64,000 bases of DNA from Sideroxyarcus sp. (lineage in GTDB: Bacteria; Pseudomonadota; Gammaproteobacteria; Burkholderiales; Gallionellaceae). Below, piece after piece: positions 1 through 64,000 of this stretch. The notes beneath the pieces were generated by a model. That model saw only the letters and a program-made list of their open reading frames with translations. It had not been told where the DNA came from and searched no databases. Each line of letters begins with the position of its first letter. Position 1 is the stretch's first letter. The translations under genes and the position numbers were made by a program. The DNA is taken from NCBI GenBank assembly GCA_030651895.1, contig JAUSBR010000017.1, positions 19,869 to 83,868 on the forward strand. Direction: 5' to 3'.

Positions 1-2
1 TC

Positions 3-587
3 GAATCCTTGCTAAAGGTCTTTCAAAATGACAAATTCAGCTCGATGGCGTTTTGTGATTTTGATATCAGGAACGAAAGCGGTGAGATACTGGCGGAACA
101 CCCGGATCCACATGCGGCGTTACGATTGATGACCGGGGGGAATTCGGTGATCAGGCAGCTGAGATTTTTCTTGTTGGCGGAAGGCAGGGCGATCCCGCAT
201 GCAATATATGGGTTGCTTCCCATGCGGATGATGAAAAATTTCTCATGGATGGAACACGTCAAGCGCTATGGGGAGTACGGAGCTGACACATTGTTTATAT
301 TTTGGCTGTTAAGCCAAGGGCGGCTGGCACTGGTAGAAAGAAAATTATTCGGCTGTACGGTGAATAATCAGAAGCACTATGTGGCGGCGCAGAGAAGCTC
401 TATAGCCAAGAAATTTCGAACCGCCAGGCAACGAATAGACTATCTACTATCGTTCATCAGGATAGCCAGAGGGTGGACCAAGCTGGCTCTGATAGTCCTA
501 TTCCCTTTGAAGTTCGCTGAGGTGCTCTATTCCATGGTGGTTCGAGAATCGATTCGCAAAGTAATGCGGGGGCTTAATAAGCAATAA
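3..587 (+). CDS. Glycosyltransferase-like protein, 5' truncated by window start (probable GT2 C-terminal part)
   Basis: Frame is open to the window edge; context of glycosyltransferases; weak family signal. Confidence 0.45.
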   Translation, partial: ESLLKVFQNDKFSSMAFCDFDIRNESGEILAEHPDPHAALRLMTGGNSVIRQLRFFLLAEGRAIPHAIYGLLPMRMMKNFSWMEHVKRYGEYGADTLFIFWLLSQGRLALVERKLFGCTVNNQKHYVAAQRSSIAKKFRTARQRIDYLLSFIRIARGWTKLALIVLFPLKFAEVLYSMVVRESIRKVMRGLNKQ

Positions 588-592
588 GCCCG

Positions 593-1654
593 ATGTCCAA
601 TATAACCATAGAGCCGAGAATGCAGTACGCTAACTATGCAGAGCATGGAATTGCAAATAATGCTCGTTTCAATCTAGGTAATTCCATCGACAGAGACGAT
701 AGCAATTATCCATTCTGGTTGTTGCGAGAGCGGTTGCTGTCAAGTGGCATTGAGCTGAATACGCCAGACGTAAATGCTGGGCGCGCAATTGCGTTTGAAT
801 TGCATATGAATGTGATGCAAAGAGAGCGGGATGGACAGGCATTTGTTTTGCTGATGGAGACGGCACAGATATGCCCGCTAAACGAGTCGCAGGCTTTGCT
901 CGCCCAATATGATCGGATATTCACGTGGCGAGATGATCTGATTGACGATAAGCGGTACTTCAAGATCAACTTTCCGAATAAGCGGCATTCAATGGAGAAT
1001 CGTGGCTGGAAAGATCGTGATCGGCTGTGCTGTTTGATTGCCGGCAATAAACGACCAGCTCAAACGAGTTCGCTGGATTTATACGAGGAGCGGGTTAAAA
1101 CCATAAGGTGGTTTGAGCAACACGCGCCTGGTCAGTTCGATTTGTATGGAAGCGGTTGGGAGATATCGCCGCCGCACTCTGGCAGGATAGCTAGGCTGTG
1201 GCATAGGATCGCCTTGGGTATCGCGCGCAAGACGGGGTACAGGGCATTCCCGTCATTTCAAGGAAGGGTGGAGCGCAAGCTTGAGACGCTTGGCAAATAC
1301 CGATTTTCAGTTTGCTATGAGAACGTGAAAGACCTGCCCGGTTATATTACTGAAAAGATATTTGATTGTTTCTTCGCCGGGTGCGTGCCCATTTATTGGG
1401 GGGCATCCAATGTGTCTGATTACATTCCGGTTGATTGCTTCATTGACCGTCGCAAATTCAGCAATCATGAGGATCTATACCGGCATCTCGACCAGATGTC
1501 TGAAACAAGCTATCAGGCACACCAATTAGCCATTCAAAACTTTCTGAATAGCTCGGCAGCCCAGATGTTTTTTGCAGAGAGTTTTGCTGAGCAGTTAACA
1601 AATACGATTGTTTCTGCGTTAAGTGATTCAGAGTGCATGCCCAAGAGTCTCTGA
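593..1654 (+). CDS. GT10-family fucosyltransferase (alpha-1,3/4-FucT-like)
   Basis: Motif YRFSVCYENVKDLPGYITEKIFDCFFAGCVPIYWGASNVSDYIP typical of GT10. Confidence 0.88.
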   Translation: MSNITIEPRMQYANYAEHGIANNARFNLGNSIDRDDSNYPFWLLRERLLSSGIELNTPDVNAGRAIAFELHMNVMQRERDGQAFVLLMETAQICPLNESQALLAQYDRIFTWRDDLIDDKRYFKINFPNKRHSMENRGWKDRDRLCCLIAGNKRPAQTSSLDLYEERVKTIRWFEQHAPGQFDLYGSGWEISPPHSGRIARLWHRIALGIARKTGYRAFPSFQGRVERKLETLGKYRFSVCYENVKDLPGYITEKIFDCFFAGCVPIYWGASNVSDYIPVDCFIDRRKFSNHEDLYRHLDQMSETSYQAHQLAIQNFLNSSAAQMFFAESFAEQLTNTIVSALSDSECMPKSL

Positions 1655-1670
1655 TAGGGGAGTTCCAGAC

Positions 1671-2549
1671 ATGGTGATATCTAAGGTCATTGGTGGGCTT
1701 GGTAACCAAATGTTTCAATATGCTGCAGGACGTGCCGCGTCGCTGGCGCAGGGTGTTCCTTTGCGATTGGACATTTCGGGTTTTACCAATTATGGGCTGC
1801 ATCAGGGTTTTGAACTGAATCGTGTATTTAACTGTTTGGCTGATATTGCGTGTGAAGGGGATGTTCGCCGAATTTTGGGTTGGCAATATTTGCCGATAGT
1901 TCGGGAAAAATTAGCACGGCCAAGCCTGTCCATATGCCGTGGCAAAGGATATGTCATAGAGCCGCACTTTCACTATTGGCAGGGTATTGAGAGCATCCCC
2001 AAGGAATGCTATTTGGTGGGGTATTGGCAATCAGAGAAGTATTTTCAGAATGAAGCCGCAGCAATTCATGCTGACTTCACATTCAAGTTGCCACTGTCAG
2101 GCCCCAACAAGGAGTTGGCCGACAAGATCAGTCTGGAAAATGCAGTAAGTCTGCACGTGCGTCGCGGTGACTACGCAAATAATCCAATTACCACGGCTAC
2201 TCATGGGCTTTGCTCAATTGAGTATTATCAAGCTGCTATTAGCCATATCGCCGAGAAGGTGGAAAGCCCCCATTTTTATATATTTTCTGATGATGTGAAT
2301 TGGGTAAAGGAAAATCTCAAAATAAACTTTCCTTGTCATTATGTTGGACACAATCAGGGCGCTGAGAGCTACAACGACATGAGGCTAATGAGTTTGTGCC
2401 GACACCACATTATTGCCAATAGTTCATTTAGTTGGTGGGGCGCTTGGCTTAATCGCAATCCCAATAAAATTGTCGTTGCACCAAAGAAGTGGTTTGCAAA
2501 CACAAACAGCACGCGAGACTTGTTTCCGCAAGGCTGGGTTACGTTGTGA
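1671..2549 (+). CDS. GT11-family alpha-1,2-fucosyltransferase
   Basis: N-terminus VIGGLGNQMFQYAAGRA, HVRRGDY and SSFSWWGAWLN motifs of GT11; start chosen at ATG 1671 rather than the longest ORF start. Confidence 0.9.
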   Translation: MVISKVIGGLGNQMFQYAAGRAASLAQGVPLRLDISGFTNYGLHQGFELNRVFNCLADIACEGDVRRILGWQYLPIVREKLARPSLSICRGKGYVIEPHFHYWQGIESIPKECYLVGYWQSEKYFQNEAAAIHADFTFKLPLSGPNKELADKISLENAVSLHVRRGDYANNPITTATHGLCSIEYYQAAISHIAEKVESPHFYIFSDDVNWVKENLKINFPCHYVGHNQGAESYNDMRLMSLCRHHIIANSSFSWWGAWLNRNPNKIVVAPKKWFANTNSTRDLFPQGWVTL

Positions 2550-2594
2550 CATTGTGGTTTCTACGAGAAAAAATCAGATGGCGAATAAAGGCCT

Positions 2595-3656
2595 ATGAGT
2601 GACCCAGAGCAAATGGCCACGCCAATAGTCTCGGTTGTGATGCCTGTTTATAACGGTGAGCGGCATCTGGCTGAGGCTATTGAATCGATTCTGACGCAGA
2701 CCTTTAGTAACTTTGAGTTGATCATCATTGATGATGGTTCGACAGATGGGTCGCTTGCCATTCTGAAAGAATACGAGAAGCGCGATGCACGCATCCGGCT
2801 GATCGCGCGTGAGAACAGAAATCTTGCCACTACGCTTAACGACTTGATAGACCTTGCGCGTGGAGAATGGATCGCGCGCATGGATCAGGATGACATTGCT
2901 TTGCCGCACCGGCTTGAGCGCCAGTTGCAGTGGATGCAGGAAACGAAGGCGGATATTAGCGGGAGTTGGATCAAGACATTTGGCACATCGGGCAGTAGTG
3001 TTCTCAAACATCCGCAAACCGATGCGGCCAACAAAATGGAGCTGCTTTTCGGATCGTGTTTTGCGCATCCAACTGTGATGATGAAGACGGCCCTGGTAAA
3101 ACAATTGCGCTATGACAAAGCATGGGAGAAGTGCGAGGACTACGATTTATGGGAAAGGGCAGCAAGAGCCGGCTGGAAAATGACCAATGTGCCCCAAGTC
3201 TTGCTGCTATACCGGCAACATGGTGCTCAGATATCTTCAGCATCTTTATCCAAACAGCTTCAGCTGAGCCAAGAGATTCGACACAGGTACTGGGGCTATA
3301 TTTTTGATTCAATGAGATTGGAAAAGACTTGGATTGATGAGGTATTGAAACTGCGAGATCCATCTTCGCCCAAATCGAATCTGGATTATGTGGATGCGGC
3401 ATTTACCGAGTTGATGCAAAACAACGAAGGCGAAGCTAGAAAAGTCGTTTTTGAGCATGCGACTCGTTTGTATTTAAGGGCGGCAGGCCAGTGTTCTGAT
3501 GTCTTCTTCAGATGGAGCAAGTTGAATAGAGTCTACGGAAGTGATCAGGGTTTAATGGTCAAATTCAAACTGTTGTTGTTATCTATTCTGCGGATTCGAT
3601 CTGATAGTCCTCTATTTAATTACCTGAAGTCGGTATATTTTCGCTTGGGACGTTAG
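2595..3656 (+). CDS. Family 2 glycosyltransferase
   Basis: VSVVMPVYNGERHLAEAIESILTQTF...IIIDDGSTDGS. Confidence 0.9.
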   Translation: MSDPEQMATPIVSVVMPVYNGERHLAEAIESILTQTFSNFELIIIDDGSTDGSLAILKEYEKRDARIRLIARENRNLATTLNDLIDLARGEWIARMDQDDIALPHRLERQLQWMQETKADISGSWIKTFGTSGSSVLKHPQTDAANKMELLFGSCFAHPTVMMKTALVKQLRYDKAWEKCEDYDLWERAARAGWKMTNVPQVLLLYRQHGAQISSASLSKQLQLSQEIRHRYWGYIFDSMRLEKTWIDEVLKLRDPSSPKSNLDYVDAAFTELMQNNEGEARKVVFEHATRLYLRAAGQCSDVFFRWSKLNRVYGSDQGLMVKFKLLLLSILRIRSDSPLFNYLKSVYFRLGR

Positions 3657-3659
3657 AGC

Positions 3660-4526
3660 ATGCTGACCGGGCAAAATCATTTCAAACAAGAATTAAACGG
3701 ATATGCACCCGTCTGCGTGGTGATACCTTGCTTTCGCTGCGCTGATACTATAAATCGTGCTGTGGAATCGGTTGCCGCACAAACGCTGAAACCAGCAGAG
3801 GTGGTTCTGGTGGACGACGCAAGTGGTGACAATACGCTGGATGTGCTGAAGCGAATCGAACTGCAGTATCCAGCGTGGATCAAGGTGATTGCGCTGCATG
3901 AGAACTGTGGTGCAGCTAGCGCAAGAAATGCCGGATGGGCAGCAACCAATCAACCCTATGTCGCTTTTCTTGATGCAGATGATTCCTGGCATCCAGAGAA
4001 GATTGATTGCCAATACCGCTATATGAAGAACAATCCGGATATCGGGTTATGTGGGCATTTGTGCGCCGAGTTGGCGGGGGGGGCAGATGTTGTGCTGCCG
4101 ACCTTGCCGGGCAGTTTTCACGCGACAAAAGTTTCGGCATTGAATTTGCTGTTCAAGACGGCATTTTCAACGCCCACGGTGATGTTAAAACGCGAAATCG
4201 CAAGTCGCTTCCCAGAGGGTAAGCGCTATGCAGAAGATGCCTGCCTATGGCAGTTAATTGCATTTTCGGGAATCGGTGTGGTGCGCTTGGAAATACCACT
4301 AGCGTACTTGTATAAGGCTCGCTATGGATCAGGCGGATTGAGTTCCAGTTTATGGAAAATGGAGTTGGGCGAACTGGCTAATTTTTATGCGCATTACAGG
4401 GCTAATAGAATCGGTGTGGCTTTGCTATTGCTAGCCTGGGGATTTTCCCTCATCAAGTACGGCAGGCGGGAATTTACGCTGGGGATGAATAGGATAATCA
4501 GGAATTGGTGGGCTGAGAAAATTTGA
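3660..4526 (+). CDS. Family 2 glycosyltransferase
   Basis: VVIPCFRCADTINRAVESVAAQT...VDDASGDNT...FLDADDSWHPEKI. Confidence 0.9.
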   Translation: MLTGQNHFKQELNGYAPVCVVIPCFRCADTINRAVESVAAQTLKPAEVVLVDDASGDNTLDVLKRIELQYPAWIKVIALHENCGAASARNAGWAATNQPYVAFLDADDSWHPEKIDCQYRYMKNNPDIGLCGHLCAELAGGADVVLPTLPGSFHATKVSALNLLFKTAFSTPTVMLKREIASRFPEGKRYAEDACLWQLIAFSGIGVVRLEIPLAYLYKARYGSGGLSSSLWKMELGELANFYAHYRANRIGVALLLLAWGFSLIKYGRREFTLGMNRIIRNWWAEKI

Positions 4527-7408
4527 TGCGGGAATCTGTGAGTTATATTAAGCATCGCTCTGTACCAATGTCATTTGTGATTTGGGTGGTGTTCTTTTGT
4601 TATGCCATCTGTGCCGCGTTGTTGTTTCAAAAAGTCCTGCTTCCGTTGATGCCTTCATTGCATGCTGGTGGTGGTTTGGTGGCCGGCGATGCCATGTATT
4701 TCGATTCAGTGGCCGAAAAAATGGCTGAACAAATACGGCTGAATGGCTGGAGTAGTTGGCATCTTTATCCCAATGCGGCTGCCGCCGGGAACGTCGGGAT
4801 ACTCGCTGCGTTGTATGCGGTTTTCGGCCATGACCCTACGCTGATCGTTCCGATCAATGCAGCGATACACGCACTGGGCGGGACTTTGATCTTTATGCTG
4901 GCCCGTGAGCTATCTTGCAAGCAGACCATCGGCACCTATGCGGGAATCATCGCTTCCGGGTTGTTCATCAGCTTCCCTTCTGCATTGAACTGGTATGGCC
5001 AATTGCATAAGGACGGCTATGCCATCGCCGGCTCGCTATTGATTTTGCTGACTTGGGTGAAAGCTATGCGGGGCGAGCAAGACATTCGTGCATGGCTGAA
5101 TTTGATATTGATGAATTTTGCCGGTGTCGTGCTTGTGGGCATCGTGCGGCCTTATAGCTTGAAATTGCTACTGATTGCCACGGTGGTTGTTTGGTTGATT
5201 ATGGTGGGGGTGGCAGCACTACGCCGGAAAGTGGGGCACGAATTTCGATTGTCCGTCTTCTTGTTGGCGTCCGGGTGCATCTTGACGGCTGGGATCAGCG
5301 TGGCTCCTCAATTTGTGGAACCCTATGAAAACTGGCAGGGTGGCACACAGTGGCAATGGCAAGATGCTGCATGGTTGCCGGATAGAGTCGAAGACTATAT
5401 TGAATTAGCCGCCAAAACGCGAGCAGGCCTGATCGAATACGGAATCAGTGAGCATGCGAAGTCCATGATCGATCAGGAAATCTCGCCCCGAAATGTTGAA
5501 GAGGTGATGGCATATCTTCCTCGCGCATTACAGGTGGCGTTGTTTGCGCCGTTTCCAGCGGATTGGTTGTCAAGTTTGAGCATGGCGCGATTGGTCTCTG
5601 CCGCGGAGATGCTCATTAGCTATCTGTGTCTGCCGGGCGTCCTGCTTTTGCTGATCTACAACCGGAAACCGGCAGTGCTGCTGACCATCGGCTTCTCTGT
5701 CTATTTCATGCTGATTTACGGGTTCACAATCGCGAATCTGGGGACATTGTATCGTCTACGCTACGCATACCTGTTCGTGATGGTCATGCTGGGCGTGTTG
5801 GGTTGGCTCACATGGCTGGACAGGACCGGTCGGATGAAACGACTGCGGGTATGGATGAGTCCTGCAGCAAGGCTGCAGCAGACCGTTGAGGCATCGGAGA
5901 TTGAAACACCACAGCGCAAGGAAGCGCTAGGAAGTGGCCTAATCGTTATGTTGCTGACCTTGTTGTGCTTTGTTGGCTTCTTCATACGCGATATGTTGAT
6001 GGCCCAGACCTTTGGACTTGGAGGCGAGCTGGACGATTTTTTCATCGCGCTGATGATTCCGATGTTCATCGTCACTGTCTTGTGCATGCCACTGGGGGCG
6101 GCGTTCATTCCGGCATATCTTGATATCAAGGAGCGCGTATCGTTGCAGGTGGCCAATGTGCTGGTAACAAGCACATCATCTTGGACGACGGCGGCACTAC
6201 TGCTTATCTGCGTTGTGCTCTATCTGCTCGGCCCATCCTTGTTCCCGCTGCTGTATGTCAAGGGAGCGATCCCTGATGTTGCCCAACTTGCCTGGCTGTT
6301 CGACCTCGCTTTGCCTATCCTGCTGTTTAGCGGCATGGTGATCCTCGGCAATTCCGTGCTGAATGCACACGGGCGTGCAGTGCTCACAAGCTCGGCTCAG
6401 CTGGTTGTTCCTTTGGTGGCTATCATTGCATTGCTGTTATTCGGTGAAAGCTATGGCGTCCAGGCGGTGATGATTGGCATGGTGATTGGGCAGGTGCTTA
6501 ACTTGCTGATCGTTCAGTTGTATCTCAAACGGCAGAACGTCGCGCTGTGGGCCAGGCTGGGTTCTTTCCGGTTCACACGGGACGGAGGCGGCAGTATGAC
6601 GCCGTTGCTGGGGCAATATCTACCACTGGTGGCGTCGGCATTCTTTATCAGTGTAGCCGCACTGGTCTCGTCGATGCTGGCCATGTCCTTGCCCGAAGGA
6701 GCCGTTTCCGCTTTCAATCTGGGCAACAAGGTTGTGCTCTTCATCACCGGTTTGGTGGGCACCGCAGTGGCGACGGTGATGCTGCCGTATTTCTCCGCGA
6801 TGGTGAGCAAGAACCATCTGGTGACTGCACGACGGGAACTTTCGCTGTTCCTGCTGTTTGCCACCTTTGTATCTGTGCCCATCAGTGCCGGCATGTATAT
6901 ATGGGCAGAGCCGATCATTCGTCTGGCTTTTGAGGGTGGCACTTTTGGCAGTGATTCGACTGCGGTTGTGACCAGAGTGATGCAATATTCCGTGGTGCAA
7001 TTGCCGTTCTTCATTTGCAATTCGCTGCTGCTTAAATTCGCTACCGCGACGAAACATGTGCTCGCGATCAGCGCAGTGGCCATCGTTGGTCTGGCAGTCA
7101 ATGTCGTTGCCAGCCTGCTATTGATGCGTTACATGGGCGTTGCCGGCATTGCACTCGGCATGTCGGTGTCCATGCTGGTTTCCACCGTGCTGCTGACGTT
7201 GGTGCTGGTCAGGTATTGGCATATCACCTGGTTCGATGCCGTGGTCATGCTGATGAACTGGCTGTTGTACGGTACGTTGCTCATCGGGGTGCATTTTGGA
7301 AGTACGCCAAGCATCGTCGTGACCATCATCGCTTATCTGGTTCTGTTGGCGGGGTACTTCAAATCATGGTCGTTTGACGAGACATCACGGATCGGAGCGC
7401 GAGCTTGA
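4523..7408 (+). CDS. Fusion protein: N-terminal polytopic membrane domain + C-terminal MurJ/MviN-like lipid flippase
   Basis: Single 961-aa ORF; second half FIRDMLMAQTFGLGGELDDFFIALMIPMFIVTVLCMPLGAAFIPAYLD resembles MurJ; first half ~430 aa multi-TM with GDAMYFDSVAE and YGQLHKDGY. Confidence 0.75.
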   Translation: MMRESVSYIKHRSVPMSFVIWVVFFCYAICAALLFQKVLLPLMPSLHAGGGLVAGDAMYFDSVAEKMAEQIRLNGWSSWHLYPNAAAAGNVGILAALYAVFGHDPTLIVPINAAIHALGGTLIFMLARELSCKQTIGTYAGIIASGLFISFPSALNWYGQLHKDGYAIAGSLLILLTWVKAMRGEQDIRAWLNLILMNFAGVVLVGIVRPYSLKLLLIATVVVWLIMVGVAALRRKVGHEFRLSVFLLASGCILTAGISVAPQFVEPYENWQGGTQWQWQDAAWLPDRVEDYIELAAKTRAGLIEYGISEHAKSMIDQEISPRNVEEVMAYLPRALQVALFAPFPADWLSSLSMARLVSAAEMLISYLCLPGVLLLLIYNRKPAVLLTIGFSVYFMLIYGFTIANLGTLYRLRYAYLFVMVMLGVLGWLTWLDRTGRMKRLRVWMSPAARLQQTVEASEIETPQRKEALGSGLIVMLLTLLCFVGFFIRDMLMAQTFGLGGELDDFFIALMIPMFIVTVLCMPLGAAFIPAYLDIKERVSLQVANVLVTSTSSWTTAALLLICVVLYLLGPSLFPLLYVKGAIPDVAQLAWLFDLALPILLFSGMVILGNSVLNAHGRAVLTSSAQLVVPLVAIIALLLFGESYGVQAVMIGMVIGQVLNLLIVQLYLKRQNVALWARLGSFRFTRDGGGSMTPLLGQYLPLVASAFFISVAALVSSMLAMSLPEGAVSAFNLGNKVVLFITGLVGTAVATVMLPYFSAMVSKNHLVTARRELSLFLLFATFVSVPISAGMYIWAEPIIRLAFEGGTFGSDSTAVVTRVMQYSVVQLPFFICNSLLLKFATATKHVLAISAVAIVGLAVNVVASLLLMRYMGVAGIALGMSVSMLVSTVLLTLVLVRYWHITWFDAVVMLMNWLLYGTLLIGVHFGSTPSIVVTIIAYLVLLAGYFKSWSFDETSRIGARA

Positions 7409-8532
7409 AAGAGAAAATCTGTTTGGTGGTCGCAAGCCCAATGACGGTGAGTGCATTCCTGCAACAGCCGATCAGGCGATTGTCCGAGCGATATGACGTG
7501 CATGTGGCATTGAATATCCGGCCGGGTGAATCCTTGGCCGGCGTTGAAAATCTGGTGACGGTATTGCCGGTATCCATCGAGCGAAAGATCATGCCATGGC
7601 GCGATCTTATGGCGCTGTGGCAAATATTCGTGCTGTTCCGCCGCCACCGTTTCAAACTGGTCCATTCCGTCACACCCAAAGCGGGCTTGCTGGCGATGCT
7701 GGCTGCATTTCTCGCCGGGATCGATATCCGCGTTCATACCTTTACCGGGCAGGTATGGGTCACTCGTCGGGGCCTTGCCAGGCTGATCCTGAAAAACATG
7801 GACAAACTGATTGCCCGGTTTGGCACTTACGCTCTGGTCGACAGCCCCTCGCAAAGGCAGTTCTTGCTGGATGAGGGAGTGTTAAGCGAGGCCAAGTCCG
7901 GTGTATTGGCCGAGGGGTCTATCTCCGGTGTTGATACAATGCGCTTTCAGCCCGATGATCTGGCCAGAAAACGGCTTCGCGCCGAGTTGAAGATCTCCGG
8001 TGAAGAAGTGGTCTTCCTGTTTCTGGGGCGATTGAATCGTGACAAGGGCGTGCCGGATCTTGCGGCCGCGTTTGCCGCTCTGAATGATGAGCGAGCACAT
8101 TTGTTGCTGGTGGGGCCTGACGAAGAAGATATCGCCGCACAAGTGATGAAATTGACCGAGGGGTGCAAAGACAGGGTGCACTTCGTCGGCTATGCAGCGA
8201 AACCTGAGGAATATATGGCGGCGGCGGATGTGCTGTGTCTGCCCAGTTATCGCGAGGGTTTTGGCAGTGTGGTGATCGAGGCGGCGGCGGTGGGCATCCC
8301 CGCCATCGGGACCCGGATATACGGTGTGGTGGATGCGATCCAGGAAGATGTCAGCGGAGTTCTGTTCGGGGCTCGCGACATATCCGGCTTGCAGGCGGCC
8401 ATGAGACACATGGTGAATAACAGGGACTATCGGTTGCAACTTGGCCAGCAGGCGCGCACACGCGCAATCAAGACTTTCTCCAGCGACAGGTTGTCGGCGG
8501 CTTGGCTGGCGTTCTACCAGGCGAGAGTATGA
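7405..8532 (+). CDS. Family 4 glycosyltransferase (PglA/WbnK-like), TTG start overlapping upstream stop
   Basis: GRLNRDKGVPDLAAAF...CLPSYREGFGSVVIEAAAVGIPAIG GT4 signature. Confidence 0.88.
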   Translation: MKEKICLVVASPMTVSAFLQQPIRRLSERYDVHVALNIRPGESLAGVENLVTVLPVSIERKIMPWRDLMALWQIFVLFRRHRFKLVHSVTPKAGLLAMLAAFLAGIDIRVHTFTGQVWVTRRGLARLILKNMDKLIARFGTYALVDSPSQRQFLLDEGVLSEAKSGVLAEGSISGVDTMRFQPDDLARKRLRAELKISGEEVVFLFLGRLNRDKGVPDLAAAFAALNDERAHLLLVGPDEEDIAAQVMKLTEGCKDRVHFVGYAAKPEEYMAAADVLCLPSYREGFGSVVIEAAAVGIPAIGTRIYGVVDAIQEDVSGVLFGARDISGLQAAMRHMVNNRDYRLQLGQQARTRAIKTFSSDRLSAAWLAFYQARV

Positions 8533-9140
8533 AACGTGCATTTGATCTGTTTGTCGCATTGGTGGTGATCATGCTGTTGTGGCCGGTGATTGCAGTGGTC
8601 GCGGTGCTGGTGCGGATCAAGCTGGGATCGCCCGTGTTGTTTCGCCAGCAAAGACCGGGGCTGGATGCCAAGCCTTTCTATGTCTACAAGTTCAGAACCA
8701 TGCTGTCCGCATTCGATGAGCGCGGAGAGCCATTGCCGGATGAGAAGCGCATGACGCGTTTCGGCAGTCTTCTGCGCCGGTTCAGCCTGGACGAGCTGCC
8801 GCAATTGATCAATGTGCTGAAAGGGGATCTGAGCCTCGTCGGGCCCAGACCGCTGTTGATGGAGTATCTGCCCCTTTATAATGCCGAGCAGGCGCGGCGT
8901 CATTCCGTCAAACCTGGCATCACGGGCTGGGCCCAAGTCAATGGACGTAACGCGATCAGTTGGGAAGACAAGTTCAAATATGATGTGTGGTATGTGGATC
9001 ACCAGTCGTTCTGGCTGGACATCAGGATACTGTGGCTGACCATATTGAAGGTCGTGCGGTCCGAAGGCATCAGCCAGGCCGGTAGCGTGACAATGGAGCG
9101 ATTCCGGGGATCAGACACTATTCGGAAAGACGGCAAATGA
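8529..9140 (+). CDS. Initiating sugar (undecaprenyl-phosphate) transferase, PglC/WcaJ family
   Basis: KRAFDLFVALVVI...FRQQRPGLDAKPFYVYKFRTM...RFSLDELPQLINVLKGDLSLVGPRPLL; ATG at 8529. Confidence 0.92.
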   Translation: MKRAFDLFVALVVIMLLWPVIAVVAVLVRIKLGSPVLFRQQRPGLDAKPFYVYKFRTMLSAFDERGEPLPDEKRMTRFGSLLRRFSLDELPQLINVLKGDLSLVGPRPLLMEYLPLYNAEQARRHSVKPGITGWAQVNGRNAISWEDKFKYDVWYVDHQSFWLDIRILWLTILKVVRSEGISQAGSVTMERFRGSDTIRKDGK

Positions 9141-9793
9141 ATGAAGCAAGTGCAGGCGATGGCATATTGGTATTCGGCGCGAGTGGGCACGCCAAGGTCG
9201 TCATTGATATTGCCGAAAAGGCCGGAGTCCCTGTGCTGGGTTTGTATGATGATGATGTCACGTTGCACGGCAGGCAGGTCTATGGCTACACAGTCAAAGG
9301 CGGCAAGGAGGCACTTCTGTCATCCGGAGATCAGCTGAAGGCACATCGCACCGTGGTGGCGATAGGGAGTAATGCAGCCAGAAGCAAGATCGCGGCATGG
9401 CTGGTCGCCAACGGATACGCATTGTGCGAGGCACTAGTCCACCCTTCGGCGCAATTGGCGCGGGGCGCGATCATCGGCAAAGGGTCGGTGGTCATGGCGG
9501 CAGCGGTGATCAATTCCGACACTCGTGTCGGTCAAAACGTGATCGTGAATACAGGCGCGATCATCGACCATGATTGCGTGATCGGTGACGGGGTGCATGT
9601 GGCTCCCGGGGTCACCCTGTGCGGTGGCGTGTCGGTCGGCGGCCACGCCATGATCGGCGCCGGTGCGGTGATCCACCCGAATCTGCGTATCGGGGAAAAC
9701 GCTATCGTGGGCGCGGGCGCGACCGCCCTCAAAGACATTGAAGATGGAATGACAGTGGTGGGCTCTCCCGCCAGACCTATTGATAGAAAATGA
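9137..9793 (+). CDS. PglD/NeuD-like sugar O/N-acetyltransferase (left-handed beta-helix hexapeptide)
   Basis: VFGASGHAKVVIDIAEKAG N-terminal PglD-type Rossmann motif; hexapeptide repeats. Confidence 0.87.
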   Translation: MNEASAGDGILVFGASGHAKVVIDIAEKAGVPVLGLYDDDVTLHGRQVYGYTVKGGKEALLSSGDQLKAHRTVVAIGSNAARSKIAAWLVANGYALCEALVHPSAQLARGAIIGKGSVVMAAAVINSDTRVGQNVIVNTGAIIDHDCVIGDGVHVAPGVTLCGGVSVGGHAMIGAGAVIHPNLRIGENAIVGAGATALKDIEDGMTVVGSPARPIDRK

Positions 9794-10992
9794 AAAACGA
9801 AAACAAGCCAGCTCAGACAGTGACCTTCCCGCCTTGGCCGCATTACGATGAAGACGAGATAGCGGCAGTTTCAGCCGTGCTCCGCTCCGGCAAAGTCAAT
9901 TATTGGACGGGTGATGAAGCGCGCCAGTTTGAGCGTGAATACGCCGCTTACACGGGAACGCGTTATGCGATTGCACTAAGCAATGGCACGGTCGCACTTG
10001 AGTTGGCGTTGTATGCGTTTGGCATTGGGGATGGCGATGAGGTGATCACCACCAGCAGGACGTTCATCGCATCGGCTAGTGCCGCCGTGATGCGCGGCGC
10101 CATTCCCGTCATTGCGGATGTCGATCCGGTCAGCCAGAACATCACACTTGAATCGATCAAGCGAGTCGTGACACCGCGCACCAGAGCCATCATCCCCGTT
10201 CATCTGGCCGGCTGGCCTTGCGAGATGGACGCCATCATGGAATTTGCCAACGAGCGCGGCATCAAGGTGATTGAGGATTGCGCACAGGCGCACGGAGCGA
10301 CCTATCGCGGTCGCCCAGTCGGTTCGTTCGGCCATGCGGCAGCATTCTCCTTTTGTCAGGACAAGATCATCACCACCGGCGGCGAAGGCGGCATGCTGGT
10401 GTTGAACGATGAGGCGGCGTGGGAAAAGGCTTGGGCGTTCAAGGACCATGGCAAGAGCTTCGATGCAGTCTACAACCGCAAGCATCCCCCCGGATTCCGC
10501 TGGTTGCACGATACCTTCGGAACCAATTGGCGCATCACCGAGATGCAGGCGGCTCTGGGCAGGATACAACTCAGAAAGCTTCCCGGTTGGGTTGCGCAAC
10601 GCAGGAGCAACGCAGCGATCCTGAGTTCCGGCTTCGCTTCGATTTCCGGTTTGCGCGTCACGTTGCCGACAGCAGAGATCGGGCATGCGTACTACAAATA
10701 TTATGTCTTTGTAGAGAACGATAAATTGCGCAGCGATTGGAGTCGCGACCGCATCATGCAGTCGATAAACGACGCGGGTGTTCCATGCTTCAGCGGGTCT
10801 TGCAGCGAGATCTATCTGGAAAAAGCATTTGAAGGCTCACCATCGCGTCCGGCCGTGAGACTCCGTGTGGCGAAGGATTTGGGTGAAACCAGTCTGATGT
10901 TCCTTGTTCATCCCACATTGGGGGAGGAACATATGCAGAGGATAGTAGAGGTCGTGCAGGAAGTGATGCAGCAGGCAGGAAATCCTTGTTGA
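9790..10992 (+). CDS. DegT/DnrJ/EryC1 PLP-dependent aminotransferase (PglE-like)
   Basis: SGKVNYWTGDEARQFEREYAAYTGTRYAIALSNGTVALELAL; IIPVHLAGWPCEMD; SFCQDKIITTGGEGGM. Confidence 0.9.
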   Translation: MKNENKPAQTVTFPPWPHYDEDEIAAVSAVLRSGKVNYWTGDEARQFEREYAAYTGTRYAIALSNGTVALELALYAFGIGDGDEVITTSRTFIASASAAVMRGAIPVIADVDPVSQNITLESIKRVVTPRTRAIIPVHLAGWPCEMDAIMEFANERGIKVIEDCAQAHGATYRGRPVGSFGHAAAFSFCQDKIITTGGEGGMLVLNDEAAWEKAWAFKDHGKSFDAVYNRKHPPGFRWLHDTFGTNWRITEMQAALGRIQLRKLPGWVAQRRSNAAILSSGFASISGLRVTLPTAEIGHAYYKYYVFVENDKLRSDWSRDRIMQSINDAGVPCFSGSCSEIYLEKAFEGSPSRPAVRLRVAKDLGETSLMFLVHPTLGEEHMQRIVEVVQEVMQQAGNPC

Positions 10993-11023
10993 TAGAGTAG
11001 GTTGAGTACAAGTGCTTGACCTT

Positions 11024-11055
11024 GCGCATCATGATGCGATAGCATCATGATGCGC
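11024..11055. promoter_or_regulatory. Perfect inverted repeat, probable TA operator
   Basis: GCGCATCATGATGC-GATA-GCATCATGATGCGC, ~20 bp upstream of the antitoxin ATG, next to a TTGACC -35-like box (11016-11021). Confidence 0.75.
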
Positions 11056-11074
11056 AGTTAATCAGGAGAGCAGC

Positions 11075-11314
11075 ATGCGAACGACTATTGATATCGAAGA
11101 TGATGTGTTGGCAGCGGCCAAAGAATTAGCCAGATTGCAGAATGTCTCCGCCGGGCAAGTTGTATCAAAGTTGTTAAGAAATGCGCTGGCTGGGGTTCAG
11201 TCAAAAAATCAAAATGATGTACCTCAAGTCGGCGGATTTCGACCGTTTGCAGCTCGCGGGACAATAGCGACCAATGACACGGTAGATCTGCTACGCGACC
11301 AAGAGGGAGTTTGA
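11075..11314 (+). CDS. VapB-type ribbon-helix-helix antitoxin
   Basis: MRTTIDIEDDVLAAAKELARLQNVSAGQVVSKLLR; overlaps downstream PIN gene by 4 nt. Confidence 0.85.
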   Translation: MRTTIDIEDDVLAAAKELARLQNVSAGQVVSKLLRNALAGVQSKNQNDVPQVGGFRPFAARGTIATNDTVDLLRDQEGV

Positions 11315-11745
11315 TGCGCTCCTTGCTTGATGTGAATGTGCTGATCGCCCTGCTAGATGCAGGACATGTTCACCATGATTTGGCGATGTCATGGCTGCAA
11401 GCTGAGATTGGCCAAGGATGGGCGTCATGCCCCATCACCCAGAATGGATGTATTCGCATCATGTCTCAGCCGAACTATCCTGCTGCATTACCTGCTCTTC
11501 AAGTTGCGGAGCGCTTGGCGGAGGCTGCCGCGGATCCCCTCCACGAGTTTTGGCCGGCTGATGTGAACTTGTTGGACAAAAATATGTTTGATTGGGCAAG
11601 GGTATTGGGGCACCGACAAGTCACGGATGTATATTTGTTGGCACTTGCAGTAAAGCACGGCGGGCGTTTCGTGACGTTTGATCGGCGGATAGGGTTGGCT
11701 GCAGTAGCAGGAGCACAGCCGAAAAATCTTGTCGCTCTGATATAA
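11311..11745 (+). CDS. VapC-type PIN-domain ribonuclease toxin
   Basis: MRSLLDVNVLIALLDAGHVHH...TQNGCIRI...VTDVYLLALAVKHGGRFVTFD. Confidence 0.88.
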   Translation: MMRSLLDVNVLIALLDAGHVHHDLAMSWLQAEIGQGWASCPITQNGCIRIMSQPNYPAALPALQVAERLAEAAADPLHEFWPADVNLLDKNMFDWARVLGHRQVTDVYLLALAVKHGGRFVTFDRRIGLAAVAGAQPKNLVALI

Positions 11746-11827
11746 GGTTGAGGGCCATCATGTCGCACTACTATTTGATCGTTGCCGAGCTGGTAACAAC
11801 GCTGTTCATCACAAGACCATTGAAACC

Positions 11828-13663
11828 ATGAAGATGCCCCACTACCGCAGCCTGCTGGCCGCTTTGCACGATGCACTTGCGACGATCGTTGCCTGGTATC
11901 TGGCTTATCTGCTGCGTTTCAATTTCATGCCGCCGGAAGAGTTCTTCAACGAGATGTGGCGAACCCTGATCTGGATCGTGCCGCTGCAGACATTGATATT
12001 CTGGCGTTTCGGTCTGTATCAGGGCGTTTGGCGTTATGCGAGCATTCCCGATCTGCGCCGCATTGTTCTATCCGTGCTGCTCGGCGCAGCTTCGATCCCG
12101 TTGTTGTTCTGGATGCTGCGCCTTGAAGCGATCGTGCCGCGCTCGGTGTTGGTGCTCTATCCGATACTGCTGATGCTCATGATGGGTGGCAGCCGCCTGC
12201 TCTATAGAGTGTGGAAGGAACGGATCCTTTACACCGGCATGAGTTTGCAGGGCAGCCCGGTCATTGTTCTCGGTGCCGGTGATGCCGCAGTGAACTTGTC
12301 CAAAGAGTTGGGTCGCAGTCAGACATGGCGCCAGGTCGGGTTCCTGGATGATGACCCGAACAAGCAAGGACGCATGCTGAACGGAATCAAGGTTCTCGGT
12401 GGATTGGAAGAGTTGCCGCGCTGGGCAGGCCGTTATGGCGTTAGCCAAGTCATCATTGCCATGCCATCCGCCGCCCATCAGGAACGCAAGCGGGCTATCG
12501 ATCTGGCGAACCGCAACGGCATCAAGGCGCTTACTGTTCCCGCCTTCGATGATCTGCTGAGCGGGCGTGTGTCGATCTCGCAATTGCGCGCCGTGGAGTT
12601 GGACGATTTGCTCGGGCGCGATCCGGTGCAGCTCGATGATGCCGGCTTGCACGATCAATTGACCGGCAAGGTGGCGCTGGTGACCGGCGCAGGCGGTTCT
12701 ATCGGTTCCGAATTGTGTCGCCAGATCGCACGCTTTACGCCAAAGAAGCTGGTGTTATATGACGCCGGTGAGTTTGCGCTCTACACGATCGAACAAGAGC
12801 TGATCAAGTCTTTTCCTGATCTGAATATTGTCTACCTTGCGGGCGATGTGCGCGATGACGTGCGCCTGGAAGAAGTCTTTGGCGAATATAAACCCAGCGT
12901 GGTTTTCCACGCCGCAGCCTACAAGCATGTTCCGTTGATGGAACGGCACAATACCTGGCAGGCGGTGCGAAATAATGTGTTCGGCACCTGGCGCGTGGCA
13001 AGCTGCGCGCAAAGACATGGTGCGGAAAAATTCGTTTTGATCTCCACAGACAAGGCTGTGAATCCCACCAACGTGATGGGAACGACCAAGCGTATGGCGG
13101 AGATCGTATGCCAGGGTTTGCAGAAGGCTGACGGCACGCGCTTTGTCATCGTGCGATTTGGTAATGTGCTTGGCAGCAATGGCAGCGTCATCCCCAAGTT
13201 TCGCGAGCAGATCGCCCAAGGCGGTCCGATCACTGTGACGCATCCGGAGATCACGCGCTATTTCATGTCGATTCCGGAGGCGGCGCAGTTGGTCATGCAG
13301 GCAGGCTACATGGGCAAGGGCGGAGAGATCTTTGTTCTTGATATGGGCGAGTCGGTAAAGATCGTTGACCTGGCCAAAGATATGATCCGCTTGTCTGGTT
13401 TTAGCGAAGGTGACATCAAGATCGAATTCACCGGTTTGCGCCCGGGCGAAAAACTTTACGAAGAGTTGCTGGCCGATGATGAGGGTACATTGCCCACGCC
13501 GCATCCAAAATTGCGCATCGCTCAGGCTCGACGCGTGGCTTCGGATGAAGTGAAGACTATGCTGGATTGGATCAATACCGATACCTCAAACAGTGATGAA
13601 GTCGTGCGCGAGCATCTGCAGCATTGGGTGCCGGAATATGTGCCAACCCCGAATGGGCATTGA
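11828..13663 (+). CDS. Nucleoside-diphosphate-sugar epimerase/dehydratase, PglF/CapD/WbpM family
   Basis: N-terminal TM region, VTGAGGSIGSELCRQIARF, FHAAAYKHVPLME, KAVNPTNVMGTTKRMAE. Confidence 0.92.
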   Translation: MKMPHYRSLLAALHDALATIVAWYLAYLLRFNFMPPEEFFNEMWRTLIWIVPLQTLIFWRFGLYQGVWRYASIPDLRRIVLSVLLGAASIPLLFWMLRLEAIVPRSVLVLYPILLMLMMGGSRLLYRVWKERILYTGMSLQGSPVIVLGAGDAAVNLSKELGRSQTWRQVGFLDDDPNKQGRMLNGIKVLGGLEELPRWAGRYGVSQVIIAMPSAAHQERKRAIDLANRNGIKALTVPAFDDLLSGRVSISQLRAVELDDLLGRDPVQLDDAGLHDQLTGKVALVTGAGGSIGSELCRQIARFTPKKLVLYDAGEFALYTIEQELIKSFPDLNIVYLAGDVRDDVRLEEVFGEYKPSVVFHAAAYKHVPLMERHNTWQAVRNNVFGTWRVASCAQRHGAEKFVLISTDKAVNPTNVMGTTKRMAEIVCQGLQKADGTRFVIVRFGNVLGSNGSVIPKFREQIAQGGPITVTHPEITRYFMSIPEAAQLVMQAGYMGKGGEIFVLDMGESVKIVDLAKDMIRLSGFSEGDIKIEFTGLRPGEKLYEELLADDEGTLPTPHPKLRIAQARRVASDEVKTMLDWINTDTSNSDEVVREHLQHWVPEYVPTPNGH

Positions 13664-13673
13664 TTTGAGAAAT

Positions 13674-14921
13674 ATGACCGCATCGATATATCCGGCCGGT
13701 CGTCAAGCGGTACAGGTTGTCGTTCTGCTGTTGGCTCTGTCGATTCCGGTATCCACAGCGCTGGATAATGTGCTGCTTTTCTTGCTGTTGCTGGGTGCAG
13801 GGATGTCTGGATATTTGCCGGAGTATTGGCGTTGTGTGCGGCAGCATCCGGTGGCACGGGGCAGTACGGTGTTGTTCATCGCCTTGCTGCTCGGATGTTC
13901 ATATGGCGCGACGGCTTATGGCGATGCTTTTGGGATGCTGGGCAAATATGTTGATTTGGCATTTGTCCCGCTGTTGATGGTGATTTTTGCGGATGAGAAG
14001 CTGCGTCAAAGGGTGTGGAAAATATTTCTTGCTGTGATGGTTGTAACGGCCTTGCTGTCCTGGTCGGTCAATCTGGAAATACTATCACCGGCATCGTGGA
14101 TGTGGCAGGGCACCCGAACTAGCTTGGCCAACCCGGCAATATTCCGCAGTTCGATTACGCAAAATATCTTGATGAGTTTTGCCACCTACATTTTAGTTTT
14201 GCATGCCTACTGGGCTAGCAATATGAAAATGCGGGTTGGATATCTCGGATTGGCGATATTGACTACTTCAAGTGTTCTTGTCTTAGTGCAGGGGCGAAGC
14301 GGATATCTGGTGCTATTACTGACTTTGTCGTGGTTCGGGCTTAGCACAATGCGGTCAATGGGGGGGAGGTTCACGTCTCGTCATCTTTGGGTGTCTCTCT
14401 TGGCGATCCCTTTGCTGCTATGGGGGCTTTATGAGACCGTTCCGCGTCTGCATCAGCGTGTGGACGAGACTGTGACTGAATTCCAGTCTTGGTACCCGCA
14501 TAGCGGACAGGCGACCTCGATTGGTGAGCGCCTCGAGTTTTATTTCAATACTGGAAGTATTGTTTCCGCGCACCCCGCTTTCGGGGTGGGTACGGGAGGA
14601 TTTGCATCCGCCTACGCCCAGCAAACCAAGGAATTAGGGGTGTCTTTGACCGTCAACCCGCATAACGAATACCTGCACTTGACTGTTCAGCTTGGTGTTT
14701 TGGGAGCGGCACTATTTATGTATTTGCTCTATACCCAATGGCGAACGGCATTTCAGTTGAAGGACATACAGTCTCGCGACACGGCGATCGGACTGATGCT
14801 GACGCTGATGGTGACAAGTCTGGTCAACACGCCGCTGATGGATCACACCGAGGGTTTGTTCTTTGCCTACATGAGTGCATTGTGTTTCGCCTCCCTGAAG
14901 CAGAAGGAACAGAATGAATAG
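13674..14921 (+). CDS. O-antigen ligase / Wzy_C-domain membrane protein (WaaL or PglL-like)
   Basis: Multi-TM, AHPAFGVGTGGFASAY...VNPHNEYLHLTVQLGVLGAALFMYLL; start may be 13653 or 13674. Confidence 0.82.
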   Translation: MTASIYPAGRQAVQVVVLLLALSIPVSTALDNVLLFLLLLGAGMSGYLPEYWRCVRQHPVARGSTVLFIALLLGCSYGATAYGDAFGMLGKYVDLAFVPLLMVIFADEKLRQRVWKIFLAVMVVTALLSWSVNLEILSPASWMWQGTRTSLANPAIFRSSITQNILMSFATYILVLHAYWASNMKMRVGYLGLAILTTSSVLVLVQGRSGYLVLLLTLSWFGLSTMRSMGGRFTSRHLWVSLLAIPLLLWGLYETVPRLHQRVDETVTEFQSWYPHSGQATSIGERLEFYFNTGSIVSAHPAFGVGTGGFASAYAQQTKELGVSLTVNPHNEYLHLTVQLGVLGAALFMYLLYTQWRTAFQLKDIQSRDTAIGLMLTLMVTSLVNTPLMDHTEGLFFAYMSALCFASLKQKEQNE

Positions 14922-15663
14922 TCTGTCTGTCATTCTCATCACCAAGAACGAGGCAGACAACATCCGCGCCTGTCTGGAATCCGTGGCATGGGCGGACGAG
15001 ATAATCGTGGTCGATTCCGGCAGCACCGATGACACGGTGGCAATCGCGAAGGAGTTGGGGGCGCAGGTGCATGTGCAGGACTGGCCGGGATTCGGCGTGC
15101 AGAAGAACCGCGCACTTGGCTATGCGACGAAAGACTGGGTGCTGTCGCTGGATGCCGACGAGCGCGTGACGCCGGAACTGCGCGCAGAGATCGAAGCCAT
15201 CCTGAAGACGGAGCAGACAGCGGATTCCTATCTGGTTCCGCGCCTGTCCAATTACTGCGGTCGCTTCATGTATCACTCCGGGTGGTATCCAGATTTGCTG
15301 CCGCGGCTGTTCAAACGGGGAGCTGCGCGTTTCAGCGACGATCTGGTGCATGAGCGCCTCATCGTCGAGGGCAGTTCTGTGAAGTTGAAGGGCTTGTTGT
15401 TGCACTACGCTTTTGACGGCATGGAAGAGGTGCTGCACAAGGTCAACCAGTATTCCACCGCAGGCGCGGCGATGATGCACAAACGCGGACGCAAAGCTTC
15501 GCTCACCGGCGCGGTGGTGCGCGGGTTGTGGAGCTTCTTCCGTACTTACATCCTGCGCGGCGGCATCCTCGACGGCCGCGAAGGTTTCATGCTCGCGGTC
15601 TCCAATGCCGAGGGCACTTATTACCGCTATCTCAAGCTGATGCTGTTGAACAGGAAACAGTGA
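14914..15663 (+). CDS. Family 2 glycosyltransferase, WaaE/KdtX-like
   Basis: LSVILITKNEADNIRACLESVAWADEIIVVDSGSTDDT...DWPGFGVQKNRAL. Confidence 0.88.
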   Translation: MNSLSVILITKNEADNIRACLESVAWADEIIVVDSGSTDDTVAIAKELGAQVHVQDWPGFGVQKNRALGYATKDWVLSLDADERVTPELRAEIEAILKTEQTADSYLVPRLSNYCGRFMYHSGWYPDLLPRLFKRGAARFSDDLVHERLIVEGSSVKLKGLLLHYAFDGMEEVLHKVNQYSTAGAAMMHKRGRKASLTGAVVRGLWSFFRTYILRGGILDGREGFMLAVSNAEGTYYRYLKLMLLNRKQ

Positions 15664-16472
15664 TGCGCATCGCCGTCATCGTCACCACCTATAACCGTCC
15701 GGACGCACTCATTGCCGTGCTGGAGGGTTATCTCGCGCAGAGCGACAGCGATTTCGAGGTGCTGGTGGCGGATGACGGTTCCACGCCGGACACCGCCGGA
15801 GTCGTGAAGACCTATCAGGCCCGCGCCCCTTTCCCCATCACGCATGTGTGGCAGGAGGATGATGGCTTCCGTGCTGCCGCGATTCGCAATCGCGCGCTGG
15901 CGGCAACCAAAGCTGAATACATCGTCTTCACCGACGGCGATTGCATCCCGCCGGTCGATTTCGTCGCGCAACAAAGGAAGCTGAGCGAGCGCGGCTGTTT
16001 CCTTTCCGGCAACCGCCTGCTGCTGTCGCAGGAGTTCACCAGGCAGATGCTGGAACAGAAAGTCCCCGTCCATCTCTGGCGCTTCGGCGATTGGCTGCGC
16101 GCCTACCGTGCTGGCCATATCGCGCGCCTGCTGCCGCTGCTGCGCTTGCCCGATTCAGCCTTCCGCAAGGTCTCTCCGCGCCGCTGGCAGGGCGCCAAGA
16201 CCTGCAATCTCTCCGCGTTCCGCGCAGATCTATTGAAAGTGAACGGTCTCGACGAGAGCTACACCGGCTGGGGGCAGGAGGATTCGGATCTCGTCGTGCG
16301 TCTGATCCGTGCCGGTCTTATCAACAAGAGCGCGCGCTTTTCCACACCGGTGCTGCACCTGTGGCATAAGGAGAACGACCGCTCGCATCTGGAAGAGAAC
16401 AAGCGCCGACTGCAGCAAGTGTTGAGCGCCACACATATCCGCGCGCTCAAGGGTGTGGATCAATACCTATGA
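15663..16472 (+). CDS. Family 2 glycosyltransferase with C-terminal galactosyltransferase-like region
   Basis: MRIAVIVTTYNRPDALIAVLEGYLAQS...FTDGDCIPP...YTGWGQEDSDLVVRLIRAG; ATG at 15663. Confidence 0.88.
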   Translation: MRIAVIVTTYNRPDALIAVLEGYLAQSDSDFEVLVADDGSTPDTAGVVKTYQARAPFPITHVWQEDDGFRAAAIRNRALAATKAEYIVFTDGDCIPPVDFVAQQRKLSERGCFLSGNRLLLSQEFTRQMLEQKVPVHLWRFGDWLRAYRAGHIARLLPLLRLPDSAFRKVSPRRWQGAKTCNLSAFRADLLKVNGLDESYTGWGQEDSDLVVRLIRAGLINKSARFSTPVLHLWHKENDRSHLEENKRRLQQVLSATHIRALKGVDQYL

Positions 16473-16488
16473 ATGAGTTACATAAATC

Positions 16489-16528
16489 CGTTCGCCCTGA
16501 GCCTGTCGAAGGGTCACCACGAACGGAG
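16489..16528. repeat. REP-like palindromic element CGTTCGCCCTGAGCCTGTCGAAGGGTCACCACGAACG
   Basis: Same core at 27778-27822, 39546-39605 and 62749-62780. Confidence 0.75.
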
Positions 16529-16548
16529 GACTTATTCGGCATGCCTCT

Positions 16549-17595
16549 ATGAAAATCCTCCACGTCGTGCGCCGCTACGGCCCCGTCGGCGGCATGGAAC
16601 GCTACGTGTGGGAGATCACCCTCGAACTGGCCAAACTCGGCCATGAAGTCGTGGTCGTGTGCGAACGCTGTCATGTGGAAAAGCCGCAAGGCATCACCGT
16701 GCACGAACTCGGCGAGATCGCGCCCAAGCCGCGCTGGCTGTCGTTGCTGCGTTTCGGCAAGCGCGTGGCGCACTGGCTGGAGCAGAACCCGCATCCGGGT
16801 TATGTCGTGCACAGCAACGAGCGACTCGCGGCCCACGACGTCACCACCTTCCACGGCCCGCCCTTCGCCACCGTGCGCGACAAACCCTGGTGGAAGAAGA
16901 TCTCGCTGCGTATCGCGATGCAGTTCTATCTGGAGCGGCGCGAGTTGGAAGTCGCTCGTTTCATCGTGCCCAACTCCATCTTCATCAAGCATCAGCTCGC
17001 GCATTACTATCCCGAGTACGTGCACAAACTGACCGACCCAGTCGTGCCTGGCGTGGCGGCGATGCCGCCGCGCGACTGGAAGGCGGTGCCGGGCGACCGC
17101 GGCATCGTCGGTTTTGTCGGCAAGGAATGGCAGCGTAAGGGATTGCCGCTGGCAGTCGAGATCGTGACAGAGCTGCGCCGTGAACGCCCGAATCTGGAAT
17201 TGTGGGTAGTTGGCCCACAGGTCGAGGAGGTGCAGCATCTTTTCGCCGGATGGAAGGGTGGCTATCAGCTGTTGGGTTGGCGCAGTGACACCGCCCATCT
17301 GCAGCAGATCGATGTGCTGCTGCATCCGGCCCGTGCAGAACCCTATGGCATGGTCATCACCGAAGCGATGGCGGCCGGCGCGCGCGTGGTGGTGTCAGAC
17401 GTATGCGGTGCGGTGTCGGAGATCAGGCCGGAAGCAGGAACGAGTGTCCCGCTGGGGGCACCGACGGAACAGTGGGTGGATGCCTTGCGTGAGCAACTGC
17501 AACAGATCAACCCGCCGCCGCCCTATGCGCACAGTTGGCGCAACGTGGCACAGGAATACGAGGCAATCTACCGGCAGTGCCCGCTCACTTCCTGA
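16549..17595 (+). CDS. Family 4 glycosyltransferase
   Basis: MKILHVVRRYGPVGGMERYVWEITLELAKLGHEVVVVCE; HPARAEPYGMVITEAMAAGARVVVSD. Confidence 0.9.
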   Translation: MKILHVVRRYGPVGGMERYVWEITLELAKLGHEVVVVCERCHVEKPQGITVHELGEIAPKPRWLSLLRFGKRVAHWLEQNPHPGYVVHSNERLAAHDVTTFHGPPFATVRDKPWWKKISLRIAMQFYLERRELEVARFIVPNSIFIKHQLAHYYPEYVHKLTDPVVPGVAAMPPRDWKAVPGDRGIVGFVGKEWQRKGLPLAVEIVTELRRERPNLELWVVGPQVEEVQHLFAGWKGGYQLLGWRSDTAHLQQIDVLLHPARAEPYGMVITEAMAAGARVVVSDVCGAVSEIRPEAGTSVPLGAPTEQWVDALREQLQQINPPPPYAHSWRNVAQEYEAIYRQCPLTS

Positions 17596-17968
17596 GGACG
17601 AAGCGGCTGGCGACGAAGGTAACGGGGACGGTGACGACGATCACGACGGCATAAGCCCACACGGGGGAGACAGCAAATTTCCCTACCAGCAGCCACATGA
17701 TGGATGCGCCGAGGAAGTACTGCACGACATAAACGAACGGGAATTTCAGGAAGCTGTGCAGCGAGATCTTCTTTTTGAACACGAACAGCACGTTCATGAA
17801 GTAGGAGTTCACCACGCCGACGCAGTAAGAGAGCGTGTAGGCGTAAAGATAAGGCAGGAAAGGCAGCAACAACAGGAACACCACGTAAGCGACCAGGGTG
17901 TTGCTCACCCCGACCAGCAGGAAACGGAAGAATTCGCTGTGGATGCTTTTTCTGATCAGGTTTTTCAA
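17585..17968 (-). CDS. GtrA-family flippase-like membrane protein
   Basis: FFRFLLVGVSNTLVAYVVFLLLL...YCVGVVNSYFMNVLFVFKKK GtrA signature. Confidence 0.87.
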   Translation of the reverse strand: MKNLIRKSIHSEFFRFLLVGVSNTLVAYVVFLLLLPFLPYLYAYTLSYCVGVVNSYFMNVLFVFKKKISLHSFLKFPFVYVVQYFLGASIMWLLVGKFAVSPVWAYAVVIVVTVPVTFVASRFVLRK

Positions 17969-18088
17969 GGTTTTGAACGCGACACGGTATTGTTGGTACG
18001 CGATTATGCCGCAGTCGCGTAAAATCGTTTAGCGGATCCATATCATTAACGACACGATATTCAGTACAAAGTACGACAACCAACAGCG

Positions 18089-18988
18089 ATGAAATTCTGC
18101 CTTGAATGCCAGCGTAGTTTCTCCGCCCCGGATTGGCGCTGCCCGCATTGCGGCCATATGCCGACCGAGCGCAACGGATTTCTCACCTTCGCCCCGGCAC
18201 TAGCGGCCCAGAACGACGGTTTCAACCCGAAGTTCTTCCAGTTGATGGCCGAGGTCGAGCCTGCCAATTTCTGGTTCGTGTCCCGAAACCGTATTCTGGG
18301 CGATGCATTGCGCAAGCATATCGCCGTACCTCCGGCCAAGGTGCTGGAGATCGGCTGTGGCACCGGCTTCGTGCTGTCCGGTGTGCGCGCGGTCTTCCCG
18401 CAAGCCAGTCTGAGCGCCAGCGACATCTATACCGAAGGGCTGGGTTACGCCGCCAGGCGCGTGCCGGATGCGTTCCTGTTCCAGATGGATGCCCTGCATA
18501 TCCCCTATCGGGACGAGTTCGACCTGGTTGGCGCATTCGATGTGCTGGAGCACATCGAGGATGACGGGGCTGTGCTGGATCAACTGTGGCAGGCCTGCAA
18601 AGCGGGCGGCAACGTGGTGCTGACGGTTCCGCAGCATCGCTGGCTGTGGAGCCGCATGGACGACTTTGCCCACCACAAGCGGCGCTATACACGCGATGAA
18701 CTGGTGCAAAAGCTGGAGCGCGCCGGATTCAGGATCGAATACGCCACCTCGTTCATCTCGCTGTTGCTGCCGCTGATGCTGGCGACGCGCCTGCTGCGCA
18801 AACCCGGCGGAACAGAGATGGAAGACCAGATGGATGCGGCCGGATTGAACATCGGCAAGGTGACCAATGCGTTGTTGAGCATGGTGATGGCGGTCGAGCG
18901 CGGCCTGATTCGCATCGGCTTGCGCATGCCGATGGGTGGTTCTCTGCTGGTGATCGCCCGTAAACCGGTCGCGGCCAGTAACGATTAG
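18089..18988 (+). CDS. Class I SAM-dependent methyltransferase with N-terminal zinc-ribbon-like CxxC pairs
   Basis: CLECQRSFSAPDWRCPHCG then VLEIGCGTGFVLSGV. Confidence 0.85.
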   Translation: MKFCLECQRSFSAPDWRCPHCGHMPTERNGFLTFAPALAAQNDGFNPKFFQLMAEVEPANFWFVSRNRILGDALRKHIAVPPAKVLEIGCGTGFVLSGVRAVFPQASLSASDIYTEGLGYAARRVPDAFLFQMDALHIPYRDEFDLVGAFDVLEHIEDDGAVLDQLWQACKAGGNVVLTVPQHRWLWSRMDDFAHHKRRYTRDELVQKLERAGFRIEYATSFISLLLPLMLATRLLRKPGGTEMEDQMDAAGLNIGKVTNALLSMVMAVERGLIRIGLRMPMGGSLLVIARKPVAASND

Positions 18989-18998
18989 AATACGCCCC

Positions 18999-19943
18999 AT
19001 GAAACCGACCCGCCCCCTCATCTCCATCGTCGTCCCGGTCTACAAGGCCGAGAACTGCCTCGACGAGCTTTACAGCCGGCTGAAACTGGCGCTGGAAACG
19101 ATCTCGCCGGATTTCGAGATCGTGCTGGTGGAAGACTGCGGTGGCGACGGTTCCTGGCAGGTCATCGAGCGCTTGGCCAAGCAGGATAGCCGTGTGAAAG
19201 GCATCCAGTTCAGCCGCAATTTCGGCCAGCATTACGGTATCACCGCCGGTCTGGACTATTGCGACGGCGACTGGGTGGTGGTGATGGACTGCGACCTGCA
19301 GGACCGGCCGGAAGAGATCCCGCGCCTGTATGCCAAGGCGCAGGAAGGCTTCGACATCGTGCTGGCGCGGCGTGGCCAGCGTCAGGATCCGTTGCTGAAG
19401 CGCTTCACTTCCTGGCTGTTCTACAAGCTGTTCAGCTATCTTGCCGATATGGAATACGACGGCGAGACAGGCAATTTCCGCATCATGTCGCGCAAGGTGG
19501 TGGAGAGTTTCCGCAAGATGCGCGAGCAGCTGCGTTTCTTCGGCGGTCTGGTGCAGTGGATGGGCTTTCCCACTACCAGCATCGAGGTGCAACATGCCGA
19601 GCGGCATGAAGGCCAGTCAAGCTACACCTTCGCCAAATTGTGGAAACTCGCGGCGGAGACCATCATCGCCTATTCAGACAAGCCGCTGCGTCTGGCGGTG
19701 CGCTTCGGCTTCATCATGGCGTTTTTCGCTTTCTGCTATGGCGTGTATACCCTGGTGCTTGCCGCCGTCTACGGCGTTCCCATCCTGGGCTGGAGCAGCC
19801 TGATCGTTTCGCTGTATTTCATCGGCGGTGTCATCATCGCGCTGCTAGGTATCATCGGCATCTATCTGGGCAAGACCTTCGACGAGAGCAAGAAACGGCC
19901 GCTCTATCTCGTTAGCAGGGCGACCTTCGATGAGCATGATTAA
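18999..19943 (+). CDS. GT2 polyprenyl-phosphate glycosyltransferase (GtrB/ArnC/DPM1-like) with two C-terminal TMs
   Basis: ISIVVPVYKAENCLDELYSRL...VLVEDCGGDGSW...ISRNFGQHYGI-type motif; C-terminal TM pair. Confidence 0.9.
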   Translation: MKPTRPLISIVVPVYKAENCLDELYSRLKLALETISPDFEIVLVEDCGGDGSWQVIERLAKQDSRVKGIQFSRNFGQHYGITAGLDYCDGDWVVVMDCDLQDRPEEIPRLYAKAQEGFDIVLARRGQRQDPLLKRFTSWLFYKLFSYLADMEYDGETGNFRIMSRKVVESFRKMREQLRFFGGLVQWMGFPTTSIEVQHAERHEGQSSYTFAKLWKLAAETIIAYSDKPLRLAVRFGFIMAFFAFCYGVYTLVLAAVYGVPILGWSSLIVSLYFIGGVIIALLGIIGIYLGKTFDESKKRPLYLVSRATFDEHD

Positions 19944-20595
19944 GGCCACGCCGTGGGATGAAGCGGTGTTTGGCATACATACCGCCGAGGTCGTCGAGTA
20001 CAGCGATGCGGCTTTGCGCGAGGCGGTGCAGACGCCGGGTCACTACACCATCAAGGTCGATCCGCTTGCCGACAAGGCGCTGCTGCACAAATACGGCTTC
20101 TATTATTGCGACACATTGCTGGAGCCTTATTGCGCGAAGCAGAAGCTGAAACCGGTCGCACACCCGGACGCCACGATCTCCAAAAAGGCCGAGTGGGAAG
20201 GGTTGCTGCAGATCTGTCACGGCGCCTTCGCGCACGGCCGCTTTCACCGCGATTTCAATCTGGACAAGGCGCGCGCCGATTTTCGTTACGACAACTGGCT
20301 GCACCAGCTCTACGAAAAACAAGCAGTCTACGGGCTGTATTGGCAGGGTGAACTGGCCGGATTCATCGCGCATACCGACAACAATCTTGTCCTGCATGCA
20401 GTGGCTGAATCGCAACGCGGCAAGGGGCGGGCGAAATACTGGTGGAGTGCAGTGAGTAGCGAGCTGTTTGCCGCGGGTCATGCCGAGGTGAAGAGCTCGA
20501 TCTCTGCCGCCAATCTGGCTGTGCTCAATCTGTATGCCTCACTCGGTTTCTCGTTCCGCCATCCGCAGGACGTCTATCACCGGCTGGTCGAATAA
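19930..20595 (+). CDS. GNAT-family N-acetyltransferase, WecD-like
   Basis: TPWDEAVFGIHTAEV, LHKYGFYYCDTLLE, GAFAHGRFHRDF, C-terminal GNAT NLAVLNLYASLGF. Confidence 0.7.
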   Translation: MSMIKATPWDEAVFGIHTAEVVEYSDAALREAVQTPGHYTIKVDPLADKALLHKYGFYYCDTLLEPYCAKQKLKPVAHPDATISKKAEWEGLLQICHGAFAHGRFHRDFNLDKARADFRYDNWLHQLYEKQAVYGLYWQGELAGFIAHTDNNLVLHAVAESQRGKGRAKYWWSAVSSELFAAGHAEVKSSISAANLAVLNLYASLGFSFRHPQDVYHRLVE

Positions 20596-20599
20596 GCGC

Positions 20600-22030
20600 T
20601 TACTGCGGCGTATCGCACGCCGTGCCGCGACAGAGCAGGAACATGTCGTCGCCGCCCAAGCGGTATTTCTTGTACACCTTGCCCAGCGTCTCATCCGCAG
20701 AGAGTCCGACGATGAAGCCGTTCTCCAGATCGACGGGCGGCCACAGCAGTGCCGGTTCGGGCAGGCGGCGCTTGTTGAGATATGCCGTTACGCTTAAGCC
20801 AGCCGCGCTGCCGTTGACGGTGTAGAGCGGTTTTCCCTGTGACAGCCGCAGAATGTCGGCGGCTGTTTCATCGTAGTTCTGCCCGCGGAAATGACTCTGG
20901 TAGTACGGGAACAGGACCAGGGCTGCCACGAACTTGAACACCAGTGCCGCAATGATCCACTTGCGTGCCAGCGCCAATGCCGACTCTCCCGATTGCCAGA
21001 TGATGCGCGCGGCGATGAGAGCCAGCAGCGGGAAGATCGGCAACAGATAGCGCATGCCGCCGCGCGGCGAGGTCCAGTAAGGCAGGAAATTCAGCAGGAA
21101 CATCCAGCAGGCCGAGATGAACAGCAACTGATGGGTGGCGGAGGTTTCCTTCTGGTTGCGTCTGCGCAGCCAGAAGTAGAGCGCTAGCAAAGTCAGCGGA
21201 GCTAGCCAGCTCAACACCTCAACAGGGAAGCCTACTATTCGGCCAACATATTCAAAGAAGGTCGGACTGGCGAACTTGTAGGTCAGTTCGGCGAACATGC
21301 GTTTCCCCTGCGCCATCCCGTCCGGTATGGAGGCATACCAGATGAACGGGCCGGAATACGTGACCAGCAGTATCAATATGGAACGCCAGCGAAGCAGGAA
21401 ACGGCGCTGTTGTGCTTCGAACAGCAGCACGAAGATGATGCCGCCGAAGAAAATGTACGCAGTGAGCGCCTTGCTCAGGAAGGCGCAGTTGATCAGCACG
21501 CCGGACAGGATGAGCAGCGAGGTGCGCTGCTCGCGCACACCTACCCATAGCGTCGCGATGGAGGTGAAGATGAACATCGCATAGTTGGGATCGACGTAGC
21601 ACAGCCAGCCGTGATACAGCAGCACATCGGCCATGGTGAGATAGCCCAGCGCGGCAAAGATGCCGAATGCCTTGTCCTGGAACAGCCGTCCTGCCATCCA
21701 GGCCAGCGTCAGGGCCGTGATGAGCGTGGAGGCGACTGCCAGTGTGCGCGTGACTGTGAGTACATGCTCCCATCCGAACAGGGCGGAAAAGATCATGATC
21801 AGCCAGTTGAACAACGGGTTGTGCTGCATGTCATTGCCGTACATGTACTGCTTCAACCAGGCCCCGCGTTCCCACATCTCCTGCGAGATCATCGGAAAGA
21901 TGCCTTCCTCGCCGACGTAGTAGAAGAACAGTGTGGGCAGGAAGCTGATCGCCGCAAGGGCGAACAGCAGCCAGTCGCGTTTTTCGTTAGACGGGAGTTT
22001 GTTCAAAGCGAGCATCTTCATCAGTTCCAA
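20600..22030 (-). CDS. GT39/ArnT-like polytopic glycosyltransferase
   Basis: YYVGEEGIFPMISQEMWERGAWLKQYMYGNDMQHNPLFNWLIM; many TM segments; TTG start at 22030 or ATG at 22021. Confidence 0.8.
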   Translation of the reverse strand: MELMKMLALNKLPSNEKRDWLLFALAAISFLPTLFFYYVGEEGIFPMISQEMWERGAWLKQYMYGNDMQHNPLFNWLIMIFSALFGWEHVLTVTRTLAVASTLITALTLAWMAGRLFQDKAFGIFAALGYLTMADVLLYHGWLCYVDPNYAMFIFTSIATLWVGVREQRTSLLILSGVLINCAFLSKALTAYIFFGGIIFVLLFEAQQRRFLLRWRSILILLVTYSGPFIWYASIPDGMAQGKRMFAELTYKFASPTFFEYVGRIVGFPVEVLSWLAPLTLLALYFWLRRRNQKETSATHQLLFISACWMFLLNFLPYWTSPRGGMRYLLPIFPLLALIAARIIWQSGESALALARKWIIAALVFKFVAALVLFPYYQSHFRGQNYDETAADILRLSQGKPLYTVNGSAAGLSVTAYLNKRRLPEPALLWPPVDLENGFIVGLSADETLGKVYKKYRLGGDDMFLLCRGTACDTPQ

Positions 22031-22040
22031 TAGGAAGGAT

Positions 22041-22649
22041 TCACTTCACGCATTCGAGCATTATGTGCGTATAGGGGATGTTCAAAAGATCGCTGCGGGT
22101 GGATGCGTGCACTTCGTCGAAGCGCGCTTTGGCCAGGTCGACGTAGCCCTTCTCGTCGCGCACGAACTGACCGCGGTCACGCGACAGCAGATATTTCGCC
22201 ATACGCGATTGATCATCCACATAGCAACCGTCGAAAGTGACCAGACGGCCGCCCTTTTTGAGCGCGCGTTTGGCGATCTCGAACAACTGAAGCGCTTCTG
22301 CATCGTCCAGGTGATGCAGGATGCCGATCGCCAGCACGATATCGAAAGATTCCGGCTGTTCCAGGAATACCTGCGCCTCGGAAACCCGTTGGCAGAAGAA
22401 TTGTCCGCGATCGCCGTAGCGTTTGGTCGCCGATTCGATATAGGACGGGTTGAAGTCGAACCCGAAATAGTCGACCTGCGGCAAGTGGTCGAGGATGTTG
22501 CCGGGTCCGCAACCGATGTCGAGTATGCGTGCCCCCTTGGCAGGGCGCACATATTCCCTGACGAAGGTCGACTGGCTGTTCTGTGCGCCGACCAGGGTTG
22601 AAAATAGTTTGTAGAGGGCCGGCAGATCGAGGATGGAATTGAGTTTCAT
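22041..22649 (-). CDS. Class I SAM-dependent methyltransferase
   Basis: ARILDIGCGPGNILDHLP...VLAIGILHHLDDAEALQLF; start chosen at ATG 22649. Confidence 0.85.
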   Translation of the reverse strand: MKLNSILDLPALYKLFSTLVGAQNSQSTFVREYVRPAKGARILDIGCGPGNILDHLPQVDYFGFDFNPSYIESATKRYGDRGQFFCQRVSEAQVFLEQPESFDIVLAIGILHHLDDAEALQLFEIAKRALKKGGRLVTFDGCYVDDQSRMAKYLLSRDRGQFVRDEKGYVDLAKARFDEVHASTRSDLLNIPYTHIMLECVK

Positions 22650-22668
22650 CAGACGGTTGGCGTGGGGG

Positions 22669-23796
22669 TCAAAAGAAATCGCGGATCGCCGCACTGATGC
22701 GTGCGACATCCGCATCGTCCATCTCGTAATGCAGCGGCAGGCGCAGCAGGCGCTCGTTCAGCTCGTCGGTCACCTGCATGCTGCCGCTGACGCGGCCGTA
22801 TTTGCGTCCGGCAGGCGAGGAATGCAGCGGTACGTAGTGGAACACCGGATTGATGCCCTGTGCTTTGAGATGCGCGATCAGCGCCGTGCGCGTGGCGAGG
22901 CTGTCGAGCAGCATGTAGTACATGTGGCCGTTGCTGTCGGCATCGAAGCGCGGCAGGCGCAGTTTGCCGGCCTGTTCCAGCGGAGCCAGTTGCTCGGCAT
23001 AGGCGGAGCAGATGCGGCAGCGCTGGGCGGTGATCTCGTCGGCGTGTTCCAGTTGCGCATAGAGGAAGGCGCTCACCAGTTCGCTCGGCAGGTAGGACGA
23101 GCCGATATCCACCCAGGTGTATTTGTCCACCTCGCCGCGGAAGAACTGGCTGCGGTTGGTGCCCTTTTCGCGGATGACTTCGGCGCGCTCGAAGAAGTGC
23201 TCGTCGTTGATCAGCAGTGCGCCGCCTTCGCCGCTGATGATGTTCTTGGTCTCGTGGAAGCTCAGGCAGCCGAAATGGCCGATGGTGCCGAGAGCTTTGC
23301 CCTTGTAGGTGGAGAGCAGTGCCTGCGCCGCGTCTTCAACCACCAGCAGCTTGTGGCGCTTGGCGATGTCCATGATGGTGTCCATCTCGCACGGTACGCC
23401 CGCGTAATGCACCGGCACGATGGCGCGGGTCTTGGGCGTGATGGCGGCCTCGATCAGCTTCTCGTCGATGTTCAGCGTGTCCGGGCGGATATCCACGAAC
23501 ACCGGTACCGCGCCGCGCAGGGCAAAGGCATTGGCCGTGGAAACGAAGGTGTAGGACGGCAGGATGACTTCATCGCCGGGCTGCAGGTCACACAGGATAG
23601 CGGACATCTCCAGCGCGGCGGTGCAGGAGTGGGTGAGCAGCGCCTTGCGGCAATGCAGCTTTTCCTCGAACCAGCGGTTGCACAGCCTGGTGTAATGCCC
23701 GTCGCCGGAGAGATGGCCGCGGGAGACGGCGTCGGCGATCAGCGAGAGTTCACGGCCGATGATGAACGGTTTGTTGAACGGGATCGGTTTCATCAA
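22669..23796 (-). CDS. wecE: dTDP-4-amino-4,6-dideoxygalactose transaminase (WecE/RffA)
   Basis: [41 protein letters not shown]...[17 protein letters not shown]. Confidence 0.88.
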
Positions 23797-23870
23797 GATT
23801 CGAAAGAATTCTGGTAGTGTTGAGTCTGCGTACGGGACGTATTGTACAGGCTTCGATCGGAAAACAGGGT

Positions 23871-24692
23871 ATGGCGACTTACGCGATAGGCGACATTCAG
23901 GGCTGTTATGACGAGCTGCAGTTGCTGCTCGAGCAGATCCGTTTCGACCCGGCGCAGGACAAGCTCTGGTTCGTCGGCGACCTGGTCAATCGCGGTCCCG
24001 GTTCGCTGGAAGTGCTGCGGCTGGTGAAATCACTGGGTGACAGTGCCACCACTGTGCTCGGTAACCACGATCTGCATCTGGTCGCGGTGGATGCGGGCAT
24101 CGGGCAACTGCACCGCAGCGACACCCTCGACAGCATCCTCGCCGCCCCCGATCGCAGGGAGTTGCTGGACTGGCTGCGCCGGCAGAAGCTGGCCCATCTG
24201 GAGAACGGTCATCTGCTGGTGCATGCCGGCCTGTTACCGGGCTGGACGGCGAAACAGGCCGTGGAGCTGGCGCATGAGGTGGAGAGTGCGCTGTGCGGCG
24301 ATGACTATGTGGATTTCATCGCGCACATGTACGGCAACAACCCGCAAAGCTGGGACAACGATCTGGGCGGCAACAAGCGCCTGCGCGTCATCGTCAACGC
24401 CTTCACGCGTTTGCGTATCTGCACCCCGCAGGGCGAGATGGAATTCAAATTCAAGGGAGAGGTGGAGAATATCCCGGAGGGTTATCTGCCGTGGTTCGAG
24501 GTGCCCAAACGCAAGAGCCGCGATACCACCGTCATCTTCGGACACTGGTCGGCTTTAGGCCTGGTACACAAAAAGAACCTGATCGCGCTGGATACCGGAT
24601 GCCTGTGGGGTGGCCCGATGACCGCGCTTCGACTGGAAGACCGGCAACTCTTTCAGGTGAGCTGCAGCAACCCGGTGGCGAAGCACTGGTAG
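23871..24692 (+). CDS. apaH: Symmetrical bis(5'-nucleosyl)-tetraphosphatase
   Basis: [23 protein letters not shown]...[17 protein letters not shown]...VLGNHDLHL. Confidence 0.95.
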
Positions 24693-24701
24693 TGCTTCGG
24701 C

Positions 24702-24962
24702 TCAGTAGCGGCGTTTTTGCTGCGGAACGTAAGGACCGCGCGTTTCGATATGGCGGAATGTGATGCGTCCCTTGGTGAGGTCGTAGGGAGACAGTTCCAG
24801 CGACACCTTGTCGCCCGCGATGATGCGGATGTGGTTCTTCTTCATCTTGCCCGCGCTGTACGCGATCAGCTTGTGGCCGTTATCCAGCGTCACGCGATAG
24901 CGCGAGTCCGGTAACACTTCATCCACCACGCCGTCCATCTCAAGTAATTCTTCTTTGGCCAT
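24702..24962 (-). CDS. infA: Translation initiation factor IF-1
   Basis: [47 protein letters not shown]. Confidence 0.96.
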
Positions 24963-24985
24963 GACTTATGTAATCCAGTAAATAA

Positions 24986-25012
24986 GTAAAAAAGCCCGGC
25001 TAAAGCCGGGCC
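24986..25012 (-). terminator. Intrinsic terminator downstream of csp
   Basis: GCCCGGC-TAAA-GCCGGGC stem; U-run (TTTTTT) on minus strand. Confidence 0.85.
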
Positions 25013-25060
25013 TTTCCGGCAGGACTGATGGCACGACTTGTCGTCATGCCAGCCCGCCGA

Positions 25061-25267
25061 TTATTCCGCTGCGCGGATGTTCGAAGCTTGCTGACCCTTG
25101 GGGCCGGCAGTGACGTCGAAGCTGACTTGCTGACCTTCGGTCAGGGTCTTGAAACCCGAACTCTGGATCGCGGAAAAGTGAGCGAAGAGGTCATCGCCGC
25201 CGTTAGACGGGGTGATGAAGCCGAAGCCCTTGGAATCGTTGAACCACTTAACTGTACCTGTTGCCAT
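25061..25267 (-). CDS. CspA-family cold-shock protein
   Basis: [52 protein letters not shown]; start at 25267. Confidence 0.95.
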
Positions 25268-25492
25268 GATGAATCTCCTTATAAACATACAAGTGGGACG
25301 AAGTCCCACACTAGGGCGATGGTCAAGACGGCAAGAAGATGAAGGAAGGATTACCGCAGAATACGGAGACTAACCAGACAGCAACAACAGAACTTGAGAA
25401 TCGCGGGCGGCACTATGTACTGTATCGGCAGGAATAGCAAATGAAATTATGGGTATCGGCCCCGGCGGGGTGAAAAAGGCCAAACTGAGTAG

Positions 25493-25521
25493 TTGACAAT
25501 ATAAGTGTTTAATAATATTCT
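25493..25521 (+). promoter_or_regulatory. Sigma70-like promoter for candidate sRNA
   Basis: TTGACA (25493-25498), 17-nt spacer, TATTCT (25516-25521). Confidence 0.65.
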
Positions 25522-25527
25522 AATTGG

Positions 25528-25630
25528 CAGTGGCGCAAGCCACCGCATGTTTCTCCTCCCTGAGCATGCTGTCTTGACTCCCCTTGTGTTAAGACATTTG
25601 CCCCTGATCCGTGTGGTTCAGGGGCTTTTT
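25528..25630 (+). ncRNA. Candidate trans-acting small RNA with CU-rich loops
   Basis: Promoter upstream; hairpins 25530-25543 (GTGGC-GCAA-GCCAC), 25545-25569 (GCATG-TTTCTCCTCCCTGAG-CATGC), 25570-25596 (TGTCTTGA-CTCCCCTTGTG-TTAAGACA), then terminator. Confidence 0.65.
25600..25630 (+). terminator. Intrinsic terminator of candidate sRNA
   Basis: GCCCCTGA-TCCGTGTGGT-TCAGGGGC followed by TTTTT. Confidence 0.87.
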
Positions 25631-25647
25631 CTTTGTGGGCGGCAAAA

Positions 25648-25703
25648 TGGCGTGGTGGCGTGGTGGCGTGGTGGCGGGGTGGCGGGGTGGCGGGGTGGCG
25701 GGG
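25648..25703. repeat. 8-bp G-rich tandem repeat, 7 units (TGGCGTGG x3, TGGCGGGG x4)
   Basis: Read directly; uninterrupted period 8. Confidence 0.95.
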
Positions 25704-25784
25704 TCAGCAGGCACTGGCAAGATGTCTTGCCTCATTTGCGCGCCCGCCTTATGTAGCCTCCGCCGGACAGCGCGCGGCACTGAA

Positions 25785-26735
25785 CTAGATCGCGTTTGGC
25801 AGATCCGACAGATCTGCCGTTGTTGACGGTTTGAAGAACTTCACATGATCTTTCAATAGAGAGAGGAACAGCTTGATCACGGGCACGTGATGGTTGAAGC
25901 TGGCTTTTTGCAGCGCGGTCCAGCCGTGGCTGGAAACCACCCCGGATTCGGCCCCGCTCGCGAGCAGCGCGGAACAGGCGGCCAGATGCCCGTTCATGGC
26001 GGCCATCATCAATGCGGTCCAGCCGCGCAGACTCTGCGCGTTGACCTCCGCGCTATGGGTGACGAAATGTTTGATGATATGGGCGTGGCCGTTGTACGCA
26101 GCCCAGTGCAACGGCAGGAATCCGCCGTGGTCCTTGAGATTCACATTGGCACCGAACTCAAGGAATAGCTTGGCCAATTCGAGATTGCCGTTGAATGCAG
26201 CGAAGAACAGCGGCGACCAGCCGCGCTCGTCGCAGGTGTCGATATTGATGTCGCAATGCAGGAACAAGCCGATTGCCTTGAGATCCTTGGCGCCGGTCGC
26301 TTTCAGGAAGCCGTTCGCCGTGCAGGGATAGCCCAGGCTTTCTATTGCGTGTCGGGCGTCGGGCTTGATGCTGGCCCACGGACTGTCGTCGCTGGGCGCG
26401 CGCATGTTGATGAAATCCTGCGGCGAATGCTCGAATTTTCCGTTTCCGGGCGTCTTGTTGTTGAGCTGAGCCAGCGGATTTTCGTCGAAGACCTTGGGCA
26501 GGTTGCGCGTGCCTTCAAACACTTCGCCCAGGTAAAACAGTTCGCTGGCGACCTCGTGCGTAAAACCCTGCCGGTCGGCACGCGTACTCACCATCAATTC
26601 GCGGAAGAATTCTTCCATCTGCGGCGTGTGCCACAGCAGCACGATTTTTTCCAGGACGCGCGGGTGGTGCTGTTCCAATTCTCTGGGATACAGGCACTCC
26701 TCGCCATAGACCAGCTCCAGCATCGCGCTGTTCAT
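25785..26735 (-). CDS. Ankyrin-repeat protein
   Basis: GWSPLFFAAFNGNLELAKLFLEFGANVNLKDHGGFLPLHWAAYNGHAHIIKHFVTHSAEVNAQSLRGWTALMMAA. Confidence 0.9.
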   Translation of the reverse strand: MNSAMLELVYGEECLYPRELEQHHPRVLEKIVLLWHTPQMEEFFRELMVSTRADRQGFTHEVASELFYLGEVFEGTRNLPKVFDENPLAQLNNKTPGNGKFEHSPQDFINMRAPSDDSPWASIKPDARHAIESLGYPCTANGFLKATGAKDLKAIGLFLHCDINIDTCDERGWSPLFFAAFNGNLELAKLFLEFGANVNLKDHGGFLPLHWAAYNGHAHIIKHFVTHSAEVNAQSLRGWTALMMAAMNGHLAACSALLASGAESGVVSSHGWTALQKASFNHHVPVIKLFLSLLKDHVKFFKPSTTADLSDLPNAI

Positions 26736-26859
26736 GATATTTTGCCCGGGGACGGGAGTGGCATTTGCATTATGCGTTCAACTCGAAGGTGGCGTTCAAA
26801 TTGTGCCCGTTGCAGGGGGCAGGCGCAAGGCAAAGCGCGCCGCTGCAGCCGGCATACGC

Positions 26860-27747
26860 TCAGTCGATCCCGGACAATAACCCGCGCATCATTTGCTCCG
26901 CCTGCCGCACATATCCACCGCCAAACAGATTGGCATGGTTGAGGATGTGATAGAGGTTGTACAGCTCGCGGCGGTTTGCGTAGCCGGCATCCAGCGGCCA
27001 GGCGGCGCGATACGCAGAGTAGAACTCTGCCGGATAACCGCCGAAGAGTTCGGTCATCGCCAGATCGCACTCGCGGTCGCCGTAATACACGGCCGGATCG
27101 AAGATGACCGGCGTGCCGCCGGCCAGATACGCGTGGTTGCCGCCCCACAGATCGCCGTGCAGCAGTGATGGCTGCGGCGTATAGCCGGCGAAGAAGGCGG
27201 GCAGCGCATCCAGCAACTGCTCTCCCGTTCGTTGCAACTCGCCGCCGTAGCCCTTCTCCGCCGCAAGCCGCAACTGGAACCCTAGACGTCGCTCGCGCCA
27301 GAAGTCGATCCAGTCTTTTTTCCAGCCGTTGGGCTGCGGTGTGGTGCCGATGAAATTGTCCCGCTCGAAGCCGTAACCCCCGGCCGAGCAACGATGCAGC
27401 GCGGCGAGCTGTTCGCCGAGCAGTCGGGCATCGCCGCGCGCACTCAGCTGCAGATGTTCCAGCACCAGATAACTCTGTCCGTCCGCGACACCGTGCGCGA
27501 TGACGCGCGGTACGCGGAGGGTGTCGGTCGCGGCGATGGCTGCAAGCCCAACGGCTTCTGCGACGAATGCGTCTTGATGCCGGGCATCGTTGAGTTTGAG
27601 GAAGTAAGCTGTGCCGTCGGCAGCTTCGATGCGCGAAGATTCATTGATGCTGCCGCCGCCGACCGGAGTCATGCGCCGCAGTTCGAACGGTCGCTGTGTC
27701 GCAGTGCTGATCGCTGCAGAGAGTTGGGAGAGCAATTTCGCGTTCAT
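26860..27747 (-). CDS. Fructosamine kinase family protein (FN3K-like)
   Basis: VGGGSINESSRIEAADGTAYFLKLN...SLLHGDLWGGNHAYLAGGTPVIFDPAVYYGDRECDLAMTELFGG; start at 27747. Confidence 0.9.
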   Translation of the reverse strand: MNAKLLSQLSAAISTATQRPFELRRMTPVGGGSINESSRIEAADGTAYFLKLNDARHQDAFVAEAVGLAAIAATDTLRVPRVIAHGVADGQSYLVLEHLQLSARGDARLLGEQLAALHRCSAGGYGFERDNFIGTTPQPNGWKKDWIDFWRERRLGFQLRLAAEKGYGGELQRTGEQLLDALPAFFAGYTPQPSLLHGDLWGGNHAYLAGGTPVIFDPAVYYGDRECDLAMTELFGGYPAEFYSAYRAAWPLDAGYANRRELYNLYHILNHANLFGGGYVRQAEQMMRGLLSGID

Positions 27748-27777
27748 GCGGGAAGTTTCAAATTTCCGAAGTTTGCC

Positions 27778-27822
27778 CTGAGCCCTTCGACATTGCTCAG
27801 GACAGGCCCGTCGAAGGGTCAG
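27778..27822. repeat. REP-like element (diverged)
   Basis: CTGAGCCCTTCGACATTGCTCAGGACAGGCCCGTCGAAGGGTCAGCG, same CTTCGAC/GTCGAAGG palindromic core. Confidence 0.55.
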
Positions 27823-28256
27823 CGTTTGAATCGCAGGTCGCCATGCTCGCTGAAATCGAACATCGGCCCCCAGGCCACTTCCCAGTAATGTCCGTCCGGG
27901 TCGGTGAAGTAACCGCTGAAGCCGCCCCAGAAGGTGTCCTGCGGCGCTTTGGCGATGTGCGCGCCCGCATCTGCGGCGCGAGCGAAGACGCCCATGATCT
28001 CGTCCTTGCTGCGCGCGTTGTAGGCGAGGGTGAAGCCGCGGAAGCTGCCGGGTGCGGGCAATTTCACTTCCTCGCCGATATCCTCGGCGAGTTTTTCCAG
28101 CGGATAGAGCGAGAGCCACACCCCGGGTAGCGGGATGAAAGTAACGCCTTCATGTTCTGTGACAGGAGAGGTGGCGAAGATCTCGCGGTAGAAGGCGGTG
28201 GCGCGGGCGAGGTCGGACACGCCCAGGGTGATGACGGTCATGCGCGGTATCTTCAT
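27819..28256 (-). CDS. VOC/glyoxalase superfamily protein
   Basis: VITLGVSDLARATAFYREIFATS...YFTDPDGHYWEVAWGP. Confidence 0.88.
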   Translation of the reverse strand: MKIPRMTVITLGVSDLARATAFYREIFATSPVTEHEGVTFIPLPGVWLSLYPLEKLAEDIGEEVKLPAPGSFRGFTLAYNARSKDEIMGVFARAADAGAHIAKAPQDTFWGGFSGYFTDPDGHYWEVAWGPMFDFSEHGDLRFKR

Positions 28257-28304
28257 GCTGCCTCCTGTTTTGTCATGCCCGGAAGGGCATGACAGGATTT
28301 GAGG

Positions 28305-29243
28305 TTACAGGACGATGCTGGAGCCGAAGTGTTTCTGGTACAGGTCCATCAGTTCGGCACGGGTGTATTTGTGGTTCTGGCCGCCGCGGCTGGCGATCTT
28401 GAGCGAGCCCATCAGCGAGGCCAGGCGACCCGTGGTTTCCCAGCTCCAGCCTTTCTGGATGCCGTACAGCAGACCGGCACGGAAGGCATCGCCGCAACCG
28501 GTGGGGTCGACGATGGCATCCGGCTTCGGCGTGGGGATGGCGATCTGTTTGCCGCCGGTGTAGATCATCGAGCCGTCGCCGCCCAGCGTGACGATGAGCG
28601 CTTTCACGCGTTCGGCGATCTGTTCCAGCGTCTTGCCGGTCTTGTCCTGCAACAGCTTGGCTTCGTAATCGTTCGCGGTCACATAGGTGGCCTGTTCGAT
28701 GAAATCGAGCAGTTCGCCGCCGGTGAACATCGGCAGGCCCTGGCCCGGATCGAACACGAAGGGGATGCCCGCCTCGGCGAAGTCGCGCGCGTGCTGCAGC
28801 ATGCCGTCGCGTCCGTCCGGCGAGACGATGCCGAGCGTGACTTCCTTGGCGTCGCGCACGTTGTTGAGGTGCGAATGTCCCATCGCGCCGGGGTGGAACG
28901 CGGTGATCTGGTTGTCGTCGAGGTCGGTGGTGATGAAGGCCTGACCGGTGAAAGTCTCGGGCACGCGGCGGATGTGGGTCTGCGCGATGCCGAGGCGTTC
29001 CAGGCGCTGCGCATAAGAACCGAAGTCATCGCCCACCGTCGCCATGATCAGCGGGTGGCCGCCCAGCAACTGCAGGTTGTAGGCGATGTTGCCCGCGCAG
29101 CCGCCGTATTCGCGGCGCATCTCCGGCACCAGAAAAGCAACGTTGAGAATATGGATCTGCTCGGGAAGGATGTGTTTCTTGAACTGGTCCTTGAACACCA
29201 TGATGGTGTCGTAAGCCATGGAGCCGCAGATGAGAGTCTTCAT
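28305..29243 (-). CDS. PfkB-family carbohydrate/adenosine kinase
   Basis: GGCAGNIAYNLQLLG; VDPTGCGDAFRAGLLYG; start at 29243. Confidence 0.92.
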   Translation of the reverse strand: MKTLICGSMAYDTIMVFKDQFKKHILPEQIHILNVAFLVPEMRREYGGCAGNIAYNLQLLGGHPLIMATVGDDFGSYAQRLERLGIAQTHIRRVPETFTGQAFITTDLDDNQITAFHPGAMGHSHLNNVRDAKEVTLGIVSPDGRDGMLQHARDFAEAGIPFVFDPGQGLPMFTGGELLDFIEQATYVTANDYEAKLLQDKTGKTLEQIAERVKALIVTLGGDGSMIYTGGKQIAIPTPKPDAIVDPTGCGDAFRAGLLYGIQKGWSWETTGRLASLMGSLKIASRGGQNHKYTRAELMDLYQKHFGSSIVL

Positions 29244-29367
29244 GTCGTTGCGCGTAGTGGTTGGAAAGGACCGGATTATAACAGGGCAGATTGTCTTGCC
29301 CGCAGCGCCGCGGATAGACGTTACAATCCGGGGTGAATCCCCGAACCCCTTCCGACAGGAGTGCAGC

Positions 29368-30255
29368 ATGACCATCCCCAAGTCCATCATCGCCGCCACC
29401 GATTTTTCCGACAACGCGACGCGTGCCGTGCGTCAGGCGGCGCTTATGGCGCGCACATGGGGTGCGTCGCTGACACTGGTGCATGTGTTCAACGACAGCG
29501 TATGGGCCAGCCTGCGTGCTATGTACGACCTGCCGGGCTGGAACGACGTCAAGCCGCTGGCCAGCCAGCGTACCCGGCTGGCGCAGTTGAGAGAACAGAT
29601 CGCGTCCGAGTTCGGCTTGAAGGTGGATACCGAAGTCCTCACCGGACGAGCCTCGCAGCAGATCGGCGAGATCGTCGGTGCTCGTCAGGCGGACTTGCTG
29701 GTGGTCGGCGAGCACGGCGAGAACTGGGTGCGCGATATCGTGCTCGGCGGTACCGCGCTCAAGGTGATCGAGTCGACACGCATCCCGGTACTGCTGGTGC
29801 GGCAGGGCGAACCCGAGCTTTACCGCGATATCGTCATCGCCACCGACTTTTCGCCTGCGGCGGCGCGAGCCGCGAGACTGGCGCTGGTGTGTTTCCCCGC
29901 TGCACAACAGGCGCTGATACACGCCTGGCTGGTGCCGTTCGAAAGCAGCATGCGACTGGGCGGCGCGCGGGAGGAGGATATCGAACGCTTTCGCCAGCGC
30001 GAATTTGAACTTGCCAGCGGCCAGCTCGAAACCTTTGCGCGCAAGTGCGAGGGCAATACGACTCACGAACGTTTCGAGCGGATGGCACTGATCGGATCGC
30101 CCGAGTCCGTGGTGTTCGCGCAGGCGCGTGCGCGCAACAGCGATCTCATCGTCATCGGCAAACACAGCGGACGGGAACAGGATGAACGGCTGCTCGGCAG
30201 CGTGACGCAGAACATCCTGTATCACGCCGAATGCGATGTGCTGTTGAGCGCCTGA
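29368..30255 (+). CDS. Universal stress protein, two tandem Usp domains
   Basis: KSIIAATDFSDNATRAVRQAALMA...LVVGEHGE and DIVIATDFSPAAARAARLAL...LIVIGKHSG. Confidence 0.92.
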   Translation: MTIPKSIIAATDFSDNATRAVRQAALMARTWGASLTLVHVFNDSVWASLRAMYDLPGWNDVKPLASQRTRLAQLREQIASEFGLKVDTEVLTGRASQQIGEIVGARQADLLVVGEHGENWVRDIVLGGTALKVIESTRIPVLLVRQGEPELYRDIVIATDFSPAAARAARLALVCFPAAQQALIHAWLVPFESSMRLGGAREEDIERFRQREFELASGQLETFARKCEGNTTHERFERMALIGSPESVVFAQARARNSDLIVIGKHSGREQDERLLGSVTQNILYHAECDVLLSA

Positions 30256-30263
30256 ACCGGACG

Positions 30264-31970
30264 ATGATGGAACATCTCGCACAGATCATATTGCTGCTGG
30301 CCGTGGCGGTGGCCGTCGTGGTGGCATTCCAGCGCCTGCACATCCCGACCAGTCTGGGTTATTTGCTGGTGGGTGTGATTCTCGGTCCGCACACGGTCGG
30401 CCCGACGGTGCACGTCGCCGAATTCAAGGCCCTCGCCGAATTCGGCGTGGTGTTCCTGCTGTTCACCATCGGTCTCAACTTCTCGCTGCCGCAATTGCAT
30501 GTCCTGCGCCATCAGGTGCTCGGCCTGGGCACCGGCCAAGTCGTGTTCACCACCGTGGCGGTCGGCGTCATCACCTGGCAGGCCGGCCTGTCCGTCGCGG
30601 CCGCGTTCGTGATCGGCGCCGTGTTCGCACAGTCGTCCACCACCATCATCGGCAGCCAGTTGGCAGAACAGGGCGAGGAGAACAGCCAGCACGGCCGTCT
30701 CGGCCTGGCCATGTCGGTATTTCAGGACGTGACCGCCGTGCCCTTCCTGGTGGTCATTCCGGTGCTGGGCGTGGCAGTCGGTGCAAGCGCGCTGGCCGGT
30801 GCGCTGGGTTGGGCCATGGTCAAAGCGGTGTTCGCGTTCGCACTGGTGTTCTTCGCCGGGCGCTGGCTGTTGCGGCCCCTGTTCCATCTGGTCACCGAGC
30901 GCCGCTCGCCCGAGGTGTTCACCCTGGCCGTGCTGCTGGTCGCGCTGTTGTCGGCATGGACCACCAGCAGCTTCGGCTTGTCGCTTGCGTTCGGCGCCTT
31001 CCTGGCCGGCATGATGCTGGGCGAGACCGAGTTCCGCCATCAGGTGGAATCCAGCATCCGCCCGTTCCGCGACGTGCTGCTCGGTATCTTTTTCATCGGT
31101 ATCGGCATGCGCTTCGACCCGGCCTCCATCCCGCCGATCTGGCATTGGGCCCTGCTCGGCGCGCTGCTGATCGTGATCAGCAAAACGCTGATCGTCGCCG
31201 CGATGATGCGCCGCATCGGCATCGATGCGCTGGTGGCATGGCGCAGCGGGCTGCTGCTGGCGGTGGGGGGCGAGTTCGGCCTGGCACTGATCGCCATCGC
31301 GCTGGACTCCGGCGTGATCGACATGGCGCTGGGACAGGTAGCGATCACCTCGGTGCTGCTGTCGATGATCATCGGGGCAGTGCTGATCCGCTTCAATCAT
31401 GCCATCGCGGCATGGCTCACAAAGATCTGGCGCAACGCGCCAAAGCGCGTGCCGGAAGAGATCGAGGGGGCGGCGGAACAACAGGTGGTGGTGGGCGGCT
31501 ACGGGCGCGTGGGACACACCATCGCCGTGCTGCTGCAGACGAGCGAGATTCCGTTCGTGGTGTTCGAAGCCGATGCAAAACGGGTGGCGCAGGGACGGGC
31601 CGACGGCTTCCCGGTGCTGTATGGCGACATCGCCGATCCGGAATTGCTGGCCACCATCCATGTGGAACGCGCGGCACTCGTGGTGATCACCATCGACCAT
31701 GCCGTGATGGCGCTGCGGATGGTCAAGTTCCTGCGCAAGCATTGTCCGCAGGTGCCGGTCATCGCGCGGGCGCGCGATCTGCAGGCCAGTGCGCACCTGC
31801 TCGAAGCCGGTGCGACCCATGCCTATCCGGAAGCCATAGAAGCGAGCCTGCGCTTGGGCGAAACGGCGCTGCAGATACTCCGGGTGTCGCCTGCGGAGAT
31901 CGAGCAGGTCGTGCAGGATGTCAGGGATATGGACTACAAGCCCGTGCTGGAAAAGAAAACCCACAAATAG
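30264..31970 (+). CDS. CPA2-family cation:proton antiporter with TrkA-N domain (Kef/YbaL-like)
   Basis: LHIPTSLGYLLVGVILGPHTVG...FAQSSTTIIGSQLAEQGEE; C-terminal VVVGGYGRVGHTIAVLL. Confidence 0.93.
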   Translation: MMEHLAQIILLLAVAVAVVVAFQRLHIPTSLGYLLVGVILGPHTVGPTVHVAEFKALAEFGVVFLLFTIGLNFSLPQLHVLRHQVLGLGTGQVVFTTVAVGVITWQAGLSVAAAFVIGAVFAQSSTTIIGSQLAEQGEENSQHGRLGLAMSVFQDVTAVPFLVVIPVLGVAVGASALAGALGWAMVKAVFAFALVFFAGRWLLRPLFHLVTERRSPEVFTLAVLLVALLSAWTTSSFGLSLAFGAFLAGMMLGETEFRHQVESSIRPFRDVLLGIFFIGIGMRFDPASIPPIWHWALLGALLIVISKTLIVAAMMRRIGIDALVAWRSGLLLAVGGEFGLALIAIALDSGVIDMALGQVAITSVLLSMIIGAVLIRFNHAIAAWLTKIWRNAPKRVPEEIEGAAEQQVVVGGYGRVGHTIAVLLQTSEIPFVVFEADAKRVAQGRADGFPVLYGDIADPELLATIHVERAALVVITIDHAVMALRMVKFLRKHCPQVPVIARARDLQASAHLLEAGATHAYPEAIEASLRLGETALQILRVSPAEIEQVVQDVRDMDYKPVLEKKTHK

Positions 31971-32046
31971 TGCGCATGACTATTTGCGCAGGCCGATCCG
32001 CGTCAGAAACGCGCCGGCCAGGAACAGGCAGTCGCTGACCAGTCGT

Positions 32047-34782
32047 TCAATCCTGCCCACCCGTCTTGCGGGCATCCGGTTCGCCGATGCGGCGCAGCAC
32101 CAGTTTCTCAAGCTCCACTGCGAAGAACAACAGCACGCCGAAGCCCGCAATCAGACTCCAGGCCGCCGCGTCGAGTGAAACCACGCCGAACATTTTTTGC
32201 ATGAACGGCAGGTAGGTGAAGGCCGCCTGCATGACGGCCAGCACCGCGATGGTGAGCAATACGTAGGGATTGCCGGTGAAATCCCGCCAGCTGCGCACGG
32301 GCAACAGCAGGTAGCGGCAGTTGAACAGATAGGCCATCTCGCCCGCCACCAGCGCGTTGACTGCCACAGTGCGGGCGGTATCGAGACCGACGCCGCGCGC
32401 GGACTCCCACAGGAACAACGCCACCACGCCCGCGGCCAGCAATACGGAGACGAAACTGATGCGCCAGACCATGAAGCCGGACAGGATGGGCTCGCCTGCG
32501 GCGCGCGGCTTGCGTCGCATCAGGTCCGGCTCGGCTTTCTCGAACGACAAGGCCAGCGCCAGCGTGACCGCCGTCACCATGTTCACCCACAAGATCTGCA
32601 CCGGGGTGAGCGGCAGCGCCATGCCGAACACGATCGCGATCAGCACGACACCAGCCTCGCCGCCGTTGGTCGGCATGATGAACACGATGGCCTTCTTGAG
32701 GTTGTCGTAGATGGTGCGGCCTTCCTCGACGGCATGCGCGATGGTGGCGAAATTGTCGTCGGCCAGCACCATCTCCGCCGCCTCCTTGGCGACCTCGGTG
32801 CCCTTCATGCCCATCGCCACGCCGATGTCGGCGCGCTTGAGCGCGGGCGCATCGTTGACGCCATCTCCTGTCATGGCGACGATTTCGCCGTTGGCCTGCA
32901 GGGCCTCGACCAGCCGCAATTTATGTTCCGGGCTGGCGCGCGCGAACACGTCCACCTCCTGCACCGTCCGGCGCAATGCTTCGTCGTCGAGCGCGTCCAG
33001 ATCGATGCCGGTCAGCACGCGGTCGCAGGCGATCCCCAGCTGTGCGGCGATGGCGCGCGCAGTGTCGGCATGGTCGCCGGTGATCATCTTCACACGGATG
33101 CCCGCAGCGCGGCACGAGCGCACCGCGGCGATGGCCTCGTCGCGCGGCGGGTCGCTGATGCCGACCAGGCCCAGCAGCGTGAAGCCACTCGCCATGTCGG
33201 CGAAAGCCAGCTCGCGCTGGCCGCGGTCCACCGTCTTCATCGCCAGTGCCAGCACGCGCTGGCCGAGCGCGCCGGTCGCGGCCATCTGCGCATGCCAGTA
33301 AGGCAGGTCGAGGGGCTGGTCCTCGCCCGTGGCGCGCTGCTGCTGGCACATCGCCAGCACCTGCTCCACTGCGCCCTTCACGAAGATGAAGGCATGGCCG
33401 CTCTGGTCGTGGTGCAACGTGGCCATGAAACGGTGTTCCGATTCGAACGGGATATGGTCGGTACGCGGTAAGGCGCCATGTTCGAGCCGCGCGTCCAAGC
33501 CAGCTTTCAGTGCCAGCGGGATCAGTGCGCCCTCGGTCGGGTCGCCCGCGATATGCCATTGCCCCTCGCTCTCGTGCAGTTGCGCATCGTTGCAGAGCAG
33601 GCCGGCGCGCAACAGGTCGAGCGCATGCGGGTGGGCGGCGAGATCGGCAGGCTTACCGTCGACGGAGAAGCCGCCGTGCGGCGCGTAACCGCTGCCATCC
33701 ACGTCGAATATCTGCGCGGCGGTGATCACGCGCTGCACGGTCATCTCGTTCTTGGTCAGCGTGCCGGTCTTGTCAGTGCAGATGGTAGTGACCGATCCCA
33801 GCGCTTCTACGGCGGGCAGACGGCGCACGATGGCGTTGCGTTTTGCCATGCGTTGCACGCCGAGTGCCAGCGTGATGGTGAGCACCGCGGGCAGCCCTTC
33901 GGGGATCGCCGCCACCGCCATGCTCACCGCGGCGAGGAACATGTCGCCGAGGTCGAAGTGGTGCACCAGCCAGCCGAACAGGAAAGTGAGCGCGGCAAGC
34001 AGCATGATGGCAACGGTGAGCCAGCGCCCGAAGGCCTCCATCTGCCGCAGTAGCGGCGTGGTCATGCTCTTCACTTCTTCCAGCATCGCGCTGATGCGCC
34101 CGATCTCGGTATCGGCGGCGGTCGCCACCACCACGCCCGTGCCCTGGCCGTACACCACCAGCGTGCTGGAATAGGCCATGCCATAACGGTCGCCAAGCAC
34201 GGCGAGCGCGTCCACGGCGGCGATGTCTTTCTCCACGGCGGTGGATTCACCGGTCAGCGCGGCTTCTTCGATGCGCAGGTTCTTCTCGTTCAACAGGCGC
34301 AGGTCGGCCGGCACCTTGTCGCCGGAGGCAAGCAGCACGATGTCTCCCGGCACCAGCGTCTCGGCTGCAACCACGAGACGCTTGCCGTCGCGCAACACGG
34401 TGGCTTCGGGCGACAGCATGCGGCGGATCGCTTCCATCGCCTGCTCCGCCTTGCCCTCCTGGATGAAGCCGATGATGGCGTTGATCGCCACCACGCCGAC
34501 GATCACCGCCGTATCCACCCAGTGGGCAAGCAGCGCAGTGACGCCTGCCGCAGCCAGCAGCACGTAGATCAGCACGTTGTGGAATTGCAGCAGGAAGCGC
34601 ATGAACGGACCGCGCCTTTGCGCCGGCGTGAGCCGGTTCGGGCCGTGGTCGGCGAGGCGGCGCGCGGCCTCTTCGGAGTCGAGTCCGTCTGCAGTCGTGT
34701 TTTGTGCGGCAATTGCCTGCTGGGCGGTGAGGCTGTGCCAGCCAGGCACGGTGTCTGCCGATGAGGGGGAAAGGGTTTTCAT
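32047..34782 (-). CDS. Cation-translocating P-type ATPase (P2/SERCA-PMR1-like)
   Basis: ICTDKTGTLTKNEMTV; ALTGESTAVEKD; VAMTGDGVNDAPALKRADIGVAMG. Confidence 0.95.
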   Translation of the reverse strand: MKTLSPSSADTVPGWHSLTAQQAIAAQNTTADGLDSEEAARRLADHGPNRLTPAQRRGPFMRFLLQFHNVLIYVLLAAAGVTALLAHWVDTAVIVGVVAINAIIGFIQEGKAEQAMEAIRRMLSPEATVLRDGKRLVVAAETLVPGDIVLLASGDKVPADLRLLNEKNLRIEEAALTGESTAVEKDIAAVDALAVLGDRYGMAYSSTLVVYGQGTGVVVATAADTEIGRISAMLEEVKSMTTPLLRQMEAFGRWLTVAIMLLAALTFLFGWLVHHFDLGDMFLAAVSMAVAAIPEGLPAVLTITLALGVQRMAKRNAIVRRLPAVEALGSVTTICTDKTGTLTKNEMTVQRVITAAQIFDVDGSGYAPHGGFSVDGKPADLAAHPHALDLLRAGLLCNDAQLHESEGQWHIAGDPTEGALIPLALKAGLDARLEHGALPRTDHIPFESEHRFMATLHHDQSGHAFIFVKGAVEQVLAMCQQQRATGEDQPLDLPYWHAQMAATGALGQRVLALAMKTVDRGQRELAFADMASGFTLLGLVGISDPPRDEAIAAVRSCRAAGIRVKMITGDHADTARAIAAQLGIACDRVLTGIDLDALDDEALRRTVQEVDVFARASPEHKLRLVEALQANGEIVAMTGDGVNDAPALKRADIGVAMGMKGTEVAKEAAEMVLADDNFATIAHAVEEGRTIYDNLKKAIVFIMPTNGGEAGVVLIAIVFGMALPLTPVQILWVNMVTAVTLALALSFEKAEPDLMRRKPRAAGEPILSGFMVWRISFVSVLLAAGVVALFLWESARGVGLDTARTVAVNALVAGEMAYLFNCRYLLLPVRSWRDFTGNPYVLLTIAVLAVMQAAFTYLPFMQKMFGVVSLDAAAWSLIAGFGVLLFFAVELEKLVLRRIGEPDARKTGGQD

Positions 34783-34839
34783 TTCAGCGCTCCGGTGTAC
34801 ATCGGGGATGGTACACCGATTCCGGTGCAGCCCGGACGT

Positions 34840-35550
34840 TCAGGGCACCTTGGGGGACTTGTCCAGATCCTGGATGAACAGGCCGATGGCCTTGGCGAGA
34901 TCGGCAGGCTTTTCCACGAAACGGAAGCCAGCGCGGTGGGCGAGCGTTCCATCGGGTTGCTGGATCGTGGTGACATGGCGCAGTTCCATATCGGCCACGA
35001 CGGCATTGCCACCGGGAACCATGATGCGACAGCCATGCAGCAGTGCACCATCATCGAGATTGATGTCCATGTCGTAGATCAGGCAGCCCAGACCTTCATG
35101 GCTGATATCGGTGATGTGCGACTCGAACGGGATGAAGCCGCCTTCGTCGGCGACGCAGCGCAGCGAGAGCTCGGCCGGAACCGGGATGCGCGGATGTTCG
35201 CGCCGGTTGTGTATCAGCAGCGATTTCGGCATGGCGAACTGGATGGCGGGCTCGCCGCCGATCTGCGTCTCTTCCGGGGCGGTGCCGGTGAAAGTGAAGT
35301 TCAGCCCCTGGCGGTCGGTGGCGGTGAATTCCACTGCTGGCGAACTCATCAGCATGGCGTTGATCGTCTTGTGCGGGGAATAGCTGATGGCGAAGCGGTC
35401 GGCGGCGGGATCGGCGGAGAGCATGAAAGAAGCGAACGGATGGCCGTTCTTGATCTCTGCGGTGACCTTGCACTTTTCCTGCGCCAGCACCTTCATGAGA
35501 CGGGCAATCTCGATATGGGAGCGGAAAAGCAGGTTGTCGGGGCGCGCCAT
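34840..35550 (-). CDS. YcgR-like PilZ-domain c-di-GMP effector
   Basis: RREHPRIPVPAELSLRC and DISHEGLGCL PilZ motifs; YcgR-type N-terminal half. Confidence 0.87.
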   Translation of the reverse strand: MARPDNLLFRSHIEIARLMKVLAQEKCKVTAEIKNGHPFASFMLSADPAADRFAISYSPHKTINAMLMSSPAVEFTATDRQGLNFTFTGTAPEETQIGGEPAIQFAMPKSLLIHNRREHPRIPVPAELSLRCVADEGGFIPFESHITDISHEGLGCLIYDMDINLDDGALLHGCRIMVPGGNAVVADMELRHVTTIQQPDGTLAHRAGFRFVEKPADLAKAIGLFIQDLDKSPKVP

Positions 35551-35571
35551 CTTGCGAACCGGTCGCGCTGC

Positions 35572-36093
35572 TTAGCGCAATACCGCGAGTGCCGCCTCGT
35601 AGTTCGGCTCGTGGGTGATGTCGTCGACCAGTTCGGCGTGGATGATCTGGTTCTTGTCGTCCAGTACCAGCACCGCGCGGGCTGTGACACCGGCCAGGGC
35701 GGTGTCGGCGATCTTCACGCCGTAGTTGCGCATGAAGTCGCGGCCGCGCATCAGCGACAGCGTGACCACGTTCTCCAGACCTTCCGCCACGCAGAAGCGG
35801 CTCATGGCGAAGGGCAGGTCGGCGGAGATCACCAGTACCACGGTGTTGTTCAGCTGGCCGGCGGCCTCGTTGAACTTGCGTGTGGAAGTGGCGCACACTG
35901 CGGTGTCCAGACTGGGGACGATGTTGAGTACCTTGCGCTTGCCGGCGTAGTCTTTCAGCGACACGTCCTTCAGGTCCTTGTCCACCAGGGTGAAATCGGG
36001 AGCGGCTTGTCCCACGGATGGGAAGGTGCCGAACAGGGTGACAGGGGCACCGGCCAGTGTGGTTGCGGGTTTCTTGCTGGTGTCCTTGGCCAT
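35572..36093 (-). CDS. tpx: Thiol peroxidase
   Basis: [51 protein letters not shown]; start at 36093. Confidence 0.95.
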
Positions 36094-36104
36094 GTTCATT
36101 CTCC

Positions 36105-38960
36105 TCAGGTGTAAGACGTTATCGGGGGGCAGGCGCAAACCAGGTTCTTGTCGCCGTACACATTATCCACGCGTGCCACGGCAGGCCAGAATTTATTTTC
36201 ACGCACCCAGTTCAGCGGGTAGGCCGCCTGCTCGCGCGAATAGGGACGCTGCCACTCGTTGGCGCACACCGTCTTGGCCGTGTGCGGTGCGTGTTTTAGG
36301 ATGTTGTCCTTTTTGTCCACCTTGTTGCTGATGACTTCCTCGATCTCCTTGCGGATGGCGATCATTGCTTCGCAGAAACGATCCAGTTCGGCCTTGGATT
36401 CACTCTCGGTCGGTTCCACCATCAGCGTGTCCACCACCGGGAAGGAAGTGGTCGGTGCATGGAAGCCGAAGTCCATCAGGCGTTTGGCGATGTCGGTCAC
36501 TTCCACGCCTTCCTTCTTCCATTCACGGCAATCGAGGATCATCTCGTGGGCGCAGCGGCCATTCGATCCGCTGTAAAGCGTGGCGTAGCTGTCCTTCAGC
36601 GATTCCTTGATGTAGTTCGCATTCAGGATCGCCATCCTGGTCGCTTCGGTGAGTCCCTTGCCGCCCATCATCTTGATATAACCATAGGAGATCATCAGGA
36701 TCAGTGCGCTGCCGTACGGCGCGGCGGAAACTGCATGGATGCCCTGCGCGCCGCCAACTTTGACCACCGGGTGTGAAGGCAGGAACGGCGCGAGGTGTGC
36801 CGCCACGCCGATGGGGCCGACGCCGGGTCCGCCGCCGCCGTGCGGAATGGCGAAGGTCTTGTGCAGATTCAGGTGGCACACGTCCGCGCCGATGTTGCCG
36901 GGGCTGGTGAGGCCGACCTGCGCGTTCATGTTGGCGCCGTCCATATACACTTGGCCACCGTTGGCGTGGATGATTGCGGTGATGTCCTTGATGCTTTCTT
37001 CATACACGCCGTGCGTGCTGGGGTAGGTCACCATCAGGCAGGACAGGTCGGTCTTGTGTTCTTCCGCCTTGGCGCGCAGGTCTTCCACGTCGATGTTGCC
37101 CTTGGCGTCGCACTTCACCACCACGATATGCATGCCGCACATCGCCGCGCTGGCCGGGTTGGTACCGTGCGCGGAGGAGGGGATGAGCACCACGTTGCGC
37201 TGCGCTTCACCGCGCGAGCGGTGATAGGCCTGGATCACCAGCAGACCGGCATATTCACCCGATGCGCCGCTGTTGGGCTGGAAGCTCATCTGCGCGAAGC
37301 CGGTGATCTCGGACAGGTCTGCATCCAGACCTGCGATCAGTTCCTGATAGCCCGCAGCCTGCTCCAGCGGCACGAAGGGATGCAGATTGGCGAACTCAGG
37401 CCAGGTCAGACCCAGCATCTCGGACGCCGCGTTGAGCTTCATGGTGCAGGAGCCCAGCGAGATCATGGAGTGGGTGAGCGACAGGTCCTTGTTCTCCAGG
37501 CGCTTGATGTAACGCATCATCTCGGTTTCGGAGTGATAACGGCTGAACACCGGATGCCTCAGGATGGCCGATTGGCGCTGTTTTACGAGTAGCGGTTGCG
37601 TGGCGAGTTGCGCCGAAGTGAGTACCGGTGCTGGCTTGCCGACCTTTTGTGCGAACACGGCGAGGATAGCGTTGAGGTCGTCGAGCGAAGTGGTCTGGTC
37701 GAGCGAAATGCCCACGCCATCGGCGGCATAGCGGAAATTGATTTGCGCCGCTTCGGCCAGCGCATGCACCTTCACGTTGTCGGTGTGCATGAGCTTGATG
37801 GTGTCGAAAAACACGCCTTCGGCCACTTTGTAGCCGAGCTTTTTCAGCTCGTTCGCCAGCAAGGCGGTGGAGCGATGCACCTGCGCGGCGATGCCGTGCA
37901 GGCCTTCCACGCCGTGATACACCGCGTACATGCTGGCCATGATGGCAAGCAGCGCCTGCGCGGTGCAGATGTTGGAAGTCGCCTTCTCGCGGCGGATATG
38001 CTGCTCGCGCGTCTGCAGTGCCATGCGCAGGGCGGGATTGCCGTCGGCATCCACCGACACGCCGATGATGCGGCCCGGCATCGAACGCTTGTGCGCATCG
38101 CGGCAGGCGAAGTAGGCGGCGTGCGGGCCGCCGTAGCCCATCGGCACGCCGAAGCGCTGCGTCGAACCCAGCACCACGTCCGCGCCCCATTCGCCGGGTG
38201 GTGTGAGCAGCACCAGACTGAGGATATCGGCGGCGACTGCGATGGTCATGCCATTGGCCTTGGCGCGCGCGACGAAATCGGCGTAGTCATGCACGGTGCC
38301 GTCGGCGGTCGGGTATTGCAGCAGCGCGCCGTACAGCTTGTCGTTCAGTGTGAGCGTCTTGAAGTCGCCGATCACCAGATCGATGCCGAGCGGCTTGGCG
38401 CGCGTCTTCAGCAGTTCGATGGTCTGCGGGAAGCATTCGTTCGATACGAAGAAACTGTTCTTGCCCGCGGCGACATCGTCGCGCGAACGCAGGCCGTGCA
38501 GCATGGTCATCGCTTCCGCGGCGGCCGTGGCTTCATCCAGCAGCGAAGCGTTGGCGATCTCCATGCCGGTCAGGTCCATGATCATGGTCTGGAAATTCAG
38601 CAGCGCCTCCAAGCGCCCCTGCGCGATCTCGGCCTGGTAGGGCGTGTACGCGGTGTACCAGCCCGGATTCTCCAGCACGTTGCGCTGGATCGCCGGCGGA
38701 ACGATGGTGTCGTAATAGCCCAGACCGATATAACTCTTGAACAACTTGTTCTTCGCCGCGATGCCGCGCAGGTGGTTGAGGAAAGCATGTTCGCTCATGC
38801 CGTCCGGCAGGTTGAGCGGTTTCTTCAAACGGATAGCGGCGGGCACGGTCTGGTCGATCAGCGCGTCGAGTGACGGCGCATTGATCTTTTTCAGCATGGT
38901 TTGCACGTCATTGGTGCTTGGGCCGTTGTGGCGATTCACGAATTGTTCGGTATTGTTCAT
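36105..38960 (-). CDS. gcvP: Glycine dehydrogenase (aminomethyl-transferring), P protein
   Basis: [70 protein letters not shown]; start at 38960. Confidence 0.97.
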
Positions 38961-39009
38961 GGTCTGAGCTGTTCTTAAGTTAGGAGTGCCAGGAATGAAG
39001 AAACCGTTG

Positions 39010-39115
39010 TGAGAGGTTGGAGTGCAAGGCGCACAGCGCGCAGGAGCCGGAATGTACATTCAGTACATGAGGATTCCGAGCACTGCGCAACGCCGCAATC
39101 CGACCTCGCAGCAGG
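39010..39115. repeat. Imperfect long inverted repeat between gcvH and gcvP
   Basis: Central GGAATGTAC-ATTCA-GTACATGAGGATTCC with imperfectly complementary GC-rich flanks. Confidence 0.6.
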
Positions 39116-39126
39116 TTTATTCTTTT

Positions 39127-39516
39127 CTAGTGTGCTTCGCTGTCGACGACTGCCTGATAAGCGGCAGCATCCAGCAAGGCAGCGACATCCGCCGCACTGT
39201 CCGGCTTCATCTTGAAGATCCACGCACCGTACGGGTCGCTATTGATGGCTTCCGGTGCGCTGTCCAGATCACCGTTGGCGGCAATGACTTCGCCGGAAAC
39301 GGGGGCGTACACGTCGGCAGCGGCTTTCACCGATTCCACCACGGCACATTCTTCCTTGGCTTTCAGCTTGCGGCCGACGGCAGGCGCTTCGACGAACACC
39401 ATGTCGCCCAGCAGTTCCTGCGCATGCTGGGTGATGCCGATGGTGATGCTGCCATCGGCTTCGGTTTTGACCCATTCGTGGGAGGCGGTGTATTTCAGGT
39501 TGGATGGATTGCTCAT
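39127..39516 (-). CDS. gcvH: Glycine cleavage system H protein
   Basis: [39 protein letters not shown]...[22 protein letters not shown]. Confidence 0.96.
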
Positions 39517-39545
39517 GGTGTTCTCCTCTAAATGAATTATTTGGC

Positions 39546-39605
39546 CGTTCGCCCTGAGCCTGTCGAAGGGCATGTATTCATGCTTCGACAGGCTCAGCAC
39601 GAACG
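39546..39605. repeat. Two head-to-head copies of the REP-like element
   Basis: GTTCGCCCTGAGCCTGTCGAAGGGCATGTATTCATGCTTCGACAGGCTCAGCACGAAC. Confidence 0.85.
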
Positions 39606-39610
39606 GAGTG

Positions 39611-40699
39611 TCAATTGATCAAGCCTTTGCCGTTTCTGGCAAACGGGTACTTCACTACTTTTGCGTTCAACAATTTGTCGCGGATCTCGACTTGCACGGT
39701 GTCGCCGAGCTGCACTTCGTTCGGGATGCGCGCCAGTGCGATCGATTTCTCCAGAGTCGGGGAGAATGAACCACTGGTGATCTCGCCATCGCCGTGGGCA
39801 GTCTTCACTTTCTGGTGGCCGCGCAGCACGCCGCGATCAAGCAGCACCAGGCCGGCCAATTTCTTCGTCGGCGGGTTGGCCAGCAACGCAGCCTTGCCGA
39901 TGAAGTCGCGATCGCTCTTCAGGTCCACCGTCCAGCCAAGGCCGGATTCCAGCGGACCAACGGTTTCGTCCATATCCTGGCCGTAGAGGTTCATGCCGGC
40001 TTCCAGTCGCAGTGTGTCGCGTGCGCCGAGGCCGATGGGTTTCACGCCGACCTTGCTCAGCGCATACCAGAACGCTTCCACTTTCTCTTTCGGCAGCATC
40101 ACCTCGAAACCGTCTTCCCCGGTATAGCCGGTGCGCGCCACGAAGTATTCGCCGCAATCGGCGGCCTGGAAATTGATCAGGTGTTCGGTGGCAGCCTTGG
40201 TCTGCGGCAGCACTTCCCATACCTTGGTGCGTGCGTGCGGGCCTTGTACTGCGACCATCGCCAGATCGTCGCGTGAAGTGATGGTGAGCTTGGGGGCATG
40301 CACGGCGGCCTGTTGTTTCATCCACGCGATGTCCTTGTCCGCCGTGCCCGCGTTCACCACGATGCGGAACCACTGCTCGGTCATGAAATAGATGATGAGG
40401 TCGTCGATCACGCCGCCGTCGGGGCGCAACATGGCGGAATAGAGCGCGCGACCGGAGGCGGCCAGCTTGTCGGCATTGTTCGCCAGCAGGTAGCGCAGGA
40501 AGGCGCGCACACCGTCGCCCTTGGCATCAACCACGCGCATGTGGCAGACGTCGAACATGCCGACATCGTTGCGCACCTGGTGGTGTTCGTCGATCTGCGA
40601 GCCGTAGTTGACCGGCATGTCCCAGCCGCCGAAATCCACCATCTTGGCGCCCATGGCGCGGTGGGCTGCATTCAAAGGAGTCGTTTTGAGAGTCGTCAT
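39611..40699 (-). CDS. gcvT: Glycine cleavage system T protein (aminomethyltransferase)
   Basis: [48 protein letters not shown]; start at 40699. Confidence 0.96.
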
Positions 40700-40716
40700 A
40701 GCCGCTTTCTGCAAAT

Positions 40717-40746
40717 AAAAAAGGGCGAGGCCATATAGCCTCGCCC
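40717..40746 (-). terminator. Intrinsic terminator between glycine riboswitch and gcvT
   Basis: Minus strand GGGCGAGGC-TATATG-GCCTCGCCC followed by TTTTTT. Confidence 0.8.
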
Positions 40747-40747
40747 C

Positions 40748-40912
40748 CATCTGTCCTTGATACCTGAGAGATTACGGTGTTGGCCGTGTGCCCCTTCGGT
40801 GGCTGATTGAACAGCGCTCTCCAGATTTGCCTGTTCCGACTGGTTCATGGGCCTGAGCGGTTACGGGTGTTGCGCCTTCGGCGGTGCCAATTGGCACGCT
40901 CTCCCAGTCGGT
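40748..40912 (-). promoter_or_regulatory. Tandem glycine riboswitch upstream of gcvT
   Basis: Two aptamers in series on minus strand, each with GGAGAGC ... CCGAAGG(G/C)GC ... ACACCGUAA / ACACCCGUAA ... CUCAGG, directly 5' of gcvT. Confidence 0.92.
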
Positions 40913-40943
40913 TTGAACGGCGGGTGGATTATACCGGAACTTG

Positions 40944-41732
40944 TTATTGAGGATAGAACAGGAACAAACGATATCCCGACGGCTTGAGTTCGGTGGTGTC
41001 CATGCGCAGGCGGATATCGAGGTCGCGGTTGGCAGGGATACCAATCTTCTCGTCAGTGCCTTTCTTCAGGTAATCCGCCGGATGGAAGACACGGCGCGCG
41101 ATGGCCTGGTCCTGCATGTCGGTGAGGGTGAGTTCCAGGCTGGGATAGGTTTGCGCGTAGGGTGCGCGGTTGTGGCTCAGCGCGTGCAGGATGACGATGT
41201 TGCTTTGCGCTGGGTCGGATTCGAGTTCGGAAGATTCGAGCACCATCAGGTCTATCTTCTTCGGCAGGGTGACCGTGCAGGAGAGCGCTTCGCAATACTG
41301 CATCAGCAGCGGCTTGAGTCCCGGCAGGCGCGCGCCGAGTTCGACGCGGTAATAATAAGTCGCCTGGCCTAGCAGCATCAGCGCCAGTGTCACGGCGATC
41401 AATATCCCGGCCCAGTTGAGTCCTCGCGCAGGTTTCGCGGGCACTTCGTCGGTGAGTTCCTCGACGAACTGGACTTGCTGTGCCAGCGTGCGCGGCTCTT
41501 CTTCCAGTTCGGGCACGTCAGGGATGGGCGAAAGGTCGAAGCCGCCCTGTTGCGGAAAATTCTCGATAGGCAGGCTGAGTTGCGGGCTGGGCTCGTCGTC
41601 GTGCAGGTGCTTGCGTGCATCGAAGACGTCGTGGCAATGGCCGCAGCGTACCAGCCCGTCATGCGCGGCGAGTTGCGCAACGGACACGTTGAAGCGGGTA
41701 CCGCATTCGGGGCAGCGCGTGATATCGCTCAT
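40944..41732 (-). CDS. DUF3426 / MJ0042-type zinc-ribbon membrane protein
   Basis: MSDITRCPECGTRFNVSVAQLAAHDGLVRCGHCHDVFDA; start at 41732. Confidence 0.88.
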   Translation of the reverse strand: MSDITRCPECGTRFNVSVAQLAAHDGLVRCGHCHDVFDARKHLHDDEPSPQLSLPIENFPQQGGFDLSPIPDVPELEEEPRTLAQQVQFVEELTDEVPAKPARGLNWAGILIAVTLALMLLGQATYYYRVELGARLPGLKPLLMQYCEALSCTVTLPKKIDLMVLESSELESDPAQSNIVILHALSHNRAPYAQTYPSLELTLTDMQDQAIARRVFHPADYLKKGTDEKIGIPANRDLDIRLRMDTTELKPSGYRLFLFYPQ

Positions 41733-42619
41733 CGTTTGGAGCCGGAGAGACAACACCATCCATCTTCCAGCACAGCGGGCGCGAGGTCAAACCATTGCGC
41801 GTAGATGCGCATCACTTCCTCGGCCTGCTCGGCGAGGATGCCGGAGAGTACGATACGACCGCCCGGCTTCGCGGCACCGGCCAAAAGCGGGGCCAGCGCG
41901 CGCAAGGGATTGGTGAGGATGTTGGCGACGACAACATCATATTGCGCGAGCGTGATCCCATCGGGCAGGTAGAAGTCGGCGAGCACCCGATTGGCGGAAG
42001 CGTTGTCGCGGCTGGCAACCACGGCCTGCGCGTCCACGTCGACACCGATGGCGCTGCCGGCTCCCAGCTTCATCGCGGCGATGGCGAGAATGCCGGAACC
42101 GCAGCCGTAATCAAGCACGCTTTCACCACCCTTGATGTTGCCGTCTAGCCAGCGCAGGCATAGCCGCGTGGTCGGATGGCTGCCGGTGCCAAAAGCGAGG
42201 CCGGGGTCGAGCGCGATGTTGATGGCTTTTGGGTCGGTCGGCTCATGCCAGGTCGGCACAATCCAAAGGCGGTCGCTGATGCGGATGGGATCGAACTGCG
42301 CCTGGGTGATGCGCACCCAGTCGTTCTCTTCCAGAGTCTCTATCTTGTGTTGCGGAAGCGCGGCGAGGCCGAGTTCGGTGCAGCAGGCTTGCAGCACGCC
42401 CGCCACATCGGTATCGCTCTCGAACAGTGCATTGACGAGGTTGTGTTGCCAGACGGAGGAGGTCGGCTCGCCCGGTTCGCCGAAGATGGCCTGCTCGTCG
42501 GGCGTGTCGGCGTCTGCATCTAGCATGTCCACCGACAGAGCGCCGTGCGCCAGTAGCGCCTCACTCAGTGCCTCAGCGTAGTCGGCAGAGGCTGTCACCG
42601 ACAACGTGAGCCAGGACAC
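41729..42619 (-). CDS. prmA: Ribosomal protein L11 methyltransferase
   Basis: GLAFGTGSHPTTRLCLRWLDGNIKGGESVLDYGCGSGILAIAAMKLGA. Confidence 0.95.
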   Translation of the reverse strand: MSWLTLSVTASADYAEALSEALLAHGALSVDMLDADADTPDEQAIFGEPGEPTSSVWQHNLVNALFESDTDVAGVLQACCTELGLAALPQHKIETLEENDWVRITQAQFDPIRISDRLWIVPTWHEPTDPKAINIALDPGLAFGTGSHPTTRLCLRWLDGNIKGGESVLDYGCGSGILAIAAMKLGAGSAIGVDVDAQAVVASRDNASANRVLADFYLPDGITLAQYDVVVANILTNPLRALAPLLAGAAKPGGRIVLSGILAEQAEEVMRIYAQWFDLAPAVLEDGWCCLSGSKR

Positions 42620-42622
42620 AGC

Positions 42623-43975
42623 TTACTTGCCCTTCTTTTCTGCCAGCTTGTGTTCCAAATAATGGATGCTGGTGCCGCCATTCACGAAGGCAGCGTCGTT
42701 CATCAACTCCTGATGCAGCGGGATGTTGGTGTTGATGCCTTCCACGACCATCTCGGACAAGGCAGTGCGCATGCGGGCGATAGCTTGGTCGCGCGTGTCG
42801 CCGTAAGCGATGATCTTGCCGATCATCGAGTCGTAATGCGGCGGGATGAAGTAGTTGTTGTAGACATGCGAATCGACGCGGATGCCGGGGCCACCGGGCA
42901 CATGCCAGTTGGTGATGCGGCCCGGCGATGGCACGAAGGTGTAGGGATGCTCGGCGTTGATGCGGCACTCCACGGCATGGCCGCGGAACTCGATGTCCTT
43001 CTGGCGGAACGGCAGCTTCTCGCCCGCGGCGATGCGGATCTGCTGCTGCACGATATCGACACCGGTGATCATTTCGGTGACCGGATGCTCGACCTGCACG
43101 CGCGTGTTCATCTCGATGAAGTAGAACTCGTCGTTCTCGTACAGGAACTCGAAGGTGCCCGCGCCGCGATAGCCGATCTTGCGGCAGGCTTCGGCACAAC
43201 GCTCGCCGATCTTGTCGCGCAGCTTGGTATTCAGGAAAGGTGCCGGTGCTTCCTCGATGATCTTCTGGTGGCGGCGCTGCATGGAGCAATCGCGCTCGCC
43301 GAGGAACACGGCGTTGCCGTGCTGGTCGGCCAGCACCTGGATCTCGATGTGGCGCGGGTTTTCCAGGAACTTCTCCATGTACACCATGGGATTGTTGAAG
43401 GCTGCCTGCGCTTCGGTCTTGGTCATGGTAACCGCATTGAGCAGGGCTGCTTCGGTGTGCACTACGCGCATGCCGCGTCCGCCGCCGCCGCCGGAAGCCT
43501 TGATGATGACCGGGTAGCCGATGAATTTGGCGATACGCATGATCTCGGCCGGGTCGTCCGGCAGTGCGCCTTCGACGCCGGGCACGCAGGGCACGCCCGC
43601 TTTCTTCATCGCGCTCTTGGCGGAGACCTTGTCGCCCATCAGGCGGATGGTCTCGGCGCGCGGACCGATGAAGACGAAGCCGGATTTTTCCACGCGCTCG
43701 GAGAAGTCGGCGTTCTCGGAGAGGAAGCCGTAACCGGGGTGGATGGCCTGCGCGTCGGTCACTTCCGCCGCGCTGATGATGGCGGGAACATTCAGATAGC
43801 TCAGGCTGGACGGTGCGGGGCCGATGCACACGGACTCGTCGGCGAGCTTCACATATTTGGCTTCGGCATCAGCTTCGGAGTGGACGGCGACTGTCTTGAT
43901 ACCCATCTCGCGGCACGCGCGCTGGATACGCAGCGCGATCTCGCCGCGGTTGGCAATGAGTATCTTCTCAAACAT
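42623..43975 (-). CDS. accC: Acetyl-CoA carboxylase biotin carboxylase subunit
   Basis: [47 protein letters not shown]; start at 43975. Confidence 0.97.
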
Positions 43976-44035
43976 GATGGGATTCTCCGGCGGAGCAGGG
44001 GGGCGGGGTTTGCGGACGAATACGGCCATGGCGGA

Positions 44036-44491
44036 TCAACCGATGATGAACAGGGGTTGACCGAACTCGACGGCTTGGCCGTTCTCGACCAGGATCGCCT
44101 TGATCACGCCGGTCTTGTCCGACTCGATCTCGTTCAGCAGTTTCATCGCTTCGATGATGCACAGGGTGTCGCCTTCGTTCACGCTCTGGCCGATATCCAC
44201 GAATGACTTGGAGCCGGGCGAAGGGGAGCGGTAGAAGCTGCCCACCATCGGCGACTTGACCACGTGGCCTTCAGGAGCGGCCGGTGCGGCGGGTGCAGCC
44301 GGTGCGGCGGCAGCTGCTACCGGTGCGGGCGCTGCCTGCGGAGCGGTGGCATAGTATTGCTGCTGCATCGGGGCCGCAACGGAGCTGGAGCGGGAGATAC
44401 GCACATGCTCTTCGCCTTCGGTGAGTTCCAGTTCGGCGATACCCGAGTTCTCAACCAGTTCGATCAGTGTCTTCAGTTTGCGCAGATCCAT
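44036..44491 (-). CDS. accB: Acetyl-CoA carboxylase biotin carboxyl carrier protein
   Basis: [34 protein letters not shown]...[15 protein letters not shown] biotinylation motif. Confidence 0.97.
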
Positions 44492-44506
44492 TTGTCAGCT
44501 CCTTGT

Positions 44507-44941
44507 TTAGTTGTGTTGCAACGCAAATTCCAATGCGAGTTCGTAACCTTTCGCGCCCAAGCCGCTGATGACGCCGACTGCGATGTCGGAGAAATAGGAT
44601 TCCTTGCGGAACGCCTCGCGGGCATGCACGTTGGAAAGGTGCACCTCGACGAAAGGGATGGCGACCGCCGACAGCGCGTCGCGCAGGGCGACGCTGGTGT
44701 GGGTGTATGCGGCCGGATTGATGATGATGAAGTCGGTGCCATCGGTACGCGCCTGTTGCACGCGCTCGACCAGCGCCCCTTCGGTGTTGCTCTGGTATGC
44801 AGCCAGCTTTGCGCCGTTCTTCTGCGCTTGTGCGGCCAACTTGGTGTTAATTTCATCCAACGTGACGCGACCATAGACCTCCGGCTCGCGGGTGCCGAGC
44901 AGGTTCAGGTTGGGGCCGTGTAGTACCAGGATGTTCTTCAT
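44507..44941 (-). CDS. aroQ: Type II 3-dehydroquinate dehydratase
   Basis: [21 protein letters not shown]...[18 protein letters not shown]; start at 44941. Confidence 0.96.
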
Positions 44942-45015
44942 GGGGGGCGGAGTTTGCCGAAAAAGGGGGAGATTGTCCACTTTTACGGAAAATTACCCTA
45001 CTAGATGCTTGGGGA

Positions 45016-46806
45016 TCACAGTCCAGCGCTTTGTAATGACTGAAGAAACGTTTTGGCGTCCTGATAGCCCGTCACGCGGTGGTCGGCCAGCTCTTTGCCC
45101 TGCGTATCGAAGAACAAAGTCGCGGGCGGACCGAACAACTGGAAGCGTTGCATCAGGGCTTTGTCGTCGGCATCGTTGGCGGTCACGTCGGCCTGCAGCA
45201 GAACGGAGCCCTTCAAGCTGGACTGAACTGCCGCATCGCTGAAGGTGAACCGTTCCATCTCCTTGCACGACACGCACCAGTCCGCGTAGAAATCCAGCAT
45301 CACCGTCTTGCCGCCGGCTTGGGCGATACGTTTGTCCAGCTCGGCACTGCTCTTCACGCGCTCGAACTGCAGTGTGGCAAAGCTCTCGGGGGCGGCTCGG
45401 CCGAGGGTGCCGAGCGGGCGCAGGATGTCGCGCGCGCCGGACAGGGCGCCGATGAGATAGGCCACGCCCAGCAGCAGGGCGAGGATGCCGATACCCTTGC
45501 CCAGCTTGTGCAGGCCGCGCGCGGTATGCGGCAGGGGGTCAAGTGCGCGCAGGTAGATGGCCGAGAAGATCAGCAGCGCCGCCCACAGCAGCATGTGCGC
45601 GGAAAGCGGGATGACGGGCGAAACGATCCAGATCGCCATCGCCAGCATCATCACGCCGAAGAAACGCTTCACCGCTTCCATCCAGGGGCCGGTCTTGGGC
45701 AAGAGTGCCCCGGCCGAAGTGCCAATGATGAGCAGCGGCAAGCCCATGCCCAGTCCCATCGCGTACAGGGCGGCGCCGCCCAGCACGGCATCGTGGGTCT
45801 GACTTATATATACGAGGGCGCCGGCAAGCGGGGCAGCGACGCAGGGGCCGATGATCAGGGCGGACAGCACGCCCATACCGAACACGCCGGAAAGGTGACC
45901 GCCGTGCAGTCTGTTACTGGTATTGGTGAGCTTGCTTTGCAGTGCGGTGGGCAGCTGCAGTTCATAGAGTCCGAACATCGACAGCGACAGGATCACGAAC
46001 AGTGCGGCGGAACTGCCCAGTACCCAAGGGGTCTGCAGATCGTTCGAAGCGAGCGCGCCGGAATAGCCAGCCGCGACACCTGCGATCGTGTAAGTGATCG
46101 CCATGCCCTGCACATAGGCGAACGATAGTATGAAGGCATGCCTGTGGGTGATGTTATGCCCGTGCCCGACGATGATGCGCGAGAGGATGGGGAGCATAGG
46201 GAATACACAGGGCGTCAATGCGAGCAACAGTCCCGCACCGAAGAAGAACGAAATAATGAGCCAGAAACTGCCATCCTTGAACAGGCTGGCGATCTGTGTG
46301 TTCTCATTGTCCGGCGGAGGCGACACCGCCGCAACGGGGGCCGGAGTCGCGCTGATCACGGTCACCAGATCGACGCTCAGCTGTTTTTCGATGGGCGGGT
46401 AGCACAGGCCCTTGTCGCTGCAGCCCTGATAGGTCGCGTTCAGCAGCAGCGGTTTTCCGGCTTCGGCCTTCTCGATCAGTATCTCGGCCTGGAAGGACTG
46501 GTGGTACACCTCGAGCACGCCGAAGTTGGGGTCGTCCTTACTCTCGCCTTGCGGCAACGAGACGCGGGTGATCTTCGCCTTGCCTTGGCCGATACTGAAA
46601 GCGACCTTGTCGCGGTACAGGTAATAGCCGGGGGTGATGCGGAAGCTGGCGATCAGCTTCCGCTGGTCGACCGCATGTATCTCCAGCCCGAAAGCCTGGT
46701 CGGCCGGCAGGAAAGTCGATTTCTTGCTGCCGAAGGAAAGCAGATCGGCTTGCGCCAGCGGCGCAAGGCTCAGCAGCAACAACAGGGAAAGCAGGCGTCT
46801 TATCAT
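45016..46806 (-). CDS. dsbD: Thiol:disulfide interchange protein DsbD
   Basis: N-terminal DsbD domain, TM domain LTPCVFPMLPI, C-terminal DFYADWCVSCKEME thioredoxin. Confidence 0.95.
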   Translation of the reverse strand: MIRRLLSLLLLLSLAPLAQADLLSFGSKKSTFLPADQAFGLEIHAVDQRKLIASFRITPGYYLYRDKVAFSIGQGKAKITRVSLPQGESKDDPNFGVLEVYHQSFQAEILIEKAEAGKPLLLNATYQGCSDKGLCYPPIEKQLSVDLVTVISATPAPVAAVSPPPDNENTQIASLFKDGSFWLIISFFFGAGLLLALTPCVFPMLPILSRIIVGHGHNITHRHAFILSFAYVQGMAITYTIAGVAAGYSGALASNDLQTPWVLGSSAALFVILSLSMFGLYELQLPTALQSKLTNTSNRLHGGHLSGVFGMGVLSALIIGPCVAAPLAGALVYISQTHDAVLGGAALYAMGLGMGLPLLIIGTSAGALLPKTGPWMEAVKRFFGVMMLAMAIWIVSPVIPLSAHMLLWAALLIFSAIYLRALDPLPHTARGLHKLGKGIGILALLLGVAYLIGALSGARDILRPLGTLGRAAPESFATLQFERVKSSAELDKRIAQAGGKTVMLDFYADWCVSCKEMERFTFSDAAVQSSLKGSVLLQADVTANDADDKALMQRFQLFGPPATLFFDTQGKELADHRVTGYQDAKTFLQSLQSAGL

Positions 46807-47141
46807 TTTTCTCTCTTCGGTTCGGTCTCTTGTCGGACCCAGTTCAGATAATCCGGCAGACCGGCGCTGACAGGCAGCGCGACGATCTCCGGCAGTTCAT
46901 AAGGGTGCAGCTTGCGCAATGCGGCTTCCAGACGCGGATAAGCCGCACGCGTCGTCTTGATCAGCAACGGCACTTCGTCGGTGTGGTTGAGCTTGCCTTC
47001 CCAGCGATAGACCGAAGTGCATCCGGCCAGGATGTTGACGCAAGCCGCGACACCTTCTGTGACCAGCGCATCGGCGATGCGTTCCGCAGTCGCCCGGTCC
47101 GGCAGGTTGCTGATGACCATGATGACTTCGGCTGTACTCAT
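46803..47141 (-). CDS. cutA: Divalent-cation tolerance protein CutA
   Basis: VAACVNILAGCTSVYRWEGKLNHTDEVPLLIKT...LHPYELPEIVALPV; start at 47141. Confidence 0.95.
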   Translation of the reverse strand: MSTAEVIMVISNLPDRATAERIADALVTEGVAACVNILAGCTSVYRWEGKLNHTDEVPLLIKTTRAAYPRLEAALRKLHPYELPEIVALPVSAGLPDYLNWVRQETEPKREK

Positions 47142-48151
47142 CTGGCCCCCGCCCGCGCGCAGCGCACGCCGAGTTGCTGCAGCTCGTCCCACACATCGCC
47201 CTGGCGCAGGCCTTTCACCAGCCGGTCGATCTGCGCGGCCTGACGCAATGCGCGTTCGGCGAAAGTCGGTGTGAAGCGGCGCACCGCGCGCTCCACCAGC
47301 TTCTGGCGCACACCCCAGACGCGCGCATCGCGCAGCGCGCCGGAGAGGTTGCCGCTCTGCTGCATGGCGCGCGAGACTTTGGCCAGCGTGCGGATGTCTT
47401 CCGCCACTGCCCATAGCACCAGCACGGTCGCCGTGCCTTCGGCACGCAAGCCGTCAAGGATGCGCACGTAACGTTCGGCATCGCCGGCCAGCATCGCTTC
47501 GGAAAGTTTGAACACGTCGTAGCGTGCCACGTCCATCACCGAGTCTTTCACCTGATCGAAAGACAGCGGCCCGGCCGGGAACAGCAGCGCGAGTTTTTGT
47601 ATCTCCTGGAATGCCGCGAGCAGATTGCCTTCCACGCGCTGTGCCAGAAAGGCCAGTGTGTCTGCATCGGCGGACTGGTTCTGTCGTTTCAATCGGGCGG
47701 CGATCCAGGCGGGCAAGACGGCGAGCGAGACCTCGTCCGCACTGACGACGGTGGCGTGCTGCTCCAGCGCGGTGAACCATTTGCTCTTCATCGCGGTACC
47801 GTCGAGACGCGGCAGCGAGATGATGGTGAGAGTGTCCGCGTTGAGGTTCTCGCAATGTTCCTGCAATGCCTGAGCGCCTTCCACGCCGGGTTTGCCGGAC
47901 GGGATGCGCAGGTCGATGACCTTGCGGTCGGCGAACAGCGACATGCTTTGCGCGCTGTTGCGCAACTCGGCCCACTTGAAACCCTGCTCGGCGATGAGTG
48001 TCTCGCGTTCGGTGAAGCCCGCCGCGCGTGCGGCCGCGCGGATGGCATCGGCGGCCTCGATGGCGAGCAGCAGCGCCTCGCCGTGGATCACATACAGCGA
48101 CCCCAGGCCTTTGGCCAGATGCTGCGGCAGATCTTCGCTCGATATCCTCAT
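47138..48151 (-). CDS. holA: DNA polymerase III subunit delta
   Basis: LYVIHGEALLLAIEAADAIRAAARAAGFTERE; position next to lptE-leuS. Confidence 0.92.
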   Translation of the reverse strand: MRISSEDLPQHLAKGLGSLYVIHGEALLLAIEAADAIRAAARAAGFTERETLIAEQGFKWAELRNSAQSMSLFADRKVIDLRIPSGKPGVEGAQALQEHCENLNADTLTIISLPRLDGTAMKSKWFTALEQHATVVSADEVSLAVLPAWIAARLKRQNQSADADTLAFLAQRVEGNLLAAFQEIQKLALLFPAGPLSFDQVKDSVMDVARYDVFKLSEAMLAGDAERYVRILDGLRAEGTATVLVLWAVAEDIRTLAKVSRAMQQSGNLSGALRDARVWGVRQKLVERAVRRFTPTFAERALRQAAQIDRLVKGLRQGDVWDELQQLGVRCARAGAR

Positions 48152-48155
48152 GGGA

Positions 48156-48658
48156 CTACAGTTGCGGCTTGGCCCGGCTCAAACGGCGCATGGCCTGGGC
48201 CACCGCGTCGGCGCGCATGTCTTTATAGAGCAGCGACTCTTCCTGTTCCTTGGCGAACACTTGTTCATCGTCGTAAGGCAGAATACGCGACAGCACTATC
48301 TCTTCCGATTGCAGCCAGTCGTTCTGCTGGCTGTCGTAGGCGCGCAGGGACACGCGGTAGAACAGCTGGTATTCCTTGACGCGGCCGCTGCCGGAAAGAG
48401 ACAGGATCTGCTTCGAAGCCAGCTCGGAGACGACCTCCAGCACCAGTTCGGCCTGGTCGGGTTTTTCGGTCATGGTCACCTTGCTGGATGTCAGCGCACG
48501 GCGCAGGTCGGACACGAATGGAGTCTCGCCTGATCTCTTCAGGTACAGCGACTTGAAGGCGAACTGCATGCCCTTGAGATCGCTGCCGCGCAGATGGAAG
48601 CCGCAGGCGGCCAGCGACAGCGTCGCGGCGAGTAACAGCAGTCGTGTCGTATTCGTCA

Positions 48659-48659
<1 letters not shown>
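48156..48659 (-). CDS. lptE: LPS-assembly lipoprotein LptE
   Basis: LSLAACGFHLRGSDLKGMQFAFKSLYL; lipobox; leuS-lptE-holA synteny. Confidence 0.92.
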
Positions 48660-52212
<3,553 letters not shown>

Positions 52213-52286
52213 GCGGCGAAACTGGGTTAAAATTCGGGTCCAAAAAATCTATTCATATCGTTTCATATTGTTCAGGAGAGTGGCAT

Positions 52287-53183
52287 ATGTCCCGTAAACA
52301 CCCAGTTATCGCCGTTACCGGTTCGTCCGGCGCCGGTACCACCACCGTCAAGCGCGCGTTCGAGAACATCTTCCGCCGCGAGAGCATCAGTGCCGCCGTT
52401 GTCGAAGGCGACAGCATGCACAGCCTGGACCGCATGGCGTTCCGCGCTGCCGCAGCTGAGGCCGCCAAACAAAATAACCATTCCTTCAGCCATTTCGGCC
52501 CGTTCTCCAACCACTTCGACAAGATCGAAGAGATGTTCAAGCAATACGGCGAAACCGGCATGTGCAAGCGCCGCTACTATGTGCATAGCGATGTCGAAGC
52601 CGACGAGCACAACAAGCATTTCGGCGTGACCGACCTCAAGCCCGGCACCTTTACGCCCTGGGAAGACATCGAGAAGGACACCGACCTGTTGTTCTACGAG
52701 GGCCTGCACGGTCTGGTCAAGAACGATGAAAAGAACGTCGACGCAGGCCGCCATGTCGACCTGGGCATCGGCGTGGTGCCGGTGGTCAACCTCGAGTGGA
52801 TCCAGAAGATCCACCGCGACAAGGCCGAGCGTGGCTATTCCGCCGAAGCGACCGTGGATACCATCCTGCGCCGCATGCCCGACTACATCAAATACATCAC
52901 CCCGCAGTTCTCGCGCACGCACATCAACTTCCAGCGCGTGGCCACGGTGGACACATCCAACCCCTTCATCGCGCGCGATATCCCGACCCCGGACGAAAGC
53001 TTCGTGGTCATTCGCTTCCGCGATCCCAAGGGCGTGGACTTCCCTTACTACCTGCAAATGATCCCCAACTCGTTCATGTCCCGCGCCAACACCCTGGTGG
53101 TGCCCGGCGGCAAGATGAGCCATGCGATGGAGATCATCCTGTCGCCGATCATGCACGACATGATCCAGAACAAGAAGAAGTAA
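52287..53183 (+). CDS. prkB: Phosphoribulokinase
   Basis: HPVIAVTGSSGAGTTTVKRAFENIFRRESISAAVVEGDSMHSLDRMAFR; ATG at 52287. Confidence 0.93.
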   Translation: MSRKHPVIAVTGSSGAGTTTVKRAFENIFRRESISAAVVEGDSMHSLDRMAFRAAAAEAAKQNNHSFSHFGPFSNHFDKIEEMFKQYGETGMCKRRYYVHSDVEADEHNKHFGVTDLKPGTFTPWEDIEKDTDLLFYEGLHGLVKNDEKNVDAGRHVDLGIGVVPVVNLEWIQKIHRDKAERGYSAEATVDTILRRMPDYIKYITPQFSRTHINFQRVATVDTSNPFIARDIPTPDESFVVIRFRDPKGVDFPYYLQMIPNSFMSRANTLVVPGGKMSHAMEIILSPIMHDMIQNKKK

Positions 53184-53202
53184 GACTTGCGGTAAACAAC
53201 GG

Positions 53203-53237
53203 AACGGGGAAGCGGAGACGCTTCCCCGTTTTGCTTT
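53203..53237 (+). terminator. Intrinsic terminator downstream of prkB
   Basis: AACGGGGAAGCG-GAGA-CGCTTCCCCGTT then TTGCTTT; 12-bp perfect stem. Confidence 0.85.
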
Positions 53238-53261
53238 GTACAATGGGCACAGGAGGCAATG

Positions 53262-53627
53262 ATGGCAGACAACGATTTTGACCGGATCAAAAAGCAGGTG
53301 CGCGAGTTCGTGCAGGAACGCGACTGGGACCAGTTCCATTCGCCCAAGAACCTCTCCATGGCGCTCATCGTCGAGGCCGCCGAGATGGTGGAACATTTCC
53401 AGTGGCTGACAGAGGAGCAGAGCAGCAACCTGTCGCCGGAGAAGCTGGCCGAAGTCGAACAGGAACTTGCCGACATTCAGGTCTACCTCATCAGTCTGGC
53501 GGAGAAACTGAAGCTGGACATCATCGCCGCCGTGGACAAGAAACTGGTGTTGAACGCCGCGAAGTATCCGGCGGATAAGGTGCGCGGCAGCTCGAAAAAA
53601 TACAACGAGTACAAAGATCGAAGCTGA
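53262..53627 (+). CDS. MazG-like nucleotide pyrophosphohydrolase
   Basis: MADNDFDRIKKQVREFVQERDWDQFHSPKNLSMALIVEAAEMVEHFQW...ELADIQVYLISLAEKL. Confidence 0.9.
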   Translation: MADNDFDRIKKQVREFVQERDWDQFHSPKNLSMALIVEAAEMVEHFQWLTEEQSSNLSPEKLAEVEQELADIQVYLISLAEKLKLDIIAAVDKKLVLNAAKYPADKVRGSSKKYNEYKDRS

Positions 53628-53660
53628 AGAAGAGCCGCGGTCGTGTGGGATAATCCGCCC

Positions 53661-55835
53661 ATGAATCCATCCCTGCTTTCCGGCCTCAATCCCGAACAAC
53701 GCGCCGCCGTCGAACTCCCCGCCCAGTCCGCGCTCATCCTCGCCGGAGCGGGTAGCGGCAAGACCCGTGTGCTCACCACGCGCATCGCCTATCTCATCAG
53801 TACCGGACAGGTCTCGCCGCACGGCATCCTCGCGGTGACTTTCACCAACAAGGCGGCCAAGGAGATGGTCACGCGCTTGTCGGCGATGCTGCCGATCAAC
53901 ACGCGCGGCATGTGGATCGGCACCTTCCACGGCCTGTGCAACCGCATGCTGCGCGCGCACTACCGCGAGGCGAACCTGCCGCAGACCTTCCAGATCCTCG
54001 ATTCCGGCGACCAGCTCTCCGCCATCAAGCGCCTGATGAAGGCGATGAACGTGGATGACGAGAAATACCCGCCGCGCGAGATGCAGAACTTCATCAGCGG
54101 CCGCAAGGAAGAAGGTCTTCGCGCGAGCGAGGTGGAAGCCTACGACCCCTACACGCGGCGCAAGGTGGAGGTCTTCGCCGAATATGACGCGCAGTGCCAG
54201 CGCGAAGGGGTGGTGGATTTCTCCGAACTGTTGTTGCGCTGCTACGAGCTGCTGTCGAGAAATGCGGCGTTGCGCGAGCACTATCAGGAGCGCTTCAAGC
54301 ACATCCTGGTGGATGAGTTCCAGGATACCAACCCTCTGCAATACCGCTGGCTGAAGCTGCTGGCCGGACAGAATAATGCCTTGTTCGCAGTGGGTGACGA
54401 CGACCAGTCCATCTACGCCTTCCGCGGCGCCAACGTCGGCAACATGCAGGAGCTGCTGCGCGACTTCCATGTCGAGAACGTCATTAAGCTGGAGCAGAAC
54501 TACCGCTCTCACGGCAACATTCTCGAAGCCGCCAACGCGCTCATTCAAAATAACCGCAACCGCCTCGGCAAGAACCTGTGGACCGATGCCGACAAGGGCG
54601 AGCAGATCCGCGTGTACGAGGCGGGTACCGATGTAGACGAGGCGGCCTTCATCGTCGACGAGATCAAACAGCTCAACCGCGAGGGCGTGCGGCTTTCCGA
54701 GATGGCGCTGTTGTATCGCTCCAATGCACAGTCGCGAGTGCTGGAACATTCGCTGGTGTCGGGCGGATTGTCCTATCGCGTCTATGGCGGCCTGCGCTTC
54801 TTCGAGCGGCAGGAGATCAAGCACACGATGGCTTATCTGCGTCTGATGGAGAACACCGACGACGACAACGCGCTGCTGCGCATCATCAACTTCCCCACGC
54901 GCGGCATCGGCGCGCGCAGCATCGAGCAGTTGCAGGAATCCGCCAAGATGAACAACACCACGCTGTGGGATGCGGCGGCGCGTGCGGGCGGCAAGGTCAC
55001 GGCCTTCGTCGGACTGATCGAATCCTTGCGCAACGGCACGCAGAACCTGCCGCTGCCCGAGATCGTCGAGCATGTGCTGCAGCACAGCGGGCTGGTCACG
55101 CACTATGAGACCGAGAAGGCTTCGGTATCCAAGCGGCGCGAGGCGGAAGAGCGGCTGGAGAACCTCAACGAACTCATCAACTCGGCCACGCTGTTCGTGC
55201 ACGAGAACGAGGACGACAGCCTCACCGCCTTCCTCACCCACGCCACGCTGGAGTCGGGCGAACACCAGGCGGGCGACAGCGAGGACGCGCTGCATCTGAT
55301 GACCGTGCATTCGGCCAAGGGTCTGGAGTTCCATACCGTGTTCATTACCGGGCTGGAAGAGAGTCTGTTCCCGCACCAGAACAGCATCGACAACGGCGAT
55401 CTCGACGAGGAACGCCGCCTGATGTACGTGGCGATCACCCGCGCGCGCCGCCGCCTGTACCTCACCTTCGCGCAGAGCCGCATGCTGCACGGGCAGACGC
55501 ACTACAGTGCAGCGTCGAGTTTCCTGCGCGAACTGCCGGAAGAGTTGCTGCACTGGCTGACGCCGCGGGTGAGCGCGCGCAAGACTTTCCACACCAGCGC
55601 GTATGAGACCAGCAGTTACGCCAAGGCATTCGCTGCCAGTCCGGCTGCGCCCATACCGCATGTTTCGCCCGATTCGATATGGCGCATCGGCCAGCGCGTG
55701 TTCCACCAGAAATTCGGCGAGGGTGTGGTGACGGACACCGAAGGCGGCGGCAGCGACGGCCGCGTGCAGGTCAATTTCAAACGCGCGGGCAGCAAGTGGC
55801 TCGCGCTCGAATATGCCAAGCTCGAAGCTATCTGA
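53661..55835 (+). CDS. uvrD: UvrD/Rep-family DNA helicase
   Basis: LNPEQRAAVE...LILAGAGSGKTRVLTTRIAYLI; VDEFQDTNPLQYRW; start at 53661. Confidence 0.94.
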   Translation: MNPSLLSGLNPEQRAAVELPAQSALILAGAGSGKTRVLTTRIAYLISTGQVSPHGILAVTFTNKAAKEMVTRLSAMLPINTRGMWIGTFHGLCNRMLRAHYREANLPQTFQILDSGDQLSAIKRLMKAMNVDDEKYPPREMQNFISGRKEEGLRASEVEAYDPYTRRKVEVFAEYDAQCQREGVVDFSELLLRCYELLSRNAALREHYQERFKHILVDEFQDTNPLQYRWLKLLAGQNNALFAVGDDDQSIYAFRGANVGNMQELLRDFHVENVIKLEQNYRSHGNILEAANALIQNNRNRLGKNLWTDADKGEQIRVYEAGTDVDEAAFIVDEIKQLNREGVRLSEMALLYRSNAQSRVLEHSLVSGGLSYRVYGGLRFFERQEIKHTMAYLRLMENTDDDNALLRIINFPTRGIGARSIEQLQESAKMNNTTLWDAAARAGGKVTAFVGLIESLRNGTQNLPLPEIVEHVLQHSGLVTHYETEKASVSKRREAEERLENLNELINSATLFVHENEDDSLTAFLTHATLESGEHQAGDSEDALHLMTVHSAKGLEFHTVFITGLEESLFPHQNSIDNGDLDEERRLMYVAITRARRRLYLTFAQSRMLHGQTHYSAASSFLRELPEELLHWLTPRVSARKTFHTSAYETSSYAKAFAASPAAPIPHVSPDSIWRIGQRVFHQKFGEGVVTDTEGGGSDGRVQVNFKRAGSKWLALEYAKLEAI

Positions 55836-56277
55836 TGCCGTTCCGGACGAGTGCTTGCGTCTGCTGGTCGAGAGCTACCACAGGCTGACGGGAAAACAGC
55901 TGCTCGAAGGTGTACCTGTGGATATCGCCGCTTTGCGCATCGCCGTGTGGAATGCGCCACGCGCCATCGTGGCGCACGGCACCGAAGACGACCCGCTCTT
56001 CTTTTACGGCAACCGTCTGGCGCTGCAGTTGTTCGAGATGAGTTTCGCGGAATTCACGCAGCTGCCTTCGCGCCTTTCCGCCGAGCCACTGGCGCAGGAG
56101 GCGCGCGAGAAACTGCTGGCGAAGGTCACGCAGCAGGGCTATGTCGACAACTACTCGGGCTTGCGCATCGCCAGCAGCGGCAGGCGCTTCATGATCACGG
56201 ACTGCACGGTGTGGAATCTCGCCGACGAACAGGGCGGCTATCACGGTCAGGCGGCGGTGTTCGTCGCTGCGCCTTGA
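55834..56277 (+). CDS. MEKHLA-domain protein
   Basis: DPLFFYGNRLALQLFEMSFAEFTQLPSRLSAEP...YSGLRIASSGRRFMITDCTVWNLADEQG; start uncertain (ORF open from 55813). Confidence 0.8.
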   Translation, partial: DAVPDECLRLLVESYHRLTGKQLLEGVPVDIAALRIAVWNAPRAIVAHGTEDDPLFFYGNRLALQLFEMSFAEFTQLPSRLSAEPLAQEAREKLLAKVTQQGYVDNYSGLRIASSGRRFMITDCTVWNLADEQGGYHGQAAVFVAAP

Positions 56278-56328
56278 AGTATTGGAAACAGTAAGGCAAG
56301 ACTCGATCAATCAACGGAGGAACGAATC

Positions 56329-56679
56329 ATGAGCAAATCATTCAAGGAACTCATCCAGCACCTGAATCCGCCACTGGCGACTTTCCGCAAGGAAGCGGCG
56401 GCCACCATGACCGGCTTCGACGCGATGTCGAAGGCGGCGATGACTGCGGGTGTGATCTCGGCGCTGGACAAGGAACTGATCGCCACCGCCATCGCTGTGG
56501 CAACGCGTTGCGAAGGCTGCATCGCCTACCACGTGCGGACGCTGGTGCGGCTGGGCGCCACCCGCGAACAGCTCAACGAGATGCTGGCTGTCGCGGTGTA
56601 CATGGGCGGCGGTCCCTCGCTGATGTATGCGGGCGAGGTGATGCACGCCTTTGAGGAATTCTCCCAGCCGACCGATTAG
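56329..56679 (+). CDS. Carboxymuconolactone decarboxylase / AhpD-like protein
   Basis: ATRCEGCIAYHVRTLVRLGATREQLNEMLAVAVYMGGGPSLMYAGEV. Confidence 0.93.
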   Translation: MSKSFKELIQHLNPPLATFRKEAAATMTGFDAMSKAAMTAGVISALDKELIATAIAVATRCEGCIAYHVRTLVRLGATREQLNEMLAVAVYMGGGPSLMYAGEVMHAFEEFSQPTD

Positions 56680-57170
56680 GCGGCAGGTGCCGGGAACTTG
56701 GCGGCCAGTTTGTCCGGCACTTCGCGTTTCGCGGCCTGGGCAAAGGAGCCGAATTCCATCACCGCGGTGACCAACACCATGATCACCGTTGGCATCAGCG
56801 CGACGCGCGTGAGTGCGGTCCAGATGATGTGGCTCATGTTGTGGTCCTTGGTCGAGATGCTGATCAGCCAGGCCAGGAAGATCAGTGTCGCCGAGACTGC
56901 ATAAGCCAGCATCAGCAGCTTGCAACGCCCGAAGCTGATCTTCCAGTGCATGTCCACGAACCAGGTGGTGGTCTTCTTGCTGCGCAGATAGATCCAGGCG
57001 ATGAGCGCCCCCGAGCAGAGCAGCGGGATGAGCAAACCCACCATGCCTATCTTCAACGCCAGTATCGCGGGCGTCATCAGCAGATCGAACAGGAATACGC
57101 CCGAGATGAACAGGTTGTGGGGGGCTTGCGCTTTCTTGACTTCCTCCGGTGTGGCATTTTCGTAACGCAT
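56676..57170 (-). CDS. Hypothetical multi-TM membrane protein
   Basis: ORF with four hydrophobic segments; ends 4 nt inside the convergent AhpD-like gene. Confidence 0.7.
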   Translation of the reverse strand: MRYENATPEEVKKAQAPHNLFISGVFLFDLLMTPAILALKIGMVGLLIPLLCSGALIAWIYLRSKKTTTWFVDMHWKISFGRCKLLMLAYAVSATLIFLAWLISISTKDHNMSHIIWTALTRVALMPTVIMVLVTAVMEFGSFAQAAKREVPDKLAAKFPAPAA

Positions 57171-57185
57171 GATGAAGCTCCAATA

Positions 57186-57932
57186 TTATTGAGAAACTGG
57201 TGTCTCCTCGGCGATCTCATCGGGGAGAGGAAAGATGTCGCTGTAGCACGCGTAGAGCGAGGTGACCATCACCGGGATCAGAATGATCCAGCCCAGCATC
57301 ATGGGCACTGTCGCGACGATGGCCAGCAGGATGAACACCAAGCCGTAGACGAACATCGCGCCGATGTTGCGGAAGAAGGCGCGCAGGCTAAGTTTCATCG
57401 CCTCGAAAGGCGAGAGACGGTTGAAGTACACCAGCATGGGCGCGAACTGTGCCGCCATCATCAGCACCGAGAACAGCACAAGGCCCACCAGAATGGCGAT
57501 GCCTGCGCCCGCAAAGGCATCGAAGATCACCTGCGGATCCTGTGGCGGCGTATCGCTGGTCATGATGCCGATCAGCGCCGACGCGCCCATGCCGATCATC
57601 AGCCCCAGAATGAGGAACTGCCCGAGCAGTGTCAGACCACCCACGGTGACCAGCTGCGTTGTGAACTGGCGGAAGCCGCTGAACAGGTGCGCGAGTTCGA
57701 GTTCTTCGCCACGGTCCAATGCGCGGCAGCCTGACATCAGTCCCGCCATGACGACCGGTCCGAGCAGCGTCGCCAGGGGTTGGCCCACGGTCGGGATGGA
57801 TGACAGCAGCACGGCGCCGCCAAAGGCGATCAGCAGCAATACCAGCCACAGCACGGGCGACTTGGTGAACAATGCCCAGCCCTGTTTGATCCACATCCAT
57901 CCGCGTTCTGCTGCTACATGGTTCACTTCCAT
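57186..57932 (-). CDS. BPSS1780-like integral membrane protein
   Basis: GWMWIKQGWALFTKSPVLWLVLLLIAF...VVMAGLMSGCRALDRGEELELAHLFSGF. Confidence 0.8.
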   Translation of the reverse strand: MEVNHVAAERGWMWIKQGWALFTKSPVLWLVLLLIAFGGAVLLSSIPTVGQPLATLLGPVVMAGLMSGCRALDRGEELELAHLFSGFRQFTTQLVTVGGLTLLGQFLILGLMIGMGASALIGIMTSDTPPQDPQVIFDAFAGAGIAILVGLVLFSVLMMAAQFAPMLVYFNRLSPFEAMKLSLRAFFRNIGAMFVYGLVFILLAIVATVPMMLGWIILIPVMVTSLYACYSDIFPLPDEIAEETPVSQ

Positions 57933-57941
57933 AATGCCTCC

Positions 57942-58883
57942 TTATAGCCAGACAGGCCGGGCTGTTGCGATGTGGTTCTGCAAGATACGTTTGAACTGTT
58001 CCGGGTCGTGCGGTTTCACCATCTCCGCATCGCGTGGCAGGTGCAGGTCGTACAGGCGCGAGATCCAGAAACGCAATGCCGCCACGCGCAGTGCCAGTGG
58101 CCATACCTCGGCCTCTTTCGCCGTGAACGGTCTGGCGCTGTGGTAGGCGCGCAGCATGGCGCGCGCGCGTTCCGCATCCAGTTTGCCGTCGGCGCCCATG
58201 CACCAGTCGTTCGCGGTGATGGCCACATCGTAGAGCAGGTTGCCGGTGCAGGCGAAATAGAAATCGATCAGGCCGCCGACACGCTCGTCTTCCATCAGCA
58301 CGTTGTCGCGGAACAGGTCGGCATGGATGACGCCGCGCGGGATATCGCTCAGCGTGTTCTTCGCGTGCAGTTCGACCTCGCTCTCCAGCAGTGCGGCATC
58401 CTGCGCGGAAAGGAACTTCTTCACCTGCTGCGATGCCTCGAAACGCCAGGCGGAACCACGCGGGTTGAGCATCACATCGCCGAAGCTCTGTCCGGCGCTG
58501 TGCATCTGCCCCAGCATCGCGCCGACCGCCGCGCATTGCGCTACGGTCGGCTGCGTGACGGATTTGCCGGAAAGACGGCTGACGATACAGGCGGGCTTGC
58601 CGTTCAGCTCGCCAAGAAAACGGTTGTGGCGGTCCGCCACCGGCGCCGGGCAGGGGATGCCGTGACGCGCAAGGTGCGACATCAGGTTGAGATAGAACGG
58701 CAGATCGTCGGCAGTGAGCTTCTCGAACAGCGTCAGCACGAAACGACCGTTGCCGGTGGTGACGAAATAATTGGTGTTCTCGATACCGGCGGGGATGCCC
58801 TGCAGTTCGAGCAGCTCACCCAGCGAATAATTGGCGAGCCAGGCGGCGATGTCCGCCTCGGAAACACTTGTGAATACAGCCAT
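57942..58883 (-). CDS. thrB: Homoserine kinase (APH-fold, ThrB type II)
   Basis: MAVFTSVSEADIAAWLANYSLGELLELQGIPAGIENTNYFVTTGNGRFVLTLFEKLTADDLPFYLNLMSHLARHGIPCPAPV. Confidence 0.94.
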   Translation of the reverse strand: MAVFTSVSEADIAAWLANYSLGELLELQGIPAGIENTNYFVTTGNGRFVLTLFEKLTADDLPFYLNLMSHLARHGIPCPAPVADRHNRFLGELNGKPACIVSRLSGKSVTQPTVAQCAAVGAMLGQMHSAGQSFGDVMLNPRGSAWRFEASQQVKKFLSAQDAALLESEVELHAKNTLSDIPRGVIHADLFRDNVLMEDERVGGLIDFYFACTGNLLYDVAITANDWCMGADGKLDAERARAMLRAYHSARPFTAKEAEVWPLALRVAALRFWISRLYDLHLPRDAEMVKPHDPEQFKRILQNHIATARPVWL

Positions 58884-58895
58884 GCAGCTTCTCGA

Positions 58896-59225
58896 TCAAA
58901 AACGTTTGATGATCCAGCGCGGTACGCGCAGGCCGGAGTCCATGCTTTCCTGGCGCGCGAACTTGCCGTCGCCCTTGTCGTCCACCAGGTAATAAGGTGC
59001 GCCGACCTTGGGAATGACTTTGATCATGTAGAGCTTGCCGTTGGCGCGGTACTCCTCCACGGTCAGGTCGGCCTGCTTGGTGATGGTCACCTGCGGCGCA
59101 TCGAGGTCCTCGTCCGTACTCATCGGGGGCGGGGGCGGCGGCTCCATCCTGGCGGGCGAGTCCGGCTGTGCGGCAAAGGCGCTGCAGCTCAGGCAGAGCA
59201 GGGCGAAAAATGAGATGGGGCGCAT
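58896..59225 (-). CDS. DUF2782-family exported protein
   Basis: Signal peptide; EPQVTIT-like, EEYRANGKLYMIKVIPKVGAPYYLVDDKGDGKF; position next to thrB. Confidence 0.82.
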   Translation of the reverse strand: MRPISFFALLCLSCSAFAAQPDSPARMEPPPPPPMSTDEDLDAPQVTITKQADLTVEEYRANGKLYMIKVIPKVGAPYYLVDDKGDGKFARQESMDSGLRVPRWIIKRF

Positions 59226-59271
59226 GATGTTTTCCGGTTGGAATGGATAGGGGGATTCTATCTGATAAGTA

Positions 59272-59988
59272 TCAGAGATTGAGTTGCAACTCGCGTTCCG
59301 CGGCGGAAGGCTCGAAACCGCGCGTCTCGTAGTGTTTGAAGATGGCGTCGACCACCTGCTCCGGGTCGTCGAGCACCTTGATCAGTTCCAGGTCATTGGC
59401 GCCGATCATCTTTTCTTCCAGCAGACTGGATTTGATCCAATCCACCATGCCGCCCCAGAACTTGCTGCCGACCAGAATGATGGGCATCTTGCGTGTCTTG
59501 CCGGTCTGTACCAGCGTCAGCGCCTCCATCAGCTCGTCCAGCGTGCCAAAGCCGCCGGGCATCACCACATAGGCGCTGGCGAACTTCACGAACATCACCT
59601 TGCGCGTGAAGAAGTGATGGAAGGTCTGGCTGATGTTCTGGTAGGGATTGTTGTGCTGCTCGTGCGGCAACTGGATGTTGAGGCCCACGCTGGGCGACTT
59701 GCCGTAGAACGCGCCCTTGTTGGCCGCTTCCATGATGCCGGGACCGCCGCCCGAGATGACCGCGAAACCGGCATCGGAGAGCAGGCGCGCGATCTCCTCG
59801 GTGAGCTTGTAATAGGGATGGTCGTGCGGCGTGCGCGCGCTGCCGAAGATGCTGACTGCCGGGTGGATATTGTTCAGACGTTCGGTCGCCGAGACGAATT
59901 CTGACATAATGCCGAACACCCGCCAGGACTCCTTCGAATGCATCAATTCCGGCGATTGCGCGGGCGGAAGTTTCATATCGTTGTTCAT
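59272..59988 (-). CDS. LOG-family (TIGR00730-type) Rossmann-fold protein
   Basis: SIFGSARTPHDHPYYKLTEEIARLLSDAGFAVISGGGPGIMEAANKGAF; VMPGGFGTLDELMEALTLVQTGK. Confidence 0.94.
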   Translation of the reverse strand: MNNDMKLPPAQSPELMHSKESWRVFGIMSEFVSATERLNNIHPAVSIFGSARTPHDHPYYKLTEEIARLLSDAGFAVISGGGPGIMEAANKGAFYGKSPSVGLNIQLPHEQHNNPYQNISQTFHHFFTRKVMFVKFASAYVVMPGGFGTLDELMEALTLVQTGKTRKMPIILVGSKFWGGMVDWIKSSLLEEKMIGANDLELIKVLDDPEQVVDAIFKHYETRGFEPSAAERELQLNL

Positions 59989-60005
59989 CTCGGACCTCTA
60001 AAAGA

Positions 60006-62735
60006 ATGAAGACTTTATTGCTGGTAGACGGTTCGTCATATTTATATCGCGCATTCCACGCCATGCCGGATCTGCGCAGCCCGCAAGGCGAGCCCACCGG
60101 AGCGATTCAGGGCGTGCTCAACATGCTGCGCCGTCTGCGCGCCGATTACCCGGCGGATTATAGCGCCTGCGTGTTCGATGCAAAGGGCAAAACATTCCGC
60201 GACGACTGGTATCCCGAATACAAAGCCAACCGCCCTTCAATGCCGGATGACCTGCGCGCGCAGATCGAACCGCTGCACGAAGTGGTGGCGGCGGCAGGCT
60301 GGAATATCCTGATGATAGACGGGGTCGAGGCGGACGACGTCATCGGCACCCTGGCGCGGCAAGCCTCGCACAACGGCGCGCGCTGCATCATCTCCACCGG
60401 CGACAAGGACCTCACACAACTGGTCGATGAACGCGTGCTGTGGGTCAACACCATGAGCGAAGAGAAGCTCGACATCGCGGGCGTCACGGCCAAGTTCGGC
60501 GTGCCGCCCGAACGCATCGTCGATTACCTCGCGCTGGTCGGCGACACCGTGGACAACGTGCCCGGCGTGAACAAATGCGGCCCCAAGACCGCCGTCAAAT
60601 GGCTTGCCGAATACGGCACGCTGGACAACCTGATCGCACATGCCGCCGAGGTGAAAGGGGCTGTCGGCGAAAACCTGCGCACCGCGCTGGAATGGCTGCC
60701 GATGGGCAAGCAACTGGTCACGGTGAAATGCGATGTGCCGTTGGACAAACGCTTCGACGAACTGGTTGCGCCGGCTGCCGATACCGAAAAACTGAAAGCC
60801 CTGTACGAACGCTTCGGTTTCCGCAGCCTGATGCGCGAACTCACGGGTGAAACGCCCGCAAAGAAAGAGCGTGCATCTGTCACTGTGGACCAGCGCCAAT
60901 TCGAACAGGCCGCTTTGCCCTCCACCGTCAACGACACCTCCAACTACGAAGCCATCCTCACCGACGCCCAGCTTGATACCTGGCTGGAAAAACTCATGGC
61001 CGCACCGCTGGTGAGCATCGACACCGAAACCACCGGTCTGGACGAAATGACCGCGCAACTGGTCGGCATCTCCTTCAGTATTGAAGCACACCAGGCCGCC
61101 TACCTGCCGCTGGCGCACCACTATCCCGGCGCACCCGACCAACTCGGTCGCGACCATGCATTAAAGAAACTCAAGCACTGGCTCGAAAGTCCAACCCACA
61201 AGAAACTCGGCCAGAACCTCAAATACGACCAGCACATCTTCGCCAATCACGGCATCGCCTTCGCGGGCATCGCCGAAGACACACTGCTGCAATCCTACGT
61301 GCTTGAATCGCACAAGCCGCACGAGATGGGCAACCTAGCGCTGCGCCACCTCGGCCTCTCCACCGTCAGCTACACCGACGTGGTGGGCAAGGGCGCCAAA
61401 CAGATTGGCTTCGACCAGGTCGATCTGGGAACGGCGACGAAATATGCGGCGGAAGATGCCGACATCACCCTGCAACTGCACCAGACCCTGTCGCCACAAC
61501 TGCAGGGAAGATTGGTCGAGGTCTATCGCGACATCGAGATGCCGGTGCGCGAAGTATTGTTCAAGATGGAACGCAACGGCGTGCTCATCGACAGCACCAT
61601 GCTGGGCCGGCAGAGCCATGAATTGGGCGAAAAGATTATGGCCATCGAGAAGCAAGCCTACGAACTGGCCGGGCAGCCGTTCAACCTGGCCTCGCCCAAG
61701 CAGTTGCAGGAGATCCTGTTCGACAAGCTCGGCATCCCTTCCAAGAAGAAGACCGCAACCGGTTCGCGTTCGACCGACGAAGAAGTGCTGCAGGAACTCG
61801 CTCTCGACTATCCGCTGCCCAAGATCCTGCTTGAGCACCGTGGCATGTCCAAACTCAAATCCACCTACACCGACAAACTGCCGCAGATGGTGAATCGCAA
61901 CACAGGCCGCGTGCACACCAGCTACTCGCAGGCCGTGGCCGTCACCGGCCGTCTGGCGTCGAGCGATCCCAACCTGCAGAACATCCCCATCCGCACACCC
62001 GAAGGCCGCCGCATCCGCGAAGCCTTCATCGCGGCACCCGGTAGCCGCATCGTCTCCGCCGACTATTCGCAGATCGAGCTGCGCATCATGGCCCACCTCT
62101 CCGGCGATGCAGGCCTGCTCAAGGCCTTTGCTGCCGGAGAAGACATCCACCGCGCCACCGCTGCCGAAGTGTTCAATGTCGCCCTCGAGGCAGTCAGCAG
62201 CGAACAGCGCCGCTACGCCAAGGTCATCAACTTCGGTTTGATCTACGGCATGTCGGTGTTCGGTCTGGCTTCGCAGCTCAATGTTGAACGTTCCGCCGCT
62301 CAGCAATACCTCGACCTCTACTTCGCACGCTATTCCGGGGTGAAAAGCTATATGGAAAGCACGCGCGAACAGGCCAGGGCGCAGGGCTTCGTTGAGACCT
62401 GGTTCGGTCGTCGATTGTGGTTGCCGGAGATCAACGGCGCCAACGGCATGCGACGCCAGGCTGCCGAGCGCGCTGCCATCAATGCGCCGATGCAGGGTAC
62501 TGCGGCCGACTTGATCAAACTGGCGATGATTGCAGTACAGGATTGGCTGGAGAAAGAGAAGTTACAGACCAAGCTCATCATGCAGGTGCACGATGAATTG
62601 GTGCTGGAAGTGCCGCAGGGGGAATTGGCGCTGGTGAAAGAGAAAGTGCGCGAGTTGATGTGTAATGTGGCTGAACTGAAAGTGCCGCTGGAGGTGGGGT
62701 TGGGTGAGGGCGGGAATTGGGATGAAGCGCACTAA
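60006..62735 (+). CDS. polA: DNA polymerase I
   Basis: KTLLLVDGSSYLYRAFHAMPDLRSPQGEPTGAIQGVLNMLRRL; DYSQIELRIMAHLSGD; MQVHDELVLEVP. Confidence 0.97.
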   Translation: MKTLLLVDGSSYLYRAFHAMPDLRSPQGEPTGAIQGVLNMLRRLRADYPADYSACVFDAKGKTFRDDWYPEYKANRPSMPDDLRAQIEPLHEVVAAAGWNILMIDGVEADDVIGTLARQASHNGARCIISTGDKDLTQLVDERVLWVNTMSEEKLDIAGVTAKFGVPPERIVDYLALVGDTVDNVPGVNKCGPKTAVKWLAEYGTLDNLIAHAAEVKGAVGENLRTALEWLPMGKQLVTVKCDVPLDKRFDELVAPAADTEKLKALYERFGFRSLMRELTGETPAKKERASVTVDQRQFEQAALPSTVNDTSNYEAILTDAQLDTWLEKLMAAPLVSIDTETTGLDEMTAQLVGISFSIEAHQAAYLPLAHHYPGAPDQLGRDHALKKLKHWLESPTHKKLGQNLKYDQHIFANHGIAFAGIAEDTLLQSYVLESHKPHEMGNLALRHLGLSTVSYTDVVGKGAKQIGFDQVDLGTATKYAAEDADITLQLHQTLSPQLQGRLVEVYRDIEMPVREVLFKMERNGVLIDSTMLGRQSHELGEKIMAIEKQAYELAGQPFNLASPKQLQEILFDKLGIPSKKKTATGSRSTDEEVLQELALDYPLPKILLEHRGMSKLKSTYTDKLPQMVNRNTGRVHTSYSQAVAVTGRLASSDPNLQNIPIRTPEGRRIREAFIAAPGSRIVSADYSQIELRIMAHLSGDAGLLKAFAAGEDIHRATAAEVFNVALEAVSSEQRRYAKVINFGLIYGMSVFGLASQLNVERSAAQQYLDLYFARYSGVKSYMESTREQARAQGFVETWFGRRLWLPEINGANGMRRQAAERAAINAPMQGTAADLIKLAMIAVQDWLEKEKLQTKLIMQVHDELVLEVPQGELALVKEKVRELMCNVAELKVPLEVGLGEGGNWDEAH

Positions 62736-62748
62736 GTAATCTATTGCC

Positions 62749-62780
62749 CGTTCGTCCTGAGCCTGTCGAAGGGTGAACGG
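62749..62780. repeat. REP-like element downstream of polA
   Basis: CGTTCGTCCTGAGCCTGTCGAAGGGTGAACGG. Confidence 0.75.
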
Positions 62781-62903
62781 ATTCAGCGCGCATTCCTCAA
62801 TTCAAACCCAACACCGTCGGGGGTAGCCCGACAGCTAGTCACTTTCTTTTGCTTCGCCAAAAAGAAAGTAACCAAAGAAAAGGCGACCCCGGTGCGCCGC
62901 CCC

Positions 62904-63060
62904 TTCGGGGTTCCCTGCGTTGCTCGACTGGTCAGGCCTCCTCATAAACTCGCACGACCCGCTGCGCGGTCACGTGCTCAAACATATTCGTCGGACTACC
63001 CCTGACCAGCCTGCGCTACTCGGCGGACGCACAGGGGAAGGAAAGGCGAAAGTCAAAACC
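62904..63060. repeat. Left copy of ~150-bp inverted repeat
   Basis: TTCGGGGTTCCCTGCGTTGCTCGACTGGTCAGGCCTCC...CAGGGGAAGGAAAGGCGAAAGTCAAAACC matches reverse complement of 63852-64000. Confidence 0.92.
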
Positions 63061-63158
63061 ACATGGTGGGCAGCAAGCTGCCCACCATAGTCAAAGCAAT
63101 TGAACTCCGGTACATTGAATCAAAATTACGATTTGATTAGCTTTAGGGATATTTAACT

Positions 63159-63764
63159 ATGTCTGACTCTGATTCGGCACTTTCATTTATTAGGCAGCGC
63201 AGAGATCTTTTTGTAATAAGTGCGCTGTTAAGTGTCTCGCAGCTTGCTCATTTTCGTGTGAACGAAACGTTGGCGTTGTTTGGCGCATCTATTACAGTTG
63301 GCAATCCACAAGTTCTTACTTTCTCCCTTTGGGTGCTTTGGGCATATTGGATGTTGCGCTATATCCAGTTTTTTCTCAGAGAAAAGGCCATAGATAAAAT
63401 AAGGAATGTAATTTTCGAGCGAGTAAAAACTCCATTGGCAAAAAGAGCTGCAATCTTATTTCAAAGAAATCATTCTATTAATGTCTTTCAGCCAATAGAT
63501 AGCAAAGTATCCCGGAACATCTGCATTGAGGCTGATGGAGGTATGCAAGTTGAGTTGCCGGTACGAGTTTTTGAAGGAATAAGAATACATTTGTATAACA
63601 ATAATGGCATGAACTATAGATATTTAGTGCCACGTGGTGAATATATTGGCTGCGTGTTTTTCAAGCTTCCCCATTTCGTTTTAATTGATACTGAATTTAC
63701 CGATTACATTTTTCCGTTTCTGTTTGCTATCACCCCATTGATCGTATTCCTATCTCAAAGTTAA
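63159..63764 (+). CDS. Hypothetical membrane protein bracketed by inverted repeats
   Basis: 201-aa ORF, AT-rich relative to neighbours, about 3 hydrophobic segments; no recognised family. Confidence 0.72.
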   Translation: MSDSDSALSFIRQRRDLFVISALLSVSQLAHFRVNETLALFGASITVGNPQVLTFSLWVLWAYWMLRYIQFFLREKAIDKIRNVIFERVKTPLAKRAAILFQRNHSINVFQPIDSKVSRNICIEADGGMQVELPVRVFEGIRIHLYNNNGMNYRYLVPRGEYIGCVFFKLPHFVLIDTEFTDYIFPFLFAITPLIVFLSQS

Positions 63765-63851
63765 CGCGCGCAGCCAGTGTAAGGTTCAATACGCCGTATG
63801 TTGTGGTGCAAGTTAAGCAGCGTGGCACGAAGTGCCCACGCAGTGGTCTCA

Positions 63852-64000
63852 GGTTTTGACTTTCCTTCCCCTGTGCGCCGCCGAGTAGCGCAGGCTGGTC
63901 AGGGGTAGTCCGACGAATATGTTTGAGCACGTGACCGCGTAGCGGGTCGTGCGAGTTTATGAGGAGGCCTGACCAGTCGAGCAACGCAGGGAACCCCGAA
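63852..64000. repeat. Right copy of ~150-bp inverted repeat (truncated by window end)
   Basis: GGTTTTGACTTTCCTTCCCCTGTGCGCCGCCGAGTAGCGCAGG...GCAACGCAGGGAACCCCGAA. Confidence 0.92.

Follow-up and report, generated by a model that had tools for sequence, protein, structure and literature searches.

A probable anti-hemB-type small RNA behind a sigma-70-type promoter in Sideroxyarcus, and a sigma-E-type promoter motif across its family

The sRNA locus and its assignment to anti-hemB

The window (a stretch of 64 000 nt from contig JAUSBR010000017.1 of the Sideroxyarcus assembly GCA_030651895.1) carries a predicted small RNA between csp and an ankyrin gene. The elements of the locus are listed in Table 1; the transcript start was placed 7 nt past the −10 element. 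The initial annotation, made from this DNA alone, had described the promoter, three hairpins, the terminator stem and the T-run, and all of these were found at the positions given there. For hairpin 3 the description of the stem was accurate, but that of the loop was too long, as closing bases had been counted in.

Table 1. Elements of the sRNA locus in the window and its divergent neighbour.
Feature	Position	Strand	Remarks
Sigma-70-type promoter, TTGACA-17-TATTCT	−35 TTGACA 25493-25498; −10 TATTCT 25516-25521	+	Sequence, conservation
Promoter spacer, 17 nt, ATATAAGTGTTTAATAA	Between −35 and −10	+	Conserved; may hold an operator
Predicted transcript, ~103 nt, anti-hemB paralogue	25528..25630	+	RF02837 match
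Hairpin 1, GTGGC-GCAA-GCCAC	25530..25543	+	GNRA-capped 5′ hairpin, outside the Rfam model
Hairpin 2, GCATG-TTTCTCCTCCCTGAG-CATGC	25545..25569	+	Anti-Shine-Dalgarno loop UUUCUCCUCCCUGAG at 25550-25564
Hairpin 3, GTCTTGAC-TCCCCTTGT-GTTAAGAC	25571..25595	+	8 bp, one G-U; CU-rich 9-nt loop UCCCCUUGU at 25579-25587
Intrinsic terminator, 8-bp GC-rich stem GCCCCTGA/TCAGGGGC	25600-25625; TTTTT 25626-25630	+	
csp, cold-shock domain protein, divergent neighbour	25061..25267	−	Pfam CSD, 3.6e-30

The predicted fold recovers all four stems at −46.8 kcal/mol, compared with −26.3 ± 3.2 kcal/mol for shuffled sequences (z = −6.4; 0 of 200 shuffles as good). The promoter scan alone revealed no excess over chance (2 found versus 1.0 expected in shuffles), and the sRNA terminator is unlisted in the terminator scan, its loop exceeding the 8-nt maximum of that scan; both elements stand above chance because they are conserved in relatives. 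Two reading frames starting with GTG cross the region, one of 83 aa on the plus strand and one of 63 aa on the minus strand. A coding gene was rejected, as homologues differ by one- and two-base indels which break both frames, and the earlier statement that the locus holds no credible ORF is thereby borne out. An 8-bp minisatellite (TGGCGGGG/TGGCGTGG, 7.1 copies, 25648-25704) follows directly after the sRNA terminator.

At the Rfam gathering thresholds, the only match in the window is a glycine riboswitch aptamer at 40831-40916 on the minus strand (62.5 bits). The Rfam search proposed in the initial annotation did identify the sRNA at a relaxed threshold: it matches anti-hemB (RF02837) with 46.0 bits (E 7.9e-10) over model positions 1-81 of 81. 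This is 3.5 bits short of the gathering score of 49.5 bits, and the window copy is therefore filed as a diverged paralogue rather than as a strict Rfam member. It aligns to the full model, shares the consensus structure and covaries jointly with hemB-linked copies. The anti-hemB place is beside hemB, with transcription away from it. The window copy is unlinked to hemB, and this place is taken in the same assembly by another copy, which scores 62.9 bits and is located between hemB and ysxC/engB. The latter is the anti-hemB orthologue, and thus the window RNA is a paralogue; loop 2 is identical in the two. Our own covariance model (R1), whose training set included the window copy, gives it 104.1 bits.

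The anti-hemB motif reportedly originates from Weinberg and co-workers in 2007. It is a widespread but little-studied RNA to which no function is known to have been assigned. The orthologue in Burkholderia cenocepacia, ncS04 (Burkholderia RNA 7), is a 105-nt RNA demonstrated by dRNA-seq, RACE and Northern blot which binds Hfq, and its level was unchanged in the conditions tested in Burkholderia (PMC5688073, Table 2 there). Common to anti-hemB and the window RNA are hairpin 2 with the same anti-Shine-Dalgarno loop, hairpin 3, the terminator and a length of about 105 nt. The window copy differs in having its second CU-run in loop 3 rather than in the terminator loop, and a sigma-70-type promoter instead of the sigma-E-type promoter of the family; the latter is a feature found here and lies outside the Rfam definition.

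Conservation of stems and loops

RF02837 matches were found in 77 of 81 genomes of the bacterial family, many of which hold two to six copies. According to their neighbours, these were sorted into the hemB-ysxC-linked copy and dispersed paralogues. R1 extends the distribution over the order, with matches in 110 of 150 genomes and 66 of 91 genera. Plasmid-borne relatives were sought at blastn sensitivity, without a match. In genus g12, genome G028 (L068-L072) has six anti-hemB-type matches, two of them nearly identical and with related flanking ORFs.

When 27 copies, hemB-linked and dispersed, were aligned, 97.5% of the cells were paired, and 16 of 27 pairs had compensatory changes. All four stems covary. 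The covariation value is 0.437, compared with 0.216 for shuffled alignments and at most 0.10 when the pairing partners are slid. Hairpin 1 revealed changes on both sides in all seven pairs, and the stem of hairpin 2 is paired in 100% of cells. For hairpin 3 the figure is 99%, with four of eight pairs compensatory, and for the terminator stem 98.6%.

The 27 aligned copies had been chosen partly by their CU motif, and loop conservation was therefore judged on the 87 copies that the covariance model detected. Loop 2 keeps TCTCCTCCCTGA in 62 of these and CCTCC or CTCCC in 84; as R1 was itself trained on motif-bearing copies, both counts are upper bounds. A conserved sRNA with CU-rich loops complementary to ribosome-binding sites is strongly supported.

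The other loops vary with the kind of copy. Hairpin 1 is capped by a GNRA loop in all five sigma-70-type copies, in 31 of 43 other paralogues and in 20 of 39 hemB-linked copies. The second CU-run of the hemB-linked copies is in the terminator loop (22/39) or, rarely, in loop 3 (2/39); that of the sigma-70-type copies is in loop 3 (5/5) and never in the terminator loop. Both arrangements are represented among the other paralogues, and only one of the 87 copies has a CU-run in both loops. A subfamily in genus g12 (L054, L057, L060, L074 and L077) carries an anti-Shine-Dalgarno motif (UCCUCCC or similar) in loop 3 and has an altered loop 2.

Sigma-E-type and sigma-70-type promoters

Almost all copies are preceded by GGAACT-N17-TCTGA or a near variant, which is the RpoE/sigma-E consensus. 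Scored against a fixed consensus with a threshold of 9 out of 11, the motif was found at 25 of 25 copies from the wider order, 36 of 39 hemB-linked copies and 31 of 43 other copies, and at none of the five sigma-70-type copies. The same threshold was reached by 1.6% of random windows taken at these loci and by 2-4% of shuffles. Of 21 genomes in the genus to which the window copy belongs, 19 encode an RpoE scoring above the TIGR02939 cut-off; no such RpoE was found in the window's own assembly, which is 73% complete. The upstream regions of rpoE themselves bear TGAACT-N17-TC. From the motif and the presence of RpoE, we infer that the family may be sigma-E-dependent; the unchanged level of ncS04 in the conditions tested in Burkholderia speaks against this. 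A promoter of this type before nearly all family members appears to be a new observation: no report linking anti-hemB with RpoE, sX13 or ErsA was found in the literature searched, which is no proof of absence. It would place anti-hemB among the envelope-stress sRNAs, such as MicA, RybB and ErsA.

At the window copy and at the copies in genomes G001, G038, G055 and G051, a sigma-70 promoter replaces the sigma-E-type promoter. In G070 the same sigma-70 promoter precedes a sixth copy, which is shortened and has an intact loop 3 but a decayed loop 2. This set of copies occurs in only a few genomes, all from one genus. Neither the second copy, nor the sigma-E-type promoter elsewhere in the family, nor the exceptional status of the window promoter could have been read from a single sequence. 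Some paralogues in other genera (L061, L065, L080 and L095) have a GCATATGC-like palindrome near the −10 element in place of the sigma-E-type promoter.

The sigma-70 promoter pattern occurs in five of the 81 genomes, once per genome and only at the sRNA. A wider regulon under the spacer motif was rejected on this ground, as none of the 81 genomes has a second site. The spacer has 94% pairwise identity among four genomes, compared with 33% in the 60 nt upstream. Since sigma-70 requires no particular spacer sequence, this conservation could plausibly reflect binding by a regulator, and the 17-nt spacer is a candidate operator.

The number and place of paralogues vary, loop 2 has been lost in the G070 copy, and the copy set is narrowly distributed, all of which would suit a decaying duplicate, that is, a paralogue which has gone out of use although its structure is still apparent. 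However, promoter, stems and loops have been retained, whereas identity upstream of the promoter is down to 33%, and the changes in the stems are compensatory. We therefore regard decay as improbable. As an anti-hemB-type sRNA, the locus is probably a real feature and of an ordinary kind, unusual only in the history of its promoter: it is homologous to anti-hemB, its structure is conserved, the ancestral copy is present in the same assembly, and the promoters of the two are of different types.

Possible mode of action and wider relationships

We consider it likely that the window locus encodes a trans-acting sRNA of the anti-hemB kind, which pairs through its CU-rich loops with Shine-Dalgarno regions and is driven by sigma-70, as opposed to the presumably RpoE-induced canonical copy. 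The RNA would be transcribed from the sigma-70 promoter and end at the terminator. Loops UUUCUCCUCCCUGAG and UCCCCUUGU would then bind Shine-Dalgarno or G-rich stretches in several mRNAs, and this pairing, probably with Hfq, would prevent their translation. Envelope stress, acting through RpoE, would switch on the canonical hemB-linked copy; in the absence of that stress, an identical loop 2 would come from the window copy, which would have its own control. Occlusion of ribosome-binding sites is expected by analogy with two other RNAs. sX13, a likely distant relative, represses mRNAs by means of C-rich loops acting on G-rich motifs near start codons, as demonstrated with loop and target mutants (PMC3771888), and ErsA represses algC and oprD in an AlgU-dependent manner (PMC8395346). 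Expression of the window RNA, use of its promoter and its targets are predictions.

Candidate targets were surveyed in the four genomes with a csp-linked copy. GGGAGGAGA is located shortly before the ATG of pilJ in three of four genomes and of a gene for a DolP-like BON lipoprotein in three of four; these sites, which fit loop 2, fall at the Shine-Dalgarno sequences. AAGGGGAG was found at nuoK in three of four genomes, by identical site sequence (two read), and at a gene for a NapC/NirT cytochrome in two of four. Loop 2 duplexes with the candidates reach −20 to −22 kcal/mol (lowest value over 103 start sites in the window, −13.0) and loop 3 duplexes −15 to −17.6 kcal/mol (minimum at window start sites, −15.0), values which leave out mRNA structure and which rank the candidates rather than test them, as these had been selected for complementarity. 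The target list is weakly specific because an anti-Shine-Dalgarno loop fits any good Shine-Dalgarno sequence. The product of pilH belongs to the same chemosensory system as that of pilJ. Since sX13 regulates pilH (PMC3771888), pilJ is a lead of note.

Titration of a protein, with the RNA serving as an Hfq, CsrA-like or Crc-like sponge instead of pairing with mRNAs, seems very unlikely. CsrA or Hfq-Crc sites are expected to be GGA or A-rich, whereas the loops are exact anti-Shine-Dalgarno sequences. RNA-binding proteins could indeed attach to the unpaired pyrimidine runs and the U tail, and ncS04 does bind Hfq (PMC5688073), but sX13 acts by loop pairing (PMC3771888).

The supposition that the RNA may belong to an already described toxic or Shine-Dalgarno-targeting family of Betaproteobacteria was right as to a known family, which is anti-hemB, and wrong as to the Betaproteobacteria toxic small RNA (RF02278; ncS27, S17). 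The latter shares a CU-rich unpaired 5′ loop complementary to ribosome-binding sites and a terminator hairpin, and it does match weakly (21 bits, E 0.046). The gathering score is 50 bits, however, and the toxic sRNA has two hairpins as opposed to four, its model lacking hairpins 1 and 3; anti-hemB scores 46.0 bits on the same bases. Membership is thus refuted by score and hardly credible, and a shared mode of action remains compatible.

An action in cis on csp, or a csp-linked thermosensor element, would agree with the adjacent and divergent csp in four genomes (G000, G001, G038 and G055) and with the resemblance of the csp gene and leader (24986-25419, minus strand) to the cspA thermoregulator RF01766 on the other strand (71 bits, cut-off 78), but the csp gene lies outside the predicted RNA, and the unlinked same-promoter copies in G051 and G070 already make a cis role highly unlikely. 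The likeness of the csp gene and leader to RF01766 is seen in relatives as well.

Returning to the anti-hemB-type RNA, we found that its family reaches beyond the order. R1 matches about 25 gammaproteobacterial genomes at the class level with E 1e-5 or better, and in most of 20 loci examined YsxC and/or PolA adjoin. The polA-ysxC locus is the place of spf (Spot 42) in E. coli. In the gammaproteobacterial alignment 93% of cells are paired, with a covariation of 0.557 versus 0.167, figures which are somewhat favourable as the alignment was fitted to the model. GAACT-N16-18-TC[TA]nA lies upstream of 24 of 31 matches, ErsA and sX13 loci included, compared with 2.7% of random windows.

For some of the gammaproteobacterial loci, the models of sX13 and ErsA also give matches, at scores under their cut-offs. 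All five sX13-model loci are polA-adjacent. One of them (L211 in G385, 1499-2255, minus strand) has four tandem R1-matching copies between polA and ysxC, each with a GGAAC-type promoter; for one copy the sX13 model, too, gives a match, just under its cut-off. Comparison of the window RNA with sX13 (RF02232, Xanthomonadaceae) had been a good guess in the initial annotation, as the intermediate loci match both models. The two have a 5′ hairpin, C-rich loops and a GC-rich terminator in common, and sX13 shares the polA locus of the family; yet sX13 works without Hfq (PMC3771888). ErsA (Pseudomon-1, RF01719) is polA-adjacent in a Pseudomonas-type genome and has the same promoter type (a GAACT-type ECF promoter), a CU-rich terminator loop and translational repression in common with the family, but no anti-hemB-type loop 2; at the sequence level the link is marginal, R1 matching it with a score of 22 bits (E 1e-5 in a search of 3.1 kb). 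alpha-r14 (RF02344) and other CCUCCUCCC-type RNAs share CU-rich, anti-Shine-Dalgarno-like loops, and a gammaproteobacterial relative cross-matches alpha-r14 weakly (31.3 bits, cut-off 58.8). The window copy itself gave no match up to E = 10 to sX13, ErsA (gathering score 50 bits for both) or alpha-r14.

Spot 42, alpha-r7 and sX13 have been noted to share the polA locus and C-rich loops without sequence similarity (PMC3771888). No mention of anti-hemB-type RNAs as bridging this gap was found in the literature searched. The extension of the family to Gammaproteobacteria between polA and ysxC, with intermediates leading to sX13 and weakly to ErsA, thus appears to be new, as do the small sigma-70-type set with its second CU-run in hairpin 3 and the family-level insight into sigma-E-type control and taxonomic range. 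The sX13 paper had asked if such RNAs are also encoded at polA in other bacteria (PMC3771888), and the polA/engB synteny gives part of the answer.

It is possible, if somewhat short of probable, that anti-hemB, sX13, ErsA and perhaps Spot 42 are one old family residing beside engB/ysxC, next to polA in Gammaproteobacteria and to hemB in Betaproteobacteria, and ancestrally driven by an RpoE-type factor. The copy of one genus would have escaped: it would have moved and gained a dedicated sigma-70 promoter with a conserved, operator-like spacer, and it has its second CU-run in hairpin 3 rather than in the terminator loop. The window copy is a natural promoter-swap experiment. On this reading, the cell would possess the same anti-Shine-Dalgarno regulator in two versions, one induced by stress and the other under separate control.
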